From Methylobacter sp. S3L5C (GTDB taxonomy: Bacteria; Pseudomonadota; Gammaproteobacteria; Methylococcales; Methylomonadaceae), in contig NZ_CP076024.1 in assembly GCF_022788635.1 (NCBI RefSeq), positions 2,976,001 to 3,040,000 on the forward strand: a DNA stretch of 64,000 nucleotides, read 5' to 3'. Numbering within the stretch: position 1 is the first letter of the stretch; each line of letters starts with the position of its first letter. Shown here piece by piece: positions 1 to 64,000 of the stretch. A program made the translations under genes and the position numbers. A model generated the notes under the pieces. The model was not told where the DNA came from, ran no database searches, and worked only from the letters and a program-made list of their open reading frames with translations.

Positions 1-391
1 GCAGTGAATTTTCTTTAGCTAATTCACGGGCCTTGATCAACCAGGCTACATTCAGCTCATAAAAATCTACGTCACAGGCCTTGTTTGTAAATAGTGGCCG
101 TTGTTCAGAATAATCGTCTGTATTTTTAAAGGGCCATTGTATACAGGCTTTGATAGAAGAACTGACGTTAGTTAACTGTAAATGCTGATTTAGAAATTCG
201 CTGCCAAATTCTGTTATCAATGGCTTTATAAAGGCCTGAAAAAATTCCTCAGCAAAGTTGTCAACGCCAGTAAAATCTATCGTCAGTGGTTGACGATTAA
301 CGAAACATTCACGGGCTAATCGTGCCAGATTACTGCCATGACAAGGTTGGTGTGTTTGTCGATCGGTGATGCTGCTAACAACGATATACAC
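1..391 (-). CDS. STAS-like (DUF4325-type) protein, 3' end outside window
   Basis: Reading leftward from a GTG at 391-389, the frame stays open to the window edge (about 130 codons). An AGGAG lies 7 nt upstream of the GTG, which decides the start. The protein has a segment with many charged and aromatic residues and a core of the type LTIDFTGVDNFAEEFFQAF. That pattern (short strand, then IDF.GV, then a helix) matches the STAS-like DUF4325 family, whose members are small, often regulatory proteins of unsettled function. The gene starts 51 bp after the flhC stop on the same strand and is probably the third gene of the flhD-flhC transcript. The ISNCY insertion in flhC should be polar on it unless the element supplies a promoter. 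The family call comes from the motif alone; the C-terminus is not visible. Confidence 0.6.
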   Translation of the reverse strand, partial: MYIVVSSITDRQTHQPCHGSNLARLARECFVNRQPLTIDFTGVDNFAEEFFQAFIKPLITEFGSEFLNQHLQLTNVSSSIKACIQWPFKNTDDYSEQRPLFTNKACDVDFYELNVAWLIKARELAKENSL

Positions 392-1013
392 TTAAGTTCT
401 CCTAGTCGGTTATAAAGATTCACTGGTTAAGCTGGTTAGGCGTCAGTGATCCTGATTTTTAGTGTTTTTTCGGGGCTTAACGGTCATCCATCGTCGCCGT
501 CCTGATTTATCTGCCCAGACAGCGCAGATGGGGCATTGCTGAAAAGGTTTTGGCATATTATTTACCACCACATAACGGGCTTGGCACTGTGCGCAGTGCA
601 TCAGGCTCATTACACCGGCAGTCAATTGTCCGAACAACTGCCAGGCACGGTTGATATCCAGTAAAATAGCATGGGGAGCATTCGCTTCCCGCTTGCCGGG
701 ATTAGGGTTAGTTGTAACGATACGGCAATACAAGTCATATGCAGTAATGAGTATCTCAGCATTGCAGGGGACTTGGCTTTGCTGTTGCTGCTGTTGAGAA
801 AAATCGTGGATAAGGCCAAGGAAAATTGAGGCATGACAGTTATGTACCGAGGATCGTACAGTCCAAAAGGGATCATAAGGCAACATACCTTGTCGGGGTG
901 AGCGCTGGTGAATAGTCTTGTAAAGACGTATGGCGGTTTTTTTGCCTAGATGACAGACAGCACAGACGACCGGTGGCCGAGCACCCAAGCTATAAAGTTT
1001 ATCGGCCAGGACT

Positions 1014-2927
1014 AAGTAGTGTTTGAACGGTAATAAATTATTTAATACAAAACAATAAGTTGCGATAAAATAGGCTATTGAAAATCAAATAACAGCCTAT
1101 TGGCGTATAAAATGCTGAATTTAAGTAACTTGCTGATAATTATGATTATTATTTTCATCGAAAAGGGCTTGGCAAAAGCTACCTCCCGGATAAGCGCCTC
1201 AGCTTTCAAATTCTCGTTGGAAAACTCCCGATGAGAAAGGTATTTTCTCCACAAATGAGCATCGGTCAACGCGATATTGCTGATATCAAAATAGATGTTT
1301 CCTCCCGTGATGACATTCCGATCATCTTGCTGGGCTTGCAACACATTTATACGACTCAGCCATTAAGGGATGCTGTTTTTAAAATACTGGAGGATGTGGT
1401 GCCTACTAAAATTGACGCCGAAGTGACAAAAATCGTTGCCATCGACAAAGGCCGCCCCGGTATGAATCAATGGTCGATTTTGGTGTTAGGATCGCTACGC
1501 GTAGGACTGAATACAGACTATGATCGCATTCTGGAGTTGGCCAATCAGCATAACACCCTACGTGAAATGCTCGGTCTTGGTTGCTTTGATGCCGACAAAC
1601 GCTATCGCCTGCAAACCTTGAAAGACAATCTCAAGCTGTTTACGCCAGCGATCATGGCGCGTATTAGTACTGAAGTTATTCGAGCCGGCTATCAATTACT
1701 GGATCTGGATATTCATGCGCTGATCAGAGGCCGTTGCGATTCTTTTGTGTTAAAAACCAACGTGCATTTTCCAACCGATATCAGTTTACTGCATGATGCG
1801 ATCCGGATTCTGATTCGGACGTGCGTCAAATGGAGCTTGCAACATGCCTTGCCTGAATGGCGATTGCATAAGCACAACCTGTCTAAATTTAAAAGGCGGT
1901 ATCGCACGCTGCAAAAACTCAAACATTCCACGTCAAAAAATGACGCTATCAAGGCCGCCAAAGCACTTGAGATCAAACAGGCCTACCAGGACTATATTGA
2001 TTTGGCAGGGTTTTATCTTGAGCGCACTAAAGCCAGTATGTTGACGTTAAAAAATCACTTTCACATACCAGAAGTGTTGCTTACCGATCTGAGCACTTTT
2101 AGCCTGCATGCCGAACGTCAAATCGAGCAGATTAGACGTCGCGCTATTCAAGGAGAAACCATTCCCCATGATGAAAAAGTCTTTTCCCTGTTCCAGACCC
2201 ACACCGAATGGATCAGCAAAGGCAAAGCCGGAGTCCCGGTTGAACTGGGCTTGCGGGTCTGTATCATGGAAGACCATCAGGGCTTTATATTGCACAGTCA
2301 AGTCATGCAAAAGACTACCGACGACAAAGTCGCCGTGCCGATGGTTAAAGCGACTCAAGTAAAATTCCCAAGTTTTAACGCCTGTAGCTTTGACAAAGGT
2401 TTCCACAGTCCGGCCAATCAAACCGACCTGAAAGCCCTCCTTGAGCAAGTCGTTTTACCCAAAAAAGGCAAGCTATCCAAAGCCGACCAGAATCGTGAAT
2501 ACACCGCGGAATTTAAACAGGCAAAAAAGCAACATTCCGCCGTAGAATCGGCTATTAATGCGTTAGAAGTACATGGGCTGGATAAGTGCCTTGATCATGG
2601 CATTGAAGCCTTCGAGCGTTATGTTGGCTTAGCCGTGTTATCGCGTAACATTCAAAAGCTCGGCACAATTAAACGCGACATGGAACGGCTAAGGCTTGTT
2701 AACGAGCAACAAAAACTAGCTGCCTGACGCTTTTTTGAGAACAGCCAACAGGTTATCCACAGGAAAGGTGCGCTTATAATTTGTGATTATTAGAAATAAT
2801 TCTGAAAAACTGATGGTAAATCAGAAAATAAGTCGTTTGTTCCACTCCGGAAAGATTTTTCCAAAAAATATTTCCGGATGTTGAGCTGGTTTTTTTGAAA
2901 AGTGGCTTTTTCGTTCAGGCACTAAGT
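1014..2927. mobile_element. ISNCY-type insertion sequence, copy 1, with 4-bp target duplication
   Basis: The element spans 1018-2923 (1906 bp). Its ends are imperfect inverted repeats: AGTGTTTGAACGGTAAT on the left and the complement of AGTGCCTGAACGAAAAA on the right. It is flanked by AAGT at 1014-1017 and 2924-2927, a 4-bp target-site duplication. The near-identical second copy at 19725-21654 fixes the boundaries independently. The element carries one transposase gene and sits inside flhC. Confidence 0.9.
1231..2727 (+). CDS. ISNCY-family transposase (ISDol1-like)
   Basis: A 498-residue transposase. It shows the opening typical of ISDol1-type ISNCY proteins: an N-terminal QMSIGQ segment, then SRDDIP, LRGLQHIYTT-like and GRPGMNQW motifs. 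A catalytic-type core follows with a KVFSLFQTHTEWISKGK block and a C-terminal GKCLDHG-like helix. It is intact and nearly identical to the copy at 19919-21415; visible differences include TQVKFPSF versus TQAKFLRF and the last ten residues. The similarity suggests recent transposition. It reads opposite to flhC. The family assignment is from recalled motifs, not a search. Confidence 0.85.
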   Translation: MRKVFSPQMSIGQRDIADIKIDVSSRDDIPIILLGLQHIYTTQPLRDAVFKILEDVVPTKIDAEVTKIVAIDKGRPGMNQWSILVLGSLRVGLNTDYDRILELANQHNTLREMLGLGCFDADKRYRLQTLKDNLKLFTPAIMARISTEVIRAGYQLLDLDIHALIRGRCDSFVLKTNVHFPTDISLLHDAIRILIRTCVKWSLQHALPEWRLHKHNLSKFKRRYRTLQKLKHSTSKNDAIKAAKALEIKQAYQDYIDLAGFYLERTKASMLTLKNHFHIPEVLLTDLSTFSLHAERQIEQIRRRAIQGETIPHDEKVFSLFQTHTEWISKGKAGVPVELGLRVCIMEDHQGFILHSQVMQKTTDDKVAVPMVKATQVKFPSFNACSFDKGFHSPANQTDLKALLEQVVLPKKGKLSKADQNREYTAEFKQAKKQHSAVESAINALEVHGLDKCLDHGIEAFERYVGLAVLSRNIQKLGTIKRDMERLRLVNEQQKLAA

Positions 2928-2966
2928 AATAGCCCTGGTTTGACAACTTCGTCAAGCGTAAGTGAA

Positions 2967-3251
2967 TCATTGCGTTTCCCTCCCTGTCACTTTAGGCAAT
3001 GTCAGCAAAGCCGCGTGTGTCGCTAACGAAATATTTTTGGGCGTATCCATGGGTATTACCGTCACCACCGTTCTGGCAATACTGGCTAATTCCCGAATAT
3101 TTTCCACAGAAAATTCAGCAATTTCTTCTATTTGTTTACGGTCAACACCAAATCGCCACGCAGCTTCCATGAGATTGTTTCTGGCACATTCACGTGCCAG
3201 CATTAAGTATTCAAAATTCAGGTGAGCAAGATCTTGTTCGAGAGTGGACAT
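2967..3251 (-). CDS. flhD: FlhD-like flagellar transcriptional activator
   Basis: A 94-residue protein with the FlhD fold pattern: LAHLNFEYLMLARECARNN corresponds to the DINLSYLLLAQ helix of enterobacterial FlhD, and AAWRFGVDRKQIEEIA to its AMFRLGI turn-helix. FlhD pairs with FlhC as FlhD4C2 to activate class II flagellar promoters. The start is supported by GAGGA 9 nt upstream. Its stop overlaps the flhC start (ATGA), the usual flhDC arrangement. It is about 20 residues shorter than the E. coli protein, mainly at the C-terminus. The gene is intact, but its partner is broken by the element just downstream, so the complex probably cannot form from this locus. Confidence 0.75.
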   Translation of the reverse strand: MSTLEQDLAHLNFEYLMLARECARNNLMEAAWRFGVDRKQIEEIAEFSVENIRELASIARTVVTVIPMDTPKNISLATHAALLTLPKVTGRETQ

Positions 3252-3267
3252 GATGTAGTTTCCTCGG

Positions 3268-3605
3268 CTAAATAACGATAGTGGGTTTTATGGTAGAGGG
3301 GCATAGCGTATTTGTCCCGAACGAAAGGTTGCTGTAGGGAGTACACAAAACGCGAGAAGACTCATGGTTCGGGAGATTACGAATTTTTGAAAAAATCCCA
3401 ATAGGTATAATTGGTTCTTGAAATGCCTGGGTGTAAGCTAATTTAGGCATTATGCTTACAAAAAAGCATGGTTCACTTGTATCTACCGGCTTTATAGCTA
3501 TGCTGTTAGATAAGACTACAAATAAGCCGTTACTGCATGATCCGTAGCTGGCTTCTAAAATATGAGTCATCTGATTTAATGATCCAATCTCAAACTGAGT
3601 GCTCA
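3268..3605 (-). CDS. Hypothetical small protein upstream of flhD
   Basis: An open frame of 112 codons starts at an ATG at 3605-3603 preceded by GGGAG at a 6-nt spacing, and ends 16 bp before flhD. The product (MSTQFEIGSLNQMTHILEAS at the start) has no motif I recognise, and the second half is rich in Pro, Ser and Asn with several Cys. It could be a real leader gene of the flhDC operon, or a chance frame in the flhDC promoter region. The good ribosome-binding site is the main support. Confidence 0.35.
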
Positions 3606-3646
3606 TTGTTATCTCCCGCAAACTTAAGTTATGGAGGTACAATTTT

Positions 3647-4669
3647 ATGAATCCATTGCTCAGTAACCAGATGCAAACCCCCAGTAACCTGGTTGGAGGT
3701 AGTTTGCGTGAAGTGATTCAGTGTCTGATTGACTGGCTTGAGAAGGAGCCTAGCGATGAGAAGTCGCATCGTCTATTGCATGCCTTAGCGAATGAATCGC
3801 TCAAAAAAGCCGGTTTCGAAGACCGTAAGCGACGCTTTACCGCTGATGAACTGGTGGCTGCTGCAGGGGAAATACCTGTACCCGCCGATGCCAAAAAATG
3901 GCTTGATTGGCCAGGGTCTTTTTCAAATTACTGGCAGACCCGAGAGCTCCAAGTAATAGAATTTGCCAGGCAACAAGGATTACAGTTTTATCCCAAACCG
4001 GAACGTATTAGTACCAAAGGCGGACCGGGGAACTTTGTTACTTTTTGCATTAAAGCACTGCCTATTCCTGAAATGAGCGATGAGGAGAAACTGTTTCAGT
4101 CGCAACAAGACAGGGACTCCGGATTACAGCAGGCCTGTTATGAAACGGCCTTACTCGGTGAAGTAAAAACATCCTGGTTGGTAAAAGGATTATTTCGTGA
4201 TGGTCAGATACACTTAAAACGTTGGCATATTGGCTTGATCTTAACGGGTATTAGTGTGACTGCATTAGTCTATGTGAGTTGGCTCGCACTCTCTGTACCT
4301 CAACCAGTTACTACGCGCGACTTAACTCTGTTTTTAAGCATTTTTGGGCTGCCTTATCTCGTTTGGACTATGGTTATCAGGCCTTGGGTGCGCCTTTTCG
4401 ATGACCGTATTGTGCTTGCGCATGATCTATTGGTAGACTTTAATGAAAAGCCGGCACAATTTGAATTATTAAAAGATGGCGAGTTAAGGCTCATTCGACT
4501 GGTTCGTTATTCCGCTTCTTGTCCAATCTGCGGTGCTACTCTTTATCTTAAGGATGGTGCGCCTGATTATCCGCGCCGCTTGGTTGGGCGTTGTCATGAA
4601 AGTCCCAGGGAGCATGTGTTCAGTTTTGATCGCGTGACGCGGAGAGGAAGTATCTTGAGAGCGAAGTAA
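3647..4669 (+). CDS. Unknown membrane protein with C-terminal zinc-ribbon-like motif
   Basis: The start is the ATG at 3647, preceded by GGAGG at 9 nt; an upstream in-frame ATG at 3599 lacks a site. The 340-residue product has an N-terminal soluble half (about residues 1-190) with a helical region and a WLDWPGSFSNYW segment. Two hydrophobic helices follow near residues 197-217 and 226-245. The C-terminal cytosolic or periplasmic part contains CPICGATLYL and a later Cys-His, consistent with a small zinc ribbon. I do not recognise the family. It is divergent from the flhDC operon and followed by an IS, so context says little about its job. Confidence 0.7.
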   Translation: MNPLLSNQMQTPSNLVGGSLREVIQCLIDWLEKEPSDEKSHRLLHALANESLKKAGFEDRKRRFTADELVAAAGEIPVPADAKKWLDWPGSFSNYWQTRELQVIEFARQQGLQFYPKPERISTKGGPGNFVTFCIKALPIPEMSDEEKLFQSQQDRDSGLQQACYETALLGEVKTSWLVKGLFRDGQIHLKRWHIGLILTGISVTALVYVSWLALSVPQPVTTRDLTLFLSIFGLPYLVWTMVIRPWVRLFDDRIVLAHDLLVDFNEKPAQFELLKDGELRLIRLVRYSASCPICGATLYLKDGAPDYPRRLVGRCHESPREHVFSFDRVTRRGSILRAK

Positions 4670-4733
4670 TTGAAATTTTCTTATTGATTATTTTTACATT
4701 TCAGTTAAAGAGTTCACTCAAAATAACAACTAA

Positions 4734-6060
4734 GGAACGAGCACGAAATAACTTGAGCAACTTATAAAATTGCCGATTCAGGCATGGCGACATAATTCCA
4801 TTGCCTCAGATGCTTATCAAATACAATTCGCATTGATTCTTTAAACCCTGCCATAACTTTTCTGCCTGTTTCATAAACCCTATTAAAAATACAGGCAAAG
4901 ACTTTTAAGCCTGTTTTTGTTGTTGTTTTTTCTATTAACTCTTTCATAAATAGATGGCTGGTTAAAACCATGCCAGACATGGCGCGAGTAATATGAGGGA
5001 ATACCAGATGCTCAATAGGGTTCCATTTAGACGTGTACGGGGGATAATGCGCTATCCTTATTTCAATGCCAATTTTTTCCACTAATGCCTGTAAATCCTG
5101 CTTGAAAATATAGTGTCTGGAGGAGTTACTACCGCCGCCATCCATTAACATTAAAATGGATGTTGCCAGTGGATAATACTGGATGCCATAGGTGTACCAC
5201 CAGTGCCGAATCGAATCACAGGAAAACTCGCTGGTGTCACGACTCGTCCCAATGTTAACGTAGGCTTCGTTGCGGTCTATGTCATAAAGTGTATGAGGTA
5301 CGCCTACACCTTCGGCTAATGAAGGAAAATCATGATCAAAAACCTCGATAGTTTTAGTCGTATAGACCTTACCTTCGCGAAACAGATCACCTATCAATTC
5401 CTTTTTTTTGCTATCCACGCTGAGAACAGGATTGCCCGTAGCCGTATATAAATCCCTCAACTCAGCGATCCGTTCAAACTGGGCGTTGCGGTTTATATGC
5501 CCGCCAGTCGCTTTGTTTTTCAGGGCCTTGCGCTTCACATAACTATTCTTTTTTAATAATTTCCTGACAATATTACGACTGACTTTAAAATTCTCTTCAG
5601 CCAATAGAGAGCCAATTTTGGCACAGGTCAAATTTGTCCATTTTTTCATTTCATCCATCGGATCACCTGCCGTATGTTCTTTTAAAATAGACAAAAATAC
5701 GTCATTAATATCTGTTTTTTTTTGAATAATTTGTTTTCGGCCACCGCCCGCTTTTCTGTCCCGTCTTTTGGGGATAGTTGCCTTCTCTTTCAGTTCATTT
5801 ATCCCGCGTCCAATAGTATTGCGAGAACAGAAAAACAGTTGAGCAATATAACTGATGCCCCCATAAGGAAATTTTGATGCTTCAACCCCCGCATACAACC
5901 GCTTATCTTTTTCGGATAGGCGGTTGAACACTTCTTGCATTTGTTTTTCAATTTCTATTGGGTAAGCCGGCTGCATTATAAGTTTTTTGGGCAATGTTTT
6001 AGTTCTTTAACTTTACCGCATTACAACGACTACTTGCTCAAGTTATTTCGTGCTCGTTCC
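4734..6060. mobile_element. ISAzo13-family insertion sequence, copy 1
   Basis: A 1327-bp element bounded by perfect 27-bp terminal inverted repeats at 4734-4760 and 6034-6060 (left end begins GGAACGAGCACGAAATAACT). Both ends are followed outward by TAA (4731-4733, 6061-6063), a possible 3-bp target duplication. The second copy at 58948-60274 has the same length, ends and orientation. Confidence 0.9.
4762..5994 (-). CDS. ISAzo13-family transposase
   Basis: A 410-residue DDE transposase of the ISAzo13 (Rhodopirellula-type) group. The N-terminal half carries a helix-turn-helix region (YIAQLFFCSRNTIGRGI) followed by a Lys/Arg-rich GGGRK linker. The catalytic half shows LSVDSKKKELIG for the first Asp, LMLMDGGGSNSSR for the second, and HYPPYTSKWNPIEH with the final Glu. 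All three acidic positions are present and the frame is intact. Four amino-acid differences are visible from copy 2 (for example ELRDLY here, EFRDLY there). Probably active or recently active. Confidence 0.9.
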   Translation of the reverse strand: MPKKLIMQPAYPIEIEKQMQEVFNRLSEKDKRLYAGVEASKFPYGGISYIAQLFFCSRNTIGRGINELKEKATIPKRRDRKAGGGRKQIIQKKTDINDVFLSILKEHTAGDPMDEMKKWTNLTCAKIGSLLAEENFKVSRNIVRKLLKKNSYVKRKALKNKATGGHINRNAQFERIAELRDLYTATGNPVLSVDSKKKELIGDLFREGKVYTTKTIEVFDHDFPSLAEGVGVPHTLYDIDRNEAYVNIGTSRDTSEFSCDSIRHWWYTYGIQYYPLATSILMLMDGGGSNSSRHYIFKQDLQALVEKIGIEIRIAHYPPYTSKWNPIEHLVFPHITRAMSGMVLTSHLFMKELIEKTTTKTGLKVFACIFNRVYETGRKVMAGFKESMRIVFDKHLRQWNYVAMPESAIL

Positions 6061-6337
6061 TAAGCAGCCGTTGGTGATTAAGGAATTTGTGTTGATTGGC
6101 GGTCTCAGAACGGCCACTTGGCCGGACAGTTACTGTAATAAACGTCAGATTCTTTACCCATAGCTGACCTTCATGACCGGTTGGCAGTGTTTTTTCAAAA
6201 TGCACCGCGAGATTCAATAAATAATTAGTTGGCCGACCTTAAAGATTCGTGCCAGCACTTTAGTTACTATCGGAGGAACGGCAGGTTTTGTCTGGATTAT
6301 TTTAGCTAAATAATTACTTATACGACTTCACGTCGCA

Positions 6338-7567
6338 TTATGCAGGAATCCTTACGATCGGCCTATATTCACTTAATAATATACCAGCCAATACACAATA
6401 AAACTTACCTTCGCTGGCATCTAACAGCAATGAATTAAATAATGATCCAATAACAATTGTTAATATCAACCCACGCAATGCTGAACTATCTTGAGCAGAG
6501 CCAATATGGTAAGAAGCTTTCCAATGGGATAGCCACATTAAAATGAGCATGGCAAGCCCAATAATACCAAGCTCTTGGGTAGTGAGTAAAAATTGATTAT
6601 GAGGATTAGTGACGTTTGTCAAAGTAAAGTTTTTATTTTTAGCGAGTATCTCGTATTCATTTGCCAAACTGGCAGTTCCACCACCAAACAGAGGATGATC
6701 TTTTATTAAAGTAAGAGTATTTTTATACATTTCCATACGCTCTCCTGAAGACGTTTGAACGCCATTCGGTTGGTGGTCTGAAATTTCTTGTTGTATGCTC
6801 ATCAAACGCGAGTTTGATAAACCAGGCATCGTCTGGTGGAATGCCATTCCTATCAGAACCAAACCAATCCAGTATTTTAATGATTTTATTCCCCATACTT
6901 CAATCGTAAACCAAACGATTAGAGTCATCATAGTAATCTGGCCTGTACGACCATTCACTAAAAACAGAATATTTAACACTGCTAATAGGCTGAGTATTAT
7001 CCAGGTCACTCGTATTAATCTTGCTGATTTCAGTGCGCGATACATCATCAGAAACATCGCAAAAGACATAAAAATGTTATGGGCTATTCTGCCTTTAAAT
7101 ACAAAATAACCTTCGCCAATATCATCATGTGGCACAATACCCAGCCATTTTAGATAAGAAATAATCAGCACCATAATCATGCTTAATAAAAAAGCATTCA
7201 TAGCGTATTGTCTTAGCTTTTCAGAGTGAATTACACTCACGATTAAAGGGATATATAAAAGCTTCTGATATTTCCCTAAAAAGCATAGCCGATGATCCCA
7301 AGATGCACTGGAATATAAAGTCCCTATGGCATATAAGCAAAATAAAGCTATGGATGCAAGCGCTGCAGGATTGCTACTGATACGTTCAAATTTGATTTTA
7401 TAATCGCCCGAAATAGCCCAAAAAATCATAAACAGCACCGTAGCTATGCTCATGAAAGTAGTAGGCAATACAATGCTAACACTTGTAAAAACGATGAGCC
7501 ATAAAGTGGTACTTTGCGTAACTTTCAAATAACTACTTATCATCAGAAATATATTTAATAAATCCAT
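6338..7567 (-). CDS. O-antigen ligase-like (Wzy_C) membrane protein
   Basis: A 409-residue polytopic inner-membrane protein with roughly ten hydrophobic helices. A large periplasmic loop (about residues 255-330) contains a GERMEMYKNTLTLIKDHPLF block and a downstream NPHNQFL motif. These are characteristic of the WaaL/Wzy_C family, which transfers or polymerises undecaprenyl-linked glycans at the periplasmic face; the Arg in the GER motif and the His in PHN are the usual key residues. The start overlaps the upstream VirK-like gene by 35 bp, so the two are likely co-transcribed. Whether it is a ligase or a polymerase cannot be told from sequence alone. Confidence 0.8.
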   Translation of the reverse strand: MDLLNIFLMISSYLKVTQSTTLWLIVFTSVSIVLPTTFMSIATVLFMIFWAISGDYKIKFERISSNPAALASIALFCLYAIGTLYSSASWDHRLCFLGKYQKLLYIPLIVSVIHSEKLRQYAMNAFLLSMIMVLIISYLKWLGIVPHDDIGEGYFVFKGRIAHNIFMSFAMFLMMYRALKSARLIRVTWIILSLLAVLNILFLVNGRTGQITMMTLIVWFTIEVWGIKSLKYWIGLVLIGMAFHQTMPGLSNSRLMSIQQEISDHQPNGVQTSSGERMEMYKNTLTLIKDHPLFGGGTASLANEYEILAKNKNFTLTNVTNPHNQFLLTTQELGIIGLAMLILMWLSHWKASYHIGSAQDSSALRGLILTIVIGSLFNSLLLDASEGKFYCVLAGILLSEYRPIVRIPA

Positions 7568-8444
7568 TCAGAATTATATTCATCATTTCCTCTTTTTTTC
7601 GCCTCCTCCTTCGTGTCCTGGAATGATGATTTCCCGATACTGATTCTGATCCATCCTTACTTGCACTGGTGGGCATTACATAAAAAAAAGGTGATTCTTC
7701 CCCATAATTTTTAACCCAAAGATCATCATATCCATAATGTCCTTTTGTTGCTGAACTTCCTTTTATAGAAACATGATATTGCGCTTTTAAACCAAGAATG
7801 GTTTTTATATCAAGAGCCTGGGTTATTGCTTTAAGAGCTATAACAAGTGCTGTAGCAGGACATATTTCATTATTCTTCTTTGATGCCGCTCTTATCAGTT
7901 CAGAGCTCCCACGAAGCCCTTGCGATCCTCCAATTAATATCATTTGTTCGTCGTTCATTTCCATCAGTTTTCCATCAACAAATGAGAATGTAAGTTGATA
8001 AATTAAGTTTTTATTAAAGTGATACTCTAACAGTAAGTCACCCTCTGAGCTTGTTTTCTCAGGAACCTTTAATAAAATCTGATGCGCATCACATTCACTC
8101 TCTAATTCCCATACGACAATGCCCTTATTCAGATGTATAAAGAAATTATCATTAAGGTTCTTGTCAATAAAATCGTAATGACGACTATAAATGTTAATTC
8201 TGTGCTCTAAAAGTAGAAAACTCGTCAAATAGGGGAATGAAAATTTTCTTTTAATTTTTTTCCTTACAGAAGGCGTCACTTCATTTAGGACTACACTGAA
8301 TTTACTCGCACATAATTTCCTATAAAAAACGCTAAACTGATAAAAATAATAAACTCGAATTCCTATCCTTAATGTCCTGTTTTTCCACTTGGTTAAACTT
8401 AACCAAATAGCATTATTTACTTCCAATTTGTTACTTATTAACAT
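7533..8444 (-). CDS. VirK/YbjX family (DUF535) protein
   Basis: A 303-residue protein with the DUF535 pattern. There is a central LTFSFVDG strand, ILIGGSQGLRG, and an ICPATALVIALKAITQALDI helix followed by an LKAQYHVSIKG block, then YDDLWVKNYGEE and a terminal basic tract (RTRRRRRKK). VirK and YbjX proteins have been linked to envelope and lipopolysaccharide traits in enterobacteria, mechanism unclear. It lies upstream of and overlaps the O-antigen-ligase-like gene by 35 bp, which fits an envelope-glycan role. Base composition is AT-rich. The ATG at 8444 lies in an A-rich leader without a clear Shine-Dalgarno site. Confidence 0.75.
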   Translation of the reverse strand: MLISNKLEVNNAIWLSLTKWKNRTLRIGIRVYYFYQFSVFYRKLCASKFSVVLNEVTPSVRKKIKRKFSFPYLTSFLLLEHRINIYSRHYDFIDKNLNDNFFIHLNKGIVVWELESECDAHQILLKVPEKTSSEGDLLLEYHFNKNLIYQLTFSFVDGKLMEMNDEQMILIGGSQGLRGSSELIRAASKKNNEICPATALVIALKAITQALDIKTILGLKAQYHVSIKGSSATKGHYGYDDLWVKNYGEESPFFYVMPTSASKDGSESVSGNHHSRTRRRRRKKEEMMNIILNGFIKYISDDK

Positions 8445-8632
8445 AAAAAAATTACAAAATAATATAAAATAGTTAAAATAAAATCAACTGAAGTTTTCCA
8501 GTTTTTGTGTTCCTGACGTATATTAGGAAAACCAATACCTTATAGCTGTCGGATTTAGTAAGCTGTCACGCGAAAATTAAGTGCGAATGACTGCTATGGA
8601 GCTACATGAAATTCCCGGTATCAATGCCGAGC

Positions 8633-9712
8633 TTATCGAAACAAATCACTTATGGAAAAATTAAAGGTCTTAAGCAGGGCATGGAATTCGGGGATTCCCA
8701 CCCTTGGCTGTTGGAAGATCAGGTACAACGGTTCCCTGTGCACGATGCCGAATTTCTCCCAGAAGCGGGTTTTTCCGTGCTGAGGTACCATCTTGTTTGA
8801 TAGCTTGTAGAACCTGCGTGCCAAAGCAGAAGAGAGGGCGCCAAATCCCTGAATTTCTCCAAGTAAAGCCTTTGGTCCGACACCAAGGCACACGGCTTCC
8901 TCGCCTTCTTCGCGCAATGCTTGGAAGGCGGACACCACCATAAGTTCGTTGGTTTGTCGCGGTGCGCCCGGTGTGGAGAAAACGAGGTCAATCAAATACC
9001 GGGAACCGACGCAGTTTATTTGCATCATGTAGAGCACGCCGACGACACTGCCGGCATATTCAGCAACGAACCAGCGGCATCCCGACCGGTTCGCGAAGAG
9101 GCGGGGCGACCCGAGATACATTTGGAAGCCCTTGCGGCCGGCACGCCAACTAGCCAAGGCCGCCATGGCCTGAGCTTCCAGTTCGTTATCGGGTGATCCA
9201 CTCCCTTGGTATTCGCGAACCGTCACACCCTGCCGGCGGGTATGGTTAAGGTTCCAACGAAGGTGGCGCCCCTTCGAGCCTGCCTCCAGATTATGCTGCG
9301 GGTTGGCTATTAACAGGTCGGCAAACTCGAGCATACCGCCACCGGATTTGTTGACGAAGTTTCGCATATTTCCCGTGGCGACGGCGTAAATAACCGACCA
9401 ATTGTTGTCTGCGCAATATTTCACGAAGGCGGCAGTCAATTCATCACGCTGTGCGGGCGGACACATCGGGTCCCCTAATACCACCGCGCACCGGTGAGTG
9501 AGCAAGAACCCGACTAAGCCGTCGATGCCGGGAGTCCGGAAAGTGCGATGAGATGGGTTCAACGCGGCATGCGAGACAGGTCCACCGTATCGCCGCACCA
9601 GGTCTATGTCGGATGACGGTCGCAAATCGAAGGCGCAAGTCGGGTTGGTTTCGTGATTGAGCCCCCATGCCTTTCTGTCTAAATATAAGGAATCCTCATA
9701 ATCAAGCAGCAT
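8633..9712 (-). CDS. DUF2156 / LPG-synthase C-terminal-like protein
   Basis: The start at 9712 is preferred because GGAGG stands 7 nt upstream; an in-frame ATG at 9736 has none. The product of about 359 residues lacks an obvious membrane segment. It matches the acyltransferase-like C-terminal domain of phosphatidylglycerol lysyltransferases (DUF2156): VGFLLTHRCAVVLGDPMCPP near residue 75, an RWNLNHTRRQG basic segment, GSRYLIDLVFSTPGAPR, and a C-terminal LYLIF strand. Full lysyl-PG synthases also have a transmembrane half, missing here, so the substrate is uncertain. The gene is clearly richer in G and C than its neighbours, suggesting a separate origin. Confidence 0.65.
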   Translation of the reverse strand: MLLDYEDSLYLDRKAWGLNHETNPTCAFDLRPSSDIDLVRRYGGPVSHAALNPSHRTFRTPGIDGLVGFLLTHRCAVVLGDPMCPPAQRDELTAAFVKYCADNNWSVIYAVATGNMRNFVNKSGGGMLEFADLLIANPQHNLEAGSKGRHLRWNLNHTRRQGVTVREYQGSGSPDNELEAQAMAALASWRAGRKGFQMYLGSPRLFANRSGCRWFVAEYAGSVVGVLYMMQINCVGSRYLIDLVFSTPGAPRQTNELMVVSAFQALREEGEEAVCLGVGPKALLGEIQGFGALSSALARRFYKLSNKMVPQHGKTRFWEKFGIVHREPLYLIFQQPRVGIPEFHALLKTFNFSISDLFR

Positions 9713-9893
9713 TCCCGGTCCTCCAGACCTTGACATACTTCAATACATTGATCACGTAGACATGCATATTATCTGGCGCGATGTTTTTCCTGCCGAAGCT
9801 TTGGTATTGGCTTAAGGTCACGGGAATATCTTTCTGGTTTGGTAACGGGTCACCTAGCGCGAGAGGCTGAATATAAGCGCATACTTTTTTCAT
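9702..9893 (-). CDS. Possible small ORF upstream of the DUF2156 gene
   Basis: A 63-codon frame (MKKVCAYIQPLALGDPLPNQ at its start) that ends 10 bp inside the next gene. It has no convincing ribosome-binding site and no motif I recognise. It could be a short coupled gene or the remnant of the 5' part of a longer protein. Weak support. Confidence 0.25.
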   Translation of the reverse strand: MKKVCAYIQPLALGDPLPNQKDIPVTLSQYQSFGRKNIAPDNMHVYVINVLKYVKVWRTGNAA

Positions 9894-10826
9894 GGGTTTT
9901 ACCGTTGACTGAAAATTGAATATAAATTGTTATATAGCAATTGTCATGCCGTCATGTGAAGTATAGTAACTCTATGGATATCCACCGATAGATCACAGGA
10001 AAAAGGTTGAATGCGACCATATTTAGCGGTGGTTTTCAACCACTAGACTGGGTGCCCACCAATTAATTATCATCTGGATTTGTTTGGGTTCTCTGATGGC
10101 GCTATCTATCCGATGCTGGTTTCGCACTAGGGCCTCACTCATCCAGAAAAAATGGAATTTACCGGTTTTAGCCATGTAACCTATAGAGAAGCTGAAGACA
10201 AAGGCATTGCCCAAGAGGGGACATGTGAAATGGTTTAATAAAACAGGACTCTTCTAAAAGACAACTTTATAATGTCAACATAAAGTGAATATGAGTAATA
10301 AAACTAAACAAACACCATCGGCGACTAAGAAAAGCGTTTTGAACTTGATTGATCAAGGTTAGTTAGCTCGTTTATGTAAAGAAGTTGAATAGTTGCAAAT
10401 GGAGTGCAAAATATTACAACAAGATGCCCTTACGTTGTCGTAGTATCAGTTGATTTATTAAAATTGACTGACAGCTATATGTGAAACTGCTGCCGCTCGT
10501 AAATCTTGCTTCAATGACGGCTGTGGGTCGATTGAACTCAGTGACGAACGACCGCTTTCCGGTGATGAATCTGATGAGACGACGGTCGCGTCGCGACCCA
10601 CTGTCGTCATTCAGATATGTATTTAAGTTTCCCAAAACCTGCCATTCACCGAGTAGCATTATCGACCCCAAGGGGTTGTTCGTCCAATGCTTACGAATAG
10701 CCGCATACCAACATAAAGCTGACAGTGGATCCCTGTGGACAAGTTTCAATCATAATGACTTAATTATGACAAAATTGTAATGTTCTTGTCATGCTGCTGT
10801 TTGGAATGAATTGTTAATATCCAGAC
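9894..10826. other. Gene-poor stretch with an IS3-family relic
   Basis: No intact gene is supported here. Short frames on both strands look like chance. The only interpretable part is the IS3-like left end and orfA remnant described separately at about 10225-10440. The remainder (9894-10220 and 10440-10820) contains no repeat or RNA structure that I can name; 10780-10826 should hold the promoter of the efflux operon. Confidence 0.5.
10225..10440 (+). mobile_element. IS3-family left-end relic with decayed orfA
   Basis: The sequence AATGGTTTAATAAAACAGGA near 10231 matches the IS3 end at 41716 (AATGGTTTAATTAAACAGGA). About 60 bp downstream an ATG opens a frame starting MSNKTKQTPSATKKS, interrupted by two TAG codons and ending in a KEVE.LQMECKILQQD block typical of the C-terminal helix of IS3 OrfA proteins. 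No orfB or right end follows, so this is a truncated, decayed copy. Confidence 0.5.
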
Positions 10827-12245
10827 ATGCAAAAACTATTTCGTTTATTTTTTATATTCAGCTTTTTGAGTCTATTACTCATCAGCTGCGCTCAATTTCA
10901 AGATCGTCCGCTAAAGCCCGACGAAACTGCCCTGCGCATAGAGTCACGCACATTGACTGGCGCAGGACTACAGGTGTTTATCGAGAGTGTTGTTGGGCGG
11001 AAGACTATCTGGCCTTTTAAACTGTGGGATATTGATCAGCTAACCCTTGCTGCGATTTATTACCATCCCGACTTGGCATTGGCACGCGCCCAAGCTGATA
11101 CTGCAGAGGCCGCCAACATCACGGCAGCACAACGTCCTAATCCCAGTATCACAGTCACACCGACCTGGGTACGCAATCTAGCGACAGCCGCAGTCCCGTG
11201 GATTGCGGCCAGCGCCATTAGTATTCCTATTGAAACCGCCGGTAAACGCGATTTTCGGATCAAGAAAGCCGACCATCTTGCTGACGCAGCTCGTTTACGA
11301 ATAAGGGATGCGGCCTGGCTAGCGCGTGGACGATTACGCTTGGCTATGCTGGAAGTGTTTGCTGCTCAGGAAGCCGAAAGGCTACTGCAACAGCAAGTCA
11401 GTATTCAAAAAGCGATGTCTGAACGCTTGGAACAGCAATTATCAGCCGGTGAAATATCGCGACTCGAAGTGATGCGAGCACATATTACATTGAACCAATT
11501 GCAACTTAACGTCAGTACGGCACGAAAACGAGTCGCGGAAAGCCGGGTGATGTTAGCCGCTTCTATCGGGGTAGGAGTCGATGCACTATCTGATATTAAA
11601 CTCGACTTTACTACTCTATCCAAACCGTCCGTATTGGATAGCATCCCCACCCAAAACTTGAAAGAAGTCGCCTTGCGAGAGCGTTCCGATTTATTAGCTG
11701 CTTTGGCGGACTACGATGCTGCTCAATCTGCCTTACAACTCGAAATCGCCAACCAGTATCCCAACATTCAAGCTAACCCTGGTTACGCCTGGGAAATGGG
11801 TGAGCATCGCTGGGCATTGGGAGCAACCATGCCGTTGCCGGTATTGCATCAAAATCAAGGTCCCATTGCTGAAGCCGATGCTAAACGACGAGAGCTGATG
11901 ATACGTTTTGAAGCCTTGCAACTGCGCATACTGGGAGACGTTGATCGTGCTCGGGCAGGTTTGGAAGCTGTACTTACCAAGTGGAGTGATGCCGAACAGC
12001 AAAAGCAGCTACAGCAAGATAATCTGAATTCAGCGCAGGCCTTATTCAACGTAGGGGAAACCGACCATCTGGCTTTGCTCGGTACGGAACTAGAAAATGC
12101 AGTTGCTGAACGTGCTCGTCTGGATGTTTTGATCGAGATACAACAAGCACTTAATGCACTGGAAGATACCTTGCGTTATCCCATTTCCTCCAAGCTCACG
12201 ACGACAATGATCGCTGATTCTGCCAATAAAAAAATACCTCAATGA
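10827..12245 (+). CDS. TolC/CusC-type outer-membrane efflux lipoprotein
   Basis: A 472-residue outer-membrane factor. The N-terminus has a signal sequence with a lipobox (LLLISC, Cys at residue 21), as in CusC- and CzcC-type proteins. Two OEP repeats follow, each with long amphipathic helices: DLALARAQADTAEAANI and about residues 280-310, then GLEAVLTKWSDAEQQKQLQQ. The C-terminal Ala/Leu/Glu-rich coiled segment ends near residue 455. It forms the outer-membrane channel of the tripartite pump. Its stop overlaps the next start (ATGA at 12242-12245), so it is coupled to the adaptor gene. First gene of the efflux operon. Confidence 0.85.
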   Translation: MQKLFRLFFIFSFLSLLLISCAQFQDRPLKPDETALRIESRTLTGAGLQVFIESVVGRKTIWPFKLWDIDQLTLAAIYYHPDLALARAQADTAEAANITAAQRPNPSITVTPTWVRNLATAAVPWIAASAISIPIETAGKRDFRIKKADHLADAARLRIRDAAWLARGRLRLAMLEVFAAQEAERLLQQQVSIQKAMSERLEQQLSAGEISRLEVMRAHITLNQLQLNVSTARKRVAESRVMLAASIGVGVDALSDIKLDFTTLSKPSVLDSIPTQNLKEVALRERSDLLAALADYDAAQSALQLEIANQYPNIQANPGYAWEMGEHRWALGATMPLPVLHQNQGPIAEADAKRRELMIRFEALQLRILGDVDRARAGLEAVLTKWSDAEQQKQLQQDNLNSAQALFNVGETDHLALLGTELENAVAERARLDVLIEIQQALNALEDTLRYPISSKLTTTMIADSANKKIPQ

Positions 12246-13318
12246 AATTCAGCCCTTGGTTAATAGTCACAATCATACTGGGTTATATTTGTTGGGGTAT
12301 TACCGCTGTTTCAGGGGAAGCACCAGAACTTGCCACCGAAGTATCTGTGCATACAAGTAAGGTCATCAAGACAACTTTGCATAGATATATTTCAGCATAC
12401 GGCATGATTGAGCCAGAACCAGCCAGGAATGGAAAATCATCGGCAAGTTCGAAGATTGCTGCACCGATGGCGGGACTCCTTATGCAAATTTATTGTGAGG
12501 AAGGCCAACAGGTTAAAAAAGGCGATTTATTGTTTGAACTGGATACACGCAGTAGCGATGCGCTGATAGCCAAGGCAGAAGTGGCGGTTGAATTTGCCCA
12601 AAAGAATTTTGCCCGTAAACAGCAACTCAATATAACTGATAATATCTCGCGCAAACTTTACGATGAAGGAGAACAACTACTGCAAACTGCCCGTAAGGAC
12701 TTAATCAGCGCAAAAACTCAACGCGAGTTATTACAAATCAAGGCGCCTTTGTCCGGTACCGTGGCAGTGATTTATTTCAAAGTCGGTGAGATGATTAATT
12801 TGGCAACGGTATTGGCAGACGTGATTAATCTAAATCGTTTGAATATCGCTATCCGAGTACCTAGTCCCGAAGCTACCGATATCCGTTTAGGGCAATCCGT
12901 AGCAATCACAGTTGGATCTTCACCTGTAACAGCGCCCATGAACGCGCCACCGATTCAACGTGGGACAGTGACTTTTATCAGCTCTCAAATTGATCCATTG
13001 ACCGATACTGTTTTGGTTCGGACGTCCCTAAACGCATACGTCGGCTTACGCTCTGGTCAATTTGTCAGTGTCCGACTCCTCGTTGAAAAACGGCCAGATC
13101 GTTTCGCTGTACCCGTCGAAAGCGTGGTCAGCAACGACGGAGGGAGTGTGATTGCCGTGGTTGAAGGGGATAGGGCCAAGCAGAAGATTATCAAGCGGGG
13201 TTTACGGGATGGCAACCTCATTGAAATAGAAGGCGATGATTTGCGAGACGGCATGACTATCGTGACTCAAGGCATGTATGGCTTACCGCCGGAAACACGG
13301 ATTCGGGTGATAAAATAA
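12242..13318 (+). CDS. RND periplasmic adaptor (membrane fusion protein)
   Basis: A 358-residue adaptor with an N-terminal signal or anchor, a biotinyl-lipoyl-like barrel (IAAPMAGLLMQIYCEEGQQV then KKGDLLFELDT), and a short alpha-hairpin around residues 105-150. The second lipoyl half follows (IKAPLSGTVAVIYFKVGEMI), then beta-barrel and membrane-proximal domains. It links the pump to the outer-membrane factor. The start overlaps the stop of the upstream gene and its stop codon abuts the pump ATG at 13318, so the three are translated as a unit. No His-rich metal-binding N-terminal extension is visible. Confidence 0.85.
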   Translation: MKFSPWLIVTIILGYICWGITAVSGEAPELATEVSVHTSKVIKTTLHRYISAYGMIEPEPARNGKSSASSKIAAPMAGLLMQIYCEEGQQVKKGDLLFELDTRSSDALIAKAEVAVEFAQKNFARKQQLNITDNISRKLYDEGEQLLQTARKDLISAKTQRELLQIKAPLSGTVAVIYFKVGEMINLATVLADVINLNRLNIAIRVPSPEATDIRLGQSVAITVGSSPVTAPMNAPPIQRGTVTFISSQIDPLTDTVLVRTSLNAYVGLRSGQFVSVRLLVEKRPDRFAVPVESVVSNDGGSVIAVVEGDRAKQKIIKRGLRDGNLIEIEGDDLRDGMTIVTQGMYGLPPETRIRVIK

Positions 13319-16300
13319 TGCGCAGTTCACCAATCGCATCGTTCGCGACTCATAACGGTTTGGCCATCGTTTTTTTGTGTATCGCACTGTGTCTGGCCGG
13401 TGCCTATGCCGCACTGGGTATGCCCTCATCAATCTTTCCGCAGACCAACTTTCCCCGCGTGGTCATTCTGATTGACAATGGCGTGATGCCGGCCAACGAA
13501 ATGATGGCCACCATCACTCGACCGGTCGAAGAAGCGATGAAAGACATTCCTGGGGTGCGCACCGTGCGTTCTAAAACAGGCCGTGGTTCGGCGGAAATCA
13601 ATGTGTTTTTCACCTGGCAAACCGATATGGTGCATGCTGAGCTTTTTGTCCAGGGCCGCCTGGCTGTCGTGCAAAAATCGCTGCCGGTGACGGCAAGTTC
13701 AGCTGTGTGGCGCTTGACGTTTGCTGCTTTTCCGGTCGTAGGGCTGAGTCTGACTGGTTCCAATCACTCGCTGACCGAGTTGTGGGAAACCGCGCGCTAC
13801 ACGATACAGCCACGATTGTTACGCATACCTGGCGTAGCCCGCACGGGTATCGTCGGCGGACGAGCGCCGGAATATCACATCATCGTTGATCCTTTACGCT
13901 TGCAGGCCGTGAATCTAAGTATCAGCCAAGTCAGCGATGCCTTGGTCAGAAACAATATGATCACACCCACCGGAATGCTGGAAGAAGATTACAAGCTCTA
14001 TCTGACGTTGGTAGATGGCCGCGTTCATACACTCGAAGACATAGAAAATCTCACGGTCTCGGTATCTGGCAATACACTCGTTGCGGCTGGTTTACCTCCG
14101 ATTGCAATTCCTCATCCGATTCGTATCAAGGATTTTGCGCACGTTGAACGTAGTCAAGAACCGGTTTTTAATGTCGTAACGGCTAACGGTGTTAATGCCG
14201 TGCTGCTCAATATCTACAGTCAGCCGGACGGCAGTACTCTCGATATTGCCAAGCAACTAAAACAGGAACTGGAAGCGCTAAAAAAATCGTTGCCGCCGGG
14301 TATGCAAGCGAGCGTGTTTTACGACCAGTCGCTGTTAGTCGGCGATTCTATCCAAAGTGTTTGGGAGGCGATAATTTTAGGTCTGATTCTATCCATCGCC
14401 ATTCTTTATATTTTCTTGAAGAATTGGGGGGCGACGTTGATCGCGGCAGTGGTGATTCCAGTCACGGTATTGATAACCTTGCTCGCTCTTCGCATGATAG
14501 GTTTGGGTTTTAATTTAATGACGCTGGGCGGCATTGCGGCGGCCATTGGTTTGATTATTGATGATGCTATTGTGGTGGTTGAAGCGGTCCACGCCAAAAT
14601 TTCTACCGGTGTACAGCGCTTGGCAGCAGTCCAGCAAGCCGTAGCAGAAATTTTCCGGCCTTTGTTGGCTTCGACACTGACACCCGTGGTGGTGTTTATC
14701 CCGCTGGCCTTTCTCGATGGTGTCGCTGGTAGTTTTTTCCAAGCCTTAGCATTAACCATGGTTGTCTCGTTGTTAACCTCGTTAGTGTTGGCCGTCACGC
14801 TGATTCCAACGTTGGCCGCTTGGTGGATGCCGAATACCGGGCATTTGCCTATCCAACCGGTACCAATTAATACAGTCACGTCTCCAGCAGACTGCTCAAG
14901 TTGGCTTGAGCACTTGATTATAGTCTATGAAAAAATGCTGCGTACCGTTCTCAAGCAGGCAGGTAAGGTACTGATTGGTTGCACATTAATATTAATACTG
15001 GGTGTCTGGTTATACGGACGATTGGACAGTGAGTTCTTGCCTTTCATGGATGAAGGTGGCTTTGTACTGGATTACCATGCACCGTGGGGAACCAGTCTGA
15101 CCGAAACTGACCGACAATTGCGACAAGCTGAAACTGTTCTGCGAGCCGTCCCGGAGTTAGAAGGCTATTCACGACGTACAGGTGCGCGATTGGCATTGGG
15201 TATTTCCCAAGCGCATAAAGGTGATTTTTTGGTGAAGTTGAAAACTAACCGCCAACGAAAAACCGATGAAGTCGTTGCCGAACTCCGTCAGCAACTGAAT
15301 TCTGCCGTACCTGGGTTGCATTGGGAATTTGCCGGTATTCTTGGCGATCTGATCGGCGATTTAACCTGGTCACCTCGACCAATTGAAGTCAAACTCTTTT
15401 CTACTGATGTTGAATGGCTAAAGCAAAAAGCCCCGCAAATAGAAGCCGAACTGGGCAAAATTCAAGGCGTGGTTGATACCTTTGACGGCTTGGAAACCAC
15501 CGGTCCTTCATTGAATTTACGTGTGCGCTACAGTGATGCCCAGCGCTTTGGTCTGACTGTTAATGATGTCGCATTAGCGGTCAGTACCGCCATGCTTGGA
15601 CAAAAGGCCTCTTATGTTTTGGAAGGCGACCGTATTATCAATATCCGTGTAAGAATGAATACCGAAACGACCAGTCAAATTGCCAACCTGCGCGACTTGC
15701 CGTTGCGATCCTTGGATGGTAGAACCATCAAATTATCGCAAGTAGCCGAGGTAATCACCGAGTCAGGACAATTGGAACTACACCGTGAAGATCTACGCCA
15801 ACTCGTAGCGGTGTCAGCCCGCTTGGAGAATCGTGACTTGGGCAGTGCCATCGCCGAAATCAAGGCCAAATTCAGTCAGGATCAGACACTGCCGCCAGGT
15901 ATATTGGAGTTCGGCGGACTCTATCAGCAACAACAGGAGTCCTTCCATAATCTGTTGATAGTGCTACTAGCATCGGTCTTCCTGGTGTTCACCGTTTTGC
16001 TGATTGAATTCGGATCATTTTACGAACCTGTTGCCATCGTGTTCGGTTCTCTGCTGGCCTTGTGCGGCACCGTTCTGGCATGGTTTATAACCGGTACTTC
16101 GGTCAATATTGTGTCTATACTGGGCGCAATTATTGGTATTGGTGTGGTCGCTAAAAATGGTATCCTGATGCTGGATTCAGTGCATCGCTTCGAGTCGCAA
16201 GGTAAAAATCTGGCCGATGCACTGGCTGAATCTGGCCGGCGGCGATTACGTCCAGTGTTGATGACATCATTGGCGGCGGCGCTGGGTCTGTTACCCTTAG

Positions 16301-16437
16301 CCTACGGCATTGGCGCTGGCTCGGACATGCTTAAACCCTTGGCTATCGCGGTCATTGGTGCATTGACACTTTCGGTACTATTATCTTTGATTGCCACTCC
16401 GACGGTATATTTTTTGATGCGGACATTAAGAAAATAA
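13318..16437 (+). CDS. RND-family efflux pump (inner-membrane permease)
   Basis: A 1039-residue RND transporter with 12 predicted membrane helices and two large periplasmic loops. TM4 carries IGLIIDDAIVVVEAVH; the paired Asp residues are the proton-relay residues typical of HAE-type pumps, whereas CzcA-like pumps usually have a differently placed acidic motif. The beginning (LGMPSSIFPQTNFPRVVI) and the GRGSAEINVFFTW motif are conserved in RND permeases. TM10-11 contain VAKNGILMLD. Substrate cannot be fixed: the sequence is HAE-like, but the adjacent regulator pair resembles the metal-sensing CusRS/CopRS class. Third gene of the operon. Confidence 0.85.
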   Translation: MRSSPIASFATHNGLAIVFLCIALCLAGAYAALGMPSSIFPQTNFPRVVILIDNGVMPANEMMATITRPVEEAMKDIPGVRTVRSKTGRGSAEINVFFTWQTDMVHAELFVQGRLAVVQKSLPVTASSAVWRLTFAAFPVVGLSLTGSNHSLTELWETARYTIQPRLLRIPGVARTGIVGGRAPEYHIIVDPLRLQAVNLSISQVSDALVRNNMITPTGMLEEDYKLYLTLVDGRVHTLEDIENLTVSVSGNTLVAAGLPPIAIPHPIRIKDFAHVERSQEPVFNVVTANGVNAVLLNIYSQPDGSTLDIAKQLKQELEALKKSLPPGMQASVFYDQSLLVGDSIQSVWEAIILGLILSIAILYIFLKNWGATLIAAVVIPVTVLITLLALRMIGLGFNLMTLGGIAAAIGLIIDDAIVVVEAVHAKISTGVQRLAAVQQAVAEIFRPLLASTLTPVVVFIPLAFLDGVAGSFFQALALTMVVSLLTSLVLAVTLIPTLAAWWMPNTGHLPIQPVPINTVTSPADCSSWLEHLIIVYEKMLRTVLKQAGKVLIGCTLILILGVWLYGRLDSEFLPFMDEGGFVLDYHAPWGTSLTETDRQLRQAETVLRAVPELEGYSRRTGARLALGISQAHKGDFLVKLKTNRQRKTDEVVAELRQQLNSAVPGLHWEFAGILGDLIGDLTWSPRPIEVKLFSTDVEWLKQKAPQIEAELGKIQGVVDTFDGLETTGPSLNLRVRYSDAQRFGLTVNDVALAVSTAMLGQKASYVLEGDRIINIRVRMNTETTSQIANLRDLPLRSLDGRTIKLSQVAEVITESGQLELHREDLRQLVAVSARLENRDLGSAIAEIKAKFSQDQTLPPGILEFGGLYQQQQESFHNLLIVLLASVFLVFTVLLIEFGSFYEPVAIVFGSLLALCGTVLAWFITGTSVNIVSILGAIIGIGVVAKNGILMLDSVHRFESQGKNLADALAESGRRRLRPVLMTSLAAALGLLPLAYGIGAGSDMLKPLAIAVIGALTLSVLLSLIATPTVYFLMRTLRK

Positions 16438-16588
16438 TTCGATGAACCATACTTTCCATACAATGCCACTTATTTTCTTCCCGTTATGATTAGCTTCGAT
16501 ACTCTTCAATGACAACTCAACCAGATTGCCAGATCAGCGTTGGATTGCGAAGTTTCAGGGCGAGTCTATCTCATAGAAAAGTTAAGCC

Positions 16589-17260
16589 ATGCACATCCTG
16601 ATTATTGAAGACGAAAAGAAAACTGCAGCTTATTTGCAAAAAGGGTTGACCGAGCAAGGTTTTACCGTCGATGTTAGTAACGATGGCGCAGAAGGACTGC
16701 TGCTTGCCAGCACGGTAGACTATGACCTCATCATTCTCGACGTGATGATGCCGCTGCGGGATGGTTGGTCGGTACTTCAAGAGCTTCGCCAAAGTGGCAA
16801 GCTGACACCTGTGCTATTTTTGACTGCGCGGGATTCTGTTGATGACCGGGTGAAAGGCTTGGAACTGGGGGCCGATGACTATTTGGTCAAACCGTTTGCC
16901 TTTGTTGAATTACTCGCCCGCATCCGCTCAATTTTACGGCGTGGTCCGGTGCGACAAACAGAACAGTTGGGAGTGGCCGATCTGATGCTTGATCCTTTTC
17001 GGCACAAGGCATTTCGTAACAACCAGCGGCTAGATTTATCGCCCAAAGAGTTTGCCTTGCTATCGCTATTCCTACAACGGCCTGGGGAAGTATTATCTCG
17101 GACGCTGATTGCTGAGCAGGTCTGGGATGTTCACTTCGACAGTGATACCAATATTGTCGATGTGGCAGTGCGCCGTTTACGGCAGAAGATTGACGATCCA
17201 TTCCCCCAAAAACTGCTGCACACTGTTCGCGGAGTGGGTTATGTCCTTGAAGAGCGTTAA
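16589..17260 (+). CDS. OmpR-family response regulator (CusR/CopR-like)
   Basis: A 223-residue regulator. The receiver domain has the acidic pair (IIEDE), phospho-acceptor Asp51 in LIILDVMMP, and the conserved Lys in LVKPF near residue 101. A winged-helix DNA-binding domain follows from about residue 128 ([20 protein letters not shown]) and ends in [10 protein letters not shown]. It is encoded 151 bp after the efflux pump, in the same direction. The histidine kinase gene overlaps its 3' end. The expected role is activation of the upstream efflux operon in response to a periplasmic signal, probably metal, by analogy with CusR. Confidence 0.9.
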
Positions 17261-18632
17261 TCCTTGGTCGATAACTGCCCGTCTTACCTTTTTATCTATT
17301 CTTTCGGCGTCAATCATTTTGTCTGCGATAGGCGGGTACCTGTATCAATCCTTAGGGGATACCTTTACTCAAGATAACAGGCAGTTTCTCATCAAAGAAA
17401 TCCGGTTATTAAAAATGGTATTGCAAGAACAACCGGTTAATCTTGAACGATTGGCAGATGAACAGAGCGAAGGGCTTGATCTGTCTGTAGGCCAATATTA
17501 TTCGAAAATTCTGGATGGATCGGGTTATCGCTTGATTGAAACACCCGGGATGGAATTATTACCGAAGGTCATAGCGTTTCCAGTAGCCACCGAAATATCC
17601 GCTGCAAAAGGTACGATACAGAAAATTTCTGATGGCCGCACATTTATGCTTATGACAGTGCTGGATAAAACCAGTCCGTCATACACTATTCAAATAGCGC
17701 TGGATATTACTCACGAAGCGAAACTCTTGGCTAAATACCAGCGCAATCTCATAGGTGTACTGTGTTTGGGGTTGCTGTTTTCAACGTTAGCCGCTATGTT
17801 GGTTGTCAGGCGAGGGTTAAGTCCTCTTACTGATATGACACGATACATGGAGGGCATCACTGCCAACCAGCTTCACGAACAACTTAATGTGGCCGATTGG
17901 CCGAAAGAGTTATCGATAATGGCCGTGGCCTTTAATGCCATGCTGCTGCGTCTTGCCAAATCCTTTACTCAACTGAATCAGTTCTCCGCCGATTTATCTC
18001 ATGAACTGCGCACACCAATCAATAATCTGATGGGAGAAACTGAGGTAGCTTTATCAAAATCAAGAAATGCCGACGAATACCGTGAAATTCTTGAATCCAA
18101 TCTTGAAGAATATGGACGACTGTCTCGAATCGTCAAAACGCTATTGTTTTTAGCGCGTGCGGAGAATACAGAGATTTCCTTGCGCAAAACACGACTGGAT
18201 GGCAAAGCTGAATTGGCAGCAATCTGCAGCTATCATGAAGCAATGGCAGAGGAAAAAAGTATTCAGTTGGTTTGCCAAGGCCAGGGATTCCTGAATGCCG
18301 ATGCCCAGTTGTTAAAACGTGTTCTCAGTAATTTATTACTGAATGCCATTCAGCATACGGCTATCGGTGGCGAAGTCCGCTTAACATTGTGTTCTGGTGA
18401 CGATGGATCAGTAGATATCTGTGTGCAGGATAACGGCTACGGTATTACGGCAGAACATTTGCCAAAATTATTTGACCGATTTTATCGGGTAGATCCCGCT
18501 CGCTCCGAGGAAGGCACGGGGCTGGGTTTAGCCATTGTCAAATCCATCATGGACTTACATGGCGGTTCAGTGACCGTTAGTAGCAAAATTGGAAAGGGCA
18601 CTGTTGTTAAGCTTCATTTCTTGGCTCAATAA
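17241..18632 (+). CDS. CusS-like sensor histidine kinase
   Basis: The start is the ATG at 17241 (GGAG 7 nt upstream), overlapping the regulator gene by 20 bp; earlier in-frame ATGs lie inside that gene. The 463-residue protein has TM1 near residues 13-36, a periplasmic sensor domain of about 135 residues, TM2 near 168-190, and HAMP. A HisKA domain follows with H254 in [19 protein letters not shown], a pattern typical of CusS/heavy-metal sensor kinases, then the ATPase domain with N (LLNAIQHT), DNGYGI and GTGLGLAI boxes. All kinase motifs are present. It most likely signals through the adjacent regulator to the efflux operon. Confidence 0.9.
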
Positions 18633-18880
18633 AGATCTGGCTGATATCAAACAGCATTGGTATTTGAACTCTATTCATACCCTAACACTTGTCACACTGC
18701 ATAAAAATTTCGGAAAATGCATGCGTCAGTAGTCAATTCAAATCTGATACAGTGGATGTTTGATTTGAACGGGTAGTTTCTCGGATAAAATTGATCAGTT
18801 TCTGATGCCTTTTATCCCAGGGAGTACAAAGGACCTATGTTAAGTACTCTTGTGTAATTTGCCGTGGTAATATTAGCTAA

Positions 18881-19654
18881 ATGAAACCAATCTTACTGCT
18901 GCTGTTAATCATTCCCCTCAATTCCTATGCCAAGGGAGCGCATAAGCTATCTAAAACGGTCACCAGTATTATGGGTATTGATGCCGAGGATAAGGACGAA
19001 GATCGACTGGCGCTGAACTTTGAAACGGATGTCTATTACTACCAAGCAACGGATTACGCGGCACCTATGCTCACTTACTCGACGCATGGTTGGGATATGG
19101 GAGTCTCGTCGCAAAACGTGTTGATGAGTGGCGGAGGTGGTTCACAGAACTTCCAGAACGACACCTATTTGAACATAGCAAAGACCTTCAAATATGGCCA
19201 GTTTCATAAACATCTGGACTCGCTATCCACGACAGTTGGTACACAGAATGGTTTGGTGATACCGCTCAACAACAGCGTGGAACCAGGCAAGATCAATCAC
19301 AACACCCTGCATCAGTTCTACTTTATCGATACCGATATTACGCTTATCAAGAATCGTCTGTCGATACATGTTGGTCCATACTATGTCAATCAGGCACTTT
19401 CCACAACAACCTCGTATTTTGGCTATGAGACCGGCATTCAGGTGGTGCTAATACCGAAAAAGCTTAGATTTAATGCGGATTATTATTCCGGCAACCATGG
19501 AGTAAATTCCAATGTCAGCGGTGCCGTCGCTCAAATGACCTACTCGTACATCAGGTCGTTTGAGCTGTTTGCTGGCGTAGGTGTACCGGAAACTGCAAGT
19601 GGTAATGAGTTTTACGGCTTGATGGGTTTCAATCTTTTCAAGATTTTTAACTAA
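18881..19654 (+). CDS. Exported beta-barrel protein of unknown function
   Basis: A 257-residue protein with a clean signal peptide (MKPILLLLLIIPLNSYA, cut after SYA). The remainder consists of alternating, aromatic-rich beta-strand-like segments ending in Phe-X-Asn (FKIFN), typical of outer-membrane barrels. The patterns LTYSTHGWDMGVSSQNVLM and FYFIDTDITLIKNRLSIHVG suggest an outer-membrane channel or structural porin of small size. The exact family is not recognised. It is about 250 bp downstream of the kinase gene and could be an accessory to the efflux system or independent. The start lacks a strong Shine-Dalgarno. Confidence 0.65.
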   Translation: MKPILLLLLIIPLNSYAKGAHKLSKTVTSIMGIDAEDKDEDRLALNFETDVYYYQATDYAAPMLTYSTHGWDMGVSSQNVLMSGGGGSQNFQNDTYLNIAKTFKYGQFHKHLDSLSTTVGTQNGLVIPLNNSVEPGKINHNTLHQFYFIDTDITLIKNRLSIHVGPYYVNQALSTTTSYFGYETGIQVVLIPKKLRFNADYYSGNHGVNSNVSGAVAQMTYSYIRSFELFAGVGVPETASGNEFYGLMGFNLFKIFN

Positions 19655-19724
19655 TTTTAGTCGTGATAGTTTAATCGATTTTTTATGGAAACAAATCAAC
19701 CAGAACCGTAAAGAACACCTAACT

Positions 19725-21654
19725 AGTGCCTGAACGAAAAAGCCACTTTTCAAAAAAACCAGCTCAACATCCGGAAATATTTTTTGGAAAAATCTTTCCG
19801 GAGTGGAACAAACGACTCAATTTCTGCTTTACCATCAGTTTTTCAGAATTATTCCTAACAATCATAAATTATAAGCGCACCTTTCCTGTGGAACCTGTTG
19901 GCTGTTCTCAAAAAAGTGTCAGGCAACTAGTTTTTGTTGCCCGTTAAAAAGCCTTAGCCGGTCCATGTCGCGTTTAATTGTGCCGAGCTTTTGAATGTTA
20001 CGCGATAACACGGCTAAGCCAACATAACGCTCGAAAGCCTCAATGCCATGATCAAGGCACTTATCCAGTCCATGTACTTCTAGCGCATTAATAGCCGATT
20101 CTACGGCGGAATGTTGCTTTTTTGCCTGTTTAAATTCCGCTGCGTATTCACGATTCTGGTCGGCTTTGGATAGCTTGCCTTTTTTGGGTAAAACGACTTG
20201 CTCAAGGAGGGCTTTCAGGTCGGTTTGATTGGCGGGACTGTGGAAGCCTTTGTCAAAGCTACAGGCGTTAAAGCGTAGGAATTTTGCTTGAGTCGCTTTA
20301 ACCATCGGTACGGCGACTTTGTCGTCGGTAGTTTTTTGCATGACTTGACTGTGCAAGATAAAGCCCTGATGATCTTCCATGATACAGACCCGCAAGCCCA
20401 GTTCAACCGGGACTCCGGCTTTGCCTTTGCTGATCCATTCGGTGTGGGTCTGGAACAGGGAAAAGACTTTTTCATCATGGGGAATGGTTTCTCCTTGAAT
20501 AGCGCGACGTCTAATCTGCTCGATTTGACGTTCGGCATGCAGGCTAAAAGTGCTCAGATCGGTAAGCAACACTTCTGGTATGTGAAAGTGATTTTTTAAC
20601 GTCAACATACTGGCTTTAGTGCGCTCAAGATAAAACCCTGCCAAATCAATATAGTCCTGGTAGGCCTGTTTGATCTCAAGTGCTTTGGCGGCCTTGATAG
20701 CGTCATTTTTTGACGTGGAATGTTTGAGTTTTTGCAGCGTGCGATACCGCCTTTTAAATTTAGACAGGTTGTGCTTATGCAATCGCCATTCAGGCAAGGC
20801 ATGTTGCAAGCTCCATTTGACGCACGTCCGAATCAGAATCCGGATCGCATCATGCAGTAAACTGATATCGGTTGGAAAATGCACGTTGGTTTTTAACACA
20901 AAAGAATCGCAACGGCCTCTGATCAGCGCATGAATATCCAGATCCAGTAATTGATAGCCGGCTCGAATAACTTCAGTACTAATACGCGCCATGATCGCTG
21001 GCGTAAACAGCTTGAGATTGTCTTTCAAGGTTTGCAGGCGATAGCGTTTGTCGGCATCAAAGCAACCAAGACCGAGCATTTCACGTAGGGTGTTATGCTG
21101 ATTGGCCAACTCCAGAATGCGATCATAGTCTGTATTCAGTCCTACGCGTAGCGATCCTAACACCAAAATCGACCATTGATTCATACCGGGGCGGCCTTTG
21201 TCGATGGCAACGATTTTTGTCACTTCGGCGTCAATTTTAGTAGGCACCACATCCTCCAGTATTTTAAAAACAGCATCCCTTAATGGCTGAGTCGTATAAA
21301 TGTGTTGCAAGCCCAGCAAGATGATCGGAATGTCATCACGGGAGGAAACATCTATTTTGATATCAGCAATATCGCGTTGACCGATGCTCATTTGTGGAGA
21401 AAATACCTTTCTCATCGGGAGTTTTCCAACGAGAATTTGAAAGCTGAGGCGCTTATCCGGGAGGTAGCTTTTGCCAAGCCCTTTTCGATGAAAATAATAA
21501 TCATAATTATCAGCAAGTTACTTAAATTCAGCATTTTATACGCCAATAGGCTGTTATTTGATTTTCAATAGCCTATTTTATCGCAACTTATTGTTTTGTA
21601 TTAAATAATTTATTACCGTTCAAACACTAAATAATTTATTACCGTTCAAGCACT
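19725..21654. mobile_element. ISNCY-type insertion sequence, copy 2, with 4-bp target duplication
   Basis: A 1930-bp copy in the opposite orientation to copy 1, flanked by AACT at 19721-19724 and 21655-21658. It is 24 bp longer than copy 1. The outer end near 21629-21654 carries an extra 26-bp direct duplication of its terminal sequence (two tandem versions of the TTATTACCGTTCAA...CACT end), while two bases are missing near the other end (GGTTCC here versus GGTTATCC in copy 1). Confidence 0.9.
19919..21415 (-). CDS. ISNCY-family transposase, copy 2
   Basis: A 498-residue protein nearly identical to the transposase of copy 1, intact from the MRKVFSPQ start to the QQKLVA end. The few differences lie in the central block (TQAKFLRF) and the last ten residues. 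It reads toward the beta-barrel gene on the minus strand. Recent movement is likely given the near-identity and perfect target duplications of both copies. Confidence 0.85.
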   Translation of the reverse strand: MRKVFSPQMSIGQRDIADIKIDVSSRDDIPIILLGLQHIYTTQPLRDAVFKILEDVVPTKIDAEVTKIVAIDKGRPGMNQWSILVLGSLRVGLNTDYDRILELANQHNTLREMLGLGCFDADKRYRLQTLKDNLKLFTPAIMARISTEVIRAGYQLLDLDIHALIRGRCDSFVLKTNVHFPTDISLLHDAIRILIRTCVKWSLQHALPEWRLHKHNLSKFKRRYRTLQKLKHSTSKNDAIKAAKALEIKQAYQDYIDLAGFYLERTKASMLTLKNHFHIPEVLLTDLSTFSLHAERQIEQIRRRAIQGETIPHDEKVFSLFQTHTEWISKGKAGVPVELGLRVCIMEDHQGFILHSQVMQKTTDDKVAVPMVKATQAKFLRFNACSFDKGFHSPANQTDLKALLEQVVLPKKGKLSKADQNREYAAEFKQAKKQHSAVESAINALEVHGLDKCLDHGIEAFERYVGLAVLSRNIQKLGTIKRDMDRLRLFNGQQKLVA

Positions 21655-21658
21655 AACT

Positions 21659-22350
21659 ATTATTTGACAGTTTTAAAAAACCAATCTTAATGCCGGCCAT
21701 TTAAAGCTGTAACTCCACGTTCGCTCATTTTTTCTAGTGGTTCGTAAGATTTAAAAACACTACATATAGTGTTTTCAGGAGTTTTTATAAGAAATTATCG
21801 CCTGGCGATGATTTGATGTCAGAAACTTCATGTCTTGTATCTAAAAAAATGATATTTAAAATTGAAAGCGAGTGATTTTGTCTTTTTTATGCAACAAATA
21901 ATACCAATCTTTCGAACTGCCTTTAAAAATGGGCGAACCGTGAGCTGTAATATCGGTAACGCGATAAAAGTCTCCATCCGACCCACAAGAGTGACTAAAT
22001 CGATATTTCCGACTGGTCGCCTGCTCATGGAAATAGGCAATTCAGAGATTCTCGGTGAGCTGCAGCGGCATACAATGAGACACAACTCTGGTTGAAAAGA
22101 CAAGTCACAACCACATCGTCATCTTGCAAAAAAAAACGCTAGTACAGCTATCATTGAAGCTTCCGATTTAACCTTGGGCAAGCCGGCTTACTGTCGAAAG
22201 ATGGAGGGAACTATAAAATAGGGACTTATTTTTAGTTCTGTTAGGCAAGCCTAAAATAGCCCGGCGTGCAATCAGGCGTTTTTTTTATAGGAGGCAAGTC
22301 ACTTTTCGTTGAAAATAGTCCTTTTATAAAAGGCTATACCACAAACAATA
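21659..22350. other. Intergenic region upstream of the TonB-dependent receptor
   Basis: About 690 bp with no supported gene. A short hairpin, TTAGGC-AA-GCCTAA near 22240-22256, lies about 95 bp before the receptor start; it is too short to name as an operator. No riboswitch consensus was recognised. Promoter elements for the receptor are expected here but none is convincing by eye. Confidence 0.4.
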
Positions 22351-24777
22351 ATGCTCACACCTCCATTTACAATACGGCCTTGGCTGGCGGCTTTACCCTT
22401 TTCTCTGTTGACAGTGCCGGTGTATGCGGCAGATATTTCTTCAACGCCTCTCATCCAGCCCGTGCCACTATTTAGTCGTTCGTTTATGGCCCCAGAGCAG
22501 TCTGAAACTAAAGCGCCTGTAAAAGCTGATGATAAAGAACTCAAGGTAGCCGGTAACGGGGGAAATCAGACTGTCGTTACTGCGCATCCGGTTGATGTTT
22601 TTGAACTGCCCGATATAGAAGTCGTCAGTAATACGCCGTTGGGAACTACTGGCCTTGAACTTAAAAAAATTCCCGGTAATGTCCAGTCTGCTGAGGATGA
22701 GGACATTAATCGTCACGAAGCTTTTGGTTTGACGGACTTTATGAATCGTCGCCTGGAAAGCGTCAATATTAATGACACCCAGAACAATACCTACCAGCCG
22801 GATATTTCTTATCGTGGCTTTACTGCATCTCCTCTTTTGGGTACGCCTATAGGCATATCCGTTTATCAGGATGGCGTGCGTGTCAACGAACCGTTTGGCG
22901 ACACCGTCAACTGGGATTTGATTCCGCAAATAGCAATTGCCAGCATGGAAATGATTCCGGGCTCCAACCCGTTATTTGGTTTAAATACACTCGGCGGCGC
23001 ATTGTCAGTCAGAACCAAAAGCGGGATTAGTCATCCCGGCTTTAATGCGCAATCCAGTGGCGGCTCTTATGGTCGCCAAACTTATCAGGCCGAATACGGT
23101 GGCTCCAAAGGTAATTTTGATTGGTATGTTGCCGGCAATATTTTCCGTGACAATGGCTGGCGTCCTTATTCTCCAACCAGTGTTAATCAGACGTTTGGTA
23201 AGGTCGGCTGGGAAAATGATCGTACCGATCTTGATCTATCATTTACTTTTGCCGACAACAATATGCAAGGTGTAGGTGGTACCCCGCAAAACATGTTAGA
23301 GCAAAGCTGGACTGCTATTTATACGGCTCCAGACGTGACTAAAAATACCCTGTATTTTTTTAATCTAAAAGGTAGCCATAAGATTACTGATAAATTGCAA
23401 TTGACCGGCAATAGCTATAATCGCAATAACAACAGCAGTAGCCTTAACAGTAATACCGATGGAAACTGTTCTAACGGGGTTACTGGGGTCACGGACTCTC
23501 AATGTTTTGATATCGACGGTAATCTTCTTGTTGATGCTAAAACTGGCGCTCCCGGCTCTTTTCAAGCCACTCAAACGAAACAAAACGGAACGGGTGTCAA
23601 TTTACAATTAACTTCCGATTACAAAATCTACGCACATGATAATCAACTGGTCGTTGGTGGTGGTTATAATGTTGGTGATACCCATTTTTCTATGGGATCG
23701 CAGGATGCGGTTTTTATGCCAAACCGGAATGAAGTCGCCACCACTCCACTGGCAACCAGTGTGATGATCAATGGGCAAAATACTTACTCGACTGTTTTTG
23801 CTACCAATACTTATTCCTTGTTTGACTGGCTACATGCCAACACGTCAATAAACTGGATGCAGGCACAGGTTCGAACTACCGATCAAATAGGAACGGCACT
23901 GAACGGTAAAGACGTTTATCAACGTGCAAACCCGTCAGCAGGCTTAACGTTTAATCCATTGGATGCGTTTGCGTTGGACACCCCGCTTGAAGAATTTACG
24001 ACCTATTTTAACTACAACGAAGGTTTTCGGGCACCGACTGCGGTTGAGTTAAGCTGCGCAGATCCCCTTGCACCGTGTAGTTTGCCGAACAGCATGATTT
24101 CCGATCCACCCTTGAAGGCCGTGGTTTCTCATACTTTAGAAGTGGGTGCGCGTGGCAAATTTAGTCAGGTGCTCAAATGGAATTTTGCGTTGTATCAGAC
24201 TCGCAATACCGATGATATCTTGTTTCTGAGTAGCGAAGGTAGCAATGTAAATGGTTATTTTCAAAATGTAGGCGCAACACTACGTCAAGGTGCAGAGTTT
24301 GGTTTAAGCGGTCTGGCCTGGAATAAATTGAATTGGTATATGAGTTACGGTTTTGTTAATGCGACCTATCAAACGACAGCCGTGCTCAATAATGCACTGG
24401 GGCCGGAAACGGTTACACCGGGTAGTAGAATCCCCAGTATTCCGCAAAACACACTTAAGATTGGTGTCGAATATCAAGTATTTCATAACGGTTTTTTGGG
24501 CAGCGATTTACAGCATGTTTCCAGCCAATATGCCCGCGGCGATGATCAGAATCTCTATTCACAAATACCGGGTTATACGGTGGTTAACCTTAATGCCCGT
24601 TATGTTGTAACCAAAAATATTGAGTTGTTTGCCACAGGTCGCAACATTCTCGATAACCACTACACTTCGTTTGGACAACTGGGAACAAATTTTTTCCAAA
24701 ACAATCAGTCAACTACATTTATGGGGCCGGGTGCGCCTGCAACCGGTTATGCTGGCATCCGCGTACATTGGAACTGA
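22351..24777 (+). CDS. TonB-dependent outer-membrane receptor
   Basis: An 808-residue TonB-dependent receptor. The signal peptide is at residues 1-26 (cut after VYA). A long low-complexity periplasmic linker follows, and a candidate TonB box is PDIEVVS near residue 90. The plug domain spans about 110-230, with the RRLESVNIND and QPDISYRGFTASPLLGTPIG motifs and GSNPLFGLNTLGGALSVRTK. The remainder is a 22-strand barrel ending in YAGIRVHWN with the terminal aromatic. The plug is of the kind found in ferric-siderophore and Fe(III)-dicitrate receptors, but the ligand cannot be assigned. The location next to cytochrome genes may hint at iron or haem acquisition; this is inference. Confidence 0.85.
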   Translation: MLTPPFTIRPWLAALPFSLLTVPVYAADISSTPLIQPVPLFSRSFMAPEQSETKAPVKADDKELKVAGNGGNQTVVTAHPVDVFELPDIEVVSNTPLGTTGLELKKIPGNVQSAEDEDINRHEAFGLTDFMNRRLESVNINDTQNNTYQPDISYRGFTASPLLGTPIGISVYQDGVRVNEPFGDTVNWDLIPQIAIASMEMIPGSNPLFGLNTLGGALSVRTKSGISHPGFNAQSSGGSYGRQTYQAEYGGSKGNFDWYVAGNIFRDNGWRPYSPTSVNQTFGKVGWENDRTDLDLSFTFADNNMQGVGGTPQNMLEQSWTAIYTAPDVTKNTLYFFNLKGSHKITDKLQLTGNSYNRNNNSSSLNSNTDGNCSNGVTGVTDSQCFDIDGNLLVDAKTGAPGSFQATQTKQNGTGVNLQLTSDYKIYAHDNQLVVGGGYNVGDTHFSMGSQDAVFMPNRNEVATTPLATSVMINGQNTYSTVFATNTYSLFDWLHANTSINWMQAQVRTTDQIGTALNGKDVYQRANPSAGLTFNPLDAFALDTPLEEFTTYFNYNEGFRAPTAVELSCADPLAPCSLPNSMISDPPLKAVVSHTLEVGARGKFSQVLKWNFALYQTRNTDDILFLSSEGSNVNGYFQNVGATLRQGAEFGLSGLAWNKLNWYMSYGFVNATYQTTAVLNNALGPETVTPGSRIPSIPQNTLKIGVEYQVFHNGFLGSDLQHVSSQYARGDDQNLYSQIPGYTVVNLNARYVVTKNIELFATGRNILDNHYTSFGQLGTNFFQNNQSTTFMGPGAPATGYAGIRVHWN

Positions 24778-25513
24778 TTAGTATTTTGTGGTTTATCTTC
24801 CTGAAAATATAACGTAAAACTAACCGGGCGAGGCTTGAAAAGCTGAAAAAATCGCCTGATAACCTCGCTCCGGCTGAGCATTGATGTGGTATACGTATCA
24901 GGAAGCTGAGGTCGCTGCTGTTAATCTCTAACGGTGCAAAAAGCACCGCTAGTCTACACACTCTTTTTTCCTTAAAGTAAAAACTGTCAAAGTTAAGAAA
25001 AAATAATCTCTGATTTTTATGTAACCATAAAATACTGTCTATTTTAACTAAAAATTGATTGTAGAGGCTAGCGTGAATTTTGCTGCTGTTGTACAATAAT
25101 GCGCGTCATCTGCTTTAGGGATCAAACTTTTAAGTGTGGACTCATGGCGTTTAGTATTTTTATGTTTTCGTTCATCGTCAGTTTGGGTGCGAATGCTGTT
25201 TTATAAGCCGTATTCCAGCTTCTTTAATCTTTCTTCATCTTCTGATAGCGCTATAAATTACTCATATCAATTAGCAAAGATATTGATTTATAAAATACCA
25301 TGAAATAAGGTTGTTTTATTAAATTATAGTTTATGGTTTTTGTAACAAGAATGAAGTACTATACCCACACAAATTTTAGTGTTTTTATTTTCACTAACTT
25401 TGTATCTGCGTAGTTCATTTTTGTTAAAAGACTTTAAACTTAGCCCTTGTAAAGTGAAAATTAGCTAATCAGATTCCGTAAACAATACTTATTCCATCAG
25501 CATCACGACAACT
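24778..25513. other. Long intergenic region with two hairpins
   Basis: No gene is supported in these 736 bp. Two inverted repeats lie just after the receptor gene: CCGGGCGAGG (24824-24833) pairs with CCTCGCTCCGG (24863-24873), allowing one bulge, and CGGTGC-AAAAA-GCACCG is at 24932-24948. Neither is followed by a tight T-run on the plus strand, so they may terminate inefficiently or serve RNA stability. The AT-rich sequence from 25100 on presumably holds the promoter of the cytochrome gene. Confidence 0.45.
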
Positions 25514-26938
25514 ATGTGTCAATTAGCAGATGGGCATAATTTCAACGTTAAAAATAAGGCGTACTATGCAGATTTTTTTAAAACGGACGTACGATGCAGG
25601 CTTTTTTTTGCATCGCCTTTAGCTCTTGCATCAATTATTTTAGTAGCCAGTCCGGGTGTGGAAGCTACGCCAAGTTTTTCCCGGCAAACAGGGCAAAACT
25701 GTAGTACCTGCCATACGCAAGCTTTCGGGCCTAACTTGACGCCTTTCGGTCGCGATTTCAAATTGGGTGGCTATACCATGAGTGGCGGTTCCGGCATTGC
25801 TGCCAAATTACCAGCACTGAGCGGCATGGTAACGGGATCATTTACCAATACTCAAAAAGATCAACCCAGCGGCACTCTCGCTCCTGGTTATAATCAAAAC
25901 AATAATTTCACTTTTGACCAAGCGTCTTTGTTTTATGCGGGTCGTGTCTATGGCAAAGTGGGCGCCTTCAGTCAGTTAACGTATGACGGTTATAGTGATC
26001 GGCTTGCCTTGGATAATACCGATATCCGTTTTGCCGACCAATTAGATTTGGATTCCTTAATAGGTTTGGATATTCCAATGACTTATGGGGTGTCTTTAAA
26101 TAATAATCCAACCGTTCAGGACTTATGGAATACAACGCCAGTCTGGGGCTTTCCTTATACCAGTAGCGGCGTGCAACCGGGTAGTGTAGCTGCACCCTTG
26201 ATTGACGGTGCATTGGGATCTCAAGTAGGCGGAGCTACCGCCTATACCATGATTAATAACCTGCTTTATCTGGAAGCGGGCGCTTATGGTTCATTTTCCA
26301 GCAATTCCCAGAGAGCCTTTGGTGTTGCCGGGCCTGACCGGGTTAGTCTGAGTAGTCCTGCGCCTTATTGGCGTGCCGCATTGCAACAGAACTGGAAAGG
26401 GCACTATTTCTCGGTAGGCCATTACGGTATGAGTGCCGATGTTGTTCCCGGACGTGACCAGACCAATGGTGCCGATCATTATACGGATGTTGCTGTCGAT
26501 GCGAATTATCAATATATGGCGAATCCAAAACATATTTTTGAAGCCAAAACATCATATATCTATGAAGATCAGCGACTGTCTGCAGGACGACAGGCAGTCG
26601 GTGATCCTTCTACCGGTAACACCTTTTTGACGTCGTATAAACTGAATCTGGCTTATACCTTCAACCAGACTTACGGTATTACTTTCGCTTATAACAAAAC
26701 TAACGGATCACGCGGCCCCATTATTGACCCTGCTGCTCCCGCTGATGCAATCAAACCCAATAGTCAATTTTATACCGCAGAATTGGTTTATGTCCCGTTT
26801 GGTAAATCCAGTTCGTATTTATATCTGATGAATTTGCGTACCAGCCTGCAGTATATAGGTTACTCTCAATATAACGGCACCAATACTGATGCCCAGAATA
26901 ATAATACTTTCATGGTCAATGGTTGGTTGGCGTTCTAA
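25514..26938 (+). CDS. Cyc2-like outer-membrane cytochrome-porin fusion, copy A
   Basis: A 474-residue exported protein. A hydrophobic signal segment (LALASIILVASPGVEA) is followed by TPSFSRQTGQNCSTCHTQAF with a single haem-binding CxxCH (C63, C66, H67) and LTPFGRDFKLGGYT. The remaining 380 residues are beta-strand-rich, aromatic and Asn/Thr-rich and end in WLAF, as in an outer-membrane barrel. That architecture (one N-terminal haem then a barrel) and the SFxRQTG...CxxCH...FGxxFKLxGY motif are those of Cyc2, the Fe(II)-oxidising outer-membrane cytochrome. Function here is inferred. The start is uncertain: the first ATG gives a long 33-residue leader, but no closer in-frame start exists. Confidence 0.75.
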   Translation: MCQLADGHNFNVKNKAYYADFFKTDVRCRLFFASPLALASIILVASPGVEATPSFSRQTGQNCSTCHTQAFGPNLTPFGRDFKLGGYTMSGGSGIAAKLPALSGMVTGSFTNTQKDQPSGTLAPGYNQNNNFTFDQASLFYAGRVYGKVGAFSQLTYDGYSDRLALDNTDIRFADQLDLDSLIGLDIPMTYGVSLNNNPTVQDLWNTTPVWGFPYTSSGVQPGSVAAPLIDGALGSQVGGATAYTMINNLLYLEAGAYGSFSSNSQRAFGVAGPDRVSLSSPAPYWRAALQQNWKGHYFSVGHYGMSADVVPGRDQTNGADHYTDVAVDANYQYMANPKHIFEAKTSYIYEDQRLSAGRQAVGDPSTGNTFLTSYKLNLAYTFNQTYGITFAYNKTNGSRGPIIDPAAPADAIKPNSQFYTAELVYVPFGKSSSYLYLMNLRTSLQYIGYSQYNGTNTDAQNNNTFMVNGWLAF

Positions 26939-26993
26939 GCCCAATTAACCTACCTGTTTTTTTCGAATCGATTTGCTGACCTTACAAAGTATG

Positions 26994-27016
26994 GGCAAGG
27001 TAAAAATGACCTTGCC
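26994..27016. terminator. Hairpin between copy A cytochrome and the next gene
   Basis: GGCAAGGT (26994-27001) pairs with ACCTTGCC (27009-27016) across a 7-nt loop. No T-run follows on the plus strand, so it may be an RNA-stabilising or attenuating stem rather than a strong terminator. Confidence 0.35.
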
Positions 27017-27078
27017 TGTAGCTCTGCTTTCAGAAAACTTCACCACGATACTCATCTCCTCATTGTTTAAAAAATATT

Positions 27079-27621
27079 ATGGTCAAAGAACGTTATACCC
27101 GCTTTAAAGATATTTCCGTTAGCGAACGAATTTTAAATACGGTGTTTTTGTTAACCATAGGTTTAGGTTATCTGATGGCGCTTGCGAATATGTATTACAC
27201 CCATCAAGGGCTTGACGGTAAAGCAGGACTGTCTATTGAAGATGTTGTCATTAGTTATCATGGCTCAAGTAATCAAACGCGATTGGGTAGCGCAATTAAC
27301 GGGATTATGGAATCCAATTTAAAATATAACAGCGATAAAGATATTATTTTGCAATGGATAGAGCATGGCGCCAACGAGCCGGAATATAACGAAAAAATCG
27401 CTCCGATATTAAATCGTGATTGTATCCTGTGTCATACACCCAGTGTTAATCCGTCATTACCTGATTTAACGCATTATGCGACGGTATCAGAGGTTGCGCA
27501 TGCCGGTGGTGCAACAATTCCTACTTTGGTTCGCGTATCGCATATTCATTTATTTGGCATTGCCTTTATTCTGTTTTTTATTGGAGCCACTTGCAAAATT
27601 ATCGACCGAAAAACGCGGTAA
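27079..27621 (+). pseudogene. Membrane-anchored monohaem protein, N-terminal part
   Basis: 180 codons with two hydrophobic helices (about 18-40 and 150-172) around a periplasmic domain that has one haem site, CILCHTP, near residue 116, followed by DLTHYATVSEV. The start of the domain, YYTHQGLDGKAGLSIEDVVI, and the ending VSHIHLFGIAFILFFIG match a proteobacterial family often mislabelled elongation factor 1-alpha. Those proteins continue with two or three more helices. Here the frame stops after IIDRKTR, and a fragment that looks like the missing C-terminus (NVYVKRVAVVIPFAAML) reappears beyond a transposase gene at 28976-29266. I therefore read it as an interrupted gene, although the N-terminal half could still be expressed. 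It follows the Cyc2-like gene by 140 bp. Confidence 0.55.
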
Positions 27622-27757
27622 GTTGCACATGACTTCTAATAAGTCGTTTTTTGAACAAATGGCTCACTATTAGGCCATTTACACTGTAATCTTATCGTTT
27701 GTATAAGAATCAGGACATAGTTATCCCTACTATCCATAAAATAACCTTGTTATAGCC

Positions 27758-28957
27758 GTCAAAATGATTTCTAGGTCACTAAAATCACCATCTGATTGGC
27801 TGTTAAGGCAAGAAGGCCAAACATCAAATGACACATCACCTTTGCATGACCGCGGACTCGCACAACCCGTCCACCAAACTCATCTTTCAGTCGACCATTA
27901 ACACGCTCAACAGTACTACGCTCGTTATAGCGTATTGCTTCGGCCATTCTATGTCCGACCAATCGACAACGTTTATTTTCAGCCGTCAGTTCTTCTTTTA
28001 AGGCTTTATCCCGACGAGGATGCACATCAATCAGCGGAATGTGCCCCAACTGTCGGCTCATGTCGTGAATCTGCGGCACATCATAAGCAGAATCCATGAC
28101 ATCATAAAGATTAGTAACGCGCTCATTACTTATTATTGCTAATGGAATAGCAACCTGGCTGTCGTGAGTAGAGGCGGAGGTCAATACCGCGCTGATAGGA
28201 ATACCGCCATCCGCCACATCGATGTGTAACTTATAGCCGATCCAGCTGACTTTATAACCCTTACTGTTTTTCTTGGTGCCTACGTCGCAAGCTGTCGGCA
28301 AATCGTTAAGCATGTCCGCCATATCCATACCACTGGCTTGCCGCTCAATACGGGTCAATGGTTTAATGCGTTCTTCGCCTTTTTTAGGACGTCCACGTTT
28401 TGCTGCTATTTTCTGGATAGGTTCCTTTTTGAGCGGCTTTTCCCGTGCCTCTATCGCGGTTGAATCGCGAGAATTATGCCCCACGATTTCGCCTGCATAG
28501 CTTTTTTTAATAAACGCTTCATGAACCCGCTCAGGTAAACGATATTTCGAGAACTCGGCAAATGCCCTTGAGAATGTCCACTCATCAGGGACATCGTTTT
28601 TGCGCTCCCAACCGCAAATCCTTCTTAAGGCGCTATCAGCCTCTAATCGATCCAGTAAAGCGCGTGTCGTCGGCAGGTTATAAATCGTTTTTGCCACAAA
28701 TGCCCTGGCTATGGCCGAGCGGTCTTGAGGCGGACGTCCTGGAAATCCAGCACTGGAATAGATGAATTCTTCGATGCGTACCACTTCTAAGGTGGTCACC
28801 AATTCCTGTTGTTTCTCGGTCAGTGGCCCCAGTTCTTCTGATAACCAAGGAAATAATGAGCTTTGTATATTAAGCCATGTCTGTGATAATGTATCTCGTA
28901 ACCTACTCATACTATTAATAATAATTAGATTTTTAATCTTCTATTTTATCATTTTGA
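27758..28957. mobile_element. IS5/IS1182-type element inserted in the cytochrome cluster
   Basis: The transposase gene is bracketed by short inverted repeats TCAAAATGAT (27759-27768) and ATCATTTTGA (28948-28957). A GCC on both sides (27755-27757, 28958-28960) may be a 3-bp duplication, but the exact ends are uncertain. About 1.2 kb. Confidence 0.6.
27771..28910 (-). CDS. IS5/IS1182-type DDE transposase
   Basis: A 379-residue transposase. An N-terminal region has LTEKQQELVTTLE and RPPQDRSAIARAFVAKTIYN, then LRRICGWE and WTFSRAFAEFSKYRLPERVH. The catalytic portion begins at IVGHNSRDSTAIEARE with the first Asp, continues through a Lys-rich GRPKKGEE linker and YDVMDSAYDVPQI with the second, and ends with NERSTVERVNGRLKDEFGG containing the Glu. 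The frame is intact and the three acidic residues are present. It is read against the cytochrome genes and likely interrupts their transcription. Confidence 0.8.
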   Translation of the reverse strand: MSRLRDTLSQTWLNIQSSLFPWLSEELGPLTEKQQELVTTLEVVRIEEFIYSSAGFPGRPPQDRSAIARAFVAKTIYNLPTTRALLDRLEADSALRRICGWERKNDVPDEWTFSRAFAEFSKYRLPERVHEAFIKKSYAGEIVGHNSRDSTAIEAREKPLKKEPIQKIAAKRGRPKKGEERIKPLTRIERQASGMDMADMLNDLPTACDVGTKKNSKGYKVSWIGYKLHIDVADGGIPISAVLTSASTHDSQVAIPLAIISNERVTNLYDVMDSAYDVPQIHDMSRQLGHIPLIDVHPRRDKALKEELTAENKRCRLVGHRMAEAIRYNERSTVERVNGRLKDEFGGRVVRVRGHAKVMCHLMFGLLALTANQMVILVT

Positions 28958-28975
28958 GCCAGTTGTTTTTCTTTT

Positions 28976-29266
28976 TTGGCTATTCTGGCTACTAATTCCG
29001 CTCGCTTTAACGGGTTTTGCAAGTTCCTCATTGGTAAAATGTTTTTGCTCTGTGACCTTAATGTTTATGTGAAAAGAGTCGCGGTAGTTATTCCTTTTGC
29101 TGCCATGCTTTTGGATATTTTGTCCTGGTTTATTACCAAATCCACGCCTGCGTTTGCCTATGTGGTTGTATATAGCGGAGCCTTAATGGGCTTGTCAATG
29201 GGCCTGCAAATCCTGCTCAGCATTTATCAGATGTGGTTTTATTCCAGGAAAATAACGGATAATTGA
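28976..29266 (+). pseudogene. C-terminal fragment of the membrane monohaem protein family
   Basis: A 96-codon frame whose residues from about 20 on (MFLLCDLNVYVKRVAVVIPF then ILSWFITKSTPAFAYVVVYS) form three hydrophobic helices and end in LLSIYQMWFYSRK. This resembles the C-terminal membrane part of the protein whose N-terminal half is at 27079-27621. It starts 19 bp after the transposon end with no ribosome-binding site, consistent with a severed gene. The two halves do not join perfectly after removing the element, so additional rearrangement is likely. Confidence 0.5.
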
Positions 29267-29936
29267 TTGTTTCAGTATGTCACGTAGTGGTTCAAGCTTG
29301 TAACTATACAAGATATAACGGGGTGAGTTTTAAGAATAGTTTTATAAGCTTTTGAGCTGCGATAAGGCCTAAATTTCTATGAATACCAGAATGTTATGCA
29401 GTAATTGGGTTTGCCACACCCAGCACCGAAGCTTTTAACAGGAATATCTTAAAAGCGAGGCGAACAGGATTAATCGGTAACCTGGCAGGTTTTAGCTCGT
29501 TCTCAAGTTTCGGTTGGGAGCGCCATTTTCTTTTGCCGGGCAAAGAAAATGTTTTTGCCTTCGGGGCGATAATCAGATCAACATCACACGTTGCAATAAT
29601 GCAACGAACGCTGGCTATATAATTATCTGCTTAACAGCAGTTAGCTTATGATAAAAATATCAAACCCCCGTTATTTTTCTCCCATTTTTACCTCGTGATG
29701 ACCTTATTTTTTGGAAAAAAAGGTGATTTGATTAGCTGACAAATGCTGGCAGCTTATTAAACTATGTTATTTAACACAACGTAGTCTGTTTATTGTGTTA
29801 AATAACATAGTTTAATAAATAACATAATTCTATTTATAGGCTGTAGTCAGTATTTTCGTGGTGTGTGCTGATTGGCATCAAACGTGCTTTATCATATGAA
29901 GATTCTTTTTTCAAATATAACCACACGACACTTGCG
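29267..29936. promoter_or_regulatory. Upstream region of cytochrome copy B with a perfect 26-bp palindrome
   Basis: About 670 bp without a gene. The notable item is a perfect inverted repeat: arms 29754-29779 and 29793-29818, 26 nt each, loop of 13 nt. The arm centre contains ATGTTATTTAACAC, and AATAACATA is repeated again just after the right arm (29820s). Smaller palindromes are CGTTGCA-ATAA-TGCAACG (29589-29606) and a bulged CATTTTCTT...AAGAAAATG near 29531-29560. The large palindrome is about 120 bp before the probable start of the next cytochrome and could be a cruciform, an operator region or a terminator for both strands. Confidence 0.5.
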
Positions 29937-31382
29937 ATGCTTAACCTTATATTTTTTAACGAGCAAAAAAAATGGTTTCTTTTATATGGCATTTTTTTGA
30001 TATTACCATTTCAAAATGTGTTGGCAACTACGTCGTTCGCAAGACAAACCGGTGAACCTTGTACGGCATGTCATGTGCAGGCTTATGGGCCTTGGTTAAC
30101 GCAATACGGCCAAAAATTCAAGCTTGATGGCTATGTTGCCGGTCATGCCAACAAGTTACCTGACGTAATCAATCCGTTAGCCGTCCAAATAATAGGCTCG
30201 GTGACTAATACGCAGCAGAACAATGATAGTGACCCGTATTACAGTAATACCGCCGGACACTCAAACTCCAACAATAATGTGCTGGCTGACTGGGCGGCGG
30301 TGTATTACACCGGCCGGATTACTGATAAAATCGGCAGTTATCTTCAGTTGAACATCAATCCGCAAGCGGGACGCTCAGTCAGTCTTGCCATGGCCGATAT
30401 ACGGGTGGCTGATCATGCAAATATCAGGGGCAACGCTATTACTTACGGACTTACCGTAAATAATGCGCCGACTATATCTGATTTTTGGATGACAACGCCA
30501 GCGTGGATGTATCCTTACACCCAATCTTCAGTGACCATAAAACCCGCTGCCCAGCCTTGGCTACAGGCTTTAATGGCGGGTGCCAATACGGCCGGTGCAA
30601 CCGCTTATACAATGATCAATAATCATCTTTATCTGGAAGCCGGTGGTTATACGTCTCAGTCGCAAAATATGGCGCAAGGCTTGGGAGTGTGGAACGCCGG
30701 CTCTCAAAGTTCAGGGCCGCAAGGTGGGCTTATTGATGGTGGTGCCCCTTATTGGCGGATGTTTCTACAACACAGTATGGGGCCACATACCATGATGATT
30801 GGCACTTACGGCTTGGCAGCCAAAGTTATTCCCTATTATACAACCGGTATTGGCAGCAATTCTTATGTGGAATACAATGCTGACGCCAATTATTCGTACA
30901 TGCTGGATGACGATAATATGCTAATGGCAATGACCAAATATACGCATGACACGATGAAGATGGACGCTTCTTATCGGGGTGGCTATGCGAGCAATACCAG
31001 TAATTATCTCGACAGCGTTATGATGATGGGAATGTGGACTTACCGGCAGACTTACAATTTGTCGGTAGGGTGGAACTATATGAAAGGCAGTTCAGATATG
31101 ACAATTTATAACGGTGCTGCAAATTATAATCCTGATAACCCGGTAAATCCTGTGTTTGGCAGTGCCAACGGCTCGCCAAACACTAATTCGTTTCTTTTTG
31201 AAGCGGACTATATACCGTTTGGTAAGGGCACCTTTGGCGCTGACCCCTATTTAAATATGCGTCTTTCGATACAATATTGGGCTTATACCCAATTTAATGG
31301 CGCATCGACAAACTATGATGGTTCAGGACGTAATGCGGCAGGAAACAACACGCTTTACTTTGTCGGCAACGTAATGTTTTGA
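29937..31382 (+). CDS. Cyc2-like outer-membrane cytochrome-porin fusion, copy B
   Basis: With the start at the ATG 29937 the product is 481 residues; an in-frame GTG at 29865 would add 24. The signal region KKWFLLYGIFLILPFQNVLA is followed by SFARQTGEPCTACHVQAYGP with the single haem motif (C42, C45, H46) and LTQYGQKFKLDGYVAGH. The rest is a long aromatic beta-strand-rich region ending in LYFVGNVMF with a terminal Phe, as in outer-membrane barrels. It shares with copy A the order haem, FKLxGY, barrel, and the strand GATAYTMINN.LYLEAG. Probably a paralogue. Proposed role: electron transfer across the outer membrane; direction of flow cannot be told. Confidence 0.75.
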   Translation: MLNLIFFNEQKKWFLLYGIFLILPFQNVLATTSFARQTGEPCTACHVQAYGPWLTQYGQKFKLDGYVAGHANKLPDVINPLAVQIIGSVTNTQQNNDSDPYYSNTAGHSNSNNNVLADWAAVYYTGRITDKIGSYLQLNINPQAGRSVSLAMADIRVADHANIRGNAITYGLTVNNAPTISDFWMTTPAWMYPYTQSSVTIKPAAQPWLQALMAGANTAGATAYTMINNHLYLEAGGYTSQSQNMAQGLGVWNAGSQSSGPQGGLIDGGAPYWRMFLQHSMGPHTMMIGTYGLAAKVIPYYTTGIGSNSYVEYNADANYSYMLDDDNMLMAMTKYTHDTMKMDASYRGGYASNTSNYLDSVMMMGMWTYRQTYNLSVGWNYMKGSSDMTIYNGAANYNPDNPVNPVFGSANGSPNTNSFLFEADYIPFGKGTFGADPYLNMRLSIQYWAYTQFNGASTNYDGSGRNAAGNNTLYFVGNVMF

Positions 31383-31393
31383 GGTAAATCGCT

Positions 31394-31801
31394 ATGAAAT
31401 ATAATTCAAAAACGAAGACTGTTGTAATGACTTCCATCCTGTTATGCCTGTTGGGTTTTTTCATCCAGTCTCATGCCGTGCGTCTATCCGGTTCATGCCC
31501 TACAAGCCACACTATGGATATGAGCGGGATGGCTACGAATAATAATGCAATTAAATCCGTTGGCAAGCTTGCAGAAGCGCAATGTAGTAATTGCCACGGG
31601 ATAGACGGTAATGGCGTCAATGCCTCTGATGATGTACCTAATTTAGCGGGGCAAGAATTTATGTATTTGTGTGCCTGGCTAAGTGAATGTCGTAAACGAG
31701 GCAATAAATGTGAAGGTCATGAAGATATTGCTGCTCATCTTAGCGATCATGACATTGTTGGTTTAGCCATGTTTTATACCCACTCCCCCTCTAAATGGTA
31801 G
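31394..31801 (+). CDS. Exported c-type cytochrome (class I-like)
   Basis: A 135-residue protein with a signal peptide (TSILLCLLGFFIQSHA), one haem motif AQCSNCHG (C64, C67, H68), a PNLAGQ segment and a C-terminal helix GLAMFYTH whose Met could be the axial ligand. It has extra cysteines (LCAWLSECRKRGNKCEGHED) that may form a disulphide and are unusual for small class I cytochromes. It starts 11 bp after copy B, so it is probably co-transcribed; likely a periplasmic partner of the outer-membrane cytochrome. Confidence 0.75.
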   Translation: MKYNSKTKTVVMTSILLCLLGFFIQSHAVRLSGSCPTSHTMDMSGMATNNNAIKSVGKLAEAQCSNCHGIDGNGVNASDDVPNLAGQEFMYLCAWLSECRKRGNKCEGHEDIAAHLSDHDIVGLAMFYTHSPSKW

Positions 31802-31809
31802 CCTGAGTT

Positions 31810-32160
31810 ATGGAAACTATTAAAATATTGCGGCTATTGATGGCCTGTGGCCTTATAGCGTTCACTTTCTATCTGTCTGGATGCTCAATCTTTGAAAAAG
31901 AAAATGCCGCCGATACCATGGCTGCGACAGAACAAACGGCTTACTATACTTGCGATGGATGCCATGGACCCAATAATATCCGTGTTGAGTCTATGTCACC
32001 AAAAATTATAGGACAGAAGAAAGTTTATCTTGCTGCCAAATTACGTGATTTCCGGGATATGAAACGGATTAATCCCTATATGAATGGTGTTGTGGCAAAA
32101 CTTACCGATCAGGATATCGATAATTTGGCCGCTTATTATTCAAATTATGGGCGCAATTGA
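31810..32160 (+). CDS. Lipoprotein c-type cytochrome
   Basis: A 116-residue protein whose leader ends in the lipobox LSGC (Cys25), followed by one haem site YYTCDGCHGPNN (C48, C51, H52). Downstream, ESMSPKIIGQKK and a C-terminal LTDQDIDNLAAYYSNYG follow the class I cytochrome c pattern; a Met in YMNGVVAKL may be the sixth ligand. It should be a membrane-tethered periplasmic cytochrome. It is encoded 8 bp downstream of the previous cytochrome, so the pair is translationally linked and may act in sequence with it. Confidence 0.75.
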   Translation: METIKILRLLMACGLIAFTFYLSGCSIFEKENAADTMAATEQTAYYTCDGCHGPNNIRVESMSPKIIGQKKVYLAAKLRDFRDMKRINPYMNGVVAKLTDQDIDNLAAYYSNYGRN

Positions 32161-32311
32161 TATGACTGTGCTTCGTCAATTGGGTTACCTTTATTCTCAT
32201 GTTTGAGAGTGTATCCAAGGTGATTTTATAACCAGAAGCCAAGATAATTAGTCTTTCTAATAGAGGCATTAAGTCTTTAGAGCCCAAGCTGTTAACTTAC
32301 AAAAGATCATC

Positions 32312-32719
32312 ATGAAATATATAGGCATCGCTCTCCTGGCCAGTTTGGTCATTACTTTTTCTGCCAGGGCAGAGCAACCGCAGGATTTTCTCAGTATCTT
32401 TGCTGCACAGGCAAAGCTGGATAAGGCTGGTTTTGCCGGCTTTGATGTCAGTCGTGGTCAGCAATTCTTTAAGTCACAACACGGTGCTGACTGGAGTTGT
32501 TCTAGTTGCCACACCGATAATCCCACTTCGATGGGTCAACATATTGTGACTAAAAAAGACATAAAGCCAATGGCGCCATTAGTTAATTCTGAACGCTTTA
32601 CCAATCCCGAAAAAGTTGAAAAATGGTTTAAACGCAATTGCAAGGATGTGCTGAAGCGTGAATGCACCGCTCAAGAGAAAGGTGATGTATTAGTCTACTT
32701 ACTGTCATTGGGTCGCTAA
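32312..32719 (+). CDS. DUF1924 / sphaeroides-heme-protein-like cytochrome
   Basis: A 135-residue exported protein: signal ITFSARA, then RGQQFFKSQHGADWSCSSCH (haem C63, C66, H67), HIVTKKDIKPMAPLVNSERF and the C-terminal KVEKWFKRNC with REC (a Cys pair that forms a disulphide in SHP). This is the SHP/DUF1924 family, high-spin cytochromes c that bind oxygen or related ligands and usually occur with a cytochrome b561 and a dihaem cytochrome. The cytochrome b561 follows 18 bp downstream, matching that arrangement; a typical dihaem partner is not seen, although the small cytochromes just upstream could substitute. Confidence 0.85.
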   Translation: MKYIGIALLASLVITFSARAEQPQDFLSIFAAQAKLDKAGFAGFDVSRGQQFFKSQHGADWSCSSCHTDNPTSMGQHIVTKKDIKPMAPLVNSERFTNPEKVEKWFKRNCKDVLKRECTAQEKGDVLVYLLSLGR

Positions 32720-32737
32720 AAAGATGAGAGAAATTTC

Positions 32738-33358
32738 GTGAGTCAACGCATACTCGTATGGGATCTGCCGACCCGTATTTTTCACTGGATGCTGGTGCTG
32801 AGCTTTACCGGGGCCTTTTTAACTGGTGAAAGCGAGCGTTGGCGTGACTTCCATGTGCTGTTTGGCTATACCGTGCTGGGTCTGGTCACGTTTCGTCTGA
32901 TCTGGGGCGTTATTGGTTCGCGCTATTCACGTTTCTCGGAATTTGTGCGCAATCCGGTTTATGTCATTCGTTATCTTGTCCAATTAGTTAGAAGGCATGA
33001 ACGGCATTCTGTCGGTCATAATCCACTGGGCGCATTTGCCATTCTGTTACTATTGCTGCTTGGCATTGCCAGTGGCATATCCGGTTGGGCAGTTTACGAA
33101 GAAATTGATAGTGATTGGTTGGAAGCGTTTCACAACTTAACATCTACTGCAATGTTGGTAGTGGTCTTTATACATATTACCGGTGTATTGTTTAGCAGTT
33201 ACTTTCATGGTGAAAATCTTATCATTGCGATGATTACAGGTAAAAAGCGAGGAAGAACCGATCAGGGTATCTCTACTAGTCACCCTCTGATAACCATGCT
33301 CTTGTTAACAGCACTTATCGGCTTTTGGATTTTTGCCTGGCCCGGAGTCAAGAGATGA
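32738..33358 (+). CDS. Cytochrome b561 / b-type transmembrane cytochrome
   Basis: A 206-residue protein with four to five membrane helices. The haem-ligand histidines are in FHWMLVLSF (TM1), FHVLFGYTVL (TM2), FHNLTSTAML and FIHITGVLF (TM4), as in the b561/Ni-hydrogenase cytochrome b family. It starts with GTG at 32738 after a GAGAGA site. It follows the SHP-like gene closely and should move electrons between the quinone pool and the periplasmic cytochromes. It ends the cytochrome operon. Confidence 0.85.
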   Translation: MSQRILVWDLPTRIFHWMLVLSFTGAFLTGESERWRDFHVLFGYTVLGLVTFRLIWGVIGSRYSRFSEFVRNPVYVIRYLVQLVRRHERHSVGHNPLGAFAILLLLLLGIASGISGWAVYEEIDSDWLEAFHNLTSTAMLVVVFIHITGVLFSSYFHGENLIIAMITGKKRGRTDQGISTSHPLITMLLLTALIGFWIFAWPGVKR

Positions 33359-33859
33359 ACAATGGTTTCGTAAAGTCTTACAGGGAGTTATGATAATCTT
33401 CTACGAACCATCTTTATTGGTACTGATGAGGTAGCATGGAATGTTATCGTTCAGCAGATTATGCTGCTTTATCAGAACGATTTAAGTCAATTTTTGGTAT
33501 TTTATGCTTTAACTTGATGTTTAAGTTTTTAATTCTTGATTTTAAAGAATGCTGTTAAATAAGGCATTACAATCAATCATCTATGATGCTACACCTGAAC
33601 TCATTGACGAAAATTCCTTGATTTATCTATCCTGGATAATTATAAGCGATAGTCTGACTTATAAAAGTATTAACACCGTTTCAATATAATGCCGTTAGCC
33701 ACTGATATGGAACCGTCCTGATGGATTATCATAACCGCTAACGAACTGCGTCCCCGAAGTTTGGGAGGTTCTAGTTGCTTGCCGCTTTGGTTATCGGGCA
33801 ACCATTTCGTAACGACTACCCGCACACGGTTTTAGCATTTTTTATAAGGCACAGAAACA
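33359..33859. other. Intergenic region, convergent transcripts
   Basis: About 500 bp between the cytochrome operon and the mgtA-like gene, which converge here. No gene is visible. The sequence near 33514-33540 (TTGATGTTTAAGTTTTTAAT) resembles the left end of the IS4-type element at 41776 and may be a solo inverted-repeat relic. No convincing terminator stem with a T-run was found. Confidence 0.4.
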
Positions 33860-36433
33860 TTACATTTTTACCAACCGGTAAAAGATATATTTGGCTATTT
33901 CAGCCGTTGCAAGGTAAAGCACCACAATCACAGTCAGCATAACGATTAAAGACAACGGTAGCGGCACAAAGCCGACTAAATGTGCGATCGGTGTATAGGG
34001 CAAGATCAGCGTGATGATGACAACGGTTAAGGTTGCCGCTACCAGATATTTACCGGGTCGGGTTTTAAAAAAAGGGCTGCTGCTACGTACTACAAACACA
34101 ATCATCGCCGCCGAAACCACCGATTCCAAAAACCAGGCCGTACGAAATTGTTCAGCCGAGACGTCTAGCGTTAGCAATAATCCAAAAGTCATAAAATCGA
34201 ATAAGGAACTGACGATGCCAAAAGTGATCATGAATTTACGAATAAATTTAATATCCCAGCGTCGGGGCTGCGCGACCATTTGTGCATCAACATTATCAGA
34301 GGCTATGGTCATTTCCGGAAAATCAGTCAGCAAATTGGTCAACAGTATTTGCTTGGGTAACAACGGTAAAAAGGGCAGAAACAACGAGGCACCTGCCATA
34401 CTGAACATATTACCAAAATTTGAACTGGTGGCCATAAAGACATACTTTAAGGTATTGGCAAAAGTCATCCGCCCCTCTTTTACACCTTGTACCAGTACCC
34501 CCAGATCTTTTTCAAGCAGGACAATTTGCGCCGTTTCCTTGGCGACATCCGCCGCGCTATCGACAGATATGCCAACATCGGCGGCGTGTAAGGCAGAGAC
34601 ATCATTAATACCATCACCCATATAACCCACGACAAAACCGGCTTTTTTCAACGCGAGGATAATACGTTCTTTTTGGTTCGGTTCGATTTCGGCAAATAAA
34701 TTGACTCCCGCCACCTGATTAATTAGCGCCAGATCACTCATTTCGCGAATTTCGGAACCGGTAAGAATTTCGTGCTCGGCAACTCCCAGTTGCTTGGCGA
34801 CTGTCGCTGCCACCAGTCGATTATCGCCGGTAATAATCTTGAGCGTTAACCCCAGTTCTCGTAATTGCTTGATCGTTTCAGTGCAGTCTGCTTTGGGTGG
34901 ATCGAAAAATACCAGAAAACCCAAAAAACACATATCGCTTTCATCGGTTTTATCCAGATCGTTTTGGTTTGCCAATGTCTTACAGGCCAGTCCCAATGTA
35001 CGAAACCCCTGCCTGCTAAAGGCATCATAACGCTGTTCAATTTGAGCACGCGCTTGGTCAATAGCAACCGAAGAGCCATCACTCATTTCTGCCTCAGAGC
35101 AAATGGCAAGAACATTAGTCAATGCACCTTTAGTCACCAGAATAGTGTTACCTTGATCTTTCAACAACAGGCTCAAGCGTTTACGATAAAAATCATAAGG
35201 AATTTTCGCGAGCTTCTCACAACCTTTTAAATCAAATTGCCGATACTGTCTGATCGCTTCATCAATGGGATTGCAAAAGCCGGTTTCGTAAACCGCATTG
35301 AGATAGGCATATCGCGCTATTTTATCGCTGGTGTTACCTGATAAATCCACGGCACTTTGCAGGTTAACAACGCCTTCGGTTAGTGTGCCGGTTTTATCTG
35401 AACAAAGTACGTTCATGCTACCAAAGTTTTCAATGGCGGCCAGTTGTTTGACGATAACTTTCTGTTCTGCCATGCGTCTGGCACCGTGAGCCAGATTGAC
35501 ACTGATTATTGCCGGCAATAATTGCGGTGTTAAACCAACGGCCAGTGCCAAGGCAAACAAGAACGAATCAATAACCGGTTTGGCAAGATAAACATTCACG
35601 GCAAAAATGAGTATGACCAAAATTAAAGTGATTTCCATCAGTAGATAGCCGAAACGTCTGACACCACGTTCAAATTCTGTTTCAGGCGCTTTGAGTTTGA
35701 TACGGAGTGACAGTTTGCCGAATTCTGTCGCTTGACCTGTGGTAATCACCACGGCGGTAGCTTTGCCGCTTTGTACGTGTGTCCCCATCCATAAGGCGTT
35801 AGTACGCTGACTTAATGGTGTCTCTGCAGGCAATACTCCCGGCAGTTTTTCTGCCGGATAACTTTCTCCGGTTAAAATGGCTTCATCGATAAAAAGATTG
35901 TCGGACTCCAGAATTAAACAATCTCCCGGAATAACGTCCCCGGCTTTGAGCAAGATGATATCGCCAGGAATCAGGTTTTCGCTGGGAATCTCCGTTGCAA
36001 TGCCATCGCGCAGCACGCTAACGGTAATTTGCACCATGGCGAGTAAGTTCTTTACGGCATTGGCTGCGCCTTTTTCTTGCCAGAAACCCAAACAACCGCT
36101 GATTAAAACAATGGTTAAAATTATGCATGCGTCCAGCCGGTCATTTAAAAAGAATGATAAGCCGGTAGCAAAGAGCAGAATGAGGATAATGGAGTTTTTA
36201 AACTGGGCAAAAAACAGCCGTATATTGCCATTTTGGTTGTTGTTATTTAATCGATTGGCACCATAGCGTTTTATTCGTCGCCCGGCTTCTTCATTGCTGA
36301 GTCCTTCAGGTGTTGTCGTTAACCGATTGAGTTGCTGCTGTGCGGAACAATTCCAGAAAGTGCTACCATTATCTGGAGTATTCGATTTTTCTGTGTTGTT
36401 CATTGCTGCATTCCATTGAGATTTAATTTTCAC
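33860..36433 (-). CDS. mgtA: MgtA-type Mg2+-translocating P-type ATPase
   Basis: An 857-residue P3B-type ATPase (start GTG 36433; an ATG at 36403 giving 847 residues is equally possible since neither has a good ribosome site). Order of elements: actuator with ILTGES near residue 189; TM4 with AVGLTPQLLPAII; phosphorylation site CSDKTGTLTEG (Asp346); nucleotide-binding FYRKRLS and KGALTNVL; hinge MGDGINDVSALHAADVGIS; then several C-terminal helices. The GLTPQLLP signature is that of MgtA/MgtB rather than Ca2+ or heavy-metal pumps. It would import Mg2+ under limitation. It is divergently placed next to a CNNM/CorC-like gene; no MgtL-type leader was recognised in the 180 bp between them. Confidence 0.9.
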   Translation of the reverse strand: MKIKSQWNAAMNNTEKSNTPDNGSTFWNCSAQQQLNRLTTTPEGLSNEEAGRRIKRYGANRLNNNNQNGNIRLFFAQFKNSIILILLFATGLSFFLNDRLDACIILTIVLISGCLGFWQEKGAANAVKNLLAMVQITVSVLRDGIATEIPSENLIPGDIILLKAGDVIPGDCLILESDNLFIDEAILTGESYPAEKLPGVLPAETPLSQRTNALWMGTHVQSGKATAVVITTGQATEFGKLSLRIKLKAPETEFERGVRRFGYLLMEITLILVILIFAVNVYLAKPVIDSFLFALALAVGLTPQLLPAIISVNLAHGARRMAEQKVIVKQLAAIENFGSMNVLCSDKTGTLTEGVVNLQSAVDLSGNTSDKIARYAYLNAVYETGFCNPIDEAIRQYRQFDLKGCEKLAKIPYDFYRKRLSLLLKDQGNTILVTKGALTNVLAICSEAEMSDGSSVAIDQARAQIEQRYDAFSRQGFRTLGLACKTLANQNDLDKTDESDMCFLGFLVFFDPPKADCTETIKQLRELGLTLKIITGDNRLVAATVAKQLGVAEHEILTGSEIREMSDLALINQVAGVNLFAEIEPNQKERIILALKKAGFVVGYMGDGINDVSALHAADVGISVDSAADVAKETAQIVLLEKDLGVLVQGVKEGRMTFANTLKYVFMATSSNFGNMFSMAGASLFLPFLPLLPKQILLTNLLTDFPEMTIASDNVDAQMVAQPRRWDIKFIRKFMITFGIVSSLFDFMTFGLLLTLDVSAEQFRTAWFLESVVSAAMIVFVVRSSSPFFKTRPGKYLVAATLTVVIITLILPYTPIAHLVGFVPLPLSLIVMLTVIVVLYLATAEIAKYIFYRLVKM

Positions 36434-36616
36434 TTTTACCCGTTCAAAAGGGACAATGGTATATTGGCACCGATGTAGTTAACTCACCAAAATGCAATTC
36501 AAGGAGAAATAACTAATTTAGGGAAGTCCAAAACGCGATTTGACTTGTCCTGTATTACTCTGCGCCTTTTATGTAGTATTATCAGCTTATGATATATCGC
36601 ATAGTAAAATGACTGT

Positions 36617-37957
36617 ATGACTATTATTGTTCTTGTCTTTCTGATCGTTCTCAGCGGTGTCTTCGTTATGTCGGAAATGGCGATTGTGTCGGCACGCAAG
36701 GCGCGCTTGCAACAGTGGCGCGAAGACGGCCGAACCGGTGCCGGTTGTGCGCTCGCACTCGCCAATAAGCCCGCGAATTTTCTTTCGACAGTACAGTTTG
36801 TTATCACGGTTATCTCGATTCTTAGTGGTGCAATAGGCGAACACACCTTGTCCGAACAAGTTGCCGGAAGTCTCGCTCAGATCGCATGGCTAGAGCCTTA
36901 TGCCGACCGACTGGCATTCTGGATCCCGGTGACAGGAATAGCGGTTTTCTCGCTAATTATTGGCGAACTCGTCCCCAAGCGCTTGGCCCTTTTAAATCCG
37001 GAAGGCATCGCCAGCACCATGGCTCAGCCGATGGAGCTTATCTCAGTAATCGCATTTCCTCTGGTGCGGTTAATGAACTTCGCTACTAATCTGGTGCTTT
37101 GGATGCTCAGGGTAAGGACACCGGGATATCCTCCCATCACCAAAGAAGAAATCAACGTGCTCATGGAGCAGGGCGCGGAAGCGGGGGTGTTCGAAAAGCA
37201 CGAGCAGGCACTGGTGTCGCGTATTTTTCGGCTGGACGATCAAGCGATCAGGAGCGTGATGACACCTCGGGGCGATATCGTGTATGTTGATCTGAATGAC
37301 TCCTTTGAGACCAACCGTAAAAAGTTGTTGCGCAGTGGTCACTCGCGGCTTCTCATCTGCTACGGTGGGCTCGGTAATGTGGCCGGTATACTTCGGGCCA
37401 AATCCGTGCTGGATGCTTTCCTTGAAAGCAAGCCATTTGATTTTGCAAGCGATGCTATTAAGCCGCTTTATGTGCCGGAAACCTTGACGATGATCGAATT
37501 GCTCGAAGCCTTCTAAAAGCACCGCCAGCATCTCGCCTTGGTAATTGATGAATATGGCGAGCATCAGGGACTGGTGACGCTGAATAACGTGATGGAGATA
37601 TTGGTCGGAGATGTCGCGATCGTCGAAGACGAAGCGCAACCCGAAATTGTGCAAAGAGAAGATGGATCATGGCTAGTTAGCGGCAATATTTCAATCGAAC
37701 GTTTTAAGGTGGCTTTGAAACTCGATTACCACCTACCGGGTGAGGATATTCAGGCCTACCGGACGTTGGGTGGCTTTGCCATGATCTGCCTCGGACGCGT
37801 GCCACATGTCGAAGATCAATTCGTCAGTACCGGCCTTCGGTTCGAGGTCGTCGACATGGATCAGAATCGTGTGGACAAACTCATCGTCTCTAGGATCAGC
37901 GTGGAACCGATCCCTCTGGATGAAGTAAAGCTCGGTAAGCAAGACGAAGATAAGTAA
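36617..37957 (+). pseudogene. CNNM/CorC-family membrane protein split by one in-frame TAA
   Basis: A continuous frame encodes an N-terminal CNNM/DUF21 membrane domain (about residues 1-180, with SGVFVMSEMAIVSARKARLQ and IIGELVPKRLAL), a CBS pair region (VMTPRGDIVYVDL) and a C-terminal CorC/HlyC domain (WLVSGNISIERFKVAL). A single TAA at 37514-37516, within the family motif EAFxxHRQHLALVIDEYGEH, stops translation after 299 residues; reading through it continues the family sequence to residue 446. One base change (for example AAA to TAA) explains it. These proteins act in Mg2+/Co2+ transport or its control, fitting the divergent mgtA neighbour. Confidence 0.75.
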
Positions 37958-38532
37958 GAGCCGCTGTTATTCGAAACCGAACGTGAGTCAAGGCGAAAAT
38001 CTGCAAATGACTTCGTTTAATTTTGTCCTAAATAAAGGCTGCTTAAGGAGCTGCGATAGAACTATCAAAGTAACCATTGAAAATCAATAAATTTGCAGTT
38101 AGCTGGTCGGCATTAGTACTCCGGACTTATGAGGATTGCGATGCCCGACATATTCTTCAAGTGCTGCACGGAATTACCAGCGATTTACTCTGTGTACCAG
38201 TTTAACTATATGAAGATAGCTCTCGTTATGTTTGCCTTGTGTGAAACTGATTGAAGAACTCATTACAAAATGAAGCCATCTAACCAACCTTACTGTTGAA
38301 AAATTGATTTCTTTAATGACTCTAATTTGAAAGAAGAATCTATGCAAAAAAAATGAACTCCTGTCTTAAGTTAAACACTTAGAAGCGTAAATCACCTCTA
38401 TTGACGTGTTAGACTTTGGGCGTCCAAATCGATCCAGTATGTATATTCAAATTAACCGAAATATACAAAAAACACTGCCTCGAAATTTATTAACGCTGAG
38501 CTAATATAAAAAGACAATGAATCTATCAAAAA
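37958..38532. other. Intergenic region without recognised features
   Basis: About 575 AT-rich bases between the CNNM-like pseudogene and the transglycosylase pseudogene. No gene, RNA or repeat is recognised. Confidence 0.35.
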
Positions 38533-39530
38533 GTGGATATGTTTTTTCCGGCACTTGCCTTTCTGCTTTATGCTTGTAGCAGCAAGGCACCTGTCGTCAA
38601 GTACGATAACACTATGATATACCAAACCATGATTCAACCGCGAACGGTTCCATGGCAAAATATCTATAACTCGAAGGCTCGCTCCGGCATATTCCAAAAA
38701 CCAGTCGAACTAGAACCTGCAGTAGAATTCTGATGTAAAACCTATGCGACATGGCATCGTTCGGAAATCGCAATTCACGACGACCGTTATCTGGATGTGA
38801 TATACGAAGTGATGGTATTGCCCGGCTATGTCGATGAAAGTCTGACCAGCGAGCAAAAGGAAATGATCAAGCAACGCTGTGATTTTTGGAAAGTCCAATT
38901 GTTCGTTTTAGAGAGTAAATTTCGCTACCACGCACCGTTAAATCCTATTGACAGGCAAATAATCGCTAAATTGCAAAGTAGCGGCAGACAACTTAACAGC
39001 GCATTGAACGGCGCTGCCGAGCGGGTGCGTTCCCAACGTGGTACCCGCGAACGTTTCATACATGGACTCGAGATCAGTCGCCGCTATGATGGGCCATTTA
39101 GAAAAATATTCCGTGATGCCAGCTTACCGGAAGATTTGGCCTACCTGCCACATGTCGAATCCTCGTTTCAACCGGCAGCCAAATCCTCCGCCGGTGCCAT
39201 GGGCATGTGGCAATTTACCAAAGGCGCAGCGAAAACTTTCATGCCCGGCGGGAGAGTGGATCTATGCCTTGATCCTTTTCTTCAGCCATCGGTGCAGCCA
39301 ATTACCTGAGTTACGCCTATAGTAAACTGGGTGACTGGCCAGCAGCGATTACCTCCTACAACCACGGTATCGGCGGCATGAAACGTGCACAAAATCAAGT
39401 CGGTCGGGATTTTGCTCACATCGTAAAGCTGTATGACGGCCCGGCGTTCGGTTTTGCCTCCCGAAACTATTATGCCCAATTTTTAGCGGCACGTGAAATT
39501 GCCAGCAACCCGATGCAATATTTTCCGTAA
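38533..39530 (+). pseudogene. MltD-like lytic transglycosylase, decayed
   Basis: Three pieces of one gene. The N-terminus has a lipoprotein-type leader (LAFLLYACSS). After an in-frame TGA at 38731-38733 the frame continues with a helical region (IIAKLQSSGRQLNSALNGAA) and the catalytic SLT core: the active Glu in LPHVESSFQP and the GAMGMWQFTKGAAKTF motif. A one-base frameshift near 39270 moves the rest to another frame, where AANYLSYAYSKLGDWPAAIT, YNHGIGGMKRA and GFASRNYYAQFLAA complete the domain. Such enzymes cleave peptidoglycan in the periplasm. With one stop and one frameshift, this copy is unlikely to be functional unless the sequence contains errors. Confidence 0.7.
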
Positions 39531-40201
39531 GGCGCGTAATACGAAAATATCTAAAGATAAGCGTTTGTATACGGGGATCGTGTATTACCATTTTCTTACA
39601 GTGGTATTGGCTATATTAATCAACTGTTTGCCTAATCTCGCAATATAATTTAGCGAGATAAAGAAAGATCTGTCCTTCCATATATTGGGTGTTTTACACT
39701 ACATATTTGATGATAACTGGTTGCTTTTCACCTTTTATACTGAAATGATTATTACCAATCATATCTTACTGATTGAATTATATAAATTTTCAGTTATTGG
39801 CCTATAAATTGCTAAAAATATGTAGAACGTCTTAATAAACGTAGTCTTGCAAAAATTGACTTCATCAATATCCGAGGTAACAATGATGAATAAAAATAGA
39901 TCGGCGTCTTATGGAGTTTTATGCTTTTTTTTAAAAAAATAATGTAGGGATTACTTTATGAAATACACACATCAAATGACGATATCTATTTTTGTTCGAT
40001 CAGTTCTAATAACTGATCGAAATGCCGTGGCTAAATCGACGGATGTCGCTGATACACTCTGACAGAATGACTAGTGCATAGAGAATCCGGTATAAAACAA
40101 ACTACGGTCTAAGCAGGAAAACCAAGCTGCACGGCCTTTTCGGCAGCGTTATGTCGGATTTAATTTTTGAAAAATACCGCCGATGCGGAATGGAGATTTC
40201 A
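39531..40201. other. Intergenic region with a 10-bp palindrome
   Basis: No gene is supported in these 670 bp. A perfect inverted repeat TCGATCAGTT-CTAAT-AACTGATCGA lies at 39996-40020, and a weaker CTCGC...GCGAG pair at 39637-39657. Neither has a following T-run. The palindrome may be an operator for the downstream exported-protein genes or part of a lost element. Confidence 0.4.
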
Positions 40202-40624
40202 ATGAAACAAATCACAGCAGTATTTATGGTCATTGCCTTAATCGGCCTAATGACGGGCAATCCTGTATGGGCGCATGGTGGTGGGGGTGGTCATTATGGC
40301 GGTGGTTATGGTGGAGGCGGTCATTATGGCGGTGGTCACTATTATGGTCATGGCTATTATAACGGCTACTATTATGGGGGGCTCGGCTTGGGACTGGGTC
40401 TAGGGTATGGTCTGGGCTATTATGGGAATCCTTATTATGTCTATCCCCCCGCTGTGATCGCTGTGCCGACAGCACCGCCGGTTTATATCCAACAAGCCCC
40501 TCCGGTAGTCCAACAAAATCCATCCGGTTACTGGTATTACTGTAACAACCCACAAGGTTATTACCCTTCTATCAAGGAGTGCCTCGGCGGTTGGCAACAA
40601 GTAGCACCAATACTGCCACGCTAA
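40202..40624 (+). CDS. Exported Gly/Tyr-rich protein
   Basis: The start is the ATG at 40202 (GGAGATTTCA upstream). Signal peptide ends in NPVWA, then a low-complexity GGGGGHYGGGYGGGG stretch and repeated GLGLGLGYGLGYY, a Pro/Val-rich linker, and a conserved C-terminal YWYYCNNPQGYYPSIKECLG with two cysteines. That C-terminal block is shared by many small exported proteins of methylotrophs and burkholderia-like bacteria, function unknown. It is encoded 16 bp upstream of a glycine-zipper lipoprotein, so the two probably act together at the envelope. Confidence 0.7.
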   Translation: MKQITAVFMVIALIGLMTGNPVWAHGGGGGHYGGGYGGGGHYGGGHYYGHGYYNGYYYGGLGLGLGLGYGLGYYGNPYYVYPPAVIAVPTAPPVYIQQAPPVVQQNPSGYWYYCNNPQGYYPSIKECLGGWQQVAPILPR

Positions 40625-40640
40625 GCAAAGGAGAATTAAT

Positions 40641-41228
40641 ATGTCACGTTTTATTATGGTAATTTCTATCACAATCATACTGGCAGTAACGGGTTGTGTC
40701 AGCATGCCCAGTGGCCCTAGCGTTATGGTACTGCCTGGCTCAGGAATGTCTTTTGAACGGTTTAGTACTGACAATTCTGTCTGTCAGCAATTCGCCTCTT
40801 TTCAGGTAGGCGGTACTACTGCCAATCAGGCGCAAATGAGTAGCGGCTTTACTAGCGCCGCAGTCGGGACAGCTGTCGGGGCGGCTGCTGGCGCTGCCAT
40901 AGGTGCAGCTAGCGGCAATGCAGCCGCCGGCGCTGCTATAGGCAGTGGCACCGGCTTAATTGGCGGTAGTATGGTCGGAGTAGGGAAGGCCAGTAGCTCC
41001 TATTACGAGGCTCAACAGCGCTACGATACCGCTTATATACAGTGCATGTACGCCAAAGGCCATCAAGTTCCGGTATCTGGGCAGTTCTCAGGGGCAATAC
41101 CAAAAGAAGTAATTGTTTTACCGCCACCTACTTTATCTGGTCCATCCTCATCCGAGGATATTCCACCCCCGCCATCCGGCTCACCACCACCAGCGCCACA
41201 CAATAGTATTGTCGGAGTTATGCATTGA
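40641..41228 (+). CDS. Glycine-zipper lipoprotein
   Basis: A 195-residue lipoprotein: leader with lipobox VTGC (Cys19), then a soluble part, an AVGTAVGAAAGAAIGAASGN glycine-zipper helix that can pack in membranes, and a CMYAKGHQVP segment, ending in a Pro-rich tail. It has a good ribosome-binding site (AAAGGAG, 8 nt). Together with the preceding Gly-rich protein gene it forms a small envelope operon. The precise role is unknown; similar proteins belong to OmpA-like or YMGG-type families. Confidence 0.7.
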   Translation: MSRFIMVISITIILAVTGCVSMPSGPSVMVLPGSGMSFERFSTDNSVCQQFASFQVGGTTANQAQMSSGFTSAAVGTAVGAAAGAAIGAASGNAAAGAAIGSGTGLIGGSMVGVGKASSSYYEAQQRYDTAYIQCMYAKGHQVPVSGQFSGAIPKEVIVLPPPTLSGPSSSEDIPPPPSGSPPPAPHNSIVGVMH

Positions 41229-41440
41229 CAAATAGACACACATATTGCGCTGCTGGTAATAATACCTCCCCTCCGCCAAAATTCAAACTGCTCTTACATG
41301 AATCCTATCATTTTCTACGGCTTAAAAGTTTGTAAATACGGTAAAAGTAATAGCGAATAATAAGAAGATTCTGAACAAGTGCATCGAAGCTAATTTTTTA
41401 ATAACTAATTTCCATGCATTTTATTGAGGTATATACGATC

Positions 41441-41709
41441 AATACTTCGGATAGTTTTTATCAGATCACAGTCCGTAGAAAGTTAACTAATTAAAAAATA
41501 TAGAGTTTAACTTTTTAAGTGATATTTTTAAAGTTCTTTAAAATAACAATACTTCGGACAGTTTTGATTTGATTAAAAAATAGTCTGGAAGCCTCCAACA
41601 TGTGAAGATGTAGTCAACGACGATAACAGCCCAACACGCCAAAGGCTTCCATGCACTTAATAGAACCCATTCTGCAGCAAATGTCCAGCGTAGCAAAACC
41701 ACAACGTAA
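41441..41709. repeat. Relic of an IS (terminal repeats and N-terminal transposase stub)
   Basis: AATACTTCGGATAGTT (41441-41456) and AATACTTCGGACAGTT (41548-41563) are two direct copies of an element terminus. The second is followed by a leader and a start ATG giving MHLIEPILQQMSSVAKPQR, cut at once by an IS3 end. The same terminus and leader recur in inverted orientation at about 55640-55815 and as a 93-bp mini-element at 62674-62766, so this is a dispersed, decayed IS family. Confidence 0.6.
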
Positions 41710-41715
41710 GTGAAA

Positions 41716-41755
41716 TGGTTTAATTAAACAGGACACTTCTACAATACCTTCGCCA
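41716..41755. mobile_element. Left end of an IS3-family element
   Basis: AATGGTTTAATTAAACAGGA followed by CACTTCT at 41716-41740 is complementary, with a few mismatches, to the IS3 right end near 47153-47179 (AGTGTCCGGTTTTACTTGAC). The same end occurs near 10231. The interior of the element is disrupted by the IS4-type element and the intron. Confidence 0.5.
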
Positions 41756-41775
41756 ATTGGTATGAGTGATTTATA

Positions 41776-43314
41776 CTCGATGTTCAAGTTTTTAAATTCT
41801 TTACATTCTTATTTTTGGCAAATCATCCAGCGGCACGGTACTGTAGCGAAGTCGTGGGTTCCAGTCGGCCTAAATCTCTGCCAACCATATGCTTGCCGGA
41901 AGGCATTAACTGAAAAATATCGTCAACAAGTACAGCCAATTCTTTAAGTTTCTCTGCTGGATTCTGGTGCTCCAGCAATGTTTTGATAAATTCGAGCAGC
42001 ACATCCATTTGAGACTTTCTTTGCAGGCTACCTACGGTATACGCGGGCAGTTTGTTTTCTATACGGGCCATCTGCTCTGGGTGAAGGAGAAGGCAATGGT
42101 CAAGCAACAGACTCAGAATCAGGCCACGGCTTGATCCCTCTTCATCCAATTGTTTGGCCTCACGCCCCCATCCTTCATAAAGCTTCCAGTCCTCAAAGAA
42201 AACCTCTACAAGCCATCTCAATGTGTAGGCTTGAATAATATCCATGGTGCGCCACGTCATATTGGTGGCCACTAAATAGCGGTAATCGCTTTCGCCTTCA
42301 TATTTCAGGGCAACGACTAAGCGTTTCTTGCCATGCGCAAGCACTTTTAATCGAGCACTGCTCACGGTCGCTTTAACCTCTTCACCGCCACGCACCCGCA
42401 AAGTCACTTCTACGCCGTTGTTGATGGTATTGAAATAGTCCTTCAAATTCCTTTTCTTGCTTCGATATTCAATGATCTGGTTCTCGCGTAACTGGCTGAT
42501 AACTTGGTTAATATCAAATATCCGTGAAGCGGTATCCATAAAACCCGCTTCGCCGTACAAGGCATCAGCCAACACGGCTTTGATTTTGATATCACCATGG
42601 GCATCCTTAAAAGCTTGCAGCAGTCGTAAAGCAAGTTGCGTTTTTGTTGGATACCGACTATCGCGCATAGGCTGAACAGGGCGATCTTTTTTCGCCATGC
42701 CCGCTTTTTTCAAGCGTTTATCTTCCTTACTCCATGCCGTTAGCGCCGGATCAGGCCTGTAAAAAGCAAAGCCTACCGGAAGCGTGACGGTCTGCGTCAC
42801 CAGCAATAATAAAACCACCGTCTGTCCGTTGACATAGCCCCCTGAAACCTTGTGTTTTTGCTTATGAACGCCATAAATTCGCTTGGTTCGCTTTGAGCGT
42901 GCCCGATCCGATTCATCGAGGACCAGTACACCTTCTGTAATCCCGTGCCGTTTCAAAACCAATGTCACACTCGCCAAAAGCAAATAATCCCAGGCTACTT
43001 TTGCTTCGCGAAACATCCACGAAAGTGCGGCAATCTTGCGTTCTCCCAAGCTCGCACGCTCGAACTTCGCCCAGCACACCGAATTGGTCAGTAATATTCC
43101 CGTCAAACAAAATCCCAACCAAATCTTTTGTAGTGGCGTCAGTTTAGCGGTGGGCTTTAGCTTTCTCAGAGCCGCATCTAAATCGGTGACAAAAGTTTTT
43201 ATAAACTGCGCAGGCTCGTTCATCAACATATTGTTGAAATACGTCCAATTCTAGCACTGATTGGCTTACCCGTTTTCCTGCTGTTTTTCTAAGCTAAAAA
43301 ACTTGAACATTGAG
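41776..43314. mobile_element. IS4-superfamily element
   Basis: A 1.5-kb element bounded by inverted repeats CTCGATGTTCAAGTTTTT on the left (41776-41793) and, complemented, CTCAATGTTCAAGTTTTTT on the right (ending 43314), carrying one transposase gene. Similar end sequences without a gene occur near 33514 and 63638. Confidence 0.7.
41823..43229 (-). CDS. IS4-superfamily transposase
   Basis: A 468-residue transposase with the DDE positions LVLDESDRARSKR (first Asp), KAVLADALYGE (second) and the YREK signature YTLRWLVEVFFEDWK (Y-2-R-3-E-6-K), which defines the IS4 superfamily. An insertion domain lies between the second Asp and the YREK box. The frame is intact. It sits inside the left part of the nested IS3/intron complex and is probably responsible for loss of the intron's 5' region. 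Confidence 0.85.
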   Translation of the reverse strand: MLMNEPAQFIKTFVTDLDAALRKLKPTAKLTPLQKIWLGFCLTGILLTNSVCWAKFERASLGERKIAALSWMFREAKVAWDYLLLASVTLVLKRHGITEGVLVLDESDRARSKRTKRIYGVHKQKHKVSGGYVNGQTVVLLLLVTQTVTLPVGFAFYRPDPALTAWSKEDKRLKKAGMAKKDRPVQPMRDSRYPTKTQLALRLLQAFKDAHGDIKIKAVLADALYGEAGFMDTASRIFDINQVISQLRENQIIEYRSKKRNLKDYFNTINNGVEVTLRVRGGEEVKATVSSARLKVLAHGKKRLVVALKYEGESDYRYLVATNMTWRTMDIIQAYTLRWLVEVFFEDWKLYEGWGREAKQLDEEGSSRGLILSLLLDHCLLLHPEQMARIENKLPAYTVGSLQRKSQMDVLLEFIKTLLEHQNPAEKLKELAVLVDDIFQLMPSGKHMVGRDLGRLEPTTSLQYRAAG

Positions 43315-44083
43315 TGATCAGACTTTGTAATACTCAAAATTCTACCAGAATAGTGCTTGATCTTTATCTTATTATTTGCGTATCTAACTGTAACTTATAG
43401 ATTAATTACATTTGCGGTAGCAGTATTAGTGTGGGACGCCTATTTATCTGTCAAAGCCAATAAAGGCTCTGCAGGTATTGATGGGCAAACAATGGAGGAT
43501 TTTGAGTCTGAATTGAAAAACAATTTGTATAAAATCTGGAATCGACTGTCATCAGGAAGTTATTTCCCTCCACCCGTAAGGCGTGTAGAGATTCCGAAGT
43601 CTAATGGTCAGGTACGGCCACTAGGAATACCAACCATTTCGGACAGAATTGCACAAATGGTCATTAAGAAACGTTTGGAACCCCTTGTGGAACCTTACTT
43701 TCACCCTGATTCGTATGGGTATCGTCCGGGAAAATCAGCGCTTGACGCCATAGCGAAAGCCCGTGAGCGGTGCTGGAGAGATGACTGGGTTTTAGATATG
43801 GATATTAAAGGATTCTTTGATGCTTTAGATCATGCATTAGTATTGAGAGGCGTATCAAAATTTACTCAGTGTAAATGGACACTGCTTTACATCGAACGTT
43901 GGTTAAAAGCCGATGTCATTCTCCCAAATGGTGAGCTATTGCAACGTACGCAAGGCACTCCACAATGGGGCGTGATCACGCCATAGACACAAAAGATAAC
44001 TTTGAATTTGAACGGCAGATAGAATTCAGTCGTTCAAATTTACCAGTTGACATGAGACGTAAAAGGTAATAAATATATGTCTC

Positions 44084-44413
44084 ATGACGCGATCCTCAAA
44101 TACCGACAAAACCCACCGGCTGAATGCCGCATTCAACTTGCTGGCACAGGACTGCCCCTTGGCCGAAGCTGCCGAAGCATTGACCCAACAGTTTGGCTTG
44201 TCTCGCCGACAGGCATACCGATATCTTCAGGAAGCGCAGGGAATCGATGCGCCAGTCTTGGTCGCTTCACCCTCTATTCCGATCACCATCAAAATACCTG
44301 CGGATGTCGTGGAGCGGCTTCGGTCGCATGCTCAAACCAGCGGTATGGCTATTGGCGAGATTGTGGCACATGCCATCGTCAGTTTTCTCGACAAGTTGCA
44401 CCGCCATGGCTAA
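44084..44413 (+). CDS. Small putative DNA-binding protein of the recombinase element
   Basis: A 109-residue protein. The N-terminal half has a helix-turn-helix-like pattern (AEAAEALTQQFGLSRRQAYR), and the C-terminal half a ribbon or helix motif (ITIKIPADVVERLRSHAQTS) that may form a dimerising DNA-binding domain. It lies upstream of the recombinase gene, and may regulate it or act as a directionality factor; that is inference from position. The next small frame overlaps its end. Confidence 0.55.
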   Translation: MTRSSNTDKTHRLNAAFNLLAQDCPLAEAAEALTQQFGLSRRQAYRYLQEAQGIDAPVLVASPSIPITIKIPADVVERLRSHAQTSGMAIGEIVAHAIVSFLDKLHRHG

Positions 44414-44681
44414 TCGCCATCGGCGAAGTCATGATATTGAGTTGGAATTTGCTTTTGATCGTCTGCATGTCACAAAACTGGAGCAGGTCTTTGCCATCCT
44501 GGTTCCGAACCAGGAACGTCGAATTGATGAATCCACAGGACTAAAAGGAGAAAGCCATGAAAATAGCCGCCATCTACGCCCGTGTCTCTTCGGATCAACA
44601 GAAAGAGGAGAAGACCATAGCCAGCCAGACGGCGGCGCTGATAGAATTTTCCCGCCAAGAAAATTACCAAGTACCGGATGA
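44406..44681 (+). CDS. Small ORF between regulator and recombinase
   Basis: The ATG at 44406 overlaps the end of the preceding gene and the frame begins MANRHRRSHDIELEFAFDRL, which looks like real coding sequence (about the first 45 residues). From 44557 on it runs in another frame inside the recombinase gene, so the C-terminal part is probably a shadow or the two genes overlap strongly. Unknown function; likely coupled to the upstream gene. Confidence 0.4.
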   Translation: MANRHRRSHDIELEFAFDRLHVTKLEQVFAILVPNQERRIDESTGLKGESHENSRHLRPCLFGSTERGEDHSQPDGGADRIFPPRKLPSTG

Positions 44682-46224
44682 ATGGGTTTTCGAAGATGAA
44701 GGTTATAGTGGGGCCAATTTAATCAGGCCAGGGCTTGAGCGAATAAGAGATTTAGCCGCAGAAGGTCAAATCCAAGCGGTTTTGGCGCTGTCACCTGATC
44801 GGTTGAGCCGGAAATACGCCTATCAGGTCTTGCTGATTGAGGAATTAGCCCGTCATGGCGTCGATATGGTCTTCATCAAAGCGCCGCATTCAGGTACCCC
44901 AGAAGATCAATTGCTGTTACAGTTTCAAGGTATGATTGCTGAATACGAGCGGGCGCAAATTTTGGAACGCTCACGGCGTGGCAAGCGTCATCGGGCAAAA
45001 CAAGGTAAAGTCAGCGTATTAAGTGGTGCGCCCTATGGTTATCGCTATATCCGTAAGACCGAGGAAACGGCAGCCTACTACGAAATTATCGAAACCGAAG
45101 CAGATGTGGTGCGTAAGGTGTTCAATCTCTACACAGTTGAAGGACTGAGCATTGGTGCGATTACTCGCCAGTTAACTGAATTAGGTTTGCCAACCCGTAA
45201 ACAAAAGGCCCGTTGGGAACGTTCTGTTATATGGGCAATGCTGCGTAATCCTGCCTACCAAGGCCGCGCCTGTTTTGGTAAAACGGGTATGGCGGCACGT
45301 CAACGCATTACCCGACCACTACGTTTACGCGGCGGTTTTGCAGAATCAAACAGTGCTAGCCATGAGTGTCCACGCACCGAATGGTTAGAGATTCCTGTAC
45401 CCGCTTTAATCAGTGAAGAAACATTTGCCATGGCTCAGGAAAATTTGGAATACAACAAACAGCATGGGCCACGACGTACCATTGAGCCCAGTATTCTCCA
45501 GGGAATGGTGCATTGTCGTCAGTGTAGCTATGCGCTCTATCGAAGCTCGACACGTACGTCAGCACGTAAAATTTACTATTATCGTTGTTCCGGATCCGAT
45601 GCCTATCGTCATGGTGGGAAAGCCATCTGTGATCAAAAACCCATTCGTCAGGATTTACTCGATCAGCTGGTTTGGACTGAAATTCTCCGCCTACTGGAGG
45701 ATCCGACACTCATCCAGAACGAGCTAAATCGCCGACTGGAAGCCGCCCGTGATTCCAGTCCAACCAAACGTCGGCAGGAAACGCTGAACCGCGATTTGAT
45801 TCGGGTGCGTAAAAGCATGGAGCGATTATTAACGGCCTACCAGGAAGAACTGCTGACGCTTGACGAACTTCGCGTCAGAATGCCGCCATTGCGGCAACGA
45901 GAACAAACGATACAGGCAGAACTTCAAGCGATCAATCACCAAACAGCGGATCGTGCGGCGTATTTACAGCTTGCCGAAACCCTCACAGCGTTTCTGGAAC
46001 GCTTGCGCTCAAACGCCGATACCCTCGACATTGGTCAACGCCAACGAATTATGAGACTGCTGGTCAAAGAGGTGATTGTGGGAAAAGATTTGATCACAAT
46101 TAAACATTCGATACCAAGACAGGTTACGCCGACGGGAGGCAATCCGCAATCGTCGAAACCGCCTACACAGCACAATACGACTCAGATCGATAAAAGTTAT
46201 CCTTTGTGTAAGGGGCGTGGCTAG
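44557..46224 (+). CDS. Large serine recombinase (site-specific integrase)
   Basis: A 555-residue large serine recombinase. The resolvase domain holds the nucleophile Ser in AIYARVSSDQQ (near residue 11), LALSPDRLSRK, and MIAEYERAQILERSRRGKRH. The recombinase DNA-binding domain follows (APYGYRYI, LYTVEGLSIGAIT, NPAYQGRACFGKTG), then a zinc ribbon (HCRQCSYALY...CDQKP) and a long coiled-coil near residues 390-480. RBS AAAGGAG precedes the ATG. The stop codon (46222-46224) lies outside the element: the last codons read through the attachment core into target DNA, so the chromosomal C-terminus differs from that encoded by the circular form. Confidence 0.9.
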   Translation: MKIAAIYARVSSDQQKEEKTIASQTAALIEFSRQENYQVPDEWVFEDEGYSGANLIRPGLERIRDLAAEGQIQAVLALSPDRLSRKYAYQVLLIEELARHGVDMVFIKAPHSGTPEDQLLLQFQGMIAEYERAQILERSRRGKRHRAKQGKVSVLSGAPYGYRYIRKTEETAAYYEIIETEADVVRKVFNLYTVEGLSIGAITRQLTELGLPTRKQKARWERSVIWAMLRNPAYQGRACFGKTGMAARQRITRPLRLRGGFAESNSASHECPRTEWLEIPVPALISEETFAMAQENLEYNKQHGPRRTIEPSILQGMVHCRQCSYALYRSSTRTSARKIYYYRCSGSDAYRHGGKAICDQKPIRQDLLDQLVWTEILRLLEDPTLIQNELNRRLEAARDSSPTKRRQETLNRDLIRVRKSMERLLTAYQEELLTLDELRVRMPPLRQREQTIQAELQAINHQTADRAAYLQLAETLTAFLERLRSNADTLDIGQRQRIMRLLVKEVIVGKDLITIKHSIPRQVTPTGGNPQSSKPPTQHNTTQIDKSYPLCKGRG

Positions 46225-46885
46225 TCCGTTACTGGCAAATATATTTCTTCATCTTGGCTTTGATCAATGGATGCACAAAGAATTTCCCTGCATTCATTTT
46301 GAAAGATATGCTGACGATATTGTAGTGCATTGTCGCAGTCAGAAGCAGCTGGAATATATTGAAAGTAAAATAAAAGTACGATTTACTCAATGTAAACTTG
46401 AGCTTTGCCCAGAGAAAACCAAGATTGTTTATTGCAAGGATACTAACCGTAATGGGGATTATCCAATTCAGAGCTTTGATTTTCTGGGTTACACATTCAG
46501 ACCAAGAAGTAGTCGGAGCCGTGATGGTAGGTTTTTCGTTAGTTTTTCACCTGCTGTAAGTCGTAAAGCGTTAAAAGCGATGCGGCTTAAGGTAAAAGAG
46601 CATCCTGTGGTTGAACGATGCTTTAGTAACAGTGTTGAGGAACTAGCCATAGCGATTAATCCGATGATTCAAGGCTGGATAAATTATTATAGTCGTTTCA
46701 GGAAATCAGCAATGTCGACTATTTATGATTATATCAATGGTAAAATCATAAAATGGGCGAGACGAAAATTCAAGCAATTGAAAAGTCGAAAATGGCGCTC
46801 TGGTGAATGGTTGCGAAAATTGTACTTAGAAAATCCATTGTTGTTTGCACATTGGCGAGTTTGGAATTGGATGGCTAAATAACAA

Positions 46886-46961
46886 GAGCCGTATGAGTCG
46901 AGAGGCTCACGTACGGTTCTGTGAGAAACTGAAGGGGGCAGTTCCCTTCGGTTTACTCGAC
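46886..46961 (+). ncRNA. Group II intron domains V and VI (3' end of the intron)
   Basis: Four bases after the maturase stop comes a 34-nt hairpin of domain V type: GAGCCGTATG at 46886-46895 pairs with CACGTACGGTTC (46908-46919) around a GAGAG-type loop. The GGGGGCAGTTCCC stem of domain VI follows, and the intron appears to end at ...TTTACTCGAC (46961). Directly downstream the IS3 transposase frame resumes (PTERFFRSLKHE). The 5' half of the intron RNA is missing, so splicing is not expected. Confidence 0.8.
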
Positions 46962-47179
46962 CGCCGACCGAGCGGTTTTTTCGAAGCTTAAAACATGAGC
47001 AACTAAACTACGAAAAATTCAAGACTAAAGAGGCGGCAAAGCTGAGTATTATTGATTATTTGGCGTTTTATAATGGCAAACGATTGCATTCAACATTAGG
47101 CTACCAATCCCCGCTGGAATTTGAACGGGAATTTTACAAGAAGACTGCTTAAGAAAGTGTCCGGTTTTACTTGACCATT
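46962..47179 (+). mobile_element. IS3-family transposase C-terminus and right end
   Basis: The frame PTERFFRSLKHEQLNYEKFK continues with an FYNGKRLHSTLGYQSPLEFE block and ends in a TAA at 47150-47152. This is the C-terminus of an IS3-family OrfB, including the Glu of the DDE triad. It is followed by the IR GTGTCCGGTTTTACTTGACC to about 47179. The missing 5' part was replaced by the intron and the IS4-type element. The left end is at 41716. Confidence 0.75.
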
Positions 47180-47283
47180 ACACATAAGGAGTCATGGCTA
47201 TCCGTGTTTTCAGAGGTAGATCGCTATTTTAATCCTATCAAAGCCAAATTCTCTGTCAATTATTTAGGAAAGATGTCTAGTGT
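47180..47283. repeat. Terminal relic of the IS5-type element
   Basis: About 100 bp (TAAGGAGTCATGGCTATCCG to the end AGGAAAGATGTCTA) match, in reverse orientation, the left end of the IS5 element at 54329-54424. It sits directly against the mtfA fragment. Confidence 0.6.
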
Positions 47284-47284
47284 T

Positions 47285-47497
47285 GCTTATGAAAGTCTGG
47301 TGCAACAAGTCGGGCATCACCATCACCCCGTTATTGGCTCTTATGCAGCAACCAGTCCAGCCGAGTTTTTTGCGGTAATCAGCGAATATTTTTTCTGCGC
47401 GCCGGAAATTTTGCAGTCGCATTTTGCTGAAGTTTATCAACAACTACAACTTTATTACCGGCAAGATCCGTTACTGCGGCAACATCCTGTTTGCTGA
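47285..47497 (+). pseudogene. mtfA: mtfA C-terminal fragment
   Basis: In-frame codons from about 47290 encode YAATSPAEFFAVISEYFFCA and EVYQQLQLYYRQDPLL, the C-terminal region of the M90 peptidase MtfA, including the Glu-containing EFFAVISEYFF helix. The catalytic HExxH part and everything N-terminal is absent and replaced by IS-end sequence. It is a truncated relic, not a functional enzyme. Confidence 0.7.
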
Positions 47498-47565
47498 AAA
47501 TTCCTTACCAGTATCGGGAAGTTCCTGAGGCAATTATACACTGCCATTCATGTTTAGGCAGTTAA

Positions 47566-49497
47566 TCAAGCCGTATGGTGTTTTGGTATTTTGATAGATA
47601 GCGCTACTTTTGTATCAAGTTCTTCTGTCATTATATTAAGTTCAGTCGGGCTGCCCATACACAGTCTTTGGAATACCCGGGCGGCAGCGATACCATTGAT
47701 AACGAAAGCAACAGTGATAGGCAGTGCAAACCAGGGTGCATGATTACTGGCATGAGAAAGCAATAAATCTTCGCCGAGAAAAGCCGGTGAAATAGGAAAG
47801 CCGACTAGCCCCAAGAAACTCAAAAACAATAGCAGAGAAAGTTTCGGCTGGGTTTCTGCCATCGCCCGATAAGCAAAGGGTGATTCGGAAAAGTTGTCAT
47901 TTTTTAGCAGTTTTGCCAAGACAACTATCCCTAATATCCAGGCGGGGATAATGCCACTGGCAAATATCACCACATCGAACCAGGCGGCAGGATTTAAAAA
48001 CCAAACTGCGACGCCTGCCAAAATCGCGCTTAAGCCGATGGCATTCCAAACCTTGAAGGGGCTGTGTTTTTGACTGAAGGCGCTTAATGATGCCAATACC
48101 ATCAATACGGATATCGGTATCGATAGATATTTGGTATTAATGCTGGCGGCTACGATGATCAAGCCAACCAAAGCGAAACTGCCTAAAGCATACAGGAGTT
48201 TTAGCCAGATATTTAGCGCATTAATAGTTGCACCTATACGTTTTAAGGGATTCCACAGTACAGAGCGCACCAAAAGTTCCAAATTACCTTCTTGCAGCGA
48301 GAAGACATACAGTGTGTTTTGTAAGACTTCCGGCAAGGTATTGCGAAGTGATACTGGCAGAAACTCGAATCTTGAATGATTTCTGATATAGAAATCGCTA
48401 TCAGCAGAGCCTTCCACTCTTAATAAATGGGCTACGATTGATGGTGAAACTAATAATTGATAGCACCGCAGAAAAGCATTACCCAGAAAGTGAATAAGCA
48501 CCAGCGATTCAAGACCCAAAGCTAGTTCCATGAACATAAAGCCCACTTGGGTAATTGAGGCATAAGCAATTTGGCCTTTGATATTGGACTGTGTTTTCTC
48601 AGAAATACTGGCCACAATGACGGTCAGTAAACCAATCATAAATACGCTAAAGCGGGTTGAATAATAATAAGACCATATTGGCGTAGTTCTCAGTAATAAA
48701 AATACTCCCAGATGCACTGATAAGGCACCATAAAAAATAGCGCTGGAAGGCGTTGGCCCTTCCATAGCCCTGGGTAGCCAAAAGCAGAAAGGGAACTGTG
48801 CCGATTTACCGGAGGCTGCAATCAGGATTAAGGTCGATACCAATAGTAAAGAGGCGTAGCCTGCCGGAGGCATCGCCGGGTTATTAAACAAGTCGGCCAG
48901 TTGACTAAAATGCTGGCTTTCATGAAATAATAAATGGCTCATCCAGGCACCCAACAATAAGCCAATGTCGCAAAACCGGTAAATCGTATAAGCTCTTAAG
49001 GCGTTACGTACCGGTTGTGCGCGGTGTCTATAAAAAGCGATTAACAAAAATGAGGCGATGCCGACAATTTCCCAACCGGCAAACAATATATCGATAGAAC
49101 CTGACAAGATGACCAGATTCAGTCCGAACACAAAACCAAAAATAGTCAGGAAAAAACGCTTATAACCGCTTTCCCGATGTAAATAGACGCGGCAATATTT
49201 GACGATAATGGAGAAAATTGCCCATACGCAAAAAAGATAAACAGCGCCGATTCGATCCAGATAAAACAAGATGGGGAAGCTGTAGTCGCCGGTTTCATAG
49301 AGTGTAAACCACTCATATTCATGATTTGGAAAACCGGCAAGCGCCCACACGATCAGTAAGGCAATAATACTGAGCCCCATGACGTGACTACACCAGAAAC
49401 TGATGGTCGCAATTTTTTTCTCGTTCCTGTCAGTTAGGAAAATCAATAAAAAGCCCAATAAAGGGAGCGCCAGACTGGTTAAGAGTAAGCCGTTCAT
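47566..49497 (-). CDS. dabB: DabB-like membrane subunit of DIC uptake system
   Basis: A 643-residue protein of the NADH-quinone/MrpA (proton-conducting) family with about 14-16 helices. It has the region GSIDILFAGWEIVGIASFLL, the loop FPFCFWLPRAMEGPTPSSAI with the conserved Lys/Glu pattern of the family, and QIAYASITQVGFMF. It is coupled to dabA by a 4-bp ATGA overlap (49494-49497), which identifies it as DabB: the DabAB pair takes up CO2/bicarbonate in an energy-dependent way. In chemolithoautotrophs this raises internal inorganic carbon. Confidence 0.9.
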   Translation of the reverse strand: MNGLLLTSLALPLLGFLLIFLTDRNEKKIATISFWCSHVMGLSIIALLIVWALAGFPNHEYEWFTLYETGDYSFPILFYLDRIGAVYLFCVWAIFSIIVKYCRVYLHRESGYKRFFLTIFGFVFGLNLVILSGSIDILFAGWEIVGIASFLLIAFYRHRAQPVRNALRAYTIYRFCDIGLLLGAWMSHLLFHESQHFSQLADLFNNPAMPPAGYASLLLVSTLILIAASGKSAQFPFCFWLPRAMEGPTPSSAIFYGALSVHLGVFLLLRTTPIWSYYYSTRFSVFMIGLLTVIVASISEKTQSNIKGQIAYASITQVGFMFMELALGLESLVLIHFLGNAFLRCYQLLVSPSIVAHLLRVEGSADSDFYIRNHSRFEFLPVSLRNTLPEVLQNTLYVFSLQEGNLELLVRSVLWNPLKRIGATINALNIWLKLLYALGSFALVGLIIVAASINTKYLSIPISVLMVLASLSAFSQKHSPFKVWNAIGLSAILAGVAVWFLNPAAWFDVVIFASGIIPAWILGIVVLAKLLKNDNFSESPFAYRAMAETQPKLSLLLFLSFLGLVGFPISPAFLGEDLLLSHASNHAPWFALPITVAFVINGIAAARVFQRLCMGSPTELNIMTEELDTKVALSIKIPKHHTA

Positions 49498-52106
49498 GCG
49501 TGTATCCGAATAAATTGATGCACCGGTATGGTTTCTGTTTGGCCCAAAAGTATTTCCTCTGAAAGGTTCGCTTGGGGAGTTTCGTTGTCATCCGCAAACT
49601 CAACTGTTTCCCAGCCGTTAACGGAATACAGGAAAAGTTGACGGTTTTCAGGGTGGCAAGCAACGAATCTAACCCATTCGTTATCCAACCATTCCTTAAG
49701 CGCCCCCAATTTGGCGATGGTTTTATCCAGAATAGCGGGCGTTTGCTCGACGACGATCAGTAATCTCGAAGGCTGATGTACTTCGATCATTTGCGATGGT
49801 AAACCCGTGCGTAGATCGCCTTCGACACCGTTGGCAACGCCAAGCAAGCCGATGACATTATGGGGTAGTTTTGTGCCAGCTCCATAAACTGAATTGTCGA
49901 TGCGTGAAAACAGGTATTCCAGATTAATGCCGCCGCAGACCGGAATAACGGCGGACAGAATTCGGGCCATAATGTCGCCTTGCGCATCCGTCTGAGAGTC
50001 GTAGGAATGCAAAAAAGCACGTCGATCCATAAACAAATTTTTGGTTAACGCTCTTCGACCGACGATAGCATAAAGATTATTGGAGTGATTGTATTCCGGG
50101 CGCGGTTCAAATATCGAAGACGATCGTTCTATAACATGCTGGTGCGCTTTTTCATTGGGTTGCGATTGTGGGCCCAGCTCAAACCAGCGGCAGCGTTCTC
50201 CGGCATTGTTTTCTAAAGCCTGTTTCATGGCTTTCTGAAAAGCAGGTAAACCGGGAGCCGGATGCTGTTCCAACAACTGTTTGTCGAAATAGGTGATTTC
50301 ATCACGACTGGTATTGTGTAGCGCAGCTACAAATCGGGTGCTGACGGGAATTTCGATGCCGCGATCAAACAGGATTGCCCGCACTGCGTCATGATTAGCC
50401 ATCCAGGCAAAGGCACGGGCATTGGGTGCGCCAGGCTTTCCTGAACACGCGCCGCAATCGTAAGCGGCAAAATGTGGATTGTTGACGCTACTGGAGCCGT
50501 GCGCAACGATGACCACCAGCGGTGAAAAATGTTGTGTCAAGCCGATATTGCGCAATAATCCACCCACGCGGTCCGCCATTTCCGGAAAGGAAAAGCCCAG
50601 TAAATAACCCTCTTCCGTGGGTTCCTCTGATTCTCGGAGCAAATGCAGGTGAGTGTGTGTTTCAACTTCGCTTAAGGTTCTTATGTTGGGCAATTTGGAA
50701 CCTGGACGAAATACATTCCAGGCCATTCTAATGGCGTAACCAATTCCCAGTGTTTGAGTAAAGAGCCAGCCCCTGAACATTGAATGTGCAGTAAAGTGCA
50801 TATTGGTCAGGTTACCTGACTTGCTCCTGGTTTTATCGCTTGGTTTTTGTTGACTGCTGGCTTCCTTGATCAGATGCTTGGGAATAATAATGTTGGGACA
50901 TTGGGCAACCGGGTAAGCATCATCCAGGCCTTGATAGAGAAAGTCAATGCCAAAAAATCCGGCAGCACCGAGTGTTTCTATAGCCGGATTGCTTGCTTCA
51001 AGATGACGTCTTAATGAACATTCGCGGTCATCGATACAGAATAGTGCCTGGGCTTCAGGTAGAAGCTTTGATTCGGATGCATTAGTTTGCGTATCTTTGG
51101 GTTTTAGAGCCTGGAGTAATTCGCTATGCAGCGACCATTCCATCGCTTCGTGCCAGACTCTCAGACGTAACGGAATGATTGGCTTAAAACCGCCATCTTT
51201 AAGTAGCGGCGTTCCACTGGTATAGGGCAGGGCGGCAATACCTAAAAACTGGGTGCCTTTTTTCTTATGCAGAAAAGCCAGTTCAATAGCCAGCTCTACA
51301 GCAATCATTTCTTTCAGTGAAATTTCGCGGCGGGCAAGCAGGGATTTCGGATTTTGTTCAATGACGTGTACCATACCGGCCCAGCCAGGGTGAGCCAAGA
51401 GCATTTCTAAAAGGTATTGTTCGTAAAGTTCCTCATTACCAACTATTTTTTTCAGGCAAACTTTAATGACATCATCAGGGCTTGCAGATAATAATTCATG
51501 GACAACGGGTTCATTTAACGGATATAGCGGTAATAAACTGTTTTTTGCCAAGCGCAGTACGCTGTCCCAGAAATGTTCGCCATTTTTGGGTAAGCTCCAG
51601 CGACTAATTCCCTGATCCAAAAAGTTACCCAACAACCGGAATAATATCGGATGCACCAGAGCATTGAGATTAACTTCAAGCTGAGTCAACCAGGCGTTGC
51701 GAATCCCATGGTTAGCCAGCGAAATGGGTGGATAATGACTGGTCGCATCGGCTTCGAACAAGGTTTCTCTAAGTGCCTCTTGCTTTGGTTTTGTGCAATC
51801 GGAGTGTTCGATAGCCCATTCAATCGCCGCTTTGTTAATCCGGCCTTGTTGGTACATTGCTTGATAATCTTCCAAAGGCAAATAACTACGTGCGCCGAAA
51901 GTTTTTGCGGCGATAGCGATACCTTCATGAAAAGGATGTTGCTGAAAAGCGTGTAAGGTATTGTGATGAATAAAATCTTTTATCGGCCCCTGGGCAGGAA
52001 GCCAGTGAGCAATATGTTCTATTGAGGCATCCAGATTAAACACAGTTTTTTTTGATGTTGCCGTGGAGTTTTCCACAAGCGGTTGGGTGATTTCACGATA
52101 AGCCAT
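49494..52106 (-). CDS. dabA: DabA-like cytoplasmic subunit (DUF2309)
   Basis: An 870-residue DUF2309 protein. Putative zinc ligands and active-site residues match the DabA pattern: ALFCIDDRECS (Cys357, Asp359), AHGSSSVNNPHF (His536) and YDCGACSGKPG (Cys551). Further conserved segments are FFGIDFLYQG, SMFRGWLFTQTLGIG and FSFPEMADRVGGLL. In Halothiobacillus DabA is a carbonic-anhydrase-like enzyme complexed with DabB and needed for DIC accumulation. The gene is first in the operon and has no disrupting lesion. Both sides are rich in IS sequence, suggesting acquisition by transfer; base composition does not stand out. Confidence 0.9.
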   Translation of the reverse strand: MAYREITQPLVENSTATSKKTVFNLDASIEHIAHWLPAQGPIKDFIHHNTLHAFQQHPFHEGIAIAAKTFGARSYLPLEDYQAMYQQGRINKAAIEWAIEHSDCTKPKQEALRETLFEADATSHYPPISLANHGIRNAWLTQLEVNLNALVHPILFRLLGNFLDQGISRWSLPKNGEHFWDSVLRLAKNSLLPLYPLNEPVVHELLSASPDDVIKVCLKKIVGNEELYEQYLLEMLLAHPGWAGMVHVIEQNPKSLLARREISLKEMIAVELAIELAFLHKKKGTQFLGIAALPYTSGTPLLKDGGFKPIIPLRLRVWHEAMEWSLHSELLQALKPKDTQTNASESKLLPEAQALFCIDDRECSLRRHLEASNPAIETLGAAGFFGIDFLYQGLDDAYPVAQCPNIIIPKHLIKEASSQQKPSDKTRSKSGNLTNMHFTAHSMFRGWLFTQTLGIGYAIRMAWNVFRPGSKLPNIRTLSEVETHTHLHLLRESEEPTEEGYLLGFSFPEMADRVGGLLRNIGLTQHFSPLVVIVAHGSSSVNNPHFAAYDCGACSGKPGAPNARAFAWMANHDAVRAILFDRGIEIPVSTRFVAALHNTSRDEITYFDKQLLEQHPAPGLPAFQKAMKQALENNAGERCRWFELGPQSQPNEKAHQHVIERSSSIFEPRPEYNHSNNLYAIVGRRALTKNLFMDRRAFLHSYDSQTDAQGDIMARILSAVIPVCGGINLEYLFSRIDNSVYGAGTKLPHNVIGLLGVANGVEGDLRTGLPSQMIEVHQPSRLLIVVEQTPAILDKTIAKLGALKEWLDNEWVRFVACHPENRQLFLYSVNGWETVEFADDNETPQANLSEEILLGQTETIPVHQFIRIHA

Positions 52107-52680
52107 GTTGTTATTTTTAACCTCGGCATTGTTGGTAAAGGTGCGATACCGTATAAGAGTTAATATCTGATAAAGACTGCATTACACATTAACAAGCACC
52201 AAACATGCCAAGCAATAAATGGTTTACCAACGAGCCTGATAGTTTTATTTAACCAATTAATAACTCGATGATAAATAATAGTAATTTACTCTTTATGGGA
52301 TAGTTTATTGTTATCACCGGAGGTGTTTTAATTGGCTAAAGGTTGAAAATTCTGCCGGGGCAGTGTTTAAATCAACCAAAGCTTTTGGTTGAAATCCCCC
52401 GATTCCAATTTTTCTGGTGCAGTAGGAGGCTGTCCGAAAATAGAAAACCTACTGCGGAAAAGCTATTTTGGCCATATTTTCCGTTTATTTTCGTTTAATA
52501 GAACAGCTATTTGTCTCAAATGACCAAAATAGCTTTCCCTAGTCGCTACGGTTCCTATTCTCGGACAGACTTCTTGAGTCAATGGCAAATAGATTCTTTA
52601 AGATAGATAACTCTGAAATCGGTTTTTGTGGCGTTTTGTATTTGCTTGGTTTTATCAGCAATTCTCATTATGACGAAAAC
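52107..52680. other. dabA upstream region containing a MITE-like element
   Basis: Upstream of dabA (minus strand promoter expected here). Besides the MITE at 52429-52570, no gene or RNA is recognised. Confidence 0.4.
52429..52570. repeat. MITE-like element, about 140 bp
   Basis: Terminal inverted repeats CTGTCCGAAAATAG (52430-52443) and CTATTCTCGGACAG (52555-52568) enclose an inner inverted repeat (GGAAAAGCTATTTTGGCCAT near 52456 with ATGACCAAAATAGCTTTCC near 52519), so the whole can fold as a long hairpin. It encodes nothing. The ends fit the GTCCGA-type termini of IS families, making it a non-autonomous derivative or a structured RNA. Confidence 0.6.
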
Positions 52681-54039
52681 CTATCCGATTTCAGGCTTCG
52701 GGGGGCGATTGATTGGGCTTCCCGGTTTATATGACCAGCCTTCCAGCATGAAATCGAGCAGGTGCTCCCAGTTATCGAAACAAAAGTAGGTAGTCAGAGC
52801 CTTCATATCATCAAACAAACGTTTACGGGAAGGTAGTTTTTGACGAAGCAAGCAAAACTTGTCGTCCATTAAATCCAGCAGGGTATGTAACAAGTAGGCG
52901 AGTAAAATCAGAGTCGCCAGCAAGGAAGACAAGAATTGCTGGCCGTGACCGAAGTTATGCTCGAAGCGATAGCCCTTGGTCTTCAGGGTATTATTGTTTT
53001 CATTTTCAATCTTCCACCTGGCGCGTCCGGAGGCAACTATTTCGACAACGTTAGCGTCATCAATCCTCAAGGAGGTTGCGAACGCATTTCGATACAGTAC
53101 CTTACCGTCTGCCGTGCGGGTGGTGATCTCGCACCAGTTCACCATTAAGGCATCATCGGCATCACGCAAGGGCACGTTGCTGACATAACGATAAGTGTCT
53201 GTTTCATGGCGTTTGCCGGTCCAGCGAGTCTGCACCAAGGTTTTAACAATACCGTTACGCGCCAGATCATCAACCCATTCGTACAGCGTCTTATGAGAGT
53301 CGGGTTTACAGACCAGGGTGAATTCAAGTCCTTTGGCCAGCAACGCCCGACAAAATGGCTCGTGACAATACAAATCATCGCCGAGCACGGTAGTGCGCAG
53401 CGCGGCGTACTGGCTACCCCGACTTTCCAGCCAGCGCAGAGAGGCGTTGATCTCGCAATCCTGTTTTTCATGACCGTCCTGCGGGCGAACAAATTCTGGC
53501 GCCAGTGAAATAACCTTGTCACTGCCAGACTTAACCAGCACCGGCGTTATTACTTTGTGCGAATAGCTGACTTTACCGTTACGGTGTGTTTTGCTTGAAC
53601 AGCAGGGACCGTGGAGCTTTTGTGACGAAAAATAGTCGGTTCCATCCAATGCCAGCAGTAATCGATTGTCTGCTGAGCGAAAAGTATCGATTACCCCCGC
53701 CCGTTACAAACCGTCAAATACAAAATCAAACAGCGGATACACTGTCGCAGGCTCTACCGCATCAAGCAGGCTTCGGATGTGATTGTCTGTTGGGATCTTA
53801 AAAACACCGAACAGTGTTTGTGCATTGTTTTTCCCTTGTGTATCTTGCATGGTCCGCTGAAAATCTAAAAATGACGGGCTTTGCATGAAAAATACTGAAA
53901 ATGCACTTAGTCCAGCATCAGTCATCGTATAGTTCGTATTTTTGCCGGTTCGCGGATCAGAAAAAGTTTCAAAAGTGGTATGTAATTGTTTGACTACATC
54001 ACTAAAGGTCAAGGCATTTAATCCAAAGGGGGCACTCAT
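52681..54039 (-). pseudogene. DDE transposase interrupted by one in-frame TAA
   Basis: A single frame of 452 codons from MSAPFGLNALTFSDV (54039) to the end at 52681 is broken only by a TAA at 53706-53704 (FDGL, stop, RAGVIDTFRSADNRL). Downstream, LALDGTDYFSSQKLHGPCC holds the first Asp, TVLGDDLYCHEPF the second, and KIENENNNTLKTKGYRFEHN the Glu of the DDE triad. The stop falls between the N-terminal domain and the catalytic core. Likely a degenerate ISNCY- or IS1380-like transposase; the family name is tentative. Confidence 0.7.
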
Positions 54040-54219
54040 ATCATAGGTCTCAATAAGAATCGGTCTGCCATTTTAGGTGATTAACGTCATAATGAGAATT
54101 GCTGTGGTTTTATGGCTTATCACCCTGATTTATCGAAGACATTCATTAATTGCTTAGCCGACAAATCGGCTTGATAATTAAAACTTGGCATATCAATCTC
54201 GATTACCAGAGACAAGATT

Positions 54220-54328
54220 ATGAAAAATTTTAATGAGTTGAATAAAAAGTGAAAGAGATTGAGTGGCTTACCGATCTGGAAGAGCATAACTACTCTGCGG
54301 CTGAATCTTATCTTATGCTTTTGTACAA
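54220..54328 (+). pseudogene. Gene fragment truncated by the IS5 element
   Basis: A start ATG at 54220 and, after a probable one-base shift, a frame reading KEIEWLTDLEEHNYSAAESY followed by LMLLYN; it is cut off where the IS5 terminus begins (54329). Small uncharacterised protein; weak evidence. Confidence 0.3.
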
Positions 54329-55265
54329 TAGACATCTTTCCTAAATAATCGACATAGAATTTGGCCTTTATAAGGTTAAAATAGCGATCTACCTCTGAAA
54401 ACACGGATAGCCATGACACTCCTTATGCCCAATTGCCAAGACACAAGCCTGAAGAATTTTTAAGGACTGTCGGCCTGTCACCAGAAGATTTTCTGCATCT
54501 TCACGGTAAGCTGGCGACTTACCTGGACGAACAAAAAGTCCTTAATCCACTGACTAGACGGGGACGAAAAGACTCTAAGCTGGCTTTAGAAGACCGCTTG
54601 TTACTGACACTCTATTATCTTCGTCACTATCCGACGTTGATAAACCTGGCTGCGGTCTTCGACATCAGCGAATCTTATTGCCATAAAATTTATGCTCGCA
54701 CAGTAAGGCTATTGGTCAAAATCGAAAAACTGCCCAACCGCAAGGCACTGTTGGAAGATCCCGCAGCTACCGTGGTCATTGATGTTTCGGAGCAGCCTAT
54801 CGAGCGCCCTGTTAAAAACCAGAAAGCGTACTTTTCAGGAAAAAAAACGCCACACGATCAAAGTCCAACTCGTGATCTGCCTATTGACGATGACTATACT
54901 CTCCGTAGTGATAGGTAAAGGTCAACAGCATGATTTTTCTATCTTCAAAGACAGCCGTCTATTGTTACATCCTGATGCCCTGTTGTTGGCGGATTCCGGA
55001 TACCAAGGGATAAAGAAACACCATCAGAACTCGACTCTACCGGTTAAAAAGAAAAAAAGGCCAACCGCTTTCGGCAGAAGACAAAGCCGATAATAAGGCA
55101 CTATCAAAACAGCGTATTTTTATTGAGCATGTTAATCGTCGATGCAAAATTTTCAGGATTACCAAAGATGTTTATCGGGGCAAGCATAAGCATTACTCCC
55201 TGACCTGGAATTTAGTGGCTGCTCTTGTTAACTTACGCTATGGCTGTATTTAGGAAAGATGTCTA
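54329..55265. mobile_element. IS5-family element with 19-bp inverted repeats
   Basis: A 937-bp element with perfect ends TAGACATCTTTCCTAAATA (54329-54347) and TATTTAGGAAAGATGTCTA (55247-55265). It carries a frameshifted transposase gene whose stop lies in the right end. A 100-bp piece of its left end is also at 47180-47283. Confidence 0.75.
54425..55255 (+). pseudogene. IS5-family transposase with several frameshifts
   Basis: Three reading frames together give an IS5-type protein: KPEEFLRTVGLSPEDFLHLH and a helix-turn-helix (LAAVFDISESYCHKI) in frame one, then VIDVSEQPIERP with the first Asp. After a shift near 54855 come HTIKVQLVI, LLADSGYQGIKKHH (second Asp) and, after a further shift near 55060, IEHVNRRCKIFRITKDVYRG with the Glu, ending in LRYGCI. 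Two or three indels make it inactive. Confidence 0.75.
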
Positions 55266-55828
55266 GTGAATAATCAGTATGGTTACGCTATAGACGATTT
55301 AGTTTTAAATTAACATTAAAGCGAACAGTAGAGAGATATAGATTTTTAAATAAATAATCTCTATGCAAAAAGATACTATTCCTTGAAGAGATATTATCTG
55401 TGTGAACTTACCGCGGTGTGAATTGGAAAATTTAATTTTCAAAAGGTTATAGATTTAATGACACCCGCTTTTCGGTAAAAAACTGGCATCGATTGCAGTT
55501 ACCTATTTACTTTTATCCGGTAAGTTATTTAAGGTTAGAAAATTAAAAGAGCGGAGAGATTATCGTAAAAAGGTTTTTTCATTCAGAGAGCTATAATGGC
55601 TAAGGTTTCGAAAATTTATCCGTCCTGGCAGGTACGTTAGAGTAGTTAGTAAGATGAAGACAAGCTTACTCTACAGTTTTTCTACGCGGGACATTTTCTG
55701 TAGAACAGATGCTATGTAAGTGCATGGAAGCCTTTGGTATGTCGGGCTATTATCATCGTTAACTACATCTTTACATCTTGGAAGCTTCCAGACGGTTTTT
55801 TAAATAAAAACTGTCCAAAAATTCGCTT
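55266..55828. repeat. Intergenic region with IS relic
   Basis: No gene is supported. The stretch about 55640-55815 (minus orientation) repeats the terminus and N-terminal transposase stub found at 41548-41709 (start MHL, SVAKP-like decayed). The remainder has no recognised feature. Confidence 0.45.
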
Positions 55829-57223
55829 TCATAGCCACATCCATAATGTACCGATCACCAGGGTAATAATGGTTAACGGTGCCCCGACCCGGAAATAATC
55901 CCAAAAGCTGATCACAACGCCTTGCTCGGCGGCTTTTTGCACGACAATCAAATTCGCGATTGAACCCAAAATGGTAAAGTTACCCGCCAAAGTCGACGAC
56001 ATGGCGATCGTCAGCCAAGCCGTGTCATGATTTGCCAGTGACTCAACAAACGGCTTTATTATCAGTACAGCAGGTACGTTACTAACCAGATTAGACAGTA
56101 CCGCCGTGACTGCACTCAAGATGGGTACCTGATCCAAATGCAGATGACTCACGGCAATAATCCAGTCAGGTGTCAACAGGGTACGCTGCGCTCCCGCGAC
56201 GATAATAAACAAGCCGGCAAACATCAACAAAAGCGACCAATCTATTTCCGCATAAATACGTTTGCTTTTAACGCGCCGCGTCAATAACAGTAAACCACCA
56301 ATGATGATTGCGGCCTTGGCGGGCGGTTGACCGGCAAAAAACAGCGCAATCATAACGACAGTCGCCAATAACGCGCGTATGACCAGCACACGCTTAATGC
56401 GCAGTTTTGGCTTTACCACGAGCAGCGGTTCGGCACCAACAAATTCTTTACGGTAAAACAGGACTATCAATGCCGCTGTTATCAACAACCCGATTAACGC
56501 TACCGGCCCCAGTGCCAGCGCAAAGGTCGGGTAAGGAATACGGGAAAAACTGCCAATCATAATATTCTGAGGATTGCCGGTGATTGTAGCTGTCGACCCC
56601 ACATTCGATGCCATCGCAACTGCCAACAGATAAGGCACCGGATTACGCCCCATTCGCCGCGTCAGTTCCAGCACCAAGGGTGCGAGTACCAGACAAATTG
56701 CGTCGTTAACCAAAAAAGCAGAAAATATCCCGGATATTGCAGTAATTGCGCACAGTAAAATTAATGGTTTTTTCGCGTGCTCCATAACCCAAATGGTGGC
56801 AATCGCAAAGAAACCGGACAGACGCAAACTAGCGACAAGAATCATCATGCCGAGCAGCAAGGTAATCGTATCAAGATCAACGGCTTTATAGGCTTCTTCC
56901 AGCGACAGTGCACCGGAAGTGACCATTAAACCGGCACCGACCAGCGCCACACCAGCCCGATCGATATTCAATCCGGGTATTTTACCAATAGCCAGCGCCA
57001 GATAACTGCCAACGAAGATAACAGCGGCCGCGATTTTCTTGATTTCATCATCGAAGCCCAAACTGGCCGGTAGCAAGCCGGGGGTTACGGCAGCGATCAG
57101 CGCGATAGCGATGATGAGGAGAATCAAAGTAATACTGGCAAAGCGAGGCCAATGACGCTGCCTTGACAGTGACTTTATCTTTAGTGGGATGGTTTCGGGT
57201 ACCGAGGAGCTTACCTTAGGCAT
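55829..57223 (-). CDS. Anion permease (ArsB/NhaD, SLC13-like superfamily)
   Basis: A 464-residue membrane protein with 11-12 helices. Two inverted repeats carry the family signatures: FLVNDAICLVLAPLVLELTR with MASNVGSTATITGNPQNIMI in the first half, and LSNLVSNVPAVLIIKPF with AMSSTLAGNFTILGSIANLI in the second. These are the substrate-binding hairpins of ion-transporter-superfamily anion transporters (arsenite, sulphate, carboxylates). Substrate is unknown; no arsenic genes are adjacent. Its start overlaps the stop of the MFS gene by 8 bp, so they are cotranslated. Confidence 0.75.
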   Translation of the reverse strand: MPKVSSSVPETIPLKIKSLSRQRHWPRFASITLILLIIAIALIAAVTPGLLPASLGFDDEIKKIAAAVIFVGSYLALAIGKIPGLNIDRAGVALVGAGLMVTSGALSLEEAYKAVDLDTITLLLGMMILVASLRLSGFFAIATIWVMEHAKKPLILLCAITAISGIFSAFLVNDAICLVLAPLVLELTRRMGRNPVPYLLAVAMASNVGSTATITGNPQNIMIGSFSRIPYPTFALALGPVALIGLLITAALIVLFYRKEFVGAEPLLVVKPKLRIKRVLVIRALLATVVMIALFFAGQPPAKAAIIIGGLLLLTRRVKSKRIYAEIDWSLLLMFAGLFIIVAGAQRTLLTPDWIIAVSHLHLDQVPILSAVTAVLSNLVSNVPAVLIIKPFVESLANHDTAWLTIAMSSTLAGNFTILGSIANLIVVQKAAEQGVVISFWDYFRVGAPLTIITLVIGTLWMWL

Positions 57224-58511
57224 CCTGCATAGCCGTCGTTAAGATCGGTATTAATTTGGCAGGACCTGTTTCAGGCATCGCTATCCAATACAACAAGAAA
57301 GCGATTAACGCAATACCCGAGAGAAACAAGAAGGCCGCATCAAAGCCTGCCGAATCGACGATCAGACCCGCCACCATATGGCTCATTGCAGCGCCCAAGC
57401 TCCAGCATGTTGAGAGCACACCAAGAGCGAAGCCATAATGTCCGGTTCCTTTGGTAAGGTCGGCAACCACAATAAAAAACAGGGCGCCAAAAATACCGGC
57501 ACCGATACCGTCAAGAACTTGTATCGACACCAAAAAAATCGGATCTTGTGAAAACGTATAAAGCAAACCGCGGAGAGGCAGTACGGCAAAACCCACCAGA
57601 AAAAATGCTTTGCGCCCCCAAATATCGGCTTTACTGCCGACCAACATCGCGGTGGGAATCATGACAATTTGTGCCGTGATAATGCAGGCTGCCATAACCA
57701 GACTCTCGGAACCGGGTTGACTTTGTGCAAGCTCTTGGCCCAACATGGGTAACATTGCCGCATTGGCAAAATGGAACAGGGTGATTAAAGCGGCAAAGAT
57801 TTGCAATGGCTTGCTCTGAAACAATTCACGCAGGCTCACCGGTTGTTGGTTATGATCATGTTCCTCCATGCCACGCGCCTTATCGTTGTCGATTGCCGTA
57901 GCCTTTATGCTCAATACGGCCACTATGCTGAAAACCGCTGCCAGGGCAACCAACCATAACATCGCTTCTTGAGCCAGTGCCCAACCAGCGACACCCGCCA
58001 GCAGAGCCGTGACTACATTACCGGCATGATTAAACGCTTCATTACGCCCGATCCTATAAGTAATGGCCCGAGAACCGACCAGGCCCAAAGAAATAGCCGC
58101 GATAGCAGAGGGTAACAAGGCATCGGCGACACCAATCACCGTTTGGGCGACAGCCACCGCCCAAAAACCATGAAACCAGGTGATCAGTAACGAACAGATA
58201 GCAACCACAACTGCCGCACCGACAATAAGACCACGTTTGGATGAGCTCCAATCGATAAGTGCGCCCATGGGGGCTCGTGCCAAAGCGGTTGCCGTGCCAC
58301 CAATCATCATAATGATCCCGATCTGGCCAGAGTCCCAATGTTGGCTGGAAAAAAGGTATATAGCCAAGAAAGGGCCAAGACCGTCTTTAACATCGGCAAT
58401 AAGAAAATTTAGCCAATCGAGAGCAGAGGTACTTTTAATGGTTCGAGTAAATTTTCCGAGAGGGGTATTATTTTGGTCATTAATGGCTGTTGTGGTCATG
58501 GAATAGCTCAC
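57216..58511 (-). CDS. MFS transporter
   Basis: A 431-residue major facilitator with 12 predicted helices. The A-motif region is GTATALARAPMGALIDWSSSKRG in loop 2-3 (the basic residues KRG at its end) and the symmetric half is GSKADIWGRKAFFLVGFAV in loop 8-9. The N-terminal 35 residues are soluble. It overlaps the anion permease gene by 8 bp in the same operon. Unknown substrate; candidates include an efflux or uptake partner for the same anion class. Confidence 0.75.
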   Translation of the reverse strand: MSYSMTTTAINDQNNTPLGKFTRTIKSTSALDWLNFLIADVKDGLGPFLAIYLFSSQHWDSGQIGIIMMIGGTATALARAPMGALIDWSSSKRGLIVGAAVVVAICSLLITWFHGFWAVAVAQTVIGVADALLPSAIAAISLGLVGSRAITYRIGRNEAFNHAGNVVTALLAGVAGWALAQEAMLWLVALAAVFSIVAVLSIKATAIDNDKARGMEEHDHNQQPVSLRELFQSKPLQIFAALITLFHFANAAMLPMLGQELAQSQPGSESLVMAACIITAQIVMIPTAMLVGSKADIWGRKAFFLVGFAVLPLRGLLYTFSQDPIFLVSIQVLDGIGAGIFGALFFIVVADLTKGTGHYGFALGVLSTCWSLGAAMSHMVAGLIVDSAGFDAAFLFLSGIALIAFLLYWIAMPETGPAKLIPILTTAMQDA

Positions 58512-58947
58512 TTGGGTTGGTATTGTTGAGTTGTTACTATTAATCCATTAAAAGCAGTCAAACCGCTTTCTAAAGACCGTTGATGAAGATGTTATCGTTA
58601 TTAGTACTTACCTGTACCAAGTAACGAGACTATCAAAATCTTATTATCATTCTAGCTTTAACTATTGAAGCATTCCGTACGGTGGCGCACATGGAAGCAT
58701 AATGTAGCTACACTTAACCGTACACCTATTTTAAAACAACCCGAAAAATAGGGAATGTGTGTCGAATATGAATCAAGAAAAAACAAAAAATAAAAGTATA
58801 TGCTCGATACTCACGTTTTTAAGCTTAGGAAAACAGCGGATAATCAGGTGACTGTTAGAATCTGATATATTCCAGCAATATGTTAATGCACGAGTTAGCG
58901 CACATTATAAAAACCTTTGTAGTTGATTTAGGTGTAGCGTTAGCTAA
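58512..58947. other. Intergenic region upstream of the MFS gene
   Basis: About 430 AT-rich bp up to the ISAzo13 copy 2 boundary. No gene, hairpin or RNA recognised; the promoter of the MFS/permease pair should lie here. Confidence 0.35.
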
Positions 58948-60274
58948 GGAACGAGCACGAAATAACTTGAGCAACTTATAAAATTGCCGATTCAGGCATG
59001 GCGACATAATTCCATTGCCTCAGATGTTTATCAAATACAATTCGCATTGATTCTTTAAACCCTGCCATAACTTTTCTGCCTGTTTCATAAACCCTATTAA
59101 AAATACAGGCAAAGACTTTTAAGCCTGTTTTTGTTGTTGTTTTTTCTATTAACTCTTTCATAAATAGATGGCTGGTTAAAACCATGCCAGACATGGCGCG
59201 AGTAATATGAGGGAATACCAGATGCTCAATAGGGTTCCATTTAGACGTGTACGGGGGATAATGCGCTATCCTTATTTCAATGCCAATTTTTTCCACTAAT
59301 GCCTGTAAATCCTGCTTGAAAATATAGTGTCTGGAGGAGTTACTACCGCCGCCATCCATTAACATTAAAATGGATGTTGCCAGTGGATAATACTGGATGC
59401 CATAGGTGTACCACCAGTGCCGAATCGAATCACAGGAAAACTCGCTGGTGTCACGACTCGTCCCAATGTTAACGTAGGCTTCGTTGCGGTCTATGTCATA
59501 AAGTGTATGAGGTACGCCTACACCTTCGGCTAATGAAGGAAAATCATGATCAAAAACCTCGATAGTTTTAGTCGTATAGACCTTACCTTCGCGAAACAGA
59601 TCACCTATCAATTCCTTTTTTTTGCTATCCACGCTGAGAACAGGATTGCCCGTAGCCGTATATAAATCCCTAAACTCAGCGATCCGTTCAAACTGGGCGT
59701 TGCGGTTTATATGCCCGCCAGTCGCTTTGTTTTTCAGGGCCTTGCGCTTCACATAACTATTCTGTTTTAATAATTTTCTGACAATATTGCGACTGACTTT
59801 AAAATTCTCTTCAGCCAATAGAGAGCCAATTTTGGCACAGGTCAAATTTGTCCATTTTTTCATTTCATTCATCGGATCACCTGCCGTATGTTCTTTTAAA
59901 ATAGACAAAAATACGTCATTAATATCTGTTTGTTTTTGAATAATTTGTTTTCGGCCACCGCCCGCTTTTCTGTCCCGTCTTTTGGGGATAGTTGCCTTCT
60001 CTTTCAGTTCATTTATCCCGCGTCCAATAGTATTGCGAGAACAGAAAAACAGTTGAGCAATATAACTGATGCCCCCATAAGGAAATTTTGATGCTTCAAC
60101 CCCCGCATACAACCGCTTATCTTTTTCGGATAGGCGGTTGAACACTTCTTGCATTTGTTTTTCAATTTCTATTGGGTAAGCCGGCTGCATTATAAGTTTT
60201 TTTGGCAATGTTTTAGTTCTTTAACTTTACCGCATTACAACGACTACTTGCTCAAGTTATTTCGTGCTCGTTCC
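58948..60274. mobile_element. ISAzo13-family insertion sequence, copy 2
   Basis: 1327 bp with the same perfect 27-bp terminal repeats as copy 1 (58948-58974 and 60248-60274), flanked by TAA (58945-58947, 60275-60277). Same orientation as copy 1 at 4734-6060. Confidence 0.9.
58976..60208 (-). CDS. ISAzo13-family transposase, copy 2
   Basis: A 410-residue transposase, four residues different from copy 1 by inspection (IIQKQTD, PMNEM, LLKQNSY, EFRDLY). Catalytic acidic residues are all present (SVDSKK, LMDGGGSN, NPIEHL). Intact. Confidence 0.9.
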   Translation of the reverse strand: MPKKLIMQPAYPIEIEKQMQEVFNRLSEKDKRLYAGVEASKFPYGGISYIAQLFFCSRNTIGRGINELKEKATIPKRRDRKAGGGRKQIIQKQTDINDVFLSILKEHTAGDPMNEMKKWTNLTCAKIGSLLAEENFKVSRNIVRKLLKQNSYVKRKALKNKATGGHINRNAQFERIAEFRDLYTATGNPVLSVDSKKKELIGDLFREGKVYTTKTIEVFDHDFPSLAEGVGVPHTLYDIDRNEAYVNIGTSRDTSEFSCDSIRHWWYTYGIQYYPLATSILMLMDGGGSNSSRHYIFKQDLQALVEKIGIEIRIAHYPPYTSKWNPIEHLVFPHITRAMSGMVLTSHLFMKELIEKTTTKTGLKVFACIFNRVYETGRKVMAGFKESMRIVFDKHLRQWNYVAMPESAIL

Positions 60275-60760
60275 TAAGCTGTAACCTAAGCAAGGATTTA
60301 CTAATATACAAAAATTTTGGTTGGTTTTTTGTTTGACGGGGATGTCAAAAATATCCACTGACAGTTTACTGATGCTGATTGTCAGGAGAGCATCAGTAGT
60401 TGAAAAAAACCTTATTTAAAGGCTTATTTCAACCGTTAGCATCCTTCCCAATTGTTTTAAGCCCCTTTTGTTTAGCATATCATATTGATTTTACTACTGT
60501 TATTTTTATCGTTAACTTATGGCACAGAAATAGCTTAATTGTGTAAGAGAAGACAATTTAATTTTACTCGAGAGAAGTGACATGAAAAAAACATATCAAT
60601 AAAACAGCTAGAGATGATGACTATTACAAAAGTGGCGTGAATTTTTATGGTTGTATGCTATCCGCTCGTTGTATTTACAGTTGATGCCACCGACAGTGAT
60701 CAATATTGCAGCCGACTATATCGGTCGCTTTGTAAAAGCTATATAACCTAAGGACTCCTG
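60275..60760. other. Intergenic region, possible short relic
   Basis: No intact gene. A short open stretch near 60630-60747 reads REFLWLYAIRSLYLQLMPPT and ends in GRFVKAI; it has no start and might be a remnant. No other feature recognised. Confidence 0.3.
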
Positions 60761-61726
60761 ATGACTTTATCCACAAATATTAACCGTTATCAAGGTGACG
60801 GTTTCAAGGCAAAAAATATGAAAAACATAGTAGGTATATTTATCATAATTTTTTTTATCACGGGATGTGATAGTAAGATTTTTTTAGAAAAAATAGGCTT
60901 GAAAGAAAAAATTAGTACGGTTATTCAAACAAGAAATGAGCTTGTATATTTACCTAATAGTGATGAACCCTTTACAGGTAGCTACGTAACCTATTATTTA
61001 AACGGGCAGAAAAAGACTGCAATAAATTACAAAAACGGGAAAAGAAATGGATTAACTACCGGATGGTATGAAAATGGGCAGAAGGAGAGTGAAACAAACT
61101 TCAAAGAGGGTAAGGAAAATATATTAGCTACCGCGTGGTATGAAAATGGACAGAAAGAGAGTGAGACAAATTTCAAAGAGGGAAAACGAAATGGATTAAC
61201 GACTCTGTGGGACAAAAACGGACATAAAGAAACTGAAAACAATTACAAAGAGGGAAAGGAAAATGGACTAGCCATACTGTGGTATGAAAATGGAAAGAAA
61301 GAGAGTGAAACACTTTACAACGATGGAAAGGAAAATGGATTAGCCACTCTGTGGCATGAAAACGGGCAGAAAGACAGTGAAATAAATTATAAGGATGGGA
61401 AACGAAATGGGTTATCTATTGGATGGTATGAAAACGGTCAGAAAAATAGTGAAATAAACTATCAAGATGGAAAGTTACATGGATTAGCTACCGAGTGGTT
61501 TGAAGATGGCCAGAAAGAGAGTGAAATAAATTACCAAGGTGGGCAGAAAAATGGATTAGCGACCGAATGGTATGAAAATGGCCAGAAAGAGAGTGAAACA
61601 AACTACCAAGACGGGCAAAAGGTAAGCCAAACAAATTACCAAGACGAACAGGAAAGTGGATTAGTTAACGGGCGATATGAAAACGGACCCAAAAAGAATG
61701 AAACAAACGACGGTAATGGAATTTGA
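60761..61726 (+). CDS. MORN/YwqK-like tandem-repeat lipoprotein
   Basis: A 321-residue lipoprotein. The start at 60761 has AAGGA 7 nt upstream; an alternative ATG at 60818 gives a shorter leader. The signal ends in FITGC (lipobox). From about residue 80 the sequence is about ten copies of a 23-residue unit, consensus GLATxWYENGQKESETNY plus KDGK, the MORN-like repeat seen in YwqK-type antitoxin proteins. Beta-strand-rich arrays like this mediate binding, but the partner is unknown. No toxin gene is recognised next to it. It is followed 60-odd bp later by the DUF2490 gene, and the repeats are prone to copy-number change. Confidence 0.7.
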   Translation: MTLSTNINRYQGDGFKAKNMKNIVGIFIIIFFITGCDSKIFLEKIGLKEKISTVIQTRNELVYLPNSDEPFTGSYVTYYLNGQKKTAINYKNGKRNGLTTGWYENGQKESETNFKEGKENILATAWYENGQKESETNFKEGKRNGLTTLWDKNGHKETENNYKEGKENGLAILWYENGKKESETLYNDGKENGLATLWHENGQKDSEINYKDGKRNGLSIGWYENGQKNSEINYQDGKLHGLATEWFEDGQKESEINYQGGQKNGLATEWYENGQKESETNYQDGQKVSQTNYQDEQESGLVNGRYENGPKKNETNDGNGI

Positions 61727-61819
61727 CATAGTTTTGTAGGATTTAAAACCAAAAACAAACCCAGTGCTCTCAATGGTGCTGGATTGGGCTTAGAAGACAG
61801 AAACAGGGTACGCGATATG

Positions 61820-62557
61820 ATGAATGAAAAAATAAAGACAGTAGCAATGACGGTAACGATTCTATGTTCTACATGCATGGTAACGACAGCAGAGTCGTCG
61901 ACCGCGGTGGTACAGGATGATTTGCTTCAGGATGCCGGCGCTTGGGCGCAGGTCGTGGGAGAGGGTAGTCTGAAGGTGGTAGATCCGAGTCTGGAAAAAA
62001 CGCGTATCTGGCTGGAGGGGCAATCTCGTTGGGACGATAACTTTAGTCATTGGTATCAAGGCATGGCACGCGCAGCGGTTGGCTATTCGCTTACTGACCG
62101 CGCAACGATTTGGGCAGGTTACACCTATCTACCCACTCAAAATGTTGGCAAGCACTCGGTCGCTCAGCAAGATGTGTGGCCCGCATTCCGCTATGTCATG
62201 CCGACCAGTCTTGGAACGCTCAGTTTTAGAACCATGATCGAAAGCAATTTCTTACCGGGCAATAATAATGAAGTCAGGGTACGTCCACGGCAGATGATTA
62301 AATTCATGCACCCGTTGGATTTTGATCCGCGCTTGAGCGTGATTGCATGGGATGAGTTCTTCGTGATACTCAATTCGACGCGCTCAGGGGGACAATCCGG
62401 CTTTAATCAAAACCGTGCATTTGCTGGACTTGGCTGGACTTTTAATAAAAACTTCCGGGTCGAAGGTGGATATCTCAATCAGTATCTGGATGATGCGACA
62501 CATACCAATAACACCATGCACCACTTAATGATGGGGTCTTTGTTTGCCAATTTTTAA
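61820..62557 (+). CDS. DUF2490 outer-membrane barrel protein
   Basis: A 245-residue protein; the start at 61820 (MNEKIKTVAMTVTILCSTC) gives a signal peptide cut near TTAESS. The ladder of conserved pieces D...AWAQVVGEGSLKV, RAAVGYSLTDRATIWAGYTY, SFRTMIESNFLPG, RVRPRQMIKF, NQNRAFAGLGW and RVEGGYLNQYLD matches the DUF2490 beta-barrel family, unknown function, often outer-membrane. It ends in FANF with a terminal aromatic. Several earlier in-frame starts exist, so the exact N-terminus is unsure. Confidence 0.75.
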   Translation: MNEKIKTVAMTVTILCSTCMVTTAESSTAVVQDDLLQDAGAWAQVVGEGSLKVVDPSLEKTRIWLEGQSRWDDNFSHWYQGMARAAVGYSLTDRATIWAGYTYLPTQNVGKHSVAQQDVWPAFRYVMPTSLGTLSFRTMIESNFLPGNNNEVRVRPRQMIKFMHPLDFDPRLSVIAWDEFFVILNSTRSGGQSGFNQNRAFAGLGWTFNKNFRVEGGYLNQYLDDATHTNNTMHHLMMGSLFANF

Positions 62558-62895
62558 CTTTATTTGAAAAACTTTTCATCGACTTGCCAGTTTATTAGTA
62601 AGCCATTGAACGATTGGCTGACTACATAGGGGGTTAATGTGCAGTGGAACGAATAACTGTGTTAGCGTCTAACAATACTTCAGGCAGTTATCGTTGTTGA
62701 GTACATTTTTACCTGCTGGAGGTTCCCTAGCCATTTTTTAATCAAATCAAAACTGTTCGAAGTATTGATTAATTGACTCGATTTATAAAGAAATGTGTTA
62801 AGAAGAAAACGCTTCGGACTTCGCTTAATCCGCATTGCCGTTCACTATAATCTTGAATTAGGTACTTTAATGAGTTACATAGGAAGTTTAAATGT
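62558..62895. repeat. Intergenic region carrying a 93-bp MITE
   Basis: A mini-element at 62674-62766 has inverted ends AATACTTCAGGCAGTT (62674-62689) and AACTGTTCGAAGTATT (62751-62766), 13 of 16 positions matching, with no coding capacity. The interior repeats part of the leader of the IS relic at 41548. Nothing else is recognised in this stretch. Confidence 0.55.
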
Positions 62896-63291
62896 GTGTT
62901 TGTCCAGAAAATAAGCTGTAAAATGTATCTTAAAGCACTGCTTCGGTCTTTGTCGCACCGTAATTTTCGCCTTTTTTTTCTTGGACAAGGCATTTCGCTG
63001 ATCGGTACGTGGATGCAGCAAATCGGCATGTCGTGGGTGGTATTCCAGTTGACGGGATCTTCTTTTCAGTTGGGTCTTGTGCTTTTCTGTGGACAGCTTC
63101 CCGCGCTCTTTCTATCTCCGCTGGCAGGCGTATTGGTTGATCGCTGGAACCGCCGTCGATTACTGTTGCTTACCCAAAGCATTGCCATGATTCAGGCATT
63201 TGGGCTGGCTGTTCTTGACATGTCCGGAACGATCGCCGTTTGGCAGATATTGTTGGCCGATTGGGTGAGGTCGCCAACGACTGCTTTGTAG
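62896..63291 (+). pseudogene. MFS transporter N-terminal fragment
   Basis: 131 residues: SLSHRNFRLFFLGQGISLIG, then SWVVFQLTGSSFQLGLVLFC and the A-motif PLAGVLVDRWNRRRLLLL, four helices in all, typical of the N-terminal third of DHA3/EntS-type exporters. The frame ends abruptly at VWQILLADWVRSPTTAL where foreign sequence begins; the other eight helices are absent. A truncated gene, probably nonfunctional. Confidence 0.65.
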
Positions 63292-63693
63292 CACTCCAGT
63301 TCTCAGAATCTGGATTTGACTGACTGACCGCTTTGGAGAAACGCGACAGGCGGGTTTGGGTCGAAACTGCTCATTGAACAAAGAATAGCTCCATTCATTT
63401 TTTTATCAAACTTGGCAGTCCCAGTTCGGCCAACAGCTGCCCGACAGCTACTCCCAACCAGCATCTGCAATATGTGCAATTGCTGTCGTTTAGGCACTTT
63501 TTACTACTAGAGATTTGAAGCGCAACGGTACGAAAAGTAACGGTAGTCTCTAAATTTAGAGTACATAGAACTGACAATTGTCCTATAGTAGCTCGACTAA
63601 TAGATTATTTTCCAAGAATTAGAATGCAAAAAATTTAAAAACTTGAACATCAATTTATAGGTAATATTGAAAAGTCGTACGGCATTAAGTACA
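63292..63693. other. Non-coding stretch with a possible IS end
   Basis: No gene is supported between the truncated MFS and the SCO1 fragment. The sequence AAATTTAAAAACTTGAACAT near 63631-63650 matches, complemented, the left terminus of the IS4-type element at 41776. The GACCGCTTTGGAGAAACG block near 63328 looks like a shared repeat of proteobacterial genomes but I cannot name it. Confidence 0.35.
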
Positions 63694-64000
63694 TTAACCT
63701 GCATTATTTTGTTTCATTATATTATCGTATTCACCGGTGACTGCATCAGGACTTATAAATCCTTCTAACCTAATCCAAGGTTTACCTGCGTATGCTCTCA
63801 TAAAAATAACAGGCGTATGGTTCATCTTGTCACCTCGATAAACATTAAAAGCCTTTTGAATAGCGATACTTGCCTCTCTGGTACCTGTGTAAAAATCCCA
63901 GCCTGATCCTGCACCAAATTTTTTGGCATATTCAGTTAAAGTTGCTGGTGTATCGCTTTCCGGATCAATTGAAATAGATATTAAATGAGCTTTCTTGCCG
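63694..64000 (-). CDS. SCO1/SenC family protein, C-terminal part (5' end outside window)
   Basis: The minus-strand frame from 63999 to a TAA at 63696-63694 encodes KKAHLISISIDPESDTPATL, KFGAGSGWDFYTGTREASIA, then NVYRGDKMNHTPVIFMRAYA and a terminal region. The SISIDPESDTP strand and the NHTPVIF motif (conserved copper-ligand His) are SCO1/SenC signatures; these proteins deliver copper to cytochrome oxidase or act as thioredoxin-like reductants. The N-terminal CxxxC copper site should be upstream beyond 64000. Confidence 0.85.
   Translation of the reverse strand, partial: GKKAHLISISIDPESDTPATLTEYAKKFGAGSGWDFYTGTREASIAIQKAFNVYRGDKMNHTPVIFMRAYAGKPWIRLEGFISPDAVTGEYDNIMKQNNAG

Follow-up and report, generated by a model that had tools for sequence, protein, structure and literature searches.

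Two independent modules of the Cyc2 family, now neighbours, are present in the genome of Methylobacter sp. S3L5C: module A at positions 25514-29266 and module B at positions 29937-33358 of the window, i.e., the stretch of 64,000 nucleotides that was analyzed. A sequence-only reading of this DNA, whose suggestion of a methanotroph host is supported, had placed these genes in a single cluster that provides one route between quinol, periplasm and cell surface. We rejected the single cluster since modules A and B lie ca. 0.5 to 2 Mb apart in the three relatives that carry both on one long contig (G031, G858 and G921); in eight other relatives they are found on different contigs, evidence that, taken alone, would allow them to be near each other. 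The single route is not supported in the form proposed either: the modules are separate, module A looks damaged and the SHP-b561 genes of module B are optional. Relatives hold homologues of the window genes in conserved order, and six window genes gave dN/dS values of 0.08-0.19 in eight comparisons, which together exclude chance.

The two open reading frames for haem-barrel proteins that had been recognized earlier are both present on the forward strand. They are cyc2A (25514-26938, 474 amino acids in the open frame), encoding an outer-membrane monohaem porin-cytochrome, and cyc2B (29937-31382, 481 amino acids, motif TSFARQTGEPCTACH), whose start was moved from 29865 to 29937 on the basis of homology. 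Neither product matched a Pfam or NCBIfam family at E 0.1, and the best match to the Cyc2B sequence in the PDB had an E of 0.12. Each protein carries a single CxxCH at its mature N-terminus, and alignment A2 shows no variation at the three residues of this motif across its 31 rows. Cyc2A models as a 16-strand outer-membrane barrel (mean pLDDT 64), in line with the barrel that had been anticipated, and its model matched porins including OprP and OprO (E down to 3e-8, TM-scores of ca. 0.4-0.55); for Cyc2B, a barrel is predicted by alignment only. The available text of PMC8406198 also reports a 16-strand, porin-like barrel for Cyc2, together with the motif AxPxFAR[QK][TY], from which Cyc2A (ATPSFSRQT, Ala to Ser) and Cyc2B (ATTSFARQT, Pro to Thr) deviate at one position each. 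The rus-type Cyc2 (PAFARQL) deviates as well, and the Pro is kept in three of seven Cyc2B relatives outside the genus.

In a tree of 87 of the 112 collected proteins (quick search, no bootstrap), Cyc2A and Cyc2B belong to a 54-row clade (SH-aLRT 100, with the long branch L273 inside it) that also contains L272, a Cyc2 encoded in a rus-type operon; none of the 21 rows treated as zetaproteobacterial falls within it. The L272 operon was assigned by eye, its rusticyanin-like protein scoring 137 of 146.7 bits, i.e., below the family cut-off, and L272 (genome G706) is the one useful acidophile anchor among the 5 of 369 genomes matched in the rusticyanin family search. Assignment of both proteins to the Cyc2 family, as had been proposed, is supported at the level of sequence, and they share a clade with cluster-2-type Cyc2. 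Like the cluster-2 proteins of the Acidithiobacillus ferrooxidans type, they combine a signal peptide, a single CxxCH and a fused 16-strand barrel, but their spacing from CxxCH to PxL is longer by two residues (compared with rows such as L059 and L272), and the S3L5C cluster lacks rusticyanin and cox genes.

Cyc2 in methanotrophs is already known, so the earlier view that such a module is not well described for this lineage stands only in part. According to the accessible portions of the papers, Cyc2 was reported in Methylobacter in 2019 (PMC6344600), cluster-2 Cyc2 was assigned in Methylobacter genomes with FeGenie Cyc2 HMMs (PMC12810054), and Methylobacter sp. S3L5C was described in 2025 as having two cyc2 genes whose expression is raised on dissolved organic matter (PMC12211021). 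Since the genome contains two full-length cyc2 matches and one remnant, the published pair is very likely cyc2A and cyc2B of the window. The same portions of these three papers describe neither gene neighbourhoods nor the IS split and the SHP/c' linkage presented below. Our literature search found no paper on the linkage of cyc2 to SHP/b561, on the exchange of SHP for cytochrome c' or on the partner protein of module A; searches for cyc2 with DUF1924, and for cyc2 with cytochrome b561 and methane, likewise found none. The papers found that name cyc2 together with b561 concern neutrophilic iron oxidisers and Acidithiobacillia.

Module B looks intact. Downstream of cyc2B, and as noticed before, are two small class I cytochromes c with one CxxCH each, all on the forward strand: a predicted periplasmic protein (31394-31801) and a presumed lipoprotein with the lipobox LSGC, recognized by eye (31810-32160). 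The three genes occur together in 19 of the 21 cyc2B loci read, and in several relatives the first cytochrome has a Met/His-rich N-terminus. They are followed on the same strand by genes for an SHP-like monohaem cytochrome (DUF1924, 32312-32719; PF09086, 4e-40) and a membrane cytochrome b561 (32738-33358; PF01292, 1.3e-26), the two products expected from the sequence-only reading. In the PDB, the SHP-like protein matched 1e8e (cytochrome c'', 2.8e-22) and 1dw0 (3.2e-17), the latter of which we take to be SHP. Asn109 of its KRNC sequence aligns with the RNC of 1dw0, where the Asn is presumably the sixth ligand of the SHP haem; 1e8e has KHC at this place, and we take cytochrome c'' to have a His ligand. 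By sequence, the protein is a member of the SHP/DUF1924 family.

The pairing of cyc2 with SHP/b561 was confirmed: 8 of the 21 cyc2B loci show it. SHP genes were found in 7 of 35 genomes of the genus, in each case beside cyc2B; with 14 cyc2B genomes among the 35, this co-occurrence has a Fisher p of 5e-4, uncorrected for relatedness. An eighth SHP gene is located upstream of cyc2B in G921. In four other cyc2B genomes, b561 and a cytochrome c' that is unrelated to SHP lie near cyc2B instead. SHP and cytochrome c' are both gas-binding types. Neither of them is present with b561, within the stretch read, at the remaining 9 of the 21 loci (three cut by a contig end, one partly masked and five not), and the SHP-b561 tail is therefore dispensable. 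The b561 tail was not seen at eight of these loci, and the ninth shows a b561 gene at the contig end. In a mosaic comparison, the match continues in two operons of the SHP type; the G012 stretch is ca. 14 kb.

We tentatively favour, at slightly less than an even chance, a reading in which module B combines extracellular electron uptake with a quinol-fed gas-binding haem branch, while module A is a second, apparently damaged Cyc2 module with its own partner, the two modules being independent. Cyc2B would accept electrons from a soluble extracellular donor, either Fe(II) or humic matter in reduced form; the two small cytochromes, one periplasmic and one a lipoprotein, would then carry them on to the respiratory chain. 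SHP and b561 would form a side branch that uses quinol to keep a gas-binding haem reduced, most likely as a means of coping with NO or O2 species when oxygen is low. In module A, a second Cyc2 would operate with its own inner-membrane monohaem partner, an intact copy of which is found elsewhere. A wider generalization is possible but doubtful: a Methylococcales uptake operon of cyc2B and two monohaem cytochromes may have been joined repeatedly to a b561-driven gas-binding haem, with SHP and c' interchangeable, and irc may be the unlinked version in neutrophilic iron oxidisers.

Of the other readings, the one that survives best, though we consider it unlikely, is an inward conduit in which b561, with SHP or c', links electrons from Cyc2B to the quinone pool as a counterpart of the Gallionellaceae irc. 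It is weakened by the gas-binding types of SHP and c', by the lack of a dihaem cytochrome in the S3L5C cluster and by the 8 of 21 cyc2B loci without a visible b561 tail. In its favour, irc (Slit_1321-1324) is described, in the text at hand, as an Fe(II)-induced set of cytochrome b, a hypothetical protein and monohaem and dihaem cytochromes c, with Mariprofundus homologues (PMC8788666, PMC10734462, PMC12442390). The SHP operon, as far as the text of PMC2909971 is available, consists of cytochrome b, monohaem SHP and a dihaem cytochrome and is found in Mariprofundus too; irc may thus itself be an SHP operon, its make-up, likened by description only, being a match. In Gallionellaceae, an operon beside mto with two small cytochromes (Cytc1 and Cytc2) and a b561-dihaem fusion (Cytbc) was proposed, in the portion seen of PMC5566968, to be a relay to quinone; this reading of it as a wire to quinone counts for the inward conduit and lowered our confidence in the side-branch reading.

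Both irc (PMC8788666) and Cytc1-Cytc2-Cytbc (PMC5566968) resemble module B, by the descriptions available, in tying b-type and small periplasmic cytochromes to iron oxidation. However, irc includes a dihaem cytochrome, that text names no cyc2 in its cluster, and Cytbc is a fusion; both systems were compared by description only. With the SHP operon, to the extent that PMC2909971 could be consulted, the S3L5C tail shares the order of an SHP-type protein and then a membrane cytochrome of the b type. Unlike that operon, the tail is linked to cyc2B and the genes of two monohaem cytochromes; the ORF list gives no sensor-kinase gene inside the cluster, and, as a dihaem cytochrome is lacking, we do not class the tail as a classical SHP operon.

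The reverse direction, from quinol through b561 and the cytochromes to Cyc2B and on to Fe(III) or humics at oxygen shortage, appears improbable. No Cyc2 is known to us to work as a reductase, and the clade of Cyc2A and Cyc2B contains the rus-operon Cyc2. The function-verified cluster-2 Cyc2 is an iron oxidase (PMC7029218). On the other side, within the text available to us, the SHP paper argues that the b-type cytochrome is reduced by quinol (PMC2909971), Methylobacter was found in an anoxic lake layer where extracellular electron transfer by methylotrophs was proposed (PMC6344600), and PMC12810054 cites metal oxides as an acceptor that methanotrophs use. Least probable of all is a non-respiratory role of the barrels, in signalling or in the handling of metal or haem, with their neighbours as passengers. 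In its favour are the N-termini rich in Met/His that the first cytochrome has in several relatives, the TonB receptor near cyc2A and a report on Sideroxydans CL21 (PMC12442390), which, according to the accessible text, found that cyc2 expression did not track iron oxidation and suggested a role as sensor, but linkage of cyc2B to the cytochromes at 19 of 21 loci and to SHP in all seven SHP-bearing genus genomes makes passengers unlikely.

Module A looks damaged at two points, judging from its sequence: the start of cyc2A is one base out of frame and the partner gene is split by an IS element. No ribosome-binding site was seen by eye at the cyc2A start at 25514. The start homologous to those of relatives is the ATG at 25566, which is preceded by AAGG and lies in a frame shifted by one base from that of the gene body. 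By alignment, the length difference to relatives falls within eight consecutive T's (near 25602-25609) in the part encoding the signal peptide, and the out-of-frame start could be a sequencing slip there. Runs of eight or nine T's occur at this site in 4 of 17 cyc2A genes (the window and 16 relatives), and since there are only four, we do not claim phase variation. Module A may not be dead, as both published cyc2 genes were reported to be expressed. A TonB receptor gene is located upstream of cyc2A.

The membrane monohaem protein listed in the sequence-only reading is indeed a membrane monohaem protein, but the 180-amino-acid ORF assigned to it is only the front (168 codons) of a 245-amino-acid, four-helix protein. 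The N-terminal piece (27079-27583, forward) contains the first transmembrane helix, CxxCH and the start of the second helix, and its ORF runs on into the IS element, to 27621. The element (27584-29029, reverse; 1446 bp, ends GAGCCACTTGCAAAA and GAGGAACTTGCAAAA) carries a transposase gene at 27771-28910 (reverse), is flanked by a 4-bp target duplication (ATTG at 27580-27583 and 29030-29033) and has one further full copy (99%) in the genome. The C-terminal piece (29034-29266, forward) supplies two transmembrane helices and is part of a 96-amino-acid ORF (28976-29266) that starts within the IS element. We rejected the 180- and 96-amino-acid ORFs as separate genes because they form one frame in relatives. 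An intact copy of the partner gene, adjoining a cyc2A remnant, is found ca. 1 Mb away. Adjacency of the partner was counted at those 67 of 80 loci that have at least 1.7 kb upstream, the 80 being the best of 552 confirmed. A fold search with the partner model gave a best E of 1.2. The same four-helix monohaem family is represented in genomes taken as Zetaproteobacteria (best E ca. 1e-106), but a scan of 16 loci of this kind, including some short ones, found no Cyc2 motif, and a trihaem cytochrome lies near the partner homologue in the two loci whose neighbours were listed.

For neutral-pH bacteria, these genes are linked candidates for the electron path from Cyc2 to the inner membrane: the two cytochromes beside cyc2B, the exchangeable SHP/b561 or c'/b561 tail and the four-helix monohaem protein beside cyc2A. 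They are also concrete genes for electron exchange of methanotrophs with iron or humic matter. The host being a cultured lake methanotroph in which cyc2 is raised with dissolved organic matter, the question bears on how methane is removed in browning lakes, and the two cyc2 genes of S3L5C are not equivalent, one of the modules looking broken.

A perfect inverted repeat with 26-nt arms and a 13-nt gap (29754-29818) is located upstream of cyc2B and, from its sequence, is a candidate operator; no regulator of it was recognised. Some of its other sites in the genome have genes for PEP-CTERM-like proteins, for an ApbE-like protein or for a protein with two haems close by, all named by eye, but others adjoin unrelated genes, and we therefore claim no regulon. 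Similar palindromes are present at 14 of the 21 cyc2B loci.

The chromosome of Methylobacter sp. S3L5C (single, 4,815,745 bp; PMC9723741) has been reported to encode two cyc2 genes, both of which are expressed differently at 20% and 1% methane and whose expression increases with dissolved organic matter (PMC12211021). Since a search of this genome with a Cyc2 profile, built from the window proteins and their relatives, retrieved only two full-length matches and one C-terminal remnant, the published genes are very likely cyc2A (25514-26938) and cyc2B (29937-31382). The presence of Cyc2 in methanotrophs is already known; the sequence-only reading placed the novelty in the pairing of Cyc2-like proteins with an SHP (DUF1924) and a b561. 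Searches of paper text retrieved nothing on cyc2B being linked to SHP-b561 or cytochrome c'-b561, on the partner protein of cyc2A or on the damage to module A (cyc2A and its partner gene) in S3L5C.

Neither Cyc2A nor Cyc2B is matched by Pfam or NCBIfam models; 29 relatives align with both over their length. Of 369 genomes sampled from the class, the Cyc2 profile matched 61, the strong matches being mostly full length and the weak ones limited to the N-terminal part. Matches to the N-terminal part only were also obtained in 18 of 20 further genomes, these 18 being every genome of families f47 and f67 in that set (both families are taken as Zetaproteobacteria, f67 by inference). As the sequence-only reading supposed, phylogeny places Cyc2A and Cyc2B within the Cyc2 family: together with the protein of locus L272 they fall in a 54-row clade (SH-aLRT 100). 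By eye, the L272 operon comprises cyc2, cupredoxin, coxB, coxA, haem synthases and a rusticyanin-like protein, the latter scoring 137 bits, below the cut-off of 146.7. The Cyc2 of Methylobacter has been labelled cluster 2 (PMC12810054), and the position of the two proteins in our tree agrees with that label. The predicted barrel was recovered as well: Cyc2A was modelled, with modest confidence (mean pLDDT 64), as a structure of 16 strands, for which structure comparison retrieves porins. Each protein is one residue off the literal motif used in a published Cyc2 screen (PMC8406198), which, applied as worded, would discard both. Near a Cyc2 homologue in another genome of the class, an open frame with 57 CxxCH motifs was seen (L273:8816-14179).

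A search of 301 genomes from the order found cyc2B in 20 (at least 49% identity), and one further genome of the genus, G033, carries it too. This gives 21 loci, 14 of them in the 35 genus genomes and 7 in genomes outside the genus. Two small cytochromes follow it in 19 of the 21; one was seen in G882 and neither in G876, where the stretch is partly masked. The pairing with SHP and b561 recurs in 8 of the 21 loci, downstream in seven (in one of which a further gene separates SHP from b561) and upstream in one (G921). In four others, G004, G014, G017 and G032, b561 is accompanied by cytochrome c', with further genes in between in two. Neither pair is present in the remaining nine: G011 has b561 alone at a contig end and c' on another contig, the contigs of G033 and G871 end soon, the stretch in G876 is the masked one, G012 has no pair in about 14 kb, and G839, G848, G858 and G882 have none in the stretch read. 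Among the 35 genus genomes, SHP was found nowhere but beside cyc2B, whereas cytochrome c' is encoded at other sites too, as in S3L5C.

SHP (PF09086) and cytochrome c' (PF01322) belong to different families, and cytochrome c' binds gas. Gas binding has been described for SHP (PMC2909971). Mainly because SHP and c' swap beside b561, we take the b561 tail to be a gas-handling branch and not part of the wire. Evidence against this reading comes from a Gallionellaceae operon beside an mto iron oxidase, in which a pair of small cytochromes, together with a b561-dihaem fusion, was read as a relay to quinone (PMC5566968).

Among four relatives compared, G004, which has a c'-type operon, is the nearest over the stretch carrying cyc2B (29674-31459; 82% of bases). 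Past 31459, similarity continues at 72-77% in the SHP-type operons of G013 and G031, and all that G004 retains is a stretch of 69.7% within the lipoprotein cytochrome. Relative to G004, dS is 0.67 for cyc2B, 1.39 for cyc2A and 1.37 for the N-terminal piece of the partner. Since the best-matching relative changes along the operon and the dS values differ in this way, it seems that cyc2B does not share its history with its tail. Modules A and B (cyc2B and its cytochromes) adjoin only in S3L5C among the 12 genomes in which both were seen; adjacency is excluded in three of the others, and in eight the modules lie on separate contigs.

A perfect inverted repeat (29754-29818) lies upstream of cyc2B. 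Of the 21 loci, 14 have sites that match its 12-base core with no more than two mismatches in the 450 bases before cyc2B, versus 2.5 loci on average and 9 at most in 200 first-order resamples; all 14 have one such site at -140 to -280, the start positions outside the genus being approximate. The repeat is a candidate operator, for whose function the enrichment is weak evidence because the relatives share descent. Related sites are found in the S3L5C chromosome near 774162, 3210131, 3219697 and 3221862, some of them close to proteins that by eye are PEP-CTERM-like, ApbE-like or two-haem.

In 12 of 16 cyc2A loci of relatives, a monohaem membrane protein some 245 aa long adjoins cyc2A, in 11 of them directly downstream. 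In S3L5C this partner gene is interrupted by an IS (27584-29029) whose ends match and which is flanked by a 4-bp target duplication; a second full copy of this IS, 99% identical, lies elsewhere in the genome. The split looks recent, judging from the C-terminal piece, which shows no amino-acid changes over 76 codons versus intact copies of S3L5C and G034. The intact S3L5C copy, at 4.02 Mb, lies beside a cyc2A remnant of roughly the 55 C-terminal residues, an arrangement similar to that in G034 (L061). This second, intact partner copy with its cyc2A remnant (L062:9014-10964) is accompanied by a 241-aa protein that by eye resembles one preceding cyc2A in L312.

The cyc2A start codon that matches those of relatives, preceded by AAGG, is offset by one base from the frame of the body; that frame is open from 25514 (ATG), and a protein begun there would have a longer leader than its relatives do. 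A sequencing slip is possible but less likely, since the assembly is a PacBio and Illumina hybrid. The dN/dS of 0.11 for the body versus G004 points to selection in the past and does not bear on whether the gene functions now. A TonB-dependent receptor gene (22351-24777) lies upstream on the same strand.

Pfam gave no match for the S3L5C copy of the partner, and its model retrieved nothing below E 1.2 among solved structures. The model has four long helices, read as membrane-spanning, the first two of which flank a haem domain; His155, His157 and Asp196 are invariant in 36 rows. We infer that the partner is an inner-membrane electron carrier. A Cyc2 haem motif was present within 2.2 kb upstream of it in 26 of 67 loci and absent in 41 (named records with enough upstream sequence, from the best 80 of 552); the loci were collected via the partner, so this proportion describes the partner, not cyc2A. 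Of 398 genomes sampled from the phylum, 62 carry the family, and f47 and f67 account for 59 of these carriers. Loci L096-L108 and L111-L113, from genomes taken as Zetaproteobacteria, have it. A 273-aa trihaem cytochrome lies close to the partner homologue in both loci with neighbours listed, L107 and L193. Partner paralogues of 34-36% identity occur at L036:757-1467 and L037:7058-8767, the latter as a tandem pair facing the cyc2A module.
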